Positions 1-39,941 of a DNA stretch of 39,941 bases are shown here, in pieces. The notes beneath the pieces are model-generated. The model saw nothing but the letters and a program-made list of their open reading frames with translations, did not search any database and was not told the origin of the DNA. Position 1 is the first letter of the stretch; each line of letters starts with the position of its first letter. Where the stretch lies: positions 1-39,941 of the IMG/VR virus record IMGVR_UViG_3300047463_000070. One strand, 5' to 3'. The DNA is from a virus. The translations under genes were made by a program, and so were the position numbers.

Positions 1-108
1 TTATAATATAATCTCCAACTATTATCATCTGTATTGTATATAATATCATTAAGATAATCTACTATTACAGATGTATAAGGTATAGCAAAATAATTATCCA
101 TAGTTATT
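1..108. other. AT-rich non-coding leader upstream of the structured RNA
   Basis: No open frame here looks like a protein. The stretch is very AT-rich and holds perfect TATAAT hexamers at 2-7 and 39-44, but neither has a convincing -35 box at 16-18 bp, and such hexamers are expected by chance in sequence this AT-rich. It precedes the structured RNA and the rightward arm, so a promoter for that arm is expected in or near it. This is inference from position; no start site can be fixed from the sequence. Confidence 0.3.
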
Positions 109-585
109 CCTATATTTAAGGAGTAGTTCCTAGATCAGAGGCTTGAGCTTTTGGCAATAGTCAACCTTACCACAATGAAGTGGAGTTGACCATTACCAAG
201 GGAGAGTTCCTGAGTCGTCGGCTCTCGCATGTTGGCACTCTTTTGGCAGCAACGCCTCTGAGTAGACGCCAGACTTGCGGTGATTGCTCACCTCCATCTC
301 CTGCTTGGCGCCAAGCCTCTCGGCCTAGTCTACAGGTGCCGCTTCAGATGGCCTCAGCTAGCGGCAGGCTAGACATTTTTTGTGCGGCTCAGTTTTATCC
401 CGACACACAAAAAACTTGCTTGTGGCAAAATAAGGTATTGTCTCTCAGCGCCTCACACTGTATCTTGTGTGAACCGATGAGCGTTCTCCTCAGCCACGAC
501 TCATTGGTATCATCACTTGTTTTCCCTGGCAAGTGGAAATAGGCCCCCCCCGCTGTTTTTAACGGACCCAGCGGGGGGGGCTTTA
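109..585 (+). ncRNA. Candidate large structured non-coding RNA (GOLLD/ROOL-like context)
   Basis: The stretch is more GC-rich than its flanks and its reading frames give implausible Cys/Ser/Leu-rich peptides. By eye it folds into consecutive hairpins: 148-202 (helices 148-154/196-202, 156-158/192-194, 160-165/185-190, 170-173/180-183), 202-226, 279-292 (GGTGA, loop TTGC), 303-316 (loop GCGC), 328-374 (328-332/370-374 and 337-342/361-366), 376-414 (9 bp plus a 3-bp inner helix), 416-428, 453-472, 473-508 (9 bp with one G-U, plus an inner 3 bp) and 514-535. It ends in the terminator at 543-581. A tentative closing helix joins 109-117 to 537-543. Parts are internally repeated (CTTTTGGCA at 148 and 240; GTTCCT at 126 and 206). 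A tRNA follows at 591. Known phage RNAs GOLLD and ROOL are long, ornate and lie near tRNA genes; membership in either, or a new family, is not established. The 5' end is uncertain. Confidence 0.6.
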
Positions 586-590
586 TTGTT
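543..590 (+). terminator. Intrinsic terminator with poly-C/poly-G stem
   Basis: A perfect 13-bp stem pairs 543-555 with 569-581 and contains eight consecutive C:G pairs. The loop is 13 nt and TTTATTGTT follows. It lies at the 3' end of the structured RNA candidate and ends 10 nt before the tRNA. It probably defines the RNA's 3' end; read-through or processing could still supply the tRNA. The strength is inferred from pairing only. Confidence 0.75.
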
Positions 591-678
591 GGAAGGGTGG
601 CAGAGTGGTCTATTGCAGCGGTCTTGAAAACCGCCATACCGAAAGGTATCGTGAGTTCAAATCTCACCCCTTCCGCCA
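591..678 (+). tRNA. tRNA-Ser (anticodon UGA), CCA encoded
   Basis: The cloverleaf is complete. The acceptor stem GGAAGGG (591-597) pairs with 668-674, the discriminator is G675 and CCA is encoded at 676-678. The anticodon stem is 618-622/630-634 with loop CTTGAAA and anticodon TGA at 625-627, reading UCA. A long variable arm (about 636-650) is typical of tRNA-Ser, and the T-arm GTGAG/CTCAC (651-655/663-667) has loop TTCAAAT. It lies between the structured RNA and the first protein gene. It could supplement UCA decoding in this AT-leaning genome or mark a site used by related integrating elements; neither is shown here. Confidence 0.95.
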
Positions 679-679
679 C

Positions 680-976
680 ATGGAGCATCAAGTGGATAAG
701 ACAAAAAAATTTAAATGGATTGATTTAAAAATTGATAATGATATTCTAATTCCAAAGATAAATACAAATCCATACCAAACAGGTAATACAGAAATTAGAT
801 ATAAACTTCCATTAGATAAAATGGAAGTCGGAGATAGTGTTTTTATTCCCAACGCCAAGCAACCACCAAGTTCAAGAATGTATAAACTTAAAATGACAAA
901 AGGATATTTGTTTTCTTATAGAAGAGTTAAGGAAAATGGCGTTGAAGGAATTAGAATGTGGCGCGTCTTATATTAA
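680..976 (+). CDS. Small phage protein, paralogue of the 3609-3950 product
   Basis: This is a 98-residue hypothetical protein. The frame stays open into the tRNA, so the first plausible start is ATG680, two bases after the tRNA CCA, with no clear Shine-Dalgarno sequence; an internal Met before VGDSVFIP is an alternative. The second half reads K-M-E-V-G-D-S-x-x-I-P, then a basic stretch, then R-M-W-R-V near the C-terminus. The same pattern (K-M-E-I-G-D-S-F-x-L-P ... V-R-V-W-R-V) is in the product of 3609-3950, so the two are probably paralogues within this phage. A small beta-rich, possibly nucleic-acid-binding fold would fit the basic content, but function is unknown. The N-terminal half is Lys/Asn/Ile-rich and AT-rich. 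Confidence 0.6.
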   Translation: MEHQVDKTKKFKWIDLKIDNDILIPKINTNPYQTGNTEIRYKLPLDKMEVGDSVFIPNAKQPPSSRMYKLKMTKGYLFSYRRVKENGVEGIRMWRVLY

Positions 977-982
977 GGTAAT

Positions 983-1051
983 ATGGGATTAGCTTGGATC
1001 ATAATCATTGGATTCTTGTCTTTGTTCTGGATAATAATAGCTACCAAATAA
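983..1051 (+). CDS. Possible 22-residue single-span membrane peptide
   Basis: ATG983 is preceded by AAGG at 975-978, a good spacing for ribosome binding, and opens a 22-codon frame ending in TAA at 1051. The peptide is almost entirely hydrophobic (MGLAWIIIIGFLSLFWIIIA, then TK), which would make one transmembrane helix. It starts directly after the stop of the preceding gene. Tiny membrane peptides of this kind occur in phages, sometimes linked to lysis or host takeover, but nothing here identifies a role. The call rests on the binding site, spacing and composition only. Confidence 0.4.
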   Translation: MGLAWIIIIGFLSLFWIIIATK

Positions 1052-1071
1052 CTTCAGAAGATAAAATCATA

Positions 1072-1425
1072 TTATATTTTCCAAATAGTTATTTCTGATC
1101 TTGGATTTTCTTTGTCTAATCTATGATATATATGTTTCTCTTTTATCTGTCTGTCATTATTGTATATCTTTCCTTGCAATAAATCTAATATTAGGCTTTC
1201 ATCAAGATCGGGTCTTCTTGATGCGTAATGAATAACTATTTTAATGGCTAAATCACCATCAAGTAGATCATTAAGAGTTTTGCATTGTTTTAAAAAACTA
1301 TCTGAATAGTTTAAGGCTTTTTCTGATTTAATACTCATTGGAGTTCTTCCTCGCATTACTATGCGCCTGCTATTTGCTTTGGAAGCCGGTTCACCAAGTA
1401 TCACAAAAAAGATTTCATTTTTCAT
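1072..1425 (-). CDS. RusA-like Holliday junction resolvase
   Basis: This 117-residue protein matches the RusA family: about 120 residues, a short N-terminal beta strand region (FFVILGEPASKANSRR) and a C-terminal acidic motif RRPDLDESLILDLLQG followed by NNDRQIKEKH, which corresponds to the family's D-x-D-N-(L/x)-x-K-x-x-x-D-x-L and D-D-x-Q. RusA dimers cut four-way junctions; in phages they resolve recombination and replication intermediates before packaging. The second residue of the usual N-D-D-x-Q element is Asn-Asp here. It is the only reversed gene in the rightward arm, with a 62-bp intergenic gap to the exonuclease that may hold divergent promoters. It probably acts with the ERF/exonuclease module next door. 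Confidence 0.8.
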   Translation of the reverse strand: MKNEIFFVILGEPASKANSRRIVMRGRTPMSIKSEKALNYSDSFLKQCKTLNDLLDGDLAIKIVIHYASRRPDLDESLILDLLQGKIYNNDRQIKEKHIYHRLDKENPRSEITIWKI

Positions 1426-1487
1426 TCAATACCCCATTGCGTTTGAAATGTCTCTGTGGTAGCCTGACTATAGATAGGGAACATCAT

Positions 1488-2378
1488 ATGGCTGAGATCA
1501 CTAACCGTCTAGGATTACCTGCGCCTATCCTCAAGGCAGCAACCAATGACTCGTATAGTCGAGGCGGTGCTGATATTAGCATCACTGAGCTAATCGGCAG
1601 TCCGCGTGTGCGCGTATTGCGGGCGAAGCATAAAGACAAAATTGTGGAAGATGCAAGTGACCGCTTTTGGGCGATCATCGGGTCCGCCTTGCACCACGTC
1701 ATGGAGGTCAATGCCGAAGACCACCATATCTCTGAGGAGCGTTTATTCGCGTCTGTGGAGGGGTGGACTATTTCCGGCGGGATAGACCTTCAGATACCCG
1801 TCCAAACGGCTGTAGGCTCATCTATGAGCCTGGGGGACTACAAGATGACTACCGCATGGGCGGTCATGCAGCAGAAGGTCGAGTGGGAGAGGCAGTTAAA
1901 TTGCTACGCATATCTTGTCACCAAAAACAAAAACATACCTGTTGAATCAATATTCATTGTAGCAATCATCAGAGATTGGTCCAGGCGGCAAGCAAAACTG
2001 CAACCTGATTATCCACAATCTCCGATGGTTGTATTGCCACAAAAATTGTGGTCTTTTGAGGAGCAGGAAAAATATATCATTGGTCGTGTAAATAACCATC
2101 AAGCTGCATCCTATGCGGAGGATTGGGGCGAATCCCTAGTTGAGTGCAACGATGAAGAAAGGTGGACAAAACCGGACAAATATGCTGTCATAAAAGACGG
2201 CAATAAACGCGCCTTGAAAATTTTTGATGCTGATGCGTTGACTGATGCACAAAAGTTTGCTAATGAGAAATCCGCCCGCGTCGAGTTGCGTAAGGGTGAG
2301 CAGACCAGATGCGAGAATTTCTGCGCTGTCTCAGAATGGTGTGAACAATACCAAAAAATGGTGAAGGAAGATGAGTAA
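1488..2378 (+). CDS. PD-(D/E)XK exonuclease with C-terminal Cys cluster (Cas4/RecB-like)
   Basis: The start at ATG1488 is chosen for the AGGGA at 1476-1480; the open frame upstream overlaps the RusA gene and is not plausible. The 296-residue product has RecB/Cas4-type nuclease motifs in order: G-S-A-L-H (65-69), GGID (D100), D-Y-K (117-119) and the E-R-Q-L-x-x-Y-A motif (134-141). Four cysteines (C220, C275, C279, C285) are arranged much as in Cas4 and AddB proteins, where they hold a 4Fe-4S cluster; the cluster here is inferred. The stop overlaps the start of the ERF gene by 8 nt. An exonuclease paired with an annealing protein is the standard phage recombination pair: the nuclease makes single strands for ERF to anneal. 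Confidence 0.8.
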   Translation: MAEITNRLGLPAPILKAATNDSYSRGGADISITELIGSPRVRVLRAKHKDKIVEDASDRFWAIIGSALHHVMEVNAEDHHISEERLFASVEGWTISGGIDLQIPVQTAVGSSMSLGDYKMTTAWAVMQQKVEWERQLNCYAYLVTKNKNIPVESIFIVAIIRDWSRRQAKLQPDYPQSPMVVLPQKLWSFEEQEKYIIGRVNNHQAASYAEDWGESLVECNDEERWTKPDKYAVIKDGNKRALKIFDADALTDAQKFANEKSARVELRKGEQTRCENFCAVSEWCEQYQKMVKEDE

Positions 2379-3066
2379 TAAAATCTACGCTGCAATCATG
2401 CAAGTAACCAAGCAAGTTGGCACGCTGGGAAAGGCAGCCTTTAATCCGCACGGTCAATACAAGTATGTGTCGATTGACAAATACTACGAGCAAGTTGGTG
2501 CGGCGGCAGCTGATGCTGGGTTGTCTTGGATATTGATCCAAGACAAATTTGAAATTCATCCTAGCGTTGGCAAGCAGGGGATGATCTCGGTTGGTTATAA
2601 GATCACTGTCTTTCATGAAGATGGTGATGTTATTCCCGATTTTTCTTACACTTCGATCATCCATCCGATCCAAGGCGCTCAAACCGTTGGTTCTGCGATG
2701 AGTTACGCGGACAAGGTTTTCCAACGCCAACTTTTCAAAATCGCTACTGGAGAGGAGGACGCTGATAGCACTGATGCTAAAGATTTGGCCGATCTCAAAT
2801 CTTTAGCGCCAAAAGAATTTCCGCTTGGAAGCGAGCTTGAAGCTACATTCAAGGCGTCTAAGCCGGAAGTTAATACCGACTTGCTTGAAACCACAATTTT
2901 GTCATTCCTGCCAGACTGTCCTGATTTGGTGGCACTGACAAAGTTCTTCAAAGAAAATCGTGCGGCTGTAGATACTCTCCAGAAGCACAATCCAGAGAAA
3001 CACAAGGCTTTGCTGGCAGCTTTTAAGGCGCGCAAAGATGAACTCACAACAACACAAGGTAAGTAA
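2371..3066 (+). CDS. ERF-family single-strand annealing recombinase
   Basis: This 231-residue protein has the ERF superfamily layout: an N-terminal region with YKYVSIDKYYEQV, then the hallmark segment QTVGSAMSYADKVFQRQLF (103-121) running into KIATGEEDADS. ERF proteins of P22-like phages anneal complementary single strands and promote circularisation and recombination of phage DNA. The C-terminal third is charged and helical with lower conservation. ATG2371 follows GGAAG and overlaps the exonuclease stop, so the two are translationally coupled. The SSB-like gene follows one base after its stop. Confidence 0.88.
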   Translation: MSNKIYAAIMQVTKQVGTLGKAAFNPHGQYKYVSIDKYYEQVGAAAADAGLSWILIQDKFEIHPSVGKQGMISVGYKITVFHEDGDVIPDFSYTSIIHPIQGAQTVGSAMSYADKVFQRQLFKIATGEEDADSTDAKDLADLKSLAPKEFPLGSELEATFKASKPEVNTDLLETTILSFLPDCPDLVALTKFFKENRAAVDTLQKHNPEKHKALLAAFKARKDELTTTQGK

Positions 3067-3067
3067 C

Positions 3068-3358
3068 ATGAGTGGTCAATATCCTCCCGGCGGCGTTCTG
3101 TTTCCGAACCGCCGCAAGACTTCCGATAAGCATCCTGACTTCACCGGCAATTTGGAAATCTCACGCGACCTATTGACCGAGTTGGTGGAGGCCGCGAAGG
3201 GCGGGAAGGAAATCAAGATGGATGTCAGCGCCTGGACAAAGACCGGAAAATCCGGGCAGAAGTTTCTTTCGCTTACAGCGCGTAAGCCTTTTGTCTCAAG
3301 CAGTAATGGCAACAACGGCGCCTCAAATAATAACGTGGACGACGAAATTCCGTTTTGA
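3068..3358 (+). CDS. Small SSB-like protein with acidic C-terminal tip DDEIPF
   Basis: The start ATG3068 follows AAGG overlapping the ERF stop and gives 96 residues. The body contains PPGGVLFPNRRKTSDKHPDF, then a region ending in WTKTGKSGQKFLSLTARKPF, and then an Asn/Ser/Gly linker. The last six residues, DDEIPF, closely match the DDDIPF tip with which bacterial single-strand-binding proteins recruit repair and replication enzymes. Position after exonuclease and ERF, size and tail suggest a small OB-like ssDNA-binding protein acting in the same recombination or replication step. The OB fold is inferred, since the body is short and divergent from canonical SSB. Confidence 0.65.
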   Translation: MSGQYPPGGVLFPNRRKTSDKHPDFTGNLEISRDLLTELVEAAKGGKEIKMDVSAWTKTGKSGQKFLSLTARKPFVSSSNGNNGASNNNVDDEIPF

Positions 3359-3615
3359 GGATACGAAGCAAACAACATTTGGCGTGGGTGCGTAGTCATG
3401 GATGTCTTATCTGTGGCGCGCACTCGTTAGCCCATCACCTAATGCACGCAGAGCCAAGTGCAATGAGTTTGAAAAGTGGCGATGATTGGGCTGTGCCACT
3501 TTGTCATCTGCATCACATGGAATTGCATGGATATGGTGATGAAAAGACGTGGTGGGATTGTCAGGGCGTCGATCCTATCGCTTGGTGTAACGCTCATAGG
3601 AGATCAAAATGCTGA
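3355..3615 (+). CDS. Cys/His HNH-type nuclease-like protein (DUF968/Ref-like)
   Basis: This 86-residue protein begins at a TTG (3355) that overlaps the TGA of the SSB-like gene, so translation is probably coupled; no ATG is available near the family's usual N-terminus. The pattern H-L-A-W-V-R, C17-x2-C20, A-H-H (H27/H28), P-L-C50-x2-H-H (53-54) and E-L-H58 is that of DUF968/Ref-type proteins, which have an HNH-like zinc-bound nuclease fold; P1 Ref is a RecA-dependent example. The neighbourhood supports a role in recombination. Catalytic activity is not proven by sequence. Confidence 0.7.
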   Translation: MRIRSKQHLAWVRSHGCLICGAHSLAHHLMHAEPSAMSLKSGDDWAVPLCHLHHMELHGYGDEKTWWDCQGVDPIAWCNAHRRSKC

Positions 3616-3950
3616 CTATTGATAAGGATGTTCCTCGTAAGGGAGCGGGTGGTAAGCGCCTTTCCGAACGGAATAAGATGATTTACGATGCTATGGATAA
3701 GATGGAGATTGGCGATAGCTTCTCTCTGCCGGAACATAGCCGCAACATCTCTGCGACTGTAACAAAGCGCGGCAATGTGATTGGTAAGCGATTTTCTACC
3801 AGACTGCAATCGGATGGTAGCGTCCGCGTGTGGCGGGTTAATGCTCACCCCGAGGGGAGCAAGCCGCGCACAGGTCGGCCTCGCAAGGCTGTAGTCGAGC
3901 AGAACGCTCAAGAACTCAATGAAATGATTTCGGCTGCTGAAGCCAATTAA
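3609..3950 (+). CDS. Basic phage protein, paralogue of the 680-976 product
   Basis: ATG3609 follows GGAG at 3600-3603 and overlaps the previous gene's end. The 113-residue protein is strongly basic. Its middle carries K-M-E-I-G-D-S-F-x-L-P, then I-S-A-T-V-T-K-R and G-K-R-F-S-T-R, ending the core with V-R-V-W-R-V; the C-terminal tail is RTGRPRK-like. The same core order occurs in the product of 680-976. An AT-hook-like GRPRK and the basic content suggest nucleic-acid contact, but the function is unknown. The hairpin at 3956-3983 lies just downstream. Confidence 0.75.
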   Translation: MLTIDKDVPRKGAGGKRLSERNKMIYDAMDKMEIGDSFSLPEHSRNISATVTKRGNVIGKRFSTRLQSDGSVRVWRVNAHPEGSKPRTGRPRKAVVEQNAQELNEMISAAEAN

Positions 3951-3955
3951 CTTCA

Positions 3956-3983
3956 TTATCCCCTCCCGCAAGGGAGGGGATAA
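3956..3983 (+). terminator. Stable GC hairpin with GCAA tetraloop
   Basis: A perfect 12-bp stem pairs TTATCCCCTCCC (3956-3967) with 3972-3983 and is closed by a GCAA (GNRA) tetraloop. It follows the stop at 3950 and ends 12 nt before the next start. There is no U tract, so it may be a processing or mRNA-stability element or a Rho-dependent pause rather than a standard intrinsic terminator. Confidence 0.6.
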
Positions 3984-3995
3984 ACTTCCGAGGGA

Positions 3996-4457
3996 ATGAT
4001 GAAAGCTAGAACAAAATCAGATATTATAAAGCAAAAAAAAATTGAACTTTTTTATAAAAAAGCTATATTTTTCCAACAAGCAGAATTTATGGCGGCTTGT
4101 GGACAAACCGTAGATAAGAAAAACAAAAGACAATCTGAACTATATAAGAAACTCATCAATGAAGAATTTAATGAGTTTCTTGATAGCACATCAGAAGCGG
4201 AATCTGCTGATGCTGTTATTGATATGATTGTTGTTCTTATTGGATATGGTCTTTCGCGTGGATGGCCCATGAACCTTCTTTGGAAAGAAGTCATGAAGTC
4301 CAATATGGCCAAGATTGATCCCGTCACTGGAACAGTCAGGAAAAGGAAGGATGGAAAGGTTTTGAAGCCTGGAGGCTGGGCGCCGCCCAACATTCAGAAA
4401 ATTCTTGATAATAATACAAGAAATTTGTGGAAACGGAGGGAACGAATACAGCAATGA
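3996..4457 (+). CDS. MazG-like NTP pyrophosphohydrolase
   Basis: This 153-residue protein has the all-alpha NTP-PPase pattern: EFMAACGQ near residue 30, then E56-E57-F-N-E60, and E69-S-A-D72 with D76 before a hydrophobic helix. This is the EExxE...ExxD metal site of MazG-type enzymes. The C-terminal half (EVMKSNMAKID, GKVLKPGGW, PPNI) is typical of the phage branch. Such enzymes remove pyrophosphate from (d)NTPs or alarmones and in phages are thought to tune nucleotide pools or the stringent response. AGGGA abuts ATG3996; ATG3999 is equally possible. Its stop overlaps a short downstream frame (ATGA). Confidence 0.85.
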   Translation: MMKARTKSDIIKQKKIELFYKKAIFFQQAEFMAACGQTVDKKNKRQSELYKKLINEEFNEFLDSTSEAESADAVIDMIVVLIGYGLSRGWPMNLLWKEVMKSNMAKIDPVTGTVRKRKDGKVLKPGGWAPPNIQKILDNNTRNLWKRRERIQQ

Positions 4458-4600
4458 GCAACGAGAAGTTGATCGAGGAGGCGAGAGATGAAGCAAGATT
4501 CCAATCAAAGCGTCTTAAACCTGCTGGAGATATGGCGCAACATGAAACAGGAAAAACTACAAATGGACAATACTCTCAGCAAAGAAGAAAAAAGAAATAA
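4454..4600 (+). CDS. Possible 48-residue charged protein overlapping the next gene
   Basis: ATG4454 overlaps the preceding TGA (ATGA), the usual sign of coupling in this operon. The frame encodes 48 residues starting MSNEKLIEEARDEARFQSKR and ending in a basic QQRRKKK, which looks like a natural protein. It overlaps the first 113 bases of the next gene in another frame; that gene has a strong GGAGG before ATG4488. Either both are made, or the downstream protein really starts at ATG4563. No function can be given. Confidence 0.4.
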   Translation: MSNEKLIEEARDEARFQSKRLKPAGDMAQHETGKTTNGQYSQQRRKKK

Positions 4601-5087
4601 GGTAAAGCAAGGATACAAAAAGAGAGAAGAGTATATTTCGGTTAATGGGATTAAGTCTCGATCCAATGATTCGGACGCTCGCAGAGAGCAGGACGTTCGC
4701 AAGATTATTGAAGAAAAATGGGAATGCAAACTTCAGTATATTGGGAAATTTACTCCAATAGATTTCTTTGTTATCAAAAATGAAAAACTTGCTGGATACA
4801 TAGAATTGAAATCTCGTTCTAATTTCACCGATACATATCCTAGTCTTTTTATGGATATAAATAAGTGGATGCATTTACAACTTGCGTCCGTTTCGCAAGG
4901 TGTGCCTGCTTATTTTTTCTGTCAGTTTATTGACCAAATAAAATACATTAAAGTTTCAGAGATAGATGCCAGGCGTATGTGCGTAATTATCAAAGATGAC
5001 GCTGGAATCAGAGAATATGAACCTGTTATTGAAATTCCAATCAACACCATGAAGACGCTTGTAGAAACAATGGGAAACGAAGAATGA
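4488..5087 (+). CDS. PD-(D/E)XK nuclease-like protein
   Basis: The start ATG4488 has a strong GGAGG seven bases upstream; an internal ATG4563 would avoid the overlap with the short frame at 4454-4600. The 199-residue product has a charged N-terminal extension, then a compact nuclease-like core: E67 in DARREQDV, P-I-D92-F-F-V-I, and G-Y-I-E106-L-K108, the D...ExK motif of Holliday-junction-resolvase-like and restriction-like folds. A helix with KWMHLQLA follows. It may process recombination intermediates or act as a small nicking nuclease. Its stop overlaps the start of the next gene. Confidence 0.65.
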   Translation: MKQDSNQSVLNLLEIWRNMKQEKLQMDNTLSKEEKRNKVKQGYKKREEYISVNGIKSRSNDSDARREQDVRKIIEEKWECKLQYIGKFTPIDFFVIKNEKLAGYIELKSRSNFTDTYPSLFMDINKWMHLQLASVSQGVPAYFFCQFIDQIKYIKVSEIDARRMCVIIKDDAGIREYEPVIEIPINTMKTLVETMGNEE

Positions 5088-5524
5088 GTGAAGGAGAACA
5101 AGCTAGAGCCGCCGCGCTTCACTTTGAAGCCACCAAAGTCTCAATGCGGCAGGACGGAAAAGGGTGTTATATCACTCTTGCCATCCATCCTTCAGAGGTG
5201 CCGGTAGATTTGTTTGGCGCCCATCCAGGCAGTAGATTTATGGTGGCAATGGCGCTATTAGACGACCATGACAATCCCGTTAAGGGGCCAGACACAATAG
5301 AAGGAGAAAGAGCCGTCCAAAGCGCCGCAATGCTTTGTAGAAATCCTAAGTTTCAAAAATGGGTTTATACAAAGAACTTTGCTATGACTGTTGATGAAGA
5401 ATCCGCCGCCAATGCCATAAAGGATTTATGCAGCATTGATAGTAGAGCAGATTTAAAAACCAACAGAGATGCAAGAGAAATCTTCATGAGAATTAAACAG
5501 GAGTTTGAAAGAACCCTGTTTTAG
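5084..5524 (+). CDS. Conserved phage protein of unknown function
   Basis: This is a 146-residue protein starting at ATG5084, overlapping the previous stop by four bases. It opens with a charged helix and then HFEATKVSMRQDGKGCYITL, IHPSEVPVDLF and SRFMVAMALLDD. I recognise this arrangement from phage early regions next to recombination genes but know no assigned function. The C-terminal part (WVYTKNFAM ... AIKDLCSI ... RADLKTN) is helical. A role in DNA metabolism is suggested only by the neighbours. Confidence 0.65.
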   Translation: MSEGEQARAAALHFEATKVSMRQDGKGCYITLAIHPSEVPVDLFGAHPGSRFMVAMALLDDHDNPVKGPDTIEGERAVQSAAMLCRNPKFQKWVYTKNFAMTVDEESAANAIKDLCSIDSRADLKTNRDAREIFMRIKQEFERTLF

Positions 5525-5537
5525 AAAGAGAGAGTAA

Positions 5538-6035
5538 ATGCCTTTCCCTCCACCGTCTTCATTTTGGACTGATGCTTTAAAAGAAGAAGTTAAGCAGCTT
5601 TGGTTTGATGGAGTTTCTGCCTCAGAAATTGGAAAACTGTTATCTGGAAAACACAAACTAAACATCACTAAAAATTCAGTTATTGGCGCCGTTCGCAGGA
5701 TGCATTTACCATTAAGAAAATCTCCAATTCGAAAGAAATCATCATTGACAAAACCAAAGCCAAATAATACAGTAGTTCTCGCGGCGCCTAAGAAAACTCT
5801 TCCACTGTTGAGGTCAGTTATGCAGGAAGAAAAGATAGCGAAAATTATCCAAGAAGTTCGTCCAAAAAGTCTTGGTCCTAAAAGGAGTTGTCAATGGCCC
5901 ATGTGGGGAAATGGTAAGCCAGACCATAAATTTTGTGGTGCTATTTCTGTGCCTGGTTTTGTATACTGCTTAAAGCACTGTAGAGTTGCCTATAAAAAGG
6001 ATGGCTCTAATCCACCCAGATATGAGGCGGCATAG
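5538..6035 (+). CDS. GcrA-family cell cycle regulator homologue
   Basis: This 165-residue protein has both ends of the GcrA family. The N-terminal helix-turn-helix reads W-T-D-x-L-K-E-x-V-K-Q-L-W-F-D-G-V-S-A-S-E-I and continues to NSVIGAVRRMHLP. The C-terminal Cys motif holds C118-Q-W-P, F-C133-G, Y-C144-L-K-H-C148 and A-Y. Host GcrA, with sigma-70, activates promoters depending on GANTC methylation by CcrM in alphaproteobacteria. A phage copy could redirect or mimic that programme. The linker between the domains is basic and disordered. This gene is the main evidence for an alphaproteobacterial host. Confidence 0.88.
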   Translation: MPFPPPSSFWTDALKEEVKQLWFDGVSASEIGKLLSGKHKLNITKNSVIGAVRRMHLPLRKSPIRKKSSLTKPKPNNTVVLAAPKKTLPLLRSVMQEEKIAKIIQEVRPKSLGPKRSCQWPMWGNGKPDHKFCGAISVPGFVYCLKHCRVAYKKDGSNPPRYEAA

Positions 6036-6060
6036 GCTCCTCATGTAATAGGAGGCTAAA

Positions 6061-6339
6061 ATGGCTGAACGTGGCGAAAAGCGCGATCCGTCGTCTCATA
6101 GAACACCAACGCAGATCAGGCGCATGGATCGTGGATACAACGCCACTCCTGAAATTCAAGAACGGCGCAGCAAGAATAATCAGGCGCGCCGCATGATGAA
6201 GAAGAAAGGATTGGTTCAAAAAGGAGATGGCATGGACGTTGACCATAAAATCCCCCTGAGAAATGGTGGAGGTAATTCACCAAGCAATTTGCGGGTTATC
6301 AGTCAAAAGAAAAATCGAGGATGGAATAAAAAGAAGTGA
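6061..6339 (+). CDS. Small HNH endonuclease
   Basis: This 92-residue basic protein starts at ATG6061 after a strong AGGAGG (6050-6055). It has an HNH core: D59-V-D61-H62-K-I-P-L, N-G-G-G-N, S-N76-L-R-V and N85-R-G. The usual CxxC zinc pairs are absent, as in many short phage HNH proteins. CTCCT (6037-6041) can pair with AGGAG (6050-6054) and could weakly mask the ribosome site. Phage HNH proteins often sit near terminases and help packaging; this one lies at the end of the early arm, so a recombination or host-DNA role is also possible. Confidence 0.8.
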   Translation: MAERGEKRDPSSHRTPTQIRRMDRGYNATPEIQERRSKNNQARRMMKKKGLVQKGDGMDVDHKIPLRNGGGNSPSNLRVISQKKNRGWNKKK

Positions 6340-6539
6340 TCAAAAGAAGTTGGATGCTTGATAACGTGGTAACACCAGTTTGGTTTACCCACCCTGATGG
6401 GAGGGTGGTATGTGACTCATGCAAAAAGTTCTTCTCGCAATACTACTGTTCAGCCACAACAAAACTGGAATGTGACTGCCCCAAGTGTCAGGGGGTGTGT
6501 TCCTGTCAAAATATTGATGACATCGACAAGTCGTTATAA
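6336..6539 (+). CDS. Cys-rich putative zinc-ribbon protein
   Basis: A GTG at 6336 overlaps the stop of the HNH gene (GTGA); ATG6354 is an alternative start. The 67-residue product has C-D-S-C, Y-Y-C, C-D-C-P-K-C and C-S-C, nine cysteines in all, which suggests one or two zinc sites. It is the last gene of the rightward arm and ends just before the convergent terminator. It resembles no family I can name; small zinc proteins in phage early regions often bind host enzymes. Confidence 0.6.
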   Translation: MIKRSWMLDNVVTPVWFTHPDGRVVCDSCKKFFSQYYCSATTKLECDCPKCQGVCSCQNIDDIDKSL

Positions 6540-6545
6540 TAAGTC

Positions 6546-6572
6546 GATAAAGTCAAAAAATATTGACTTATC
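6546..6572. terminator. Bidirectional hairpin between the converging arms
   Basis: GATAAAGTCAA (6546-6556) pairs with TTGACTTATC (6563-6572) with one bulged A and a six-base loop. It lies between the last rightward gene and the end of the giant leftward gene, and overlaps the stop codon of the latter. A-rich and U-rich flanks on the two strands would let it stop transcripts from both directions. Confidence 0.65.
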
Positions 6573-9500
6573 TTTGAGCCATTGCCTTATCACCAAGCAA
6601 TGTAAGCTCTTTCTGAATACGAAGCCTAGCTTCAATCAATGGCTGCAATAGCTCTCTTTTCTTAGCTGGAGAGAGAGTTCCAGTTCTATCTTCTGTAATG
6701 ACTCTTTCTGCCTTAGAGATTTTTGACAATTGTTGTGTGGCCTTCTGCATAATATCTTTAAATTGCAGATACATACCCTTTTGTTCAAGAAGCTGCTTTA
6801 ATCCTTCAACATCACCGCTCGTCTTCATGTCTCTTGCGTATCTAACCGTCTCTTCAACATTCTTTCTAAGATCATTGAAGCTATCAGCCCACATTCCACC
6901 TCTTTGACCAGTATCTTTTACGAAACGATTCAATCCAGCAAGATTGGCTCCAATGCTTTGCCAATCTTGAGGATCCCCAAATGCGCCTGTTGGCTTTGAT
7001 GGAATAAAACCAGACTTTGCAAGGATACTATCCATTGCAGTCAATATCATAGTTCCAGCAGTTCCAAGATAACCTTCTAAAAGATGCTGTGCTTTTACAG
7101 GACTGATTGCGCCCAACGCTCCAATAATCGGAACGTCCTTCAATCCTGTATCCCGAACAACACTCAAAGCAGATGATATGGCTTTTGCTGCTTCAGAAGT
7201 ATTTCTATTTATTCTTGCTTCAATGGGCATTTTTGATTGAGAAAAACTTTCAATCGGCCTACCTCTGAATACGTTATAATTTGAAATCACTTCTCCAACC
7301 GGCAATGCGCCAGCAGGAAGCGGAGTAAAGCCAAATGTGTTCATAAACATACGTCCAAACCCTTTGGCAAAAGACGGGCTATGTTCTTGGGATAATTTTC
7401 TATAAATAAAAACTGGAAGAGCGCCAAACCAAGTTCCGACTTCAAAGCCCCTAGGGAGTTGGACAGCATTGCCATTAATATAAAACAATACGTCGTTGTT
7501 TAAAATATTATCTAATGATTCATTCTTCCATGCTTCAGGATCAGATGCTTCAGCCATCATTGCTGCAAGCATCGAGAAAAATCCAACAACAGCACCACGA
7601 AGCATGATTTCTTTGGGCATCCAAAGAAGTCTTTGTCCGTTTGGCTTGCCTTCGTATAAGCGATACATACCTTGTAGTTTGGCATTTAAGAACGGAACCA
7701 TTGGGATCATAGATGCCAACGTGGCTCCAAGAAATCCTTCACCAGATCCACGACGACCAAAAGGAGCAAGATTATATGCAGCCCATGATGCTTCTCTTTT
7801 TGTTTTGCCTTCAGAAAGCAGACGATCATATATCTTGGTTCGTTCAGCAAATTCAGTGGCCTCACTTATCCTTTGTAAGCCATCAATTCCTTGCTTAATA
7901 CGATCCATAAAAGTTGCTTCACCACCAGCAATTCTCATCTGACGAGCAAATGCCTTTGCTACATCCTTCTCATTCATTCCATATGTATAACCACCAAATC
8001 CTGTCATGGCGGAAATTTCTCTAGCCTTTAAGCTGCCTCCTTTTTTTATGTTTTCCAGAAGTGCTTTAGAAGTTGATGACATGAAAGGCTGCGCTTCTTG
8101 AGCGTAGGCAACAACCTTTCCGCGCCATAGGTTGGCAAGCATAAAAGGAGGAGTAAGAGTAATGGAATTTCTAAAGAAGCCAGCAAACCTATCTAATGCT
8201 CCAACGATACCTTGTCTGTTTTGTGATGGGATTGCAGTTAAAGCAGCAAATAAAGCACCGTCATCAACAATGTAATGTTGCTCTTTTCCATTCTGCCTAA
8301 AGGACACAACTCTTTCATCTTTAGCAAACTTGCCAGAAATCTGACGGGTTAAGCCTGCAATTTTCATTAAATCTGTCACTTCTTTCATAGCGACATTCTT
8401 CATGCCAGCCCGAAGAAGATGATCAGCATTCTTGAAAATATTTTGATACAAGTCTCCAATAGCACCTTCTCCACCCCTCAATGGATGAGGAAAGGCTTTT
8501 GGATTGCTAATACTTCTAGTCATTAACGGCCCGAGAGTGGCTTGCGGAGAACTCGCAATATCACTCTCAATCTGACGATAATACGGGGTATAGAACATGC
8601 TATTTAATTCATTTGCAGTCTTTTGATCTATCAATCCTGTATCAAGAGCAAACTTGATTAAACCCTCATTGAATTTCTGAAGGTCATTTGTAACATTTTT
8701 CCATTCAGGACGAGAGGCATTATACTTCTTGATAACATCATTCACTTCTGAATCAGTGATATTGAAGAAGCCTTTACGACCCTTCGCACGCAAGTCTTTT
8801 TCTCTCAAAGCAACAGCATATAATTGAAACTCTTTTACCTCACTATCCTTAACTCTATTACCAAAAATATCGCTTAAAGATTTGCTGCCTTTTACAAAAT
8901 CAATATCTCCGGTTTTTGGATCATAGCTAATCATGCCATGACTAATTAATTGTTCTAATCTTCCTGTGTTCTGAAGAGCAATTTCCAATGCTTGAGCGGC
9001 TGATCTACCACCGAACTTTCCTTGTTTGCGAAGGAGATTTTCAAGCAACCAGACAGGATAGGCTTTATTAAACACATTCCTTTGTAATGCGTCTCTATAT
9101 CTCTCGCCTTCTCTAGCGCCAGTTAATGTAGCGCCCATACGGCTTAGTAGGCTTCTCTCGGCAATGGGAGCGCCTGTAACCTTCTGTAGAGTGGATGAGC
9201 CTGGAGGAGCCGCTTTGCGAACTGCATACTGACTTACATCACGGGCGGAATACTGAGGCTCTCTTTCTATAATACCAATCTTACTCTTCAACGAAACATC
9301 TGATGTATCTGCAACACCACGTTCAGTTAAAGCCTGCATTCTGGAACCAGTAGCGCGGATGCCAGATATTTCTGAAATATCTGGATGCTGCTGCTTCAAG
9401 AATCCAAATACGCGATCCTTTAGAGACTTAACCTGATCATACCCAATCCGAACGCCATCTTCATAGCGGCTTCCTTTGGGCGCGGAAGTTCGATATTTAA

Positions 9501-12500
9501 ATGGGTTCTTGCCAATCTGAATTGCATCAATAGAATTTACATTAGCTCTATTTCCATCAACGCTAACCGAAATACCCAAATAACCACCACTATTTAAGTC
9601 AGCAGCAAATTCATAAACATTAACGTCTCGGTTTACTGATTCATCTAAAGTGGTGCCTTGATACACTAATTCTGGCGCTGATACTGTATCTCCTCTAGCT
9701 GAATATTGAATATTCTGCGATACATCCTGAGTGACCTTCTGAAAATTTGCATCTGTAATAGGATAGGTCTTGCCCTCAAAAGAGGCTGTTCTTGGTTGAG
9801 CAAAAATTTCATCAAATGTCTTAAACCCGTCGCCATTCAAAGCGGACTTTGTTCTGGTGAACAGGCTTTTCATAAAATTGGAAAAACGAAGATAGGCTGG
9901 TTTGATACCAGTTACAGGGGCGCCACGACGATTAGCATCATACAAAGAAGCAAAAGCATATGCTTGCGCTTCTTGCGGCGACATCAGGTTTGGTAAGCTG
10001 CTTTCTAGTTTATTCCAATATGTGTTGCCATCAGCATCTTTAATTAGCTTCAGCTTGTTAATAATGCTCTTATCAATTTCAGTGATATACATGCCTTTGG
10101 AGACATTTCCATTAGCATCCGTCATATCATGAGTGGCTTTAAAGTTATCATTTATCATTTTATTGAAGTTTGGATCGTATTTTCTATAATAATCTTGCAA
10201 TACATGATAGGCTTCATGAACACCAGTTTCATGAATAATAGGCATCATATTTTCCGCAAGAGAAATGCGGATTAATCCTTTTGAAGCAACACCATCCTTC
10301 ATGGAAGGCGCAACTCTTAAACCTTGAACAGCCTGACCTTGAGTGCCGCCAGACTTTGCGGCAGCATCTAAATCTGAAGCAAATAAATGATTAACAAACT
10401 CAATTTCATGATTTGCGGTTTGAGGGAGAAGTCGATTGACTTCATTAGCCAAAAGAAAGGCTGTGTATACCTGCTGATTGCTGAATGTTCTATCATTAAT
10501 GGCTTTTCGCACACCATCAGCAGCACTTTTTCCTTGCTCACCTCGCGCTTCTAATTTAGCCAAAAAGTCATCAATAACCTTATTGGCTTTGACAGTAAGC
10601 GCGGGTGATGGAGCCTGCGTTCTCCACGGAGCCGTTGGAGCTTCTTCTGCTTGTCTGGTTGTATCTGATGTAACATCCGCCTGCGTGGCGGTATCTGCTT
10701 GCGCGCCCTCTCGTCTAGCTGAAAATTGGCTTTCTCCTGTATAACCAAAATCTGGACGGGCGGCTTCTCCTTGCCAAGTTTCAGATCGAGTTTGAGCATT
10801 ACCTTCTCCAGTGCTTACAATAGGAGGTAATGCGGCCTCTCCCGTCCAAGGTTCCGCTTCTGGCTTTGGAAGAGGTGGTTGTGGAGGAGGCTTCGGAACA
10901 GTCGATGCTTCAGTAGAGATAGTTCTGCCTGGACGCCGAATAATGGCATTTTCAGGCAAAGAAAATGCGGCGCCACTTTCCATATCTGTTACACGGAAAA
11001 AGCGACGACCACTTTCATCTGTATCAGTTAGTCCCTCCAGTTGAATGGGAACCATTCTTCCAGCCTTCTTATTGGGGCTGGGCTGAAGGTAAAAAAACGA
11101 ACTTTCAACACCGGGCTGTTGATTAGCTGCCCCCGTAATAAGGTTTTCCATTCTGGCATTTGGATCAGGAGCAGCCAGAAGTTTTGGAGCCGGTGGAACT
11201 GGAATGTTAAATTCATCTTTGATGTTTTGGATATCAAAAATACTGAGTTCTTTTTGCAATCCAACTCGGGGACGCTCTAATGTCGGAATTTTCTTTTGTA
11301 AGTTATCAATCTTTTTTTGTATTTTCTTTGGATTATCTGATGTTTCTAATTGCTGCTCAAGGTTAGCAATTTTACCTTGAACATCAGACAACTCTCTTTC
11401 TAAAAGAACACCACCTAAAGCTAATGTTTCTCCTTCGTTTTTTGTAATTCTGGACAGATTTTTATATCTGTTATTATAAAAATTTAATGCATCATTATAT
11501 GTTAATTCACCAATTGGTGTTACAACTTGATTTTGCTGACGAGCTTCTTCTAAAGCAGCGCGAAGTTCTGGATTTTCTCCTAGAGTGCCGGGAGCAGCAG
11601 GGCGTTCACCGAATATACCACGCGATGCGCCACCAAATGTGCCGCCAATAACAGCCGCGCCAGCAGCCGCTTCTTTGTATTCTCTGAAAGCATCATCAGA
11701 TAATAAGTCTAATCCGGCCTGTGCGCGTTCAAGAATTTGCTGCGTAACTTCTGTTGGAACTTCAGATACGACACCAACACCAATTCCCTTCGCCACTCTA
11801 GGAAGAAGTGTTTTTCCAACTGTCTCAGCAACCTCTTCAACAGGCTTTTTGAATACTCTGCTTAATCCAGTGGATAACCCAAATGTTAAACGATCAGCGA
11901 TAGCATCCATCGCAGCAGATGGAATTGCATAACCAAACGATTTTAACTCATTAACCGTAGCTTGATCTCTATCTATTCCTTGCTTTTGCTGTTCTTCATA
12001 AACCCTTTCTCTATGTTGACCATAAGCAAAAGGAGTGGCGGCGGCTGTTGCTGCGGCTACACCACCAACAGGACCAGCAACTACTGTTCCTATGCCACCA
12101 GCAAGCAAAGAAGCTGCTGTTTGTGGAATTGTGGTAGCTAATGTTTGCCCAAACCATTTAGCGTATGATGATGGATCAGCTAAAGATGTTTGTTCAAATG
12201 ATATTCTTTGAGATTCAGGCAGTGATTCTGCGGCTTCTCTAATGTTTCTTAAAACACCAGCCTTACCAAATTCTGCTAAACTTTCAATTCCTAAACCTCT
12301 ACCAGCACCTTCTAAAGCTGAATACAAACCTTGTTGAGCAACATCAATACCATATCCAATAGGAAAATATGAGGAGTCAGATCTTGGCGCTTTAGGTTGC
12401 TCAATATTTTGTGGAGCATAATATGCCCTATACGCATCACGTAATGCTACATTTTGAGGAACATCATCCTCAAAGGGCATTTTATTTCCATCAGGAAGGT

Positions 12501-12516
12501 TGACATAATATGTCAT
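6568..12516 (-). CDS. Giant polyvalent internal virion protein with HExxH metallopeptidase motif
   Basis: This 1982-residue protein is the last of the virion operon. Visible parts in order: an N-terminal VNLPDG module; an Ala/Gly-rich hydrophobic stretch (about 127-165) able to enter membranes; a coiled coil (about 360-430); a Pro-rich linker (about 540-680); and a zincin-like site H767-E-A-Y-H771. Three Q-(F/Y)-S-A-R linkers follow the pattern of module borders (597, 937, 1088). The long C-terminal part has hydrophobic segments near 1455, 1600 and 1640. Large polyvalent proteins of this type are packaged in phage heads and ejected with DNA, carrying enzymes that help entry or early takeover. 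Protease activity, cleavage at the linkers and any cell-wall-lytic function are inferences. The start overlaps the upstream gene's stop. Confidence 0.75.
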   Translation of the reverse strand: MTYYVNLPDGNKMPFEDDVPQNVALRDAYRAYYAPQNIEQPKAPRSDSSYFPIGYGIDVAQQGLYSALEGAGRGLGIESLAEFGKAGVLRNIREAAESLPESQRISFEQTSLADPSSYAKWFGQTLATTIPQTAASLLAGGIGTVVAGPVGGVAAATAAATPFAYGQHRERVYEEQQKQGIDRDQATVNELKSFGYAIPSAAMDAIADRLTFGLSTGLSRVFKKPVEEVAETVGKTLLPRVAKGIGVGVVSEVPTEVTQQILERAQAGLDLLSDDAFREYKEAAAGAAVIGGTFGGASRGIFGERPAAPGTLGENPELRAALEEARQQNQVVTPIGELTYNDALNFYNNRYKNLSRITKNEGETLALGGVLLERELSDVQGKIANLEQQLETSDNPKKIQKKIDNLQKKIPTLERPRVGLQKELSIFDIQNIKDEFNIPVPPAPKLLAAPDPNARMENLITGAANQQPGVESSFFYLQPSPNKKAGRMVPIQLEGLTDTDESGRRFFRVTDMESGAAFSLPENAIIRRPGRTISTEASTVPKPPPQPPLPKPEAEPWTGEAALPPIVSTGEGNAQTRSETWQGEAARPDFGYTGESQFSARREGAQADTATQADVTSDTTRQAEEAPTAPWRTQAPSPALTVKANKVIDDFLAKLEARGEQGKSAADGVRKAINDRTFSNQQVYTAFLLANEVNRLLPQTANHEIEFVNHLFASDLDAAAKSGGTQGQAVQGLRVAPSMKDGVASKGLIRISLAENMMPIIHETGVHEAYHVLQDYYRKYDPNFNKMINDNFKATHDMTDANGNVSKGMYITEIDKSIINKLKLIKDADGNTYWNKLESSLPNLMSPQEAQAYAFASLYDANRRGAPVTGIKPAYLRFSNFMKSLFTRTKSALNGDGFKTFDEIFAQPRTASFEGKTYPITDANFQKVTQDVSQNIQYSARGDTVSAPELVYQGTTLDESVNRDVNVYEFAADLNSGGYLGISVSVDGNRANVNSIDAIQIGKNPFKYRTSAPKGSRYEDGVRIGYDQVKSLKDRVFGFLKQQHPDISEISGIRATGSRMQALTERGVADTSDVSLKSKIGIIEREPQYSARDVSQYAVRKAAPPGSSTLQKVTGAPIAERSLLSRMGATLTGAREGERYRDALQRNVFNKAYPVWLLENLLRKQGKFGGRSAAQALEIALQNTGRLEQLISHGMISYDPKTGDIDFVKGSKSLSDIFGNRVKDSEVKEFQLYAVALREKDLRAKGRKGFFNITDSEVNDVIKKYNASRPEWKNVTNDLQKFNEGLIKFALDTGLIDQKTANELNSMFYTPYYRQIESDIASSPQATLGPLMTRSISNPKAFPHPLRGGEGAIGDLYQNIFKNADHLLRAGMKNVAMKEVTDLMKIAGLTRQISGKFAKDERVVSFRQNGKEQHYIVDDGALFAALTAIPSQNRQGIVGALDRFAGFFRNSITLTPPFMLANLWRGKVVAYAQEAQPFMSSTSKALLENIKKGGSLKAREISAMTGFGGYTYGMNEKDVAKAFARQMRIAGGEATFMDRIKQGIDGLQRISEATEFAERTKIYDRLLSEGKTKREASWAAYNLAPFGRRGSGEGFLGATLASMIPMVPFLNAKLQGMYRLYEGKPNGQRLLWMPKEIMLRGAVVGFFSMLAAMMAEASDPEAWKNESLDNILNNDVLFYINGNAVQLPRGFEVGTWFGALPVFIYRKLSQEHSPSFAKGFGRMFMNTFGFTPLPAGALPVGEVISNYNVFRGRPIESFSQSKMPIEARINRNTSEAAKAISSALSVVRDTGLKDVPIIGALGAISPVKAQHLLEGYLGTAGTMILTAMDSILAKSGFIPSKPTGAFGDPQDWQSIGANLAGLNRFVKDTGQRGGMWADSFNDLRKNVEETVRYARDMKTSGDVEGLKQLLEQKGMYLQFKDIMQKATQQLSKISKAERVITEDRTGTLSPAKKRELLQPLIEARLRIQKELTLLGDKAMAQR

Positions 12517-13958
12517 TGACCACCTTGATCCTCAGTCGCACTAATTCCCCAAGTATTACCCATTAGTGCATCTCGCTGCCTTATAAGATCGGCTATATGG
12601 GTCTGATGTGCTCTAATCATCCTTTCTTGCTCTGGAGTTTTTAGCACTACCGCATCCAGTGATTTGATGAAATTTGTTGAAGAATTAATTGCACCGTTAA
12701 TTGAATTAAGCATTGAAGACTTCTTTTCGTTTGCTCCAATCGCTGCTGCTCTTGCAATTCCAAGAGCTTTATAAGCCTCTGTTTTATATTGATCTTGGTC
12801 CAATGATCCTTCTCTATAAAGAGAGTCTAACTTTAATTGACGCATTTTTAGGTCTTCAAGAATGTTTTCTCTTTGATCCTTCCTGATGTCTTTTAAATCA
12901 CTTGCCAATGATGCCATAGCAGCAGAACCACCGGCTCCAATGGCGCCCAAAGCATTGCCAGTTTTGGCACCAGCAGCCATCATGTTTAAACCGGCATTCA
13001 TTACTGCCATCCATTGGGCATTTTTAATTTTATCTTTTTCAGATTCCCTTCCTTCTTTAGACATCTTTATTAAATCGTCTATAGCTGATCTTTCTTCAGC
13101 ATATTGTCTTCTCCTCTCAGAAAAAATATCAGGAAATGCCTCAGAATTGGGAGAGCCAACACTATTTTTGGCGGAAGATAGAGCAGGCCAAACCGAATTG
13201 CTACTTCGCCTGCCGCTAGAGACTGAGCCGCCAGAAACGTCAATTACGCTACTAGGGGGCACTGGTGGTGTTGGTAATGTAGGATCGACTGACAAATTAG
13301 AAGGCTCAATTACGCTACTAGGGGGCGCTGGGCTGATCTCTGGGGACGTTTGTGAAGGTATTTTGTAATCTGATTCCGGCATCGATTCTTCTGGAAGACG
13401 CGAAAATAAATACCCTGTCGGTTTTCTAGTTCTAAGGCCCCGTGCCTGATGTATAATACGCCCAGCTTCCTCTAGTGAAAAATGACTCCCTCCTTTAATA
13501 TCACCCTCAGCCCTCTCAGCCGGTGTTGGATCATACCGAGAAGCACCGCCACCTGCTTCCTCATCCGATGTTGGATCATAATTTGCTAATTGTCCAGTTC
13601 CTATATCTGCAACTTGAATTGAGTTTGCGGAAATTCTTGACGAAGCACCGCCATTAGACATCCTCACAATACCACCGCGCGCCATCTCTTGAATGGCGCC
13701 TTGCGGTGCTTGTTGTGGCATGATGGAGGCAATGCCTTGTGGAGCTTGAGGTTCAGCTTCTCTTTTTAAATCATCAGCAACAGTTGATGAAGGAGGTTGT
13801 CGCTGGGATGCAGCCTTACGCACTCTGACGCGGTCCGCAAGCTCAGAGAAAACCAAGACAGACGGTATCATGCCAGATGGATTGCGAGCCTCATTCATCA
13901 GATCACTATCTGAGAAATTTTTGAGTAAGTTTGGGATTTTCACCAAATTCATTGACAT
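12513..13958 (-). CDS. Internal virion protein with ARGGIVRMSNGG motif
   Basis: The start ATG13958 (MSMNLVKIP) is preferred because GGAG lies eight bases upstream; an upstream ATG at 13991 would overlap the next gene further. The 481-residue protein has a helical N-terminus, a Pro/Ser-rich middle with a near-duplicated PPSSVIEPSN / PPSSVIDVSG element, and a long helical C-terminus containing AGAKTGNALGAIGAGGSAAM. The motif ARGGIVRMSNGG resembles short motifs in three other virion proteins here. Its place beside the giant protein and other ejection-type proteins suggests it is packaged inside the head or tail. No enzyme motif is visible. Confidence 0.65.
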   Translation of the reverse strand: MSMNLVKIPNLLKNFSDSDLMNEARNPSGMIPSVLVFSELADRVRVRKAASQRQPPSSTVADDLKREAEPQAPQGIASIMPQQAPQGAIQEMARGGIVRMSNGGASSRISANSIQVADIGTGQLANYDPTSDEEAGGGASRYDPTPAERAEGDIKGGSHFSLEEAGRIIHQARGLRTRKPTGYLFSRLPEESMPESDYKIPSQTSPEISPAPPSSVIEPSNLSVDPTLPTPPVPPSSVIDVSGGSVSSGRRSSNSVWPALSSAKNSVGSPNSEAFPDIFSERRRQYAEERSAIDDLIKMSKEGRESEKDKIKNAQWMAVMNAGLNMMAAGAKTGNALGAIGAGGSAAMASLASDLKDIRKDQRENILEDLKMRQLKLDSLYREGSLDQDQYKTEAYKALGIARAAAIGANEKKSSMLNSINGAINSSTNFIKSLDAVVLKTPEQERMIRAHQTHIADLIRQRDALMGNTWGISATEDQGGQ

Positions 13959-13974
13959 CTGATGATCTCCAACC

Positions 13975-15450
13975 TTAAGCCATCTTACCAAGCATGTTAT
14001 ACATACCCAATCCGGTCAAACCCAAACCAGCCATCTGAGCCATAGGACTTGTGGCCTGATATTGAGTGATATTAGATGACGGGCTGACAGGAACACCACG
14101 AAGCAGCGCACCATAGAACTGAAGCATTTGTTTTTCATAATCACGCTGATTTTCAAATGATTGTCTGGCAATATCCAATGCCTGCTGTTCATATGCCTGC
14201 TGCTGTGAGCCAATAGTTCCAAGAGCTTGTGTTCCAGCCAATCCAAGCTGTTGCTGAAGACCACCAAGACTTCCATAAAGCTGAGAGCCTTGCAGTCCTA
14301 ATGCGCCAGACTGTCCCCACAAATTTGCCGCCTGTTGCGCTGCTTGAGCGGCAGCAATCTGAGCGTTCAAGTCTTGTTGGGCGCCAAACATACCCTGCTG
14401 AGAACCAAGTGTAGCGCCATACTGACCTGATTGCTCACGCATCTGAGCGGCGGCAAGATCAGCTTGAGAACCAAACTGAGCCTGCTGCTGCATAAGTTGA
14501 GCATAATACTGACGGGCTTGTTCAGCCTGTTGAGCGGCAGCCAACTGAGCCTGATTGGCATACTGAGCTTCCTGAAAGCCCAATGTACCGCCATACTGAC
14601 GAGACTGTTCTGCCGCCTGTTGGGCTTGCATAAGAGCCTGTAGGTTTGCTTGCTGTGCGGTTAAGCCTAATCCAGCAGTTGTAGAGGCAGCCTGAAGCTG
14701 TCTTGCTTGATCAGCATTAAACTGAGCCATAGCCTGCTGATAAGCGGCTTGCTGACCAGCGCCTTCAATATCACTGAGATTTTTCTCTAAACCTCTTTCA
14801 GCAACACCACGCTCGATGGCGTTTCTGTAACCACCAAAAGCACCAGAGCGAATTGCTCCTTCGTCTCTTGAAGCCTGCCCTTCCTGAAAAGCCTGAACAG
14901 CAGCACGCTTCTGATTTTCAATGACGTTTTGCATATATGGTGACATATATTGCTGCAAATTAGCGCCAGTAAAATCTTGCGTAGTTACTTCTTGAGGTGT
15001 GATGTTTTGTGTGTAGAATTGACCGGGCGCGTAACCGGCGCCAGCCTGGAACTGACTTTGGAACTGACCGGGTGCATATACTGATGGCGCCTGATAAGAA
15101 CTTTGGTATTGAGATGGGCTATAGGCAGCAGGAGCTTGATACCTACTAGCAATATCAGGAGCCTGATAAGCAGCCATCCGAGAGGCTACATCGCCAGTAA
15201 AACCAAGCGTGTCTGTGGCAGCCTGCATGTAAGGCTGATAGGCACCTTGCATTTCTCTGACTTGCTGTTGAGCAGCTAATGTATCAGGAGATTGGTTCGC
15301 TTGGATTTGACCAGTATAAGGAACATACGGACGCTGAGAAGCTATCTCAGCGCGCGCCATCATATTAGTAAAATACGGTTCAGCGTATTCAGGAAGATTG
15401 CTCTGCGTAACTGTAGAACTTGTTTGACCGCCGCCGCCACCGCCACTCAT
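13975..15450 (-). CDS. Gln/Ala-rich internal virion (ejection) protein
   Basis: This 491-residue protein starts with poly-Gly (MSGGGGGGQTSS) and then has Tyr/Gln/Pro-rich repeats (YQAPxxYxPGQFQS, about 90-150). A conserved block runs TGANLQQYMSPYMQNVIENQ and RDEGAIRSGAFGGYR, followed by some 200 residues of Ala/Gln helix with repeated QxxLAAAQ units. This composition is typical of podoviral internal core proteins ejected ahead of DNA. The C-terminus has a Gly-rich hydrophobic segment (MAGLGLTGLGMYNMLG) that could insert in a membrane. Its start overlaps the GNAT-like gene by four bases. Confidence 0.75.
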   Translation of the reverse strand: MSGGGGGGQTSSTVTQSNLPEYAEPYFTNMMARAEIASQRPYVPYTGQIQANQSPDTLAAQQQVREMQGAYQPYMQAATDTLGFTGDVASRMAAYQAPDIASRYQAPAAYSPSQYQSSYQAPSVYAPGQFQSQFQAGAGYAPGQFYTQNITPQEVTTQDFTGANLQQYMSPYMQNVIENQKRAAVQAFQEGQASRDEGAIRSGAFGGYRNAIERGVAERGLEKNLSDIEGAGQQAAYQQAMAQFNADQARQLQAASTTAGLGLTAQQANLQALMQAQQAAEQSRQYGGTLGFQEAQYANQAQLAAAQQAEQARQYYAQLMQQQAQFGSQADLAAAQMREQSGQYGATLGSQQGMFGAQQDLNAQIAAAQAAQQAANLWGQSGALGLQGSQLYGSLGGLQQQLGLAGTQALGTIGSQQQAYEQQALDIARQSFENQRDYEKQMLQFYGALLRGVPVSPSSNITQYQATSPMAQMAGLGLTGLGMYNMLGKMA

Positions 15451-15884
15451 GCTTCAATTTCCTTTTCAAACAAGGAAAGGTAGCGTTTACCACCAAACTT
15501 GTTCAACAATCTACCCCAACCCAAACGACCGTATCCTTCAATACTGTCGCAGTTGCAGTCTTTTGCGAACTTATACATCATATCATGAATTTCATTTAGC
15601 CATAAACTGATTTTTCGTCCGCCAACAAACATAATAGTTAGACATTTTTTCCTTGGATACTGAGAAATTGAAGTAACAATTGAGCCATAAACATCAATAC
15701 CATTACCAGCTTTTTGTGAATAATCAAAAGCTAACCATAATTGCATATTTTGATCCATAAGACCTTTATAAATATCATCTACATGGTATCTTCCATTATT
15801 GTATTTAACAGATGGTGAAATCATTTTGGCAACATCAGGCCAAATTTCATTCACATATTCATATGGAACGCTTGTCACTTTCAT
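15447..15884 (-). CDS. GNAT-like virion-associated protein
   Basis: This 145-residue protein shows the layout of the GNAT-like proteins found among podoviral internal virion genes: an N-terminal EIWPDVAKMIS helix, HVDDIYKGLMDQNMQLWLAFD, an IVTSISQYPRKKCLTIMFVGG beta-strand pair, and a C-terminal helix ending in IEGYGRLGWGRLLNKFG. Whether it acetylates anything is unknown: the acyl-CoA loop is replaced by GGRKISLW. It is coupled on both sides by four-base overlaps, so it is made together with the two large internal virion proteins and may be packaged or help assemble them. Confidence 0.75.
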   Translation of the reverse strand: MKVTSVPYEYVNEIWPDVAKMISPSVKYNNGRYHVDDIYKGLMDQNMQLWLAFDYSQKAGNGIDVYGSIVTSISQYPRKKCLTIMFVGGRKISLWLNEIHDMMYKFAKDCNCDSIEGYGRLGWGRLLNKFGGKRYLSLFEKEIEA

Positions 15885-18361
15885 GCGGGCATAACTCTAG
15901 CGTCGTTGACGCGCTTTGGCTGTGTTGTTTTGCCAGTTCTGTCTTGTCTGACACGCGCCATCATTTCTTTTAGCTTTCTCACACCTTGATCGGTGGAGCC
16001 ATCGCCAAGCCCAGAAACAACATCGCCGGGAACAACAAACTCACCATCAGCAAGTCTCACTTGCTGTTTGCCTTCAATGGTGCCGGGAACCAAATCATCT
16101 AAAGCACCACCAGCACCTGTGATCCGACCGCCATTGATCTTGTCTTTCAGAACAGAAAGAGCGCCAGTTCCAAACATATCAGTGAAGCGGCGGATAGCCT
16201 CTTGCGGGCGCGGATGCTCACCAAGTAAAGCCGCAGTCGCTTCATCAATGAGGTTTTTAGTCATTCCTCTATCTTTAGAAGCTAATCCGCCTTTTGCCAT
16301 TCCTAATGGATTAGAAGAGGCGCCAGTTCCTTGAATGCTCACTCCCGGTGAGAATGGAGACAAACCGCGAATACCGGGTGTTGTTGTTGGAAAACCAGTA
16401 TTGGCGCTGTTTGTTGTTGGATTGGCAGGCAAATTAATGTTCTGTAAATTATCGTTCCTTCCACTCAACATAGACTGATTAGTGGGAGAGGTTGAAGAAG
16501 ATGATGCGTTGAGTTGGTTGCTATCAAAACCAATCAACGGATTTTGCTGCACTTGAGCGGCGGGTGTTTGATTAACAACAGGAGAAGCAACATTAAAGTT
16601 GCTGCCCAATGTGTTAATTCCAGTAGGTTGAACAGCACCACCATAAGCCATCCGAGTTATACGTCCACCACGAGAATATTGTCCAGCGTCCGCGCCTTGT
16701 CCGCCGGTTTCACCGGCTCCTGCGTCGCTAGTATCTCCTGTGGTATCTCCGGCAGCCGCAGCAGCGGCAGCACCAGCCAAGCCACCTAAATCGACTCCCA
16801 TACCCCCCAAATCGACACCTACATTGCCAACTACATCGGGGGAAGAACTATTCATATCACTAGAAGAGTTTGTGGCGCCTAAAGCATTTAATCCTTGTCC
16901 TAATGCACTAACTGCAAGTCCAGGGAGGCCAAGTGCCATTGAACCAAGACCGGCAATCGCTTGTCCAACACTGATACCTTGTCCATTGGCAATATCATTT
17001 GCCATTCCTAACAACCCAAACCCGCCCGGTTGCGCTGCCGTTCCAGGCGAAGTAGGATCGCCAACAGAATTATCTCCAAATCCATATGACCACATATTAT
17101 TGGAAGGAGATAGAGGCTGATTTAATTGACCAGAAAGATCGGCTACTGGAGGATTAATTTGAAGGTTGTTCCCAAAACCGGCACTCAACTCTCCTGTAGG
17201 AGTAATTTGAGGAGAGTTCCCAAAGCCGTAATTCCACTCTCCTTGTTTTGCAGGATTATATCCAATAGGCATTGGAGTTAAATTATACGAAGTTCCGCTA
17301 TTAGCCATTGGAGTCAAATTATACAAATTCCCACCATTAGCCATTTGATACAAATTAGGAACACCATTACCCATAGCCGTTACCATCGGATTATACAAAT
17401 CAGAATTATACAAATCAGGGATAACGCCACCATTAGCCATTTTAACAGGACCGCCTTTAGCGAAATTAGTCGGTCCAGCTACAAAAGGCAGAGCATATGG
17501 ATTGGGAGGGGGGAACCCATAAACAAACTCACCTTCTTTGGCTGGATTATAGCCTTCTGGCATAGTGTTTAAATCCAACGGCGGAGTGGGCGTGCCAAAA
17601 CCTTCACGTAATGTATATTTCTTTTTCTCAGGCGCTTCTGGAGGAGGTTGATAAGCGCCAACACCAAGCAATCCCGCTCCAGTGGCGGCTGCTTTCCATG
17701 GACTTTCCTTAATTGCTCCCCAAAGTCCTTCACCAAATTCTTTTGGATTATTAAAGGCAGATTGAACTTTATCCATAATAGGAATATCTTTTATATCAGG
17801 AATTGAACCTAAAGAATTTGTTGCAAAACCCTGATTCAATGCAATAGGATTCAAACCTTCAGATGCCATAGCTGCTTGCGCCATATCTCCAGCAGGAATT
17901 GCTGAAGCCGCTCCACTAGATATTGCAGATGATGCCGCCGCTGAATCAGCGGCGGCTTGCAATGCTGGTTGAGCAGCAGCTTGAGCAGCATCAAGACCGC
18001 CTTTAAGCAATTCACCACCAGCATATGAAGAAACACCAGAAATAACACCACTCAATAATGAATCAGTTAAACTTCCACCCTGAATGGCTGTTTTTCCTGC
18101 GCCGGTAGCGCCTGCGGCTGCTGCACCAATAAGAGGATTTCCTGTTACTGTTCCAGCAACAATACCTGCAATAGCAGGAATGAAATCCAAAAAGCTAAAC
18201 GCTTCCGGCAATCCAGTGTCAGGATTGATAGTAATATGACGACCAGTAGCAGCGCCTAAAGAAGCTAATCCACGAACTTCACGCGGGTTCATGTGAACCA
18301 GCGTGGTATCGCCATACCTACCATGAGAAGCCAACTGTTGAGCTAATGCGGGAAGCGTCAT
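15881..18361 (-). CDS. Large Gly/Ala/Asn-rich internal virion protein
   Basis: This 826-residue protein starts with HGRYGDTTLVHMNPREVRGL and INPDTGLPEAFSFLDF, a signature I know from podoviral virion genes. A hydrophobic Gly/Ala segment follows (about 60-110). The middle is low-complexity, with repeated MANGG, LYNLTPMANSG and GYNPAKxGExxYGF units (about 265-400). The end carries QVRLADGEFVVPGDVVSGLG and GSTDQGVRKLKEMMARVRQ, which looks folded and conserved. GG-x-V-x-K-M-A-x-G-G-like motifs occur several times (AKGGPVKMANGG, SRGGRITRMAYGG). It is likely a DNA-ejection or tail-lumen component; a tape-measure role is an alternative. Confidence 0.7.
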   Translation of the reverse strand: MTLPALAQQLASHGRYGDTTLVHMNPREVRGLASLGAATGRHITINPDTGLPEAFSFLDFIPAIAGIVAGTVTGNPLIGAAAAGATGAGKTAIQGGSLTDSLLSGVISGVSSYAGGELLKGGLDAAQAAAQPALQAAADSAAASSAISSGAASAIPAGDMAQAAMASEGLNPIALNQGFATNSLGSIPDIKDIPIMDKVQSAFNNPKEFGEGLWGAIKESPWKAAATGAGLLGVGAYQPPPEAPEKKKYTLREGFGTPTPPLDLNTMPEGYNPAKEGEFVYGFPPPNPYALPFVAGPTNFAKGGPVKMANGGVIPDLYNSDLYNPMVTAMGNGVPNLYQMANGGNLYNLTPMANSGTSYNLTPMPIGYNPAKQGEWNYGFGNSPQITPTGELSAGFGNNLQINPPVADLSGQLNQPLSPSNNMWSYGFGDNSVGDPTSPGTAAQPGGFGLLGMANDIANGQGISVGQAIAGLGSMALGLPGLAVSALGQGLNALGATNSSSDMNSSSPDVVGNVGVDLGGMGVDLGGLAGAAAAAAAGDTTGDTSDAGAGETGGQGADAGQYSRGGRITRMAYGGAVQPTGINTLGSNFNVASPVVNQTPAAQVQQNPLIGFDSNQLNASSSSTSPTNQSMLSGRNDNLQNINLPANPTTNSANTGFPTTTPGIRGLSPFSPGVSIQGTGASSNPLGMAKGGLASKDRGMTKNLIDEATAALLGEHPRPQEAIRRFTDMFGTGALSVLKDKINGGRITGAGGALDDLVPGTIEGKQQVRLADGEFVVPGDVVSGLGDGSTDQGVRKLKEMMARVRQDRTGKTTQPKRVNDARVMPA

Positions 18362-18371
18362 GGTGGTTTCC

Positions 18372-18959
18372 TTACAGTCTCGCTTCTTGAACCACTGTTA
18401 ATATCACAGATGGAATTGCTGGAACAGGAGAAGATGCAGCCTCAGTAAGAAGCTGGACATCTGTTGAATCAGAAGCCCACATCAACTGTGCGTAATCGGC
18501 TCTATTAAAATTTTCTACAAAATTCCAAGCGGGAACCAGAAATGGAGTTGATCCTTCAACATGCACTTTAGTTGCAGACCAATCAATATCTATTCCATTC
18601 TTTCTTAGCCAAATCCAAACGTATGCTCTCGGAGCAGTTGTTTTTGTTATTTGTGCAGAAAATTGTATATTATATACACCAGCATTAGAAAATGTAATTT
18701 TTGATCCATCAACAATATCTAATCCTTTTGCTAAAACAGTTGTGTCAATTGTGATTGGGTATGCAGTATTTGCTGAGGATATTGTTTGTGTTGTTGTATC
18801 ATAAAAAGAACCAAAATATCCAGTTGGTGTATATGTAAATACTGTATCAAATTCATTTTGAATATTGCGAAAATTGCCTTCAATAACTCTAATGAGTTGA
18901 TTGGCCCAATAGTCGTTGTATACTGAAAGTGGATTTGGAAGTCTATTGTTTAATATCAT
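18372..18959 (-). CDS. Jelly-roll (C1q/TNF-like) virion surface protein
   Basis: This 195-residue protein has a short helical N-terminus followed by a beta-sandwich pattern: GYFGSFYDTTTQTISSANTA, ITFSNAGVYNIQFSAQI, YVWIWLRKNGIDI, WNFVENFNRADYAQLMWASD and a final IPSVILTVVQEARL. This order is that of C1q/TNF-like domains, which trimerise and occur in phage fibres and capsid decorations. It overlaps the nozzle-like gene by four bases, so it may decorate the tail. No enzymatic residues are evident. Confidence 0.7.
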   Translation of the reverse strand: MILNNRLPNPLSVYNDYWANQLIRVIEGNFRNIQNEFDTVFTYTPTGYFGSFYDTTTQTISSANTAYPITIDTTVLAKGLDIVDGSKITFSNAGVYNIQFSAQITKTTAPRAYVWIWLRKNGIDIDWSATKVHVEGSTPFLVPAWNFVENFNRADYAQLMWASDSTDVQLLTEAASSPVPAIPSVILTVVQEARL

Positions 18960-20818
18960 CGTCTGCCATCCGAACGAACGTCAATACGAGGAATGCCTAA
19001 TCGCCAAGTAACACCAGCTTGATTGCTTTCAGTCCTAAAAGTTATTTCTCTGCCTCTTAATCTAAAATATGTTTGGTTGGTAAATTGCTCAATAGGAACT
19101 GTCGCTGTTTGAGTTATAGACTTGCTTGATGTCTGATTGAAGTTAGAACCGGCAAATTCCTGTGCTTTTAAAATCATATTCAAGGAAGGATTATCGGCAG
19201 AGCTATTTTTGAATGTGACATCAGGGATCATGCGCCAAGCAAAAGCAAAATTGTCACCTTGTCCAATCTCAATGATGCCGCTCTCAATATAAGCATCTAT
19301 GCCTGATGGCGGGTTTGTTGATCCATCATCTAAACCATACTCATGAAAATAGATGTATCCATCAGTCGCGGCTGCGCGCGGGTAATCTTCAATGCCACTA
19401 TCAATCCAGCAGGTGCGAGATAAAGTTCCATAATACCAAACTTGCTCAAGATAATTATAAACAACAAATCTGTCATTTTCTTCTGAATTTAATGAAGGAT
19501 AGAACCACCAAACTTCATTAAATGACATATTGGAGCCAGCGTAGATTTTCTCAGCCTGCCCCCAATTTAAATTATTAAAAACATAATCTTTTACAGAACA
19601 TGGAATTGGAAGAATGCGCCCGTTATATTGGAAGAAGCCATTATTCCCCATCCAATAAACAGAATCATTTGATGAAACAACAGCATTTGGTCCTGCTATT
19701 GTTGTCAAACCAGTTCTTTGAATACCATATTGAAGGGCGCCTCCAATATATTGAAATTGATGAAGCGCAGCGTCAGACCAAACAAGAATTTCTGTTTTTG
19801 TTTCAATGGCTGTAATAAATTCTGAACCTGTTGGTATTCTTAATCCACCAGCACTATTTGTTTCTAATGGCGTCCATATTTCAGGATTACTTGTATCAGA
19901 CCACCGAATTAACAAACGATCTTGTTCGCCTGTAACATAATCAGTGCAACCAAAAGCCAAAATCTTTTCATCTGCTGTTGTAATCACCTGTCTAGCAATG
20001 TCCGGCACATCTACAGCGCCAACCAAATCAGATAATGCAATAGCTCTAGTTGAGGCGCCCAAAGAATGTTGCCAGTAGTATATTCCGCTATCTCTTGCAT
20101 TAATAACTAAGTCTTGCCCGTATGTATCATTGCTCCATAATCTCAAAGAGTTTGAAGCTAATGAAACTGTAGCTGCTTCTCCCCATCCAATATCAGGACT
20201 AGATATATATGCGCCACCATAAGGACCGGCGCCCCAACCATTACCATACACAACGGTGTCTGGCCCTGTATTGATTTGATAAGCGGTAGTTACAGAACCA
20301 CCACCGGGACCAGCAGTTGATGTCGCAGGAGAAGAGTGTGTTATTGTATAATTATCGCCATCAATCACTGTTTGAATTTGATATTCGCCATTAATTGTAA
20401 TTCCACCAACAGGAGAAGCTCCAGAAAAGGTTACAAAATCCCCAGCAAATGCTCCATGAGAAACATCATAAACATTAACTGTTGTTAATGTGTCTGTTGT
20501 TGAAAAAGGGTCAGTCAATACAACAGTTGATCTAATTGGCGTGATGTCGTTTAATGATCCTCCTGTATCAATATAATATTTTAAATTTGTTCCTATTCCT
20601 AAGTAGTAGTTTGCTTCTAGGTCTGTCCACGCAATCATTGCTCGCGCGGTGCCTGAAAACACATTGACGTTGTATTGCGCCCAACCGCCAATCTTTTCAG
20701 GAAAACCTTGCCTAAACCTTACCTTATCAACATCATTCCATGTGAAAGAACCAACAGAAGAATAGCGCGTGCTATCCCTTTGAATGCCTGGAGCAATTTT
20801 TAATTTCAATAATGGCAT
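18956..20818 (-). CDS. Tail nozzle/tubular-like structural protein
   Basis: This 620-residue, beta-rich protein starts with KLKIAPGIQRDSTRY, WNDVDKVRFRQGFPEKIGGW, the start motif of a large phage structural family. Repeated strand-turn blocks follow (TSNPEIWTPL, EILVWSDAALHQFQYIGG, VSSNDSVYWMGNNGFFQYNG), as in a beta-propeller; this suits the T7 gp12-like nozzle at the end of a short tail. I infer it by length (about 600 residues), fold pattern and operon position between fibre and ejection genes. A P22-like tail stabilisation protein is the alternative. Confidence 0.65.
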   Translation of the reverse strand: MPLLKLKIAPGIQRDSTRYSSVGSFTWNDVDKVRFRQGFPEKIGGWAQYNVNVFSGTARAMIAWTDLEANYYLGIGTNLKYYIDTGGSLNDITPIRSTVVLTDPFSTTDTLTTVNVYDVSHGAFAGDFVTFSGASPVGGITINGEYQIQTVIDGDNYTITHSSPATSTAGPGGGSVTTAYQINTGPDTVVYGNGWGAGPYGGAYISSPDIGWGEAATVSLASNSLRLWSNDTYGQDLVINARDSGIYYWQHSLGASTRAIALSDLVGAVDVPDIARQVITTADEKILAFGCTDYVTGEQDRLLIRWSDTSNPEIWTPLETNSAGGLRIPTGSEFITAIETKTEILVWSDAALHQFQYIGGALQYGIQRTGLTTIAGPNAVVSSNDSVYWMGNNGFFQYNGRILPIPCSVKDYVFNNLNWGQAEKIYAGSNMSFNEVWWFYPSLNSEENDRFVVYNYLEQVWYYGTLSRTCWIDSGIEDYPRAAATDGYIYFHEYGLDDGSTNPPSGIDAYIESGIIEIGQGDNFAFAWRMIPDVTFKNSSADNPSLNMILKAQEFAGSNFNQTSSKSITQTATVPIEQFTNQTYFRLRGREITFRTESNQAGVTWRLGIPRIDVRSDGRR

Positions 20819-20829
20819 ATATTACTCCA

Positions 20830-21093
20830 TCACTTAGTAATATTCACCAACCGCGAACCGGCTTCCAGTGCGATGAAGCCATGCTCTTGCAGAGGCTTCC
20901 AGTCAAGAACGTCGCCTGTTTTCGCAGTAATTTCCCAGGTCCCGCCAAACACGCAAAAGCTGCCGCGCGATACGATAGAAATGTGTGTGTTACTGTCGTC
21001 GTGTTGGTGAGACGGTAGCTCGTCTCCGACTTCTGAAAAGTCGTAGATGTTCGCAACCAACGAACCAAACTGACGGGTTTTGCACTCCATCAT
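20830..21093 (-). CDS. Small cupin-fold protein
   Basis: This 87-residue protein has the two short cupin motifs: P-S-H-Q-H-D with T-H-I-S (about 28-38) and G-D-V-L-D-W ... E-H-G-F near residues 59-72, with strands VSRGSFCVFGGTWEI between. Two tandem ATGs (21093, 21090) follow the stop of the (Pro-Glu)n gene with overlap. Cupins bind a metal through His/Glu and have many roles; a stand-alone one in a tail cluster is uncommon. A structural use of the barrel as a fibre cap is as likely as catalysis. The base composition is more GC-rich than the neighbours. Confidence 0.7.
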   Translation of the reverse strand: MMECKTRQFGSLVANIYDFSEVGDELPSHQHDDSNTHISIVSRGSFCVFGGTWEITAKTGDVLDWKPLQEHGFIALEAGSRLVNITK

Positions 21094-21320
21094 TCAACCA
21101 CCGGAGGCTCATGAACGGGTTCCGGTTCCGGTTCCGGTTCCGGCGGAATAATCCATGCTTGCGCGGCAGGATCGTATTCAACGCCTATTCCACCAATATC
21201 AGTGTCACCCAGTTCAACCAGATATGTTTCCGCAGGCGGCAACCAATTCGATACGCCATCCCACGCAACGACATTCACGCAAACATTGGTGGTGTTGTTA
21301 ATTACCGCGTAGCTGCTCAC
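21090..21320 (-). CDS. Small protein with C-terminal (Pro-Glu)n tract
   Basis: The start is taken as GTG21320 because AGGAG lies seven bases upstream; an ATG at 21341 would sit inside the fibre gene. The 76-residue product has a compact N-terminal part (SSYAVINNTTNVCVNVVAWD, LPPAETYLVELGD, AWIIPPEPE) and ends in PEPEPEPEPVHEPPVVE. Similar short proteins follow tail fibre genes in other phages and may be fibre assembly or cap proteins. The Pro-Glu tract is a stiff extended spacer, encoded by a 6-bp repeat. Function is unknown. Confidence 0.65.
   Translation of the reverse strand: MSSYAVINNTTNVCVNVVAWDGVSNWLPPAETYLVELGDTDIGGIGVEYDPAAQAWIIPPEPEPEPEPVHEPPVVE
21118..21143. repeat. Hexanucleotide tandem repeat GGTTCC, 4.3 copies
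   Basis: Four perfect GGTTCC units (21118-21141) plus GG encode the alternating Pro-Glu tract of the overlapping gene. Gain or loss of one unit changes the protein by two residues without a frameshift, so length variation would be tolerated. Confidence 0.9.
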
Positions 21321-21330
21321 TGTTTTACTC

Positions 21331-23727
21331 CTACGCCGCAAACACTGTGATAATTACTTTGCCGTCTCCACCGGCCCCAGACGTTGAAGTGCCGCCACCG
21401 CCACCGCCACCGGGCTGAGAACCGGCAGTTCCTGTTGTTCCACAATTCCCGCCGTTGCCGCCATAAGTTGATGCACCACCGGTTCCTGTTGATGTGTTCC
21501 CACCACCGCCTCCTGCGCCACCCCAAATAGAAGGAACGCCAGTCAAATATCCAGTTCCGCTTCCTCCGCTAAAGCTATATCCACCTGCCCCACCATGCCA
21601 TAGCGCGGCTGATGGGTTAGTTACATAATAGGTTGGGGTACATCCACCATTAGTAGTGGCTTTTGCTGGAGAGCCTTCATATATAAATCCAATATATTGT
21701 GGAGTCGATCCTCCTAGGCTCGATCCGTTTATACTCGTTAACCTTAGAGGCGACCCAGGAGCGTTTCCAGACGCGGCGCTTCCCGGTCCACCACCAGCAG
21801 CGCCTCCCGATTGGCCACCAGCACCGCCATAAGATGTGACCAACGATCCAACAGTGGTGTTCCCGCCATTCGAGCCGTTTGTGTTCCCGCCCGATCCAGA
21901 TTTTGCGGCGCCACCAGCGCCAATAGTGATAGTCTCTGTTGACGCAAAATCTGAAAGGGCCAACCAAACCTCGTTATACCCGCCGCCGCCACCGCCAGCA
22001 GTACTTGAAGCAGTAGAATTTCTGGACCCGCTTCCTCCAGCACCCCAAGCCTGCACAAACACACGCGATCCAGCAGCGTAGCCGCTAGGCTTTGTCCATG
22101 TGCCGTTGGCAGTAAATGTTTGCACGTCAACCCCGCCGGAACTCACTGTATTCAGCGTGCCGCCACTTAGCGTCAGACCGCTGCCAACGATGATTTCTTC
22201 AGCCGCGCCAGTTCCGCCGCTAGTGCGACCAAGTAGGCGGGAGGTGGACATTGTGTAGCCATTAGCTGTGTAGGCACCAGATGTGCTTACGGTAACGCTA
22301 CCGGCTCCATTCGATACGCCAATACCAGTTCCAGCCGTTAAAGCGGCGGCGGTATAAGTAGAACCATTGCCAATCGGAATAAATCCATTGCTTGGCGTTG
22401 TTGTAATACCAGTTCCGCCATTCCCAACCGGAAGAGTCCCAGTAACACCAGACGTTAATGAGACATTTGTAATTGTATTTGTTGAACCACTAATTGTTTT
22501 ATTAGTTAATGTAACTGTTCCAGAGCCAGTTATAAATCCACTTGTTGTATTGGTTGTTTGCCCTAAAGCTGATGTAACGCCAGTTCCTGTTGTAATTGTT
22601 GAAGGCGCAACACCAGCGCCGCCACCAACTACAAGAGAATTTGCTGCTAATTCCGAAGAAGAAGCCCACCCACTAGCAGAACTAAAATATGGGATACCAC
22701 CAGATGTTCCAGCAACAGTCAAAGCAAGAGTGCCGCTGCTTGTGATTGGGCTTCCAGATACAGAAATCAGGCCGCCAGTAAATGTCTGAGCAACGCTGCT
22801 AACTGTTCCACTACTTGTAGCATTAATAGTGATAGTTCCAGAACCATTTGTAATACTGACGTTTGTTCCGGCTGTTAATGTGGCTTTAGAATAGCCACTT
22901 CCATTACCAATTAGAACTTCGCCATTTGACGGCAACGCGGTAACGCCAGTTCCGCCGTTTGCATAACCAAGCGTTCCAGCAAGCGTAATTGTTCCAGATG
23001 AGGTAATTGGACCGCCGGATGTAGTCAGCCCTGTTGTGCCACCGGACAAAGCTACTGAAGTGACAGAGCCAACGTCGCCCCAAGTTGGAGGAGAAGAAGG
23101 CCCGTCGCTTTTTAAAGCCTGACCAGATGTTCCATATGTGGCGCCACCAATACCTAACTGACCAGCAGAGCCAATATAAAATCTAGCTGCGCTATTGGTT
23201 GATAAGCCAAGAGTATTAGCAGACGGAAGATATAAACCGTTTGTTGGCGCGGTCGAAGACGAAGGTGTAACTGATCCAGCAATTAAGCTATAGCTAGTTA
23301 CATCAAAAAACGGAGTTACTTGATAAACATTATTAGAGCCATCACAAAAAACAAAGCAGCCGTAATTCTTTGGAATATCTACATAAACAGAAGGACTTGT
23401 GCTTGTGCCAATCCGAATATTCTGAGTGCCAGTAGAAGCATTCCAGAAATAATAAGATTTTTCTGCATTAGGAATAACTACAGTTCTTGTAGCTGTTAAT
23501 GTTACAAAACTTGTAATTTTAATATTGGCATTTCTTGATTCATCTGTTGCACCGTTTGCGACGGTAAGCGTGTAGTTTGCATCAAGAATTTCAACATTAA
23601 TGTATCCAGTAATAGACTCCTCTAAAAGAGTTCCAAGATTTGTATTTGTAATATTGCCCCAATTACCGGCCTGCTCACCCGTAGCAATTAATGACAAACG
23701 AAGTGATGGAGAGTATGTTGTGGGCAT
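21331..23727 (-). CDS. Tail fibre protein with Gly-rich C-terminal adhesin region
   Basis: This 798-residue protein begins TTYSPSLRLSLIATGEQAGNWG and NTNLGTLLEESI, the N-terminal signature of a widespread tail fibre family that attaches to the tail. The centre has repeated GGTTGLTTSGGPITSSGTIT-like beta elements and GNGGTGITTTPSNG units, typical of trimeric shaft. The last 250 residues are dominated by Gly/Ser/Asn loops (AAGGGPGSAASG, GGAGGGGGNTSTG), as in polyglycine adhesin tips. That tip is probably the host-recognition end and the most variable part. The small (Pro-Glu)n and cupin genes follow and may serve it. Confidence 0.85.
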   Translation of the reverse strand: MPTTYSPSLRLSLIATGEQAGNWGNITNTNLGTLLEESITGYINVEILDANYTLTVANGATDESRNANIKITSFVTLTATRTVVIPNAEKSYYFWNASTGTQNIRIGTSTSPSVYVDIPKNYGCFVFCDGSNNVYQVTPFFDVTSYSLIAGSVTPSSSTAPTNGLYLPSANTLGLSTNSAARFYIGSAGQLGIGGATYGTSGQALKSDGPSSPPTWGDVGSVTSVALSGGTTGLTTSGGPITSSGTITLAGTLGYANGGTGVTALPSNGEVLIGNGSGYSKATLTAGTNVSITNGSGTITINATSSGTVSSVAQTFTGGLISVSGSPITSSGTLALTVAGTSGGIPYFSSASGWASSSELAANSLVVGGGAGVAPSTITTGTGVTSALGQTTNTTSGFITGSGTVTLTNKTISGSTNTITNVSLTSGVTGTLPVGNGGTGITTTPSNGFIPIGNGSTYTAAALTAGTGIGVSNGAGSVTVSTSGAYTANGYTMSTSRLLGRTSGGTGAAEEIIVGSGLTLSGGTLNTVSSGGVDVQTFTANGTWTKPSGYAAGSRVFVQAWGAGGSGSRNSTASSTAGGGGGGYNEVWLALSDFASTETITIGAGGAAKSGSGGNTNGSNGGNTTVGSLVTSYGGAGGQSGGAAGGGPGSAASGNAPGSPLRLTSINGSSLGGSTPQYIGFIYEGSPAKATTNGGCTPTYYVTNPSAALWHGGAGGYSFSGGSGTGYLTGVPSIWGGAGGGGGNTSTGTGGASTYGGNGGNCGTTGTAGSQPGGGGGGGTSTSGAGGDGKVIITVFAA

Positions 23728-23763
23728 GTCTACCTCTATTCACCAGTCTTTAAATAACACATT

Positions 23764-25377
23764 TTATATTTCTGTCCAACTGTTTGATGGCGCACCTATT
23801 GGCGTCCAATTGTTACTTTGTCCTGCAATTGGCGTCCAATTATCAGACGAGGCGGGTATCGGTGTCCATATATTAGAAGGTAAAACTACATTTGTCCAAT
23901 CATCCGTAACACCGGGTATTACATACCAAACGGGCGTAACATGAATTGTAGAAGTGAGGTTAGCATTTGGTAATGTTATATTAGAATTAACAGTATTCAG
24001 AACTGTTGAGTTAGATAATATAGACACATTTGGAAGAGTTGTATTTACTGATGCCAGTCTTGCATTTATAATGTTTGCTGTAGAAAGCAACGTAGAAGTT
24101 TCTAATATAGCGTTTAGTGTTGCATATTTTTCTGTTAATACATCTGATACTAATGTTGTATTTTGCAGTATTGATGTTAGGTTTGCATATTTTTCTGTTA
24201 ATGAATTTGATGCTAATGTTGCATCTTGCAATATTGATGTTAAATTTGCGCTTAAAATAACGTTAGATAAAGATGATAGAGATAAGTTGGGAAGTATTGT
24301 ATTTAATGATGCCTCTACATATACAAAAGAATTAGATGCTAGAGAAACATTTGATAAAGTAACATTTAATGTGCCATATCTTTCCAATAAAGTCGAAGAT
24401 GAAAGCTCTGCTGTTGCTAATGTAGAAGATAGATTAGAAGATATTTCAATAAATGAATTACTTAATAGTGTTGTATTCGGTAAAGTGGTATTTAAACTTG
24501 CATCTACCAAATTATAAGAAGATGTTGCTGTGGAGCTAAGAGTAACATTATCTGTTGTTGATGATAGGTTGGCATCTAATACAACAGATACATTTGAGCT
24601 TAATGATGTATTTTGTAAAGTTACATTAGAGTTTGATGTAACTAATATATTTGCAGAAGATGATAAAGTGGATACTGGGAGAGTAGTATTTGTTGTAGCT
24701 ATAATTTCAACAAGGGATGTAGAAGATAGTGTAGCAGTCGGAAGGGTTAAGCTCGTGGTGCCCGTAACAGTGGGCAAAAAATTACTGGTCGTAATAGACG
24801 CAGCAGAGCCGACGCGGAAATCAACGTCCGAGGTATTGCTACCTCCTGCCCCCGTTATTTCCCATTCGGCCTCGACAAACAAATACTGGTCGGTCAGGTC
24901 GTACGAACCGGCTGACCATGTAACCGTGCTGGTCTGCTCCGCGCTGGTGGTTAGGTTAGTGACAGTTGTGCCAGTTTGGACGGAGCCGGTTAATTCGGTT
25001 GCGCTGGACCCGTTAGCATTGGCGGATTTCCATACCCGGATACGAATCCGTCCATCCTGCGAGCCACCGCTGCTGACCGCGATGACCGGAAAATTAAACG
25101 TCCACGTCCCAGATTCAAACGTCCCAGAAATAGTGTTTTGCGACCGCCAAGCGTCTCCGCTGCTGGGTCCGGTGCTGCTGTTTAGCGAGGATGTGGTAGA
25201 GAAATTGCCTGACGACAGTTCAGTGGCGTAAGACATAAGTGCGTATCTGGTCGGCGCAAGTTTTGCGACAACCCATCCGGTCCCGGTCGTTGCGGTAGAA
25301 GGCGCCGATCCGCCGTCTTGCAGAGAACCGTAACCACTGACCGCTGCATCAACGAGGTAAAATGTTTTTGTTGCCAC
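23764..25377 (-). CDS. Fibre-like protein with 21-residue repeats and WTPI tail repeats
   Basis: This 537-residue protein starts at GTG25377 directly after the previous stop, with GGGAGGAG upstream. Residues 1-200 form a Ser/Thr-rich beta domain (RYALMSYATELSSGNF, TWTFNFPVIAVSSGG, YLFVEAEWEIT). Residues about 205-480 are about thirteen copies of a 21-residue unit with consensus A-x-L-N-T-x-L-x-N-x-x-L-x-S-x-S-x, spaced like beta-solenoid coils. The end has five W-T-(P/x)-I units about 10 residues apart. The first domain is GC-rich and the repeats AT-rich, so the gene looks like a mosaic. It is likely a second fibre or spike. Confidence 0.7.
   Translation of the reverse strand: MATKTFYLVDAAVSGYGSLQDGGSAPSTATTGTGWVVAKLAPTRYALMSYATELSSGNFSTTSSLNSSTGPSSGDAWRSQNTISGTFESGTWTFNFPVIAVSSGGSQDGRIRIRVWKSANANGSSATELTGSVQTGTTVTNLTTSAEQTSTVTWSAGSYDLTDQYLFVEAEWEITGAGGSNTSDVDFRVGSAASITTSNFLPTVTGTTSLTLPTATLSSTSLVEIIATTNTTLPVSTLSSSANILVTSNSNVTLQNTSLSSNVSVVLDANLSSTTDNVTLSSTATSSYNLVDASLNTTLPNTTLLSNSFIEISSNLSSTLATAELSSSTLLERYGTLNVTLSNVSLASNSFVYVEASLNTILPNLSLSSLSNVILSANLTSILQDATLASNSLTEKYANLTSILQNTTLVSDVLTEKYATLNAILETSTLLSTANIINARLASVNTTLPNVSILSNSTVLNTVNSNITLPNANLTSTIHVTPVWYVIPGVTDDWTNVVLPSNIWTPIPASSDNWTPIAGQSNNWTPIGAPSNSWTEI
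23767..23919 (-). repeat. Short tandem W-T-x-I repeats
   Basis: Five units of about 30-36 bp encode W-T-N-V, W-T-P-I (three times) and W-T-E-I at regular spacing, each preceded by S-(D/N)-N or a variant. ATTGGCGTCCAATT recurs in the DNA. Similar Trp repeats end other phage tail proteins, but their role is unknown. Confidence 0.8.
23937..24765 (-). repeat. 63-bp tandem repeat array coding for a 21-residue unit
   Basis: About thirteen degenerate units fill this interval. Adjacent copies are still similar in DNA: TGCATATTTTTCTGTTAAT occurs at 24121 and 24184, exactly 63 bp apart, followed by near-identical sequence. This suggests recent unit duplication by slippage or unequal exchange. Confidence 0.85.
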
Positions 25378-25626
25378 TTACTCCTCCCACCGCCACGTAA
25401 ACGTGCAGCGAGAGTAGGGCGCGGTGTGTTCCGGTTTAGTAGGCCACAAAGCGCAGGCTTCTGACCAGTATTCGTCAGTAGTATTATGAACAGAGCAAAT
25501 GCGTGTCCCATTAGGTCCAGAGACTAAATTAGGACACATTCCATCAATGGCGGCGCGATCAGGATACGGCGATGCTATACAACAATCACCGCACTTACAG
25601 CACTCTCCTTCACGTATCCACGCCAT
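25378..25626 (-). CDS. Cysteine-cluster protein (YkgJ-like)
   Basis: This 82-residue protein has cysteines arranged G-E-C-C-K-C-G-D-C-C, G-M-C-P-N-L, R-I-C-S-V-H and E-A-C-A-L-W-P, close to the YkgJ family pattern (CxxC...CC...C-x-x-L...C-x-I...C). That family is thought to bind zinc or an iron cluster; no activity is known. It precedes the repeat fibre gene, whose GTG follows its stop without a gap. Its place in a virion operon is unusual, and it could be a maturation factor for a fibre. Confidence 0.65.
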   Translation of the reverse strand: MAWIREGECCKCGDCCIASPYPDRAAIDGMCPNLVSGPNGTRICSVHNTTDEYWSEACALWPTKPEHTAPYSRCTFTWRWEE

Positions 25627-25632
25627 TTATCT

Positions 25633-25902
25633 CTATTGCAACTTCTGTTCAGAATAAATCATATTCCCAGACAATGCTCTTTCTTGCATTGCCTGAATAA
25701 CTTTCAAAGCCTCTTCTGTGGAAATTTTTTTTGCAACAATATTTTCTCCACAGTCAATTGGTAAATTATTATTAAACTGCTCCTGTGTAATCTGACCAAC
25801 GGCAGGAGGAAGCCACCATCCTAAAGATAAAATATCTCCAGAACGCGGACCATCTTTGATATAAATAAGCCACCAATTATCCTGAACGGTCACAGAAAAC
25901 AT
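25633..25902 (-). CDS. Hypothetical phage protein
   Basis: This is an 89-residue protein starting at ATG25902, overlapping the stop of the preceding gene. It begins with aromatic-rich strands (FSVTVQDNWWLIYIKDG, LSLGWWLPPAVGQITQEQF) and ends in a helix (ISTEEALKVIQAMQERAL). I do not recognise a family. Tight coupling to the virion genes on both sides suggests a structural or assembly role. Confidence 0.55.
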   Translation of the reverse strand: MFSVTVQDNWWLIYIKDGPRSGDILSLGWWLPPAVGQITQEQFNNNLPIDCGENIVAKKISTEEALKVIQAMQERALSGNMIYSEQKLQ

Positions 25903-26303
25903 TAAGCACCACCAGCAGTCAATGTAAATGTGGAGATTGTTACTGTCTGTCCTGATGTAATTGTTCCATCAAATGACATATCACCGGAACCAATGCCAGC
26001 AGTTCCTTGCATGTGAACTGTTGTATTATTACTAGCTTTAATGCGGAAATAACCGGGCGTTGCGCCAGAACCACCAGACGCAGTGCCACTCCAAGTGCCA
26101 GCCTTAGTCATGACACCACCGGAAGAAGCACTCATCCAATCAGAAGGAAGCTGATAATTAACTAATGTTGTTCCACTATCAGCAGTGCTAGTATTGGCAG
26201 GAACGCTGCCTGTTGCTATAAAAATGTATGGCGATGTTCCAATGGTTGTTTCAATGGAATTATTTTGTGCATCTCGCACCGTAGAAGAAAACTGAATGGC
26301 CAT
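25902..26303 (-). CDS. Conserved small virion-cluster protein
   Basis: This 133-residue beta-rich protein contains VRDAQNNSIETTIGTSPYIF, SGTTLVNYQLPSDWM, AGTWSGTASGGSG and SGDMSFDGTITSGQTVTI. The arrangement is familiar from phage head-tail gene clusters but has no assigned function that I know. Its size and all-beta pattern would suit a small decoration or tail-attachment protein. It lies between the hypothetical 25633-25902 gene and another small structural gene. Confidence 0.65.
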   Translation of the reverse strand: MAIQFSSTVRDAQNNSIETTIGTSPYIFIATGSVPANTSTADSGTTLVNYQLPSDWMSASSGGVMTKAGTWSGTASGGSGATPGYFRIKASNNTTVHMQGTAGIGSGDMSFDGTITSGQTVTISTFTLTAGGA

Positions 26304-26315
26304 TTATGCCTCCTA

Positions 26316-26756
26316 TTAAACGGCACTAAGCCGAAGAATTGCTGTTGCGTCCGTTGCAAGCGGAAACTGTATTCTAAAGATGCCGTCTGTTGACAATCTA
26401 TTCATTCCAAAGTCTAGCACAAAACAAGAGGCATTTGAATATGTATGAGCGGGAGTTGTATTGTAAATTAACCCACCTCTTGCAACTATTTCTGCCGTCC
26501 AAGATACATCATCAAAGTCAGCAATGGCTGAAAGACCATATATAGATGGATTGATATTTGTCAGCGTGATGCCGCCAGCAGTATAGCCACTAGCAACCAC
26601 TTCACCTACCGAAGTGTATTCTGTAGTATACACATCTAAATTGGCCGACTCCTCATAGAGCGCCAACTTGAATGTGTCACCGCCAACAGCCCGAAAATCA
26701 TGAACTCCTTCCAGCAACTGCTGCAAGAAGCTAACGGTATATGACTGAATAATCAT
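26316..26756 (-). CDS. Conserved small structural protein
   Basis: This 146-residue protein begins with a helix (YTVSFLQQLLEGVHDF) followed by strands: DTFKLALYEESANLD, TTEYTSVGEVVASGYTAGG, WTAEIVARGGLIYN and FVLDFG. This pattern recurs in phage structural operons as a short beta-sandwich protein of unknown role. It overlaps the adaptor gene's stop by four bases and is likely made in similar amounts. Confidence 0.65.
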   Translation of the reverse strand: MIIQSYTVSFLQQLLEGVHDFRAVGGDTFKLALYEESANLDVYTTEYTSVGEVVASGYTAGGITLTNINPSIYGLSAIADFDDVSWTAEIVARGGLIYNTTPAHTYSNASCFVLDFGMNRLSTDGIFRIQFPLATDATAILRLSAV

Positions 26757-27385
26757 GAGGGATTAATCCTAGGATAATCGCGCCGCAAAGAGTCAGTTTT
26801 ATTGAATCCTTCACCCAGATTTTTCAAGCGCATTAATGCCTCAATAAACCGATCCGAATACATCTTAGCCAAATCAGCATCACCCTTCATATACACATAG
26901 GCTTCTGACAGGCATCCATACAACAAAAGGTTTTCCATATTTGTGCCAATCCAGCTTGTTTCTGTGTCAACAATGCTGGGAGGCTGATAATAATAATGCA
27001 ATTCCACAGCATAGTTAGATGCTGGTGTCGGACCTAATAAAAATGTATCATCATTAAATAATGCATAAAACCTAGGAATACCAGTTGAAGTTGGATTAGG
27101 AAATGCTTCGCCAATAAAAGCAACTTCTCTTTCAAGCAAATAATGATATTCATCATCAACAATTACAGCAATACTATAAACAGCCAGAAAGTCATCTGGA
27201 GTTTCTAAATACTTATTGCCTAAAGCAAGATTGGAAGTTGAGTTCTGCTTCAGATACGGAATTTGGACAGCATTATAAATCCTGTCTTCCGTAACCTTCA
27301 CAATCGTCGGAATTTCGGCAACAAACTCAGTTGAATAGTTCTGAGTGTAATTCTGTAATGCTGCCGATAATTCTGTGTAATTCAT
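26753..27385 (-). CDS. Head-tail adaptor protein (SU10 adaptor-like)
   Basis: This 210-residue protein matches a phage adaptor family by its order of motifs: IPTIVKVTEDRIYNAVQIPY, YLETPDDFLAVYSIAV, YHYLLEREVAFIGEAFPNPT, IPRFYALFNDDTFLLGPTP, AVELHYYYQPPSI and a C-terminal helical part. Such proteins form the ring joining portal and tail. ATG27385 follows AGGAATAGGC. It sits with other connector genes between capsid and fibre genes, which fits. Confidence 0.75.
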   Translation of the reverse strand: MNYTELSAALQNYTQNYSTEFVAEIPTIVKVTEDRIYNAVQIPYLKQNSTSNLALGNKYLETPDDFLAVYSIAVIVDDEYHYLLEREVAFIGEAFPNPTSTGIPRFYALFNDDTFLLGPTPASNYAVELHYYYQPPSIVDTETSWIGTNMENLLLYGCLSEAYVYMKGDADLAKMYSDRFIEALMRLKNLGEGFNKTDSLRRDYPRINPS

Positions 27386-27396
27386 TGCCTATTCCT

Positions 27397-27570
27397 TTAG
27401 GCAAGCGGTCCCATAGCGCGCAAACCTTTTGTAGCCGCGCCAGTGCCGCGAATTTTCTGACCTTTCTTGCCAACCTTTTCTCCAGGCGCAGAATTGTCTG
27501 AAGAAACATTAGGCATTTTATGCATCTTAGTAGATTTCATGGATGCATTCTTTTTGTTGTGCGAAGACAT
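27397..27570 (-). CDS. 57-residue basic phage protein
   Basis: ATG27570 follows AGGAGAATTAA and opens 57 codons to TAA at 27397. The peptide is Lys/Gly-rich, with MSSHNKKNASMKSTKMHKMP and the end motif RGTGAATKGLRAMGPLA. This motif is common in very short proteins of head-tail clusters. It is probably real because of the binding site, fit between neighbours and recognisable motif. The function is unknown; an intrinsically disordered virion or assembly peptide is likely. Confidence 0.7.
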   Translation of the reverse strand: MSSHNKKNASMKSTKMHKMPNVSSDNSAPGEKVGKKGQKIRGTGAATKGLRAMGPLA

Positions 27571-27579
27571 TTAATTCTC

Positions 27580-27894
27580 CTATTCCGGCCTGACATATAC
27601 GGTGCCAATAGAAACAGAAATGCTTGTAGCATTATTCCCTATTGGCGCCCAACCAAATAATCCTCTTCCTTTATTAATGTCAGGACGAGGATCGCGCAAA
27701 GCAACAGGATCATTAATTGGAAACTTACCTAATTGCAACTGAGGATGATCCTCATCATTGCACGTAGGACAAACCTTCAATCCTGTTGGTAACTGATTGA
27801 CAATTTGCCAAGTCAAATCACCAAGTGGATACCTAAAGTAACACCTATCGCAAAACCCAAAAGCTAATTTGCCAGTAGCAAATTTAACACTCAT
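27580..27894 (-). CDS. Phage zinc-ribbon structural-cluster protein
   Basis: This 104-residue protein has two zinc-binding pairs, F-C-D-R-C and V-C-P-T-C, separated by about 25 residues (YFRYPLGDLTWQIV, LPTGLKV), then DEDHPQLQLGKFP and DPVALRDPRPD. The combination is conserved among phages in this genomic position. It likely binds zinc and may help the connector assemble. It overlaps the preceding connector-type gene by four bases. Confidence 0.75.
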   Translation of the reverse strand: MSVKFATGKLAFGFCDRCYFRYPLGDLTWQIVNQLPTGLKVCPTCNDEDHPQLQLGKFPINDPVALRDPRPDINKGRGLFGWAPIGNNATSISVSIGTVYVRPE

Positions 27895-28565
27895 GAATAA
27901 CTAATCCAAGGAACAAATCTAGCTGATTCCCTGCCTCTGTCTTCGTCAGCGGCAAGAGCAAACTGACGCTCATATTCCTTCTGCAAGAACTCAATCCGAT
28001 TGGCCGCTTCAGGCTTCTTTTGCGCCAGATAAAACGCCAATGCGGCGGTTATGGCTGGCACAAACCTCACCGGCATATCCATTGTATCGGTGCCGCTGGT
28101 GGCGTCCTCAATCCTCTTCATGCGCCAATAAAGCAGCGTATATGGCTGATCAGGAACCGGCCAAACAGTAAAAGATGGCGCCAAAGTTCTCTGGACATAA
28201 ATCTGGAGCGGGCGACCAGTTGTAGCTTTGTTGGGAATGCTGGCATAATCACCAACACCAATACGCTCAATTGTGTAATCCAATTGGCTTCCTTGAGAGG
28301 GAACCCGAACCATCTGTTCAATCATATCAATAGTATCAACAGGAAGATTGTAATCTTTTACACCAGCAGTAAGAGCGATTGAATCGCCTTCAATAGTCCA
28401 TAAATTAAGACCCCTATTAGACCACTCAGCAGAAATAATGTTAAGGCTACGTCTAGCAGTTCTATAATCGTAGCCAGTACGAGCTTCCAAACCGGCGCGT
28501 TCATAAGCATCCTCGATAATATCAAGAATGTCTAAATTCCAAGTTGATGTGCCGGATGTTGTCAT
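27891..28565 (-). CDS. Connector / tail tubular protein A-like
   Basis: This 224-residue protein has a helical N-terminal domain (LDILDIIEDAYERAGLEART, RRSLNIISAEWSNRGLNLWT), a beta middle (DSIALTAGVKDYNLPVDTID, TGRPLQIYVQRTL, FTVWPVPDQPYTLLYWRMKR) and a helical end (AALAFYLAQKK, FLQKEYERQFALAADEDR). This is the layout of gp4/gp11-type connector proteins forming the ring under the portal. Two connector-like genes (this and 26753-27385) fit a two-ring short tail. Assignment is by pattern, not by alignment. Confidence 0.7.
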   Translation of the reverse strand: MTTSGTSTWNLDILDIIEDAYERAGLEARTGYDYRTARRSLNIISAEWSNRGLNLWTIEGDSIALTAGVKDYNLPVDTIDMIEQMVRVPSQGSQLDYTIERIGVGDYASIPNKATTGRPLQIYVQRTLAPSFTVWPVPDQPYTLLYWRMKRIEDATSGTDTMDMPVRFVPAITAALAFYLAQKKPEAANRIEFLQKEYERQFALAADEDRGRESARFVPWISYS

Positions 28566-28723
28566 TTGTTCTTTTTAGATTTCTTTCTTAGAATCCCAGC
28601 TTTAGCATCCGCTTTATTAAATTCTTTTGCTGTTTTGGTGGATATTCCCACCTTCTTTGCAAAAGAAGGGCTGTGTGCCGCCGCAGCCATTAGTCTAGCC
28701 TGCTTTGGCGACACACTAGGCAT
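28562..28723 (-). CDS. 53-residue basic phage protein
   Basis: ATG28723 overlaps the stop of the gene before it, and its own stop overlaps the next start (ATGA), so it is fully embedded in the operon. The peptide begins [20 protein letters not shown] and continues with KKVGISTKTAKEFNKAD and a Lys-rich end. This pattern is common in short phage proteins near head-tail genes. It is helical, basic and has no assigned function. Confidence 0.75.
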   Translation of the reverse strand: MPSVSPKQARLMAAAAHSPSFAKKVGISTKTAKEFNKADAKAGILRKKSKKNK

Positions 28724-29604
28724 CAGCACATCTTGCCGCGTGTCTTGCCACGAAGCTCAACACCACCGCCGCGTGCCATCTTAACCATCGTGCCTTTTGT
28801 CTTGCCTTTGGTTTCAACGCCACCGCCACGCGCCATCTTAGCATATCCGCCTTTCTTCAGTCCCTTCATGGACTGTTGAGCATCATGCTTCTTGTCAGCA
28901 GAGGACTTTTCCCAAGCCTCCATTGACATGCCACGCTTCTTTGCCAATTTCTGGTCTTGGGCCATATCTTTTTTGGAATGCTCCCAAGCCATCTCAGAAA
29001 CCTTACCGCCCTTCTTCATCATCGGGCCACGCGGCGGAACAGCAGGCATTCCAGCGGGCGGCATGGGAGGACGAACACCAGTGGGCGGCATGGGGGGGCG
29101 CATAGCCGCCACATCAGGACGAGGCATCGCAGGAGCGGCAGCGCGACGAGCCGCAATTTCCGCCATCATTTCCGGTGAAGGACGACCACTCTGCATCATG
29201 GCACGCATCGCTTCACCGCGACCGCGACCAAAATCCCTCATGCTTTGAGTCGGCATGTTGTCAGGACCAAACTGACGACGAGCAGGCATATCAACCCGAT
29301 CACCGTTAGCCATTTTCTTCACTTTGCCGCCGCGCTTCATGTTAGGCTCCTGTGCGTTAGGGGATTTTTGCAGTCTTTTGAGTTCTTTTACATTAGGTTC
29401 TTCTGACGAAGAACGAACACCTTTTACTTTAGGCAATTTCTTTTCGCCCATCACTTCTTTATAAATTTCATCTTCAATTTCTCCAACTTCACCACCTCCA
29501 GCCATTCCACCAATCCTCTTAATTCGGGAAGAGAAATTTGGCACACTAAACCCAAAGTTACCAACCTTCGGCGGTTTGATGGATTTGATCTTCATTTTAC
29601 TCAT
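28723..29604 (-). CDS. Low-complexity Met/Gly/Lys-rich virion protein with GGKV-type motifs
   Basis: This 293-residue protein is mostly disordered. It has Gly-Gly motifs flanked by Lys and Met-Ala ([38 protein letters not shown]), the last element nearly duplicated at the C-terminus ([28 protein letters not shown]). The centre is Pro/Met/Arg-rich ([19 protein letters not shown]). Similar motifs occur in the internal virion proteins encoded downstream. It may be a packaged, unfolded protein that travels through the tail, or an assembly factor. No known domain is visible. Confidence 0.65.
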
Positions 29605-29806
29605 CTCTCACCCTTACAGCCTGTTTTGCAGCTAACCAACGACGGAAAGTTCTAGTTTCACAAATTCTAATGATAGTCCAAACTATTGTGAATAATGCAG
29701 CAATAGCTGGAAGAAAACCAGCAATTGTGCCAACAACAGTTGAAATAGAAACAATATCCACAGCAGGCTTGATTGTGTCTTGAATGTTTTGAATACTGTT
29801 TTGCAT
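29597..29806 (-). CDS. Putative holin-like membrane protein
   Basis: This 69-residue protein has a polar N-terminus ([15 protein letters not shown]), a hydrophobic stretch of about 34 residues ([20 protein letters not shown], then [10 protein letters not shown]) that can form two short transmembrane helices with a tight Pro turn, and a positively charged tail ([18 protein letters not shown]). Size, hydrophobic span and charged tail fit small holins. There is no endolysin next to it and none recognised elsewhere, so the assignment is tentative; another membrane role in ejection is possible. Confidence 0.5.
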
Positions 29807-29807
29807 C

Positions 29808-30056
29808 TCAACAGTTCCAAGCTCTCAAGGATTTATTAATCCTTGAATTTGGGTCTTTTGCAGTTTTAGAAGAAGTTAGCTTCTTTTTCATGCCTTTCAT
29901 TCTGGCGCAAAAGCTATCTCTCCTAGAACCACCTTCTGGCTGAGGCGCCTTTAAATTGCTTCCGGTCGCCCTGTTATAAGCAGCGCGACCTTTAGCATTT
30001 AAACCGCCTTTCGGATTTTTATGCTCTGCCTTAAACTGAAAGGCTTTCTTAGGCAT
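29808..30056 (-). CDS. Small basic phage protein (DUF6321-like)
   Basis: This 82-residue protein contains GGLNAKGRAAYNRATGSNLK, PEGGSRRDSFCARMKGMKK and ends SRINKSLRAWNC. The order of these elements is a conserved phage family of unknown function placed near capsid and holin genes. It is Lys/Arg-rich and likely binds nucleic acid or virion surfaces. Its start overlaps the previous stop. Confidence 0.75.
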   Translation of the reverse strand: MPKKAFQFKAEHKNPKGGLNAKGRAAYNRATGSNLKAPQPEGGSRRDSFCARMKGMKKKLTSSKTAKDPNSRINKSLRAWNC

Positions 30057-30333
30057 AAAACACCGTCACTGATGTTGCATTTGTGATGTCAACATAAGCA
30101 TCTGTTTGACACAAAACACCTTCGCCGGGGAAAAGCACATAACCAATTGCAGTCGCAGAACCAGGTGTTGCGAGGTCACAAACAGTGTCTCCTCCAGAGC
30201 CACCATCCTTGACAATAACAGAACCAGCACTAGCACCAGCAATATAGTAAACAGCTTTTACACGACATCTGCCATCAACAGCGGTGTCTGACGATGTAAG
30301 CGTTGCCGCTTTTACGTCCGTTTGCATAGCCAT
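30049..30333 (-). CDS. Small conserved beta-rich structural protein
   Basis: This 94-residue protein starts at ATG30333 after GAGGAG. Its pattern is MAMQTDVKAATLTSSDTAVD, CRVKAVYYIAGASAGSVIVK, GYVLFPGEGVLCQTDAYVDI and SVTVFYA. Similar short all-beta proteins occur beside capsid genes in other phages; head fibre or decoration is a reasonable guess. No specific function is known. Confidence 0.65.
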   Translation of the reverse strand: MAMQTDVKAATLTSSDTAVDGRCRVKAVYYIAGASAGSVIVKDGGSGGDTVCDLATPGSATAIGYVLFPGEGVLCQTDAYVDITNATSVTVFYA

Positions 30334-30355
30334 CTGACAATCTCCTCGTCAGAGA

Positions 30356-30802
30356 TTAGATGGAGTATTCCACCACAAGAGTAGCAGCGCCAGTAGCAGA
30401 AGCCGTGCCGGTCTGAGCAATCCGAATGTAGAGAGTGCCAGGAAAGCTCAGAAGACCAGAAGCAGCCGCCGTTGTCGCAGCAAAGGAAAGCGGATAAACG
30501 CCACCCGCCTTAATGGAAGTTGCCGCAACATACTGAGCGCCACCAGCAGCATTGCCAAGTGAAATCTCAGCATCTGTAGCAGCACCAAAAACAGTTGTTG
30601 TATAAACAGTCGCGCTTGTGACACGCGCACCAGCCGGGATCGACATGGTTGTGTCTGTATTCGCAACCGCCGTAACTGTCAGAGCCTTGCTGCCAGTTGC
30701 CTGAACATTGGCAACAGGTGAGGCAACAACATCGGAAGAATAAGAACCGATTCTGAATCCATTATTGGAATAAACTGGACCCGAAAATTGAGTATTAGCC
30801 AT
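30356..30802 (-). CDS. Probable head-cluster structural protein
   Basis: ATG30802 (MANTQFSG) is preferred because AGGAG lies six bases upstream; in-frame ATGs at 30808 and 30817 are less well spaced. The 148-residue product is Ala/Thr/Ser-rich and beta-patterned (VYSNNGFRIGSYSSDVVASP, KALTVTAVANTDTTMSIPAG, GTLYIRIAQTG). It follows the capsid gene after a hairpin-rich gap and has its own structured leader, so it may be expressed separately. A capsid decoration role is inferred from position. Confidence 0.6.
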   Translation of the reverse strand: MANTQFSGPVYSNNGFRIGSYSSDVVASPVANVQATGSKALTVTAVANTDTTMSIPAGARVTSATVYTTTVFGAATDAEISLGNAAGGAQYVAATSIKAGGVYPLSFAATTAAASGLLSFPGTLYIRIAQTGTASATGAATLVVEYSI

Positions 30803-30824
30803 ACTCATCTCCTGCACGAAATGT

Positions 30825-30870
30825 GGTTCTACTGTCTTCGTGCGCGTCTGCCGGGACAGTCAGTAGAACC
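30825..30870 (-). promoter_or_regulatory. Leader hairpin upstream of the 30356-30802 gene
   Basis: GGTTCTACTG (30825-30834) is the exact reverse complement of 30861-30870, giving a 10-bp stem with a 26-nt loop region. A competing stem pairs 30831-30836 with 30855-30860, and a further hairpin pairs 30867-30872 with 30879-30884. The element lies about 22 nt before the downstream start, so it could control translation or processing of that mRNA. Confidence 0.5.
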
Positions 30871-30896
30871 GGATGACCCCGGTTTAGCAGTATTAT

Positions 30897-30964
30897 CCTG
30901 CTTTTTCAGAATTTGACAAGTCAAATTTTCAAAAAGCAGGGGGGGGAAGGTTTCCCTTCCCCCC
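30897..30964 (-). terminator. Tandem hairpins downstream of the capsid gene
   Basis: Two strong hairpins stand back to back. The first reached by leftward transcription pairs GGGGGGAAGG (30941-30950) with 30955-30964 around a four-base loop. The second pairs 30897-30916 with 30921-30940 with one mismatch and a CAAG loop. The capsid stop codon is seven bases away. They would terminate or attenuate capsid transcripts or protect their 3' ends, allowing capsid mRNA to exceed downstream gene mRNA. Confidence 0.65.
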
Positions 30965-30970
30965 ACACTA

Positions 30971-31879
30971 TCAGGTTGAACCCGGTGAGCCGTAGATGCC
31001 AAGCGGGTCCGAAACACCAAACGAGTACCGCTCGCGGCTCTTATACCGGACGTTGCCGGTATCAAAGTCGCCATCCATAGATGTGGAAAGCGGAACACGA
31101 ACAAAGTGCTTCATGCCATTCGGAACATCGGTTGTCAGGAACCACGCATTGGTGTCGGTCAGGAAGTGGTTGACCGTGTAACCATCGGGGATCGAACCGT
31201 TGTTCTTCAGCGCGTTGATGTCATTATCCGCCGTGCTGACGCGCAGTTCTGTTTCCAGAAGGCGGGTAGCCACGAACATCAACGCAGGCGGGATGATCAG
31301 CTTACGCGGCTTCGCCGCAATCAGCAGACCACGTTCATCCGTCCACGCAGCGATCTGAATGACAGCAGCCTCAAGAGAGGTTTCATTCAGGTCAGCATTT
31401 GTGGCAGGACGGTTGGAGTTTGTCCCGCCAGACACAAGCGGATGCGCTGTGTTGAAGAGAGTAACGCCATCGCCAGAATTATAGCTGGTGAAGCCGTTGT
31501 TCAACGGAGCAGCAGCCTTGATCTGCTTCGTATACGCCATCGAGCGCGCGAGCGCCTTGGTGTAACGAGCAGACAGACTATCATACAGGTTGTCTTCCAT
31601 CGCCTCTTCGGTGATGGAGAAACCCATAGCAATAGTCTCATGAGTGAAGCGAGCCACCCATGCTTCCTGCGCGTTGTCATAGGCAATAGCAGCACCTTCG
31701 GCCTTCACCGGAGCCGTGCTAAAGCCAGACAGCTTCACTTCTTCTTCAAAGGAACGCTCTGAGGTTTCATCCTCATAGATTTCCTTATGTTCCTCCGCGT
31801 AACGCTTGTATTCCAGGCCGAACAGCGCGTTCAGACCGGGCAGCAGTTCCTTGAGGAGTTGTGCGCGACTAACAGCCAT
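30971..31879 (-). CDS. Major capsid protein
   Basis: This 302-residue protein has the order of a phage major head protein: a helical, charged N-terminus (LLKELLPGLNALFGLEYKRY), KLSGFSTAPVKAEG, IAMGFSITEEAMEDNLYD, FNTAHPLVSGGT and a conserved C-terminal half (PRKLIIPPALMFVATRLLET, TDTNAWFLTTDVPNGMKHFV, RYSFGVSDPLGIYG). An HK97-type fold is expected from these features and length. It follows scaffold-like and portal genes in the usual order and is followed by strong hairpins, in line with high expression. There is no sign of a prohead protease in the operon. Confidence 0.85.
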   Translation of the reverse strand: MAVSRAQLLKELLPGLNALFGLEYKRYAEEHKEIYEDETSERSFEEEVKLSGFSTAPVKAEGAAIAYDNAQEAWVARFTHETIAMGFSITEEAMEDNLYDSLSARYTKALARSMAYTKQIKAAAPLNNGFTSYNSGDGVTLFNTAHPLVSGGTNSNRPATNADLNETSLEAAVIQIAAWTDERGLLIAAKPRKLIIPPALMFVATRLLETELRVSTADNDINALKNNGSIPDGYTVNHFLTDTNAWFLTTDVPNGMKHFVRVPLSTSMDGDFDTGNVRYKSRERYSFGVSDPLGIYGSPGST

Positions 31880-31892
31880 ATCTCAACCTCCC

Positions 31893-32513
31893 TTAAGAAA
31901 TCGCGTTGCCGGTTGTGGTGCGATGGAAGTGAGTGTTGATACGCACAATCACATCCGTATACGCATCGCCAATGGCAGAAGTTGGGCCATCGACAAAATC
32001 CACAATGCGGATCGGCAGGGTGTTGGTGGAAGTCGCGGAAGACTGATCAACGCTGACACCAGAAATGGTGTTCAGGTTGGAGCTACCCGCAACCGTCTGA
32101 ATCAAAGCAGCGTTGGCGCCCTGATAGTTGCGTGTCATGGCACCATCCGCCTGCACTTGGAACAGCGCGTCAGGATCATCCACAACATACGCAAAAATGT
32201 CAGAAGCGACAATTCCGCCTGTGTAGTTCTGCTTGAACGTCTTACCGAGCGTCGGATCGGTATACGTGCAACCAACGAACACACCAAGCAGCGTAGCTGA
32301 TGATGTGACTGTTGTAGCAGAGGTGGTGGCGTTGAACCGATTGATCAGACCACCAGTGCCAGAAGCACCGGCAGCAAGAACAACGGGATCGCCAAACTGA
32401 ATGGCAGTAGCATAGCCACTACCAATCGAATACAGTCGAGTGGAACCAGCGTAGTTCTGTCCACCCAACAGATTGATGGGACGAAGCCCATACGGCGAAG
32501 AAATTGAAGACAT
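31893..32513 (-). CDS. Conserved virion protein preceding the capsid gene
   Basis: This protein of about 206 residues starts MSSISSPYGLRPINLLGGQN, a signature of a conserved phage virion family found next to the capsid gene. The rest is beta-rich (QFGDPVVLAAGASGTG, TLLGVFVGCTYTD, DIFAYVVDDPDALFQVQADG, PIRIVDFVDGPTSAIGD). ATG32513 has GGAG 11 bases away; an in-frame TTG at 32519 has better spacing and would add two residues. A head decoration or stabilising role is inferred. Confidence 0.7.
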   Translation of the reverse strand: MSSISSPYGLRPINLLGGQNYAGSTRLYSIGSGYATAIQFGDPVVLAAGASGTGGLINRFNATTSATTVTSSATLLGVFVGCTYTDPTLGKTFKQNYTGGIVASDIFAYVVDDPDALFQVQADGAMTRNYQGANAALIQTVAGSSNLNTISGVSVDQSSATSTNTLPIRIVDFVDGPTSAIGDAYTDVIVRINTHFHRTTTGNAIS

Positions 32514-32550
32514 CTTCAATCATTCTCCATGTTGGTGTTGAACAAAGGGA

Positions 32551-33006
32551 TTACTCCCTAGGACCGGCGCCAAAACTCACCTTAGAAGAACGCTCCGTGC
32601 GGAGCAGCGGCATTCTTGGGTCGTTTTCACGCATGAAATTGTTGTCTACACTTTCCATTTGCTGATTAGCCAAATTCTCATAGTAAGTTGCACGTTGCCG
32701 TGCAGCTTCTTCAGGAATTTTGCAAAGCAACAAACCTCCAATTTCGACATTACCTTTGTCATTAGCTTCCAGCATGAGTTCAGGATGATCCTCAGCGCGA
32801 ACAGGCACATAGCCTTCACGGAACTGGCGGCTAGCATTGGTCTTGTCGGCTACCCCACCCATTGAAGTGCGAACCCAGCGGTAGACATAACCGGGTTCTG
32901 GTGTGGGATCAGGCAGAATGGAAGGAGGCTTCCATGAGGCAGGAGCCTGTCTGGCTTCCCGAGTTTCAGTCTCACGTCCAGCGCGATTGATGGCAATATC
33001 AGGCAT
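32551..33006 (-). CDS. Conserved phage head-cluster protein
   Basis: ATG33006 (MPDIAINRAG) is preferred since GGAG lies six bases before it; ATG33018 lacks a binding site. The 151-residue protein carries WKPPSILPDPTPEPGYVYRW, REGYVPVRAEDHPEL, NVEIGGLLLCKIPEEAARQR and DPRMPLLRTERSSKVSFGAG, a motif set conserved in phages between scaffold and capsid genes. The function is unknown; a capsid assembly or minor head role is likely. Confidence 0.7.
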   Translation of the reverse strand: MPDIAINRAGRETETREARQAPASWKPPSILPDPTPEPGYVYRWVRTSMGGVADKTNASRQFREGYVPVRAEDHPELMLEANDKGNVEIGGLLLCKIPEEAARQRATYYENLANQQMESVDNNFMRENDPRMPLLRTERSSKVSFGAGPRE

Positions 33007-33020
33007 TTTCTTCTCCATGA

Positions 33021-34001
33021 TTAGGAAGCATTCTCTTTGAGCAACTGTGCAGCATACTGCTCAGTGGTGAGATTAAGCCGTCTTGCCAAACGCACTTGCG
33101 TAGGAGTCAACTGAACCATTTTGCGGTTGCCATTCACGCTACGGGTAGCGGGAGCAACAACGGTTTGCGTCCTTGTCGGCGGTTCTTCCGGCTTAGACGA
33201 TTTAAATCCAGCATAATCGGGAAATCTTTGTCGCACCGATTTGCTAATCTGATCATAGTATTCTTGTGAGGTTGGGTCAATACCTCTTTTGTTTATTAAA
33301 ATGTCACTTACACCGAAGGCATAAGCTGTCATTTCTGACTCTATTTCTCCCTCAGCTTGGAACCACTTATTTCCTTCATACCACTGAAGGGCCTTTGGAT
33401 CAGGTGGCGCAACTTGCTGCTGATTTTGAGGCAAAGACTGTTGCTGTTGCATTGCCTGCTGGTATTGCCGTTGAGTAACTTGATTATATTGCTCAACAGT
33501 TCTTGGAGTATAGGACGCATATTTATCCTGTTCCACAACAGCCTTTTGAAGCTGCTCTTGAAGGTTGAGAAACTGCTCTGTTTCTCCTGCTTCAAATGCT
33601 TCTTTGGCTTGTCTCTTAATTGCTTCAATTTGAATTTCAGTTCTTTTTTTAGCTGTTTCAATTAAAGCATTTTCATTAGAAGATGAATACTCCTTGAGCT
33701 TTTGATTTTCAGCAATGATATGCTGTGCATATCTAATTGCTTCATCACGTTCTTTCGCGGCGGCTTCTTTGGCGCGTCTTTCGGCATGAGCTTTGGCACT
33801 CAAGTCCTTAATGCGCTTCTGGATGTCGTCCTTATACTTAGTGATTTCATCTTCTCTTGCAGAGATGTCTTCATCACTATCTGTATTTTCTGGCGCCACA
33901 AACTTGTTGCGATCCGACTCAGGGGTATCGTCAACAATTTCAATCTCAATATTAGTGTCTTCAGTATCGAGATTGATTTTGGTTTCTTGTGCTTCGCTCA
34001 T
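33021..34001 (-). CDS. Scaffold-like head assembly protein
   Basis: This 326-residue protein is acidic at the N-terminus, then has a long predicted coiled coil (about 55-160; AHAERRAKEAAAKERDEAI and heptad-like Lys/Glu/Leu) and a Gln-rich tract (YQQAMQQQQSLPQNQQQ). A compact basic C-terminal helix follows (MVQLTPTQVRLARRLNLTTE). Acidic-coiled-basic layout and position between portal and capsid are those of internal scaffolding proteins, whose basic end contacts the capsid protein. It overlaps the co-chaperonin gene by four bases. Confidence 0.75.
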   Translation of the reverse strand: MSEAQETKINLDTEDTNIEIEIVDDTPESDRNKFVAPENTDSDEDISAREDEITKYKDDIQKRIKDLSAKAHAERRAKEAAAKERDEAIRYAQHIIAENQKLKEYSSSNENALIETAKKRTEIQIEAIKRQAKEAFEAGETEQFLNLQEQLQKAVVEQDKYASYTPRTVEQYNQVTQRQYQQAMQQQQSLPQNQQQVAPPDPKALQWYEGNKWFQAEGEIESEMTAYAFGVSDILINKRGIDPTSQEYYDQISKSVRQRFPDYAGFKSSKPEEPPTRTQTVVAPATRSVNGNRKMVQLTPTQVRLARRLNLTTEQYAAQLLKENAS

Positions 34002-34378
34002 GCTCTTTTCACTCCACGCGGGTCTTCAACGACCGCTTCAACGGTATCATCATTGATGATACGAAATTCCCTACCATGCACTTTAATCCGGGTGCCTGAA
34101 TAAGCACGAAAGATGACCCAATCACCTTTCTTACACCATGCGCCAGTAGGAAATTTGTTGGAGTCAAGATAGCAAAGATCGCCAAGATCAATTACAAAAC
34201 CAACGATAGATGCCGTTTGTTCTCGGTCAATTGCTTGGCCGGGAAGAAAAACGCCACCATCTGTCTTCTCTTCATACTCAGGAAGAGCGATCAGCATTTT
34301 GTAACCTTGTGGTCTAGGTAACTGACTTGCTTTAGCAGCATCAAACTCGTCAGTTTCTTCTTTGATAGCGAGGTCCAT
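33998..34378 (-). CDS. GroES-like co-chaperonin
   Basis: This 126-residue protein has the Cpn10 pattern: QGYKMLIALPEYEEKTDGGV and FLPGQ (the mobile-loop region), TASIVGFVIDLGDLCY, KFPTGAWCKKGDWVIFRAYS and FRIINDDTVEAVVEDP. GroES caps the host GroEL; phage versions such as T4 gp31 adapt the chamber to fold the capsid protein. Its place just before scaffold and capsid genes supports that role. The N-terminal 20 residues are an acidic extension absent from host GroES. Confidence 0.85.
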   Translation of the reverse strand: MDLAIKEETDEFDAAKASQLPRPQGYKMLIALPEYEEKTDGGVFLPGQAIDREQTASIVGFVIDLGDLCYLDSNKFPTGAWCKKGDWVIFRAYSGTRIKVHGREFRIINDDTVEAVVEDPRGVKRA

Positions 34379-34420
34379 TTATAACTCCATGCGTGCTGCT
34401 GAGGGGAACACGAACCCTTA

Positions 34421-34435
34421 CGGTCAATATGACCG
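34421..34435 (-). promoter_or_regulatory. Small hairpin in the co-chaperonin leader
   Basis: CGGTCA (34421-34426) pairs with TGACCG (34430-34435) around three bases, within the 61-bp gap between the 66-residue gene and the co-chaperonin gene. It could affect coupling between them. The fold is short and no regulator site is recognisable. Confidence 0.35.
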
Positions 34436-34439
34436 AATC

Positions 34440-34640
34440 TCACCGATCTCTTAGACGCTCATCCAGATCGAGTATTTCCCTTTCCGCAATAGCTAAACCT
34501 TCAATAACACCACATTGTCTTTTGTATTCATCAAAAGAATTGGCATTACCAGTTGAAACATTATCAGACATTTCATTCATATGTTCTCTGATCTTTTTCC
34601 TCAAAAGAGACAAAAGACCATCTTCAACAATATCACTCAT
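34440..34640 (-). CDS. Small helical protein downstream of portal
   Basis: This 66-residue protein is helical throughout (IVEDGLLSLLRKKIREHMNE, YKRQCGVIEGLAIAEREILD, LDERLRDR). It starts three bases after the portal stop. Small helical proteins of this kind between portal and scaffold are common in this phage type, with no assigned function; portal or head assembly is plausible. Confidence 0.65.
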   Translation of the reverse strand: MSDIVEDGLLSLLRKKIREHMNEMSDNVSTGNANSFDEYKRQCGVIEGLAIAEREILDLDERLRDR

Positions 34641-34643
34641 AAG

Positions 34644-37121
34644 TTACGCATTTCCTCCTCTGAGAGAGTGTCCTAATTTCAAGCCTTCAGCAATCATTCT
34701 AGCCCTATTCATATCATCTTCAGTTTTCATCTTATTGCCAAACTTGATACCTTCAGCGGTAAGGTCAGCTTTATCTTTCTCGTTCTTTTGAGTAAGATTA
34801 GCTTGTGCAATTCTTTCTTGAGAAGCAATGCGAGCTTCTTCAATAGCTGCACGACGCTGATTATTAGCAATATCAGCATCAACTTTTTTGGCTTTAATAT
34901 CAATCTCAGCCCTATCATTCTGAAGTTCTTGCATACGCATCTGAACAATTGGGTCTTGAGCTTGCTGCTGCGCTTGTTGCTGTTGAGTTTCAAACTGATC
35001 TTTCTGCAACAGCTTGGAGGACGCCTGCGCCATCAGGCGCGATATTGATGTCTCAATCTCTTCAGGAAGTTGATCATCCATATTCGGAAGCTCAACACCC
35101 AACTGCATTTCAATCTCTTTCCGATATTGGAAAGCGATATGTTCAGCAATATGAGCTTGAGCCGCCGCTTGAATGGTGGAAGCCATAGGAGATTGGCCAA
35201 CAAGCTGCAAGATTTTTGGGTCTTGCATTGCATTCATATGCACTTGCAAATGCGCCTCATGATCCTGATACAAGAACGCCTTGACCGGCTTGTTGTTGAG
35301 AATATCCATATTCTCAGTTACCGGGTCTTTTGGCTTCTGATCCTTTGTATCAGGAATAATCTTTTCAATTTCATTGATCCCCAATGTTGCAAGCATCTGC
35401 CTATGTAATTCAGGCAGATCATACATTTGTGGAGATTGCTGCGCTAATTGAAGAGCAGCCTGATACTGCACAACACGCTGAGAAAGACTAGCTGCATTAG
35501 GATCAGTAACTGGATATACATCAACTCTATTGTCATAATCTTCTGTTCTAGTTGCTCCTTCATCAGTTTCATAATCATAAGGCCCTTCCATGTGGTTTTT
35601 GATTATATCAACAATCAAATCCAACTCCTGCTTCATAGAAGCATGAAGACGGGCTTGAACGGCAGACATCACCTTCATCGCTCTTTCCATAAGAGCGAGA
35701 GTGGTGCCTACAGGAGCTTGTTGGTTGGCATCTCCAATTTGAAGATCAGCAATGGACGCAAACCTTCTACCTTCTTCAACCATATTACCAAGAAGCGCCG
35801 AAAGAACCTGAGATGGCTCCTTGTAAGGAAGGAAGGTGATGGCGTCCTTAATGGCGCCAGAAGGAACGTCTACGTCTCTAAACTCACCGGGCATCAAAGG
35901 TGTGCTATCACCTTTAATACGCAAACCACGCGCCTTTAGACCAGCCGGAAGGTTAGATAATGTTCCTGCGTCAATTAGCTGACGCATAATGGAGGTGGCG
36001 CTTTTAGCAATACCACCAATCAGGTGAATTAAGCCAAAAGCATAGAAACCAAAGCCTGGAATATAATTATAAGGAACAAAATGCATTCTTTTGTTTTTCT
36101 GGTCATCATCTTGCTTCCAATTTCTATAAATTGAAAGCACTTCGCCAGACTGCTTATCAATGGTAATTACATAAGGCAGAGCTATTCCTGTAGGTTCACC
36201 ATCTTTTTCATCTTCAAAGCCGGGAAGATCATAGTCAACATGAAACTCAAGAAGCATATGGCGATTATCATTGATCAGTTGATCTTCGCCGGTCAGTTCG
36301 TCTTTGGCTTTTTGAATATCAGAGATTTCTGGTGTCGGTTGCGGCAGGCTTACATCCCGATAGAAGCCAGAAACCTGTAATTTCTTCACTTCATTGGGGA
36401 ATTTCCGCATGACATGCGTGTAGCGGGGGCAAGAATGGAGGTCTGTAGCACCATATGGCGCCACAAAATCCTCAGCAGGCACATACATAGAGACAGGACG
36501 TAGCAAATTCGGGTCATAATAGACTTTTTTGAACGCAGAACCCGCCAATGGCAGCGCAAACAGCAGCCTTTCATGCTCTGAACGAAATTCAGACATCTTT
36601 TCAGTCAAGAAATAGTTCAAATCTTCTTTAATTCTAAGAGCCTGACGCTCTCTTTGAATGGTGATCTTACCAACAATTTTGGTTTTTACAGGACCACCAG
36701 CCGGGAAGGTTTCCATAATGGCTTGAGACTGGAATCGAACCGCCGCTTCAGACAAAATTGGGTGAAAAACACCGCACGCACCCGGCCACGGGGTGCTTCT
36801 TTCCTCAATCTTTAAGCCTAAAAGGTCCAATCCCTTCTTGTATGTGCGCTCCCAATCCTTACGGGACGCTACATCATCATCATATTCATCCAACAGCTTA
36901 TAACTAATCGAAGCCAACTCTTCCTGAGACAGCATCTCAGCTAGGTTGGTATTGAAATCAGGATTCAGCTTTTCGGTTATTTCAGGCCCCAAGATAACAA
37001 TGGCGCCACCATCAGGCGTTTCCACAGAAACTGCATCAGGATTGACAATTTGAATTTCAATTTCTTCAGGAGAAATTGACTCTTCTTCGTCGTAGGCGGT
37101 AAGAGCTTTTTCAGTTGCCAA
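34644..37121 (-). CDS. Portal protein (P22-like)
   Basis: This 825-residue protein has portal features: an acidic N-terminal extension, then KDWERTYKKGLDLLGLK, TPWPGACGVFHPILSEAAVR, FALPLAGSAFKKVYYDP, YVPAEDFVAPYGATDL, PGFGFYAFGLIHLIGGIAKS and a helical region LMERAMKVMSAVQARLHASM. A very long Gln/Ala coiled tail (about 680-800) resembles the barrel helices of P22-type portals. The dodecamer it forms is the DNA entry and exit pore at the head vertex and contacts TerL, scaffold and tail adaptors. Length is in the upper range for this family. Confidence 0.93.
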   Translation of the reverse strand: MATEKALTAYDEEESISPEEIEIQIVNPDAVSVETPDGGAIVILGPEITEKLNPDFNTNLAEMLSQEELASISYKLLDEYDDDVASRKDWERTYKKGLDLLGLKIEERSTPWPGACGVFHPILSEAAVRFQSQAIMETFPAGGPVKTKIVGKITIQRERQALRIKEDLNYFLTEKMSEFRSEHERLLFALPLAGSAFKKVYYDPNLLRPVSMYVPAEDFVAPYGATDLHSCPRYTHVMRKFPNEVKKLQVSGFYRDVSLPQPTPEISDIQKAKDELTGEDQLINDNRHMLLEFHVDYDLPGFEDEKDGEPTGIALPYVITIDKQSGEVLSIYRNWKQDDDQKNKRMHFVPYNYIPGFGFYAFGLIHLIGGIAKSATSIMRQLIDAGTLSNLPAGLKARGLRIKGDSTPLMPGEFRDVDVPSGAIKDAITFLPYKEPSQVLSALLGNMVEEGRRFASIADLQIGDANQQAPVGTTLALMERAMKVMSAVQARLHASMKQELDLIVDIIKNHMEGPYDYETDEGATRTEDYDNRVDVYPVTDPNAASLSQRVVQYQAALQLAQQSPQMYDLPELHRQMLATLGINEIEKIIPDTKDQKPKDPVTENMDILNNKPVKAFLYQDHEAHLQVHMNAMQDPKILQLVGQSPMASTIQAAAQAHIAEHIAFQYRKEIEMQLGVELPNMDDQLPEEIETSISRLMAQASSKLLQKDQFETQQQQAQQQAQDPIVQMRMQELQNDRAEIDIKAKKVDADIANNQRRAAIEEARIASQERIAQANLTQKNEKDKADLTAEGIKFGNKMKTEDDMNRARMIAEGLKLGHSLRGGNA

Positions 37122-37125
37122 TTTA

Positions 37126-37383
37126 TTAGACCTTATTCTTTCTTGATTGCGCCATATCTTTCATCGAGGAAAAAGACTCACCGCGCTTTCTGGCTTTTCC
37201 CATTGTCATCCCGCCTTCAGCCATTCCCTTCACCTTCTTTAAGCGAGGATTGGCTTTTACAGCCGCTTTGGATGCTTTACGGGCGCCAGAAGCAAGAATA
37301 GCTCCCGCCCGCTCTTGGCTAATTCCTTGAGATTTGGCAATTTTAGACTGAATGTTCTTAAAGCCTGGGTGTTTTGCCACCAT
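37126..37383 (-). CDS. Small basic phage protein between TerL and portal
   Basis: This 85-residue protein is highly basic, with KNIQSKIAKSQGISQERAGA, SGARKASKAAVKANPRLKKV and a GMAEGGMTMGKARKRG motif similar to Gly-Gly motifs in the virion proteins here. Short basic genes in this position are common. It could assist packaging or be packaged with DNA; function is unknown. Confidence 0.7.
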   Translation of the reverse strand: MVAKHPGFKNIQSKIAKSQGISQERAGAILASGARKASKAAVKANPRLKKVKGMAEGGMTMGKARKRGESFSSMKDMAQSRKNKV

Positions 37384-37389
37384 AGCCTC

Positions 37390-38895
37390 CTAATAATAAT
37401 TCGCAATTCTGCGAACTATAGGCTCATCTCTTTCATCTGAATGTAATTGAAGAAATCCGCCCTGTCTATATCTCATTAGTGCCATAATAACTGTATCAAC
37501 ATAGTCATCATGATCGCCATTAGGAAAGGCAGCACATTCCTCCACAACATCATACGCCCATTTTCTATTGGGCGCCCAAACAACACCGGACGCAAAAATA
37601 TCCGAAATACTATTCGCCCGCATGATTTTGTCGCCAGACGCTCTTGTTGGCGTGAACTCAGAAACCATAATCCCAGCCTGCCTTAATTCATGTATTAATG
37701 GCAATCCCGATGCTTTTGCTTCAACCATGAATGAATCTGGATTCCATTCATTATATATTTCTTTTGCTCTAGCCTTTAATTCTGGGAACTCTAATCTTTC
37801 TTTCATTGCATCTAATAGTATTACATTAGGGGTGCTTTCTCCTTCTTCATTTTCATGATTGAAAATCCCCCATACTGTAAAAGCAGAATAGTCCGATCTA
37901 TTGTTTTTGGTATATGCTGTGTCGGCGCATATTAAAACATAATCAACATCTGGTGGATTGTCCTTTTCCCACATATTCCACCACTCTCTTTTTAAAATAG
38001 CTCCTTCTTCATTGGTTGGCTGCTGTTGATACTGAGCGTTCCACTTAGGAGCAGGCAGTTCAGCTTTCAGCGCCTCAAGAGCATCTAAAGACCAAAATCC
38101 CGGCCATAGAGGCTCACCAGAAGGCAGGATGGCAGGTAACTCAATTACCTCCCATTCATCACCCAAACCACGCTCAATGGACGTTTGAATCAATCTTCCA
38201 GTTAAATCCCGCTTTCCCCAGCGGGTCATCACAATCACAATCCTAGCATTAGGCTGCAATCTCTGCCGAGGACCAGAAGTATACCAATCAAATACCTTGT
38301 CATAAATCATAGGATCATGAGCAGCCATAATAGCTTCCTGCTCAGTATGCGGATCATCAATTACAAATAAATCTGCACCTTTACCTGCAATAGCGCCACC
38401 AACACCAATTGCAAAGTATTCGCCGTTCTGATTGGTTGACCACCGCCCGGCAGCCTTACTATCAGACTGTAATTTGGTGCCAGGAAAGATTTTCTGATAA
38501 TCCTCACTATCAATAAGGTTTCGAGTCTTGCGTCCGAAATTTACCGCCAACTCAGCCGTGTGGGTGCTTTGAATAATCTTCTTGTCTGGATAATTACCCA
38601 TAAACCAAGCAGGAAACATATAAGAAGCAAACTCAGACTTTGAGTGTCTGGGAGGCATGTTTATAATCAATCTCTTACACTTCCCACTCAAAACACGCTC
38701 AAAAGCCTCAGCCATAATCTTGTGATGCTCACCTTCAATAAACGAAGGCCACATCTCTTTCACAAAATCCAGAAAATGCGAACGAGCCTTCTCCTTCCTT
38801 TTGGCGCCCTGTAAATTCTCCAACATCTTTAAAATATCTTGCTGCTCATTAATTGGCAGCAATTTAATCTTATCTAATACATCACTTAACAGCAT
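37390..38895 (-). CDS. terL: Terminase large subunit
   Basis: The start is taken as ATG38895 (MLLSDVLDKIKLLP); the frame upstream runs into the terminator. There is no strong ribosome site. The 501-residue product has the packaging ATPase core: adenine-binding region near 60, Walker A M-P-P-R-H-S-K-S (80-87), Walker B L-F-V-I-D-D-P (176-182) and coupling motif V-M-T-R-W-G (about 222). The RNase H-like nuclease follows, with C-A-D-T-A, V-E-A-K-A-S-G and H-D-D-Y-V-D-T. It pumps DNA through the portal and cuts concatemers. No small subunit is obvious; the 39013-39294 product is a candidate only by position. Confidence 0.96.
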   Translation of the reverse strand: MLLSDVLDKIKLLPINEQQDILKMLENLQGAKRKEKARSHFLDFVKEMWPSFIEGEHHKIMAEAFERVLSGKCKRLIINMPPRHSKSEFASYMFPAWFMGNYPDKKIIQSTHTAELAVNFGRKTRNLIDSEDYQKIFPGTKLQSDSKAAGRWSTNQNGEYFAIGVGGAIAGKGADLFVIDDPHTEQEAIMAAHDPMIYDKVFDWYTSGPRQRLQPNARIVIVMTRWGKRDLTGRLIQTSIERGLGDEWEVIELPAILPSGEPLWPGFWSLDALEALKAELPAPKWNAQYQQQPTNEEGAILKREWWNMWEKDNPPDVDYVLICADTAYTKNNRSDYSAFTVWGIFNHENEEGESTPNVILLDAMKERLEFPELKARAKEIYNEWNPDSFMVEAKASGLPLIHELRQAGIMVSEFTPTRASGDKIMRANSISDIFASGVVWAPNRKWAYDVVEECAAFPNGDHDDYVDTVIMALMRYRQGGFLQLHSDERDEPIVRRIANYY

Positions 38896-38908
38896 TACTA
38901 CCGCACAT

Positions 38909-38936
38909 AAAAAAAGAAGCAGCACAAGGCCGCTTC
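38909..38936 (-). terminator. Intrinsic terminator upstream of terL
   Basis: On the leftward strand GAAGCGGC (38929-38936) pairs with GCTGCTTC (38916-38923) with one G-U and a five-base loop, followed by seven T residues (38909-38915). It lies between the first leftward ORF and terL, so that ORF may be a separate early or attenuated transcript. A second weaker stem lies at 38958-38976. Confidence 0.7.
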
Positions 38937-39012
38937 AGTTTATTGGGAAGGAAGACGTTGTGGCTAGCAACCACAAAAAATAACCTACACCTCATCGCTT
39001 CTAAAAACAAGA

Positions 39013-39294
39013 TTAACTTCCATAAATCTTATGTATCAATGGAACTCTATTGGGAGTGTATTTCTCTCTCTTCTGGTTTGCATTAATTTTTGCCATTAGA
39101 TTATATACATTATCTATTTTCTTGTGAACAACAAAACATTCATTTCTTCTAGCCATATCAGTTGCTAATTCAATGTCTTTATTCGAAAAAGGAGCAACAG
39201 GAACCCAACGCCACATTGAATCTGTGTGCATTTCACGCTTGGCTAAAACTTGCCATTCGTTTGTGAGAACGGGCGACTTGGTTTCTTCAGTCAT
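39013..39294 (-). CDS. Hypothetical 93-residue protein, first gene of the leftward arm
   Basis: ATG39294 (MTEETKSPVLTNEWQVLAKR) gives a natural 93-residue protein; the longer frame upstream runs through low-complexity C-tracts and is not credible. The body has MWRWVPVAPFSNKDIELATD, ARRNECFVVHKKIDNVYNLM and a basic end. I do not recognise a family. It precedes terL and could be a regulator or small terminase-like protein, but there is no clear helix-turn-helix. A candidate operator overlaps its promoter region (39301-39335), and a terminator follows. Confidence 0.6.
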   Translation of the reverse strand: MTEETKSPVLTNEWQVLAKREMHTDSMWRWVPVAPFSNKDIELATDMARRNECFVVHKKIDNVYNLMAKINANQKREKYTPNRVPLIHKIYGS

Positions 39295-39300
39295 TGTGGT

Positions 39301-39335
39301 GTTCCATATAATATACCTAGCATATAGCATGGAAC
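39301..39335. promoter_or_regulatory. Inverted repeat upstream of the leftward arm
   Basis: GTTCCAT (39301-39307) is the exact reverse complement of ATGGAAC (39329-39335), with a 21-bp AT-rich spacer. On the leftward strand the spacer includes TATATT at a plausible -10 position, and the nearer arm ends seven bases before ATG39294. This could be a promoter flanked by an operator or a short leader hairpin. Both readings are inference. Confidence 0.45.
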
Positions 39336-39349
39336 CAGATTTTGGTAGT

Positions 39350-39411
39350 GGGGAGGGGGGTAAGATATAAAAATATAATGAAGCAGCGAAAAAAAATGAG
39401 GGGGGTGGGGG
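39350..39411 (+). repeat. Paired G-tracts with quadruplex potential
   Basis: GGGGAGGGGGG (39350-39360) and GGGGGGTGGGGG (39400-39411) are separated by a 39-bp AT-rich segment. The first is complementary to part of the C-tract at 39505-39518. They could form a G-quadruplex or long-range pairing. No such tracts occur inside the coding parts of the window, except for those in the terminal hairpins described. Confidence 0.6.
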
Positions 39412-39469
39412 TATTTGAGTGGAATGTTTATAATTATTTGAGCGGAATATGGAATTATTTGAGTGGAAT
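39412..39469 (+). repeat. Three TATTTGAG(T/C)GGAAT direct repeats
   Basis: A 14-bp unit occurs at 39412-39425, 39435-39448 and 39456-39469, spaced 23 and 21 bp apart, about two helical turns. One base differs in the middle copy. A perfect TATAAT sits between copies one and two (39429-39434). This looks like an iteron or multi-site regulator-binding region. Confidence 0.8.
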
Positions 39470-39504
39470 ACTATGCATACTCCCAGCCACACACACGCGC
39501 CTTA

Positions 39505-39540
39505 CCCCCCCTCCCCCCGGTGGGTGGGGGTCCGCAGACC
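39505..39540 (+). repeat. C-tract/G-tract hairpin
   Basis: CCCCCCCTCCCCCC (39505-39518) can pair with GGTGGGTGGGGG (39519-39530) with slippage, and GGTC/GACC (39529-39532/39537-39540) forms a small stem beside it. There is no T-tract, so it need not be an intrinsic terminator. It resembles other poly-G/C hairpins in this genome. Confidence 0.6.
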
Positions 39541-39550
39541 AGCATTGCGT

Positions 39551-39675
39551 TTGCCAATAGTGTTGCAAGACAAATTATCATGCCTTGCCAATAGTGTGGG
39601 AATCGAAATTTACTTTTATTTACCATTGCCGATCCATCATTGTCATGCAGTGGGAATTTACTTTTATTTACCATT
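39551..39675 (+). repeat. Two pairs of direct repeats
   Basis: TTGCCAATAGTGT occurs at 39551-39563 and 39585-39597 (34 bp apart). A 21-bp unit starting AATTTACTTTTATTTACC occurs exactly at 39607-39627 and 39655-39675 (48 bp apart), each followed by a CCGA(A)TCCA-like end. No protein frame explains them. They fit origin, partition or regulator-binding sites. Confidence 0.8.
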
Positions 39676-39941
39676 CCGAATCCACAATATATTTATTACG
39701 GTATTGTTATTTAGTTTCATTGTGCGCTTTATATTATTTGCATAAACCATTGCGCTTTGTATTCCTTATGGTGTTGGAATAAGAGCTTCATAACCCATTG
39801 TAATTGCTGCATGATTTTTTTTGTTGACTATGTTTCCAAATTATGTTTCCATGTGGGTGTTGTTTGAAATTGTGCATACGGATTCCAAGACCGCCGCCGA
39901 TCCGCGACTAGCGTGGGCGACGCGATCCTCCGCCTAGGTAT

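Follow-up and report, generated by a model that had tools for sequence, protein, structure and literature searches.

Does the phage genome studied here carry a large structured RNA of the GOLLD or ROOL type directly upstream of a tRNA gene? An earlier note proposed such an RNA for positions 109-585 of our window, the whole stretch of DNA analysed, which is a linear IMG/VR virus record of 39,941 bp from an unclassified bacterial virus. The minus strand of the window carries terminase, portal, virion structural and tail fibre-type genes. The recombination genes are on the plus strand (an exonuclease, an Erf-like annealing protein and an SSB). The interval lies at the left edge of the window, in a gap of 490 nt between a minus-strand ORF (start at 101) and a tRNA-Ser(UGA) gene.

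The tRNA gene is where it was said to be. It occupies positions 591-678 on the plus strand and encodes its CCA. Three genes follow on its 3' side: a small ORF with 30% GC, RusA (minus strand) and the exonuclease (plus strand). The small ORF (692-976, plus strand) has weak similarity to DUF7303. It probably starts at GTG 692, with a GGAG 6 nt upstream, rather than at the ATG (680) that follows 1 nt after the CCA of the tRNA. On the other side of the interval, the divergent ORF (3-101, minus strand) has an AGGA 6 nt upstream of its ATG and runs off the contig, leaving 33 residues visible. No relative of this ORF was found in phage records. Since the contig end cuts it, its reality rests on 33 codons.

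The proposed check for a GOLLD- or ROOL-type RNA was a search with Rfam covariance models. We ran this search, and neither the GOLLD model (RF02032) nor the ROOL model (RF03087) matches the interval at E<=10. In a positive control, done for the ROOL model only, the known ROOL RNA of L. salivarius pMP118 was recovered at 130 bits. A scan of the interval against Rfam as a whole also gave no match, either at gathering score or at E<=10. By this test the interval is not a detectable GOLLD or ROOL member.

The interval nevertheless resembles both families in some respects. ROOL RNAs form homo-oligomeric nanocages. Like the interval, they are noncoding, occur in phages, often lie near tRNA genes and are several hundred nt long (the model has 574 positions). 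Their GC content can also exceed that of AT-rich flanks, as in the L. salivarius copy (40% against 30-34%). The interval differs from ROOL in that it has no covariance-model match at E<=10 and no homologues were found. GOLLD, too, is noncoding, phage-borne and tRNA-adjacent. The tRNA-Ser gene at 591-678 in a tailed-phage contig fits the location of GOLLD, but such a location is not specific. The interval is also shorter, 477 nt at most against more than 800 nt for many GOLLD members (PMC12286853), and the conserved 3' region of GOLLD was not detected in it (no model match at E<=10). The homo-oligomeric cage of GOLLD is known from purified RNA and cryo-EM (PMC12286853).

Does the interval have relatives elsewhere? 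Among 50,697 records of phages and 72,556 of plasmids, blastn (E<=10) gave no homologue. Scans of IMG/VR (four patterns at the DNA level plus a six-peptide back-translation) turned up no relative, and neither did GTDB contigs, scanned twice, 398 Pseudomonadota genomes or the whole records of 50 related phages. A search via the neighbouring small ORF (692-976) found no relative either. We also built covariance models from the single sequence, covering the 5' and 3' domains, and ran them against 92 sources; the window itself was the only significant match. The pattern matches in IMG/VR and GTDB did not extend meaningfully beyond the pattern, and the ones we inspected fell within or overlapped other genes. 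Of two short matches in Pseudomonadota, one lies within a gene for an ABC-ATPase and the other where a different gene begins; this is about the chance expectation for 398 genomes. By a rough estimate that assumes independent substitutions, the IMG/VR scans combined would probably have detected a relative at ~90% identity, but only about one in six at 80%. The searches covered records other than the nearest ones to the window; given this limited reach, distant relatives of the interval may exist. With no homologue found, there are no sequences to align for covariation.

Related phages show what else can occupy this place. Their terminases are 71-75% identical (relatives include G013, G016, G017 and G030), and the pair of RusA and exonuclease is kept. 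Beside RusA, the relatives carry other genes and no tRNA-Ser. A tRNA-Arg, where present, lies elsewhere, and no long noncoding stretch precedes it. Because syntenic relatives carry other genes here, the interval together with its tRNA-Ser is lineage-specific cargo. Hence, comparative evidence is limited. In G013 (20387-20992) and G016 (16786-17442), a minus-strand ORF of ~200 residues, a putative free-standing homing endonuclease, sits beside RusA. These ORFs suggest that the site of the tRNA cassette is a cargo hotspot. A known sRNA family occurs on another related phage contig, L002: a Betaproteobacteria-1 RNA (RF02932, 84 bits) at 3228-3348 on the minus strand, in the gap from which a primase/helicase-like ORF and a recombination-type ORF diverge.

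The case for a large RNA was built mainly on features of the interval itself, and these fare unequally. About ten hairpins had been reported. Ten non-overlapping ones with Watson-Crick stems of at least 5 bp are present in 109-585 (160-190, 202-226, 279-292, 303-316, 337-366, 376-414, 453-472, 477-504, 514-535 and 543-581). Leaving out the terminator, the count is 9 compared to 5.4 +/- 1.5 in dinucleotide shuffles, 2% of which reach 9. At least 9 hairpins are also found in 7.8% of same-length windows elsewhere in the contig. A base composition unlike the flanks holds in part: GC content is 50% at 109-540 against 20% at 1-108 and 30% at 680-976, but the contig average is 44%. The reported internal repetition does not hold, since the best self-alignment is matched by 22% of shuffles and is thus at chance level. 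The repeats are no handle on homology either; a pattern built on them had 0 matches in IMG/VR.

Structure prediction yields a 5' domain at 123-333 on the plus strand, closed by the helices 123-126/330-333, 130-133/325-328 and 137-145/312-320. This domain is a prediction only, and a helix of equal length and span arises in 37% of shuffles. Further downstream, the inverted repeat TTTTTTGTG/CACAAAAAA (376-414) forms 9 perfect pairs without strand preference. It is followed by three consecutive hairpins at 453-536 (453-472, 473-508 and 513-536). In the last two, G-U pairs speak for the plus strand. The 3' cluster as a whole (448-540) is the best-folding part of the interval and is matched by about 2% of contig windows.

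The folding energy of the interval has a z-score of -3.9 including the terminator. Without the terminator, the plus strand scores between -2.6 and -3.0 and the minus strand between -3.7 and -4.6. Windows of 430 nt across the contig average -1.6 (sd 1.5), and the plus strand of the interval is not exceptional among them. At a finer scale, local 60-nt windows show no difference between the inside (mean z -0.47) and the outside of the interval (-0.38), a genome-wide comparison based on sampled windows. Folding and hairpin density of the interval are at most mildly above those of the rest of the phage genome. However, the pMP118 ROOL RNA, a true member of its family, reaches a z of only -1.3. At least one genuine RNA of this kind thus escapes the energy test, and the modest z of the interval neither supports nor refutes the large-RNA claim. 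The strongest folding among the sampled 430-nt windows, with z of -5.5 and -5.1 on the two strands, is found in protein-coding sequence at 33701-34130.

Two individual helices stand out. The first is a minus-strand hairpin at 151-199 with 16 contiguous pairs (two of them G-U), broken on the plus strand by two C-A mismatches. Its energy is -27.9 kcal/mol on the minus strand versus -18.8 kcal/mol on the plus strand. It is the longest uninterrupted minus-strand helix of the whole contig, and a helix of 16 occurs in 0 of 200 shuffles. The minus-strand start codon at 101 follows 49 nt downstream of the hairpin. Since the longest minus-strand helix is in the interval, and in the leader of this ORF, the strand of the interval is ambiguous.

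The second helix is the stem at 541-583, with 15 bp the longest plus-strand helix of the contig. It contains the perfect 13-bp helix that had been claimed as a terminator, and this stem, 543-555/569-581, is indeed there and terminator-like. With its tail the element spans 541-587 on the plus strand and has 13 perfect pairs, or 15 with G-U. Its loop is 13 nt long, its U-tract is broken and its tail, CTTTATTGTT, is moderately U-rich. A terminator consensus scan that allows loops of 3-8 did not list this element. The simplest account of the two helices would be that a divergent gap holds two strand-specific elements facing apart, and not a single molecule of the plus strand.

We therefore arrive at a best explanation that we hold tentatively, giving it somewhat less than an even chance. 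It takes the interval to be a divergent intergenic module, specific to this lineage of tailed phage and not demonstrably a single large RNA, with a leader hairpin on the minus strand and a noncoding stretch ending in a terminator on the plus strand. What can be shown is that the segment bears helices, has a noncoding composition, occupies this position and has no counterpart in those syntenic relatives that we looked at; transcription, processing and termination are inferred. The minus-strand transcript of the ORF at 101 would carry the long hairpin 151-199 in its leader. Long hairpins in phage leaders often act in processing or stability, and this one could serve as such an element. On the other strand, a noncoding transcript running through the right half would stop at the stem 541-583, which may insulate it from the tRNA-Ser or let it pass at a reduced level.

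Several observations support a divergent module. The longest minus-strand helix (16 bp) and the longest plus-strand helix (15 bp) of the contig share one gap; the 16-bp hairpin stands 49 nt upstream of a start codon with an AGGA; and 473-508 and 513-536 hold G-U pairs that fit the plus strand better. Hairpin density and folding near the contig background, and other genes at this site in syntenic relatives, point the same way. As a matter of general knowledge, leader hairpins and intrinsic terminators of divergent phage regions include long strand-specific stems a short way upstream of an ORF and terminator-like stems before the next unit, and they are not conserved between phages. The interval shares these features, although its length and GC content are high for a region of this type. 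For a divergent promoter gap 490 nt is long, which counts against the module, as do the 50% GC island between flanks of 20-30% and the 3' hairpin cluster, which would also fit a dedicated RNA. The segment is without known relative, yet nothing about it demands a new kind of element.

A dedicated RNA would be a single large structured noncoding molecule on the plus strand, about 450-480 nt long, ending near 585 and of the GOLLD/ROOL-like kind but unrelated in sequence. By analogy with GOLLD and ROOL its function might be RNA-only assembly. We consider this unlikely, though worth serious attention: the interval is noncoding, tRNA-adjacent and richer in GC than its flanks, has ten hairpins and a terminator-like end, and its 3' hairpin cluster is above background. 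The unremarkable total energy is no objection, given the z of -1.3 of a true ROOL. What weighs against a single molecule is that no homologue and hence no covariation was found, that neither the GOLLD nor the ROOL model matches, that its repeats are at chance level, that folding and hairpin density are near the contig background and that the strongest local helix favours the other strand. If an independent GOLLD/ROOL-like family were confirmed, it would suggest that large phage RNAs have arisen beside tRNA genes more than once, and a smaller such RNA would be available for study. As it stands, the case mainly calibrates claims of large phage RNAs. From one sequence, hairpin counts and folding energies do not tell a genuine ROOL apart from ordinary phage DNA; an orphan therefore needs homologues or transcript data before being called a family.

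The whole interval could instead belong to the minus strand, either as a noncoding RNA or as a long structured 5' leader of the gene starting at 101. The stronger minus-strand folding and the 16-bp hairpin argue for this. However, the 3' hairpins at 473-536 lose pairs on the minus strand, and the stem 541-583 would then lie 5'-terminally, in a position where a terminator serves no purpose. We regard this reading as improbable.

Just as improbable is a decayed or very divergent protein gene, or passenger DNA that came with the tRNA cassette and has no RNA function. The longest frame (147-542) has 131 open codons, a length reached by 4.4% of shuffles, syntenic relatives lack the cassette, and its flanks differ from it in composition. 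But the ORF at 180-542 within this frame has a codon score of -0.06, whereas called genes average 0.41 and the lowest of them scores 0.02. The frame has no Pfam or PHROGs family match, and tblastn found no relative in phage records (one match at E 0.7), IMG/VR or GTDB. In L214, a match of 24 residues crosses other genes in antisense and was dismissed as chance. Codon score and absence of relatives thus disfavour a coding interval, in line with the earlier note, which had seen no protein-like frame; there is no convincing gene.

One further claim concerned a GCGC loop (308-311) able to kiss a second copy. Palindromic kissing loops are present in OLE and GOLLD (PMC12286853). The 14-nt palindrome at 303-316, GCTTGGCGCCAAGC, is indeed perfect and would expose the GCGC loop if folded. 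Its 3' arm, however, is predicted with high probability (p 0.98) to pair with 137-145, in which case only a rearranged fold would let the hairpin form. As a helix like 137-145/312-320 occurs in 37% of shuffles, neither pairing alternative is established. A new, rare family of structured phage RNA of roughly 450-480 nt, without sequence relationship to GOLLD or ROOL, carried as cargo with tRNA-Ser and perhaps dimerising via this palindrome, is very doubtful.

Elsewhere in the window, an ORF of 1982 residues (6568-12516, minus strand) is matched by related phages at its ends and in its middle, in parts only and at 24-40% identity.
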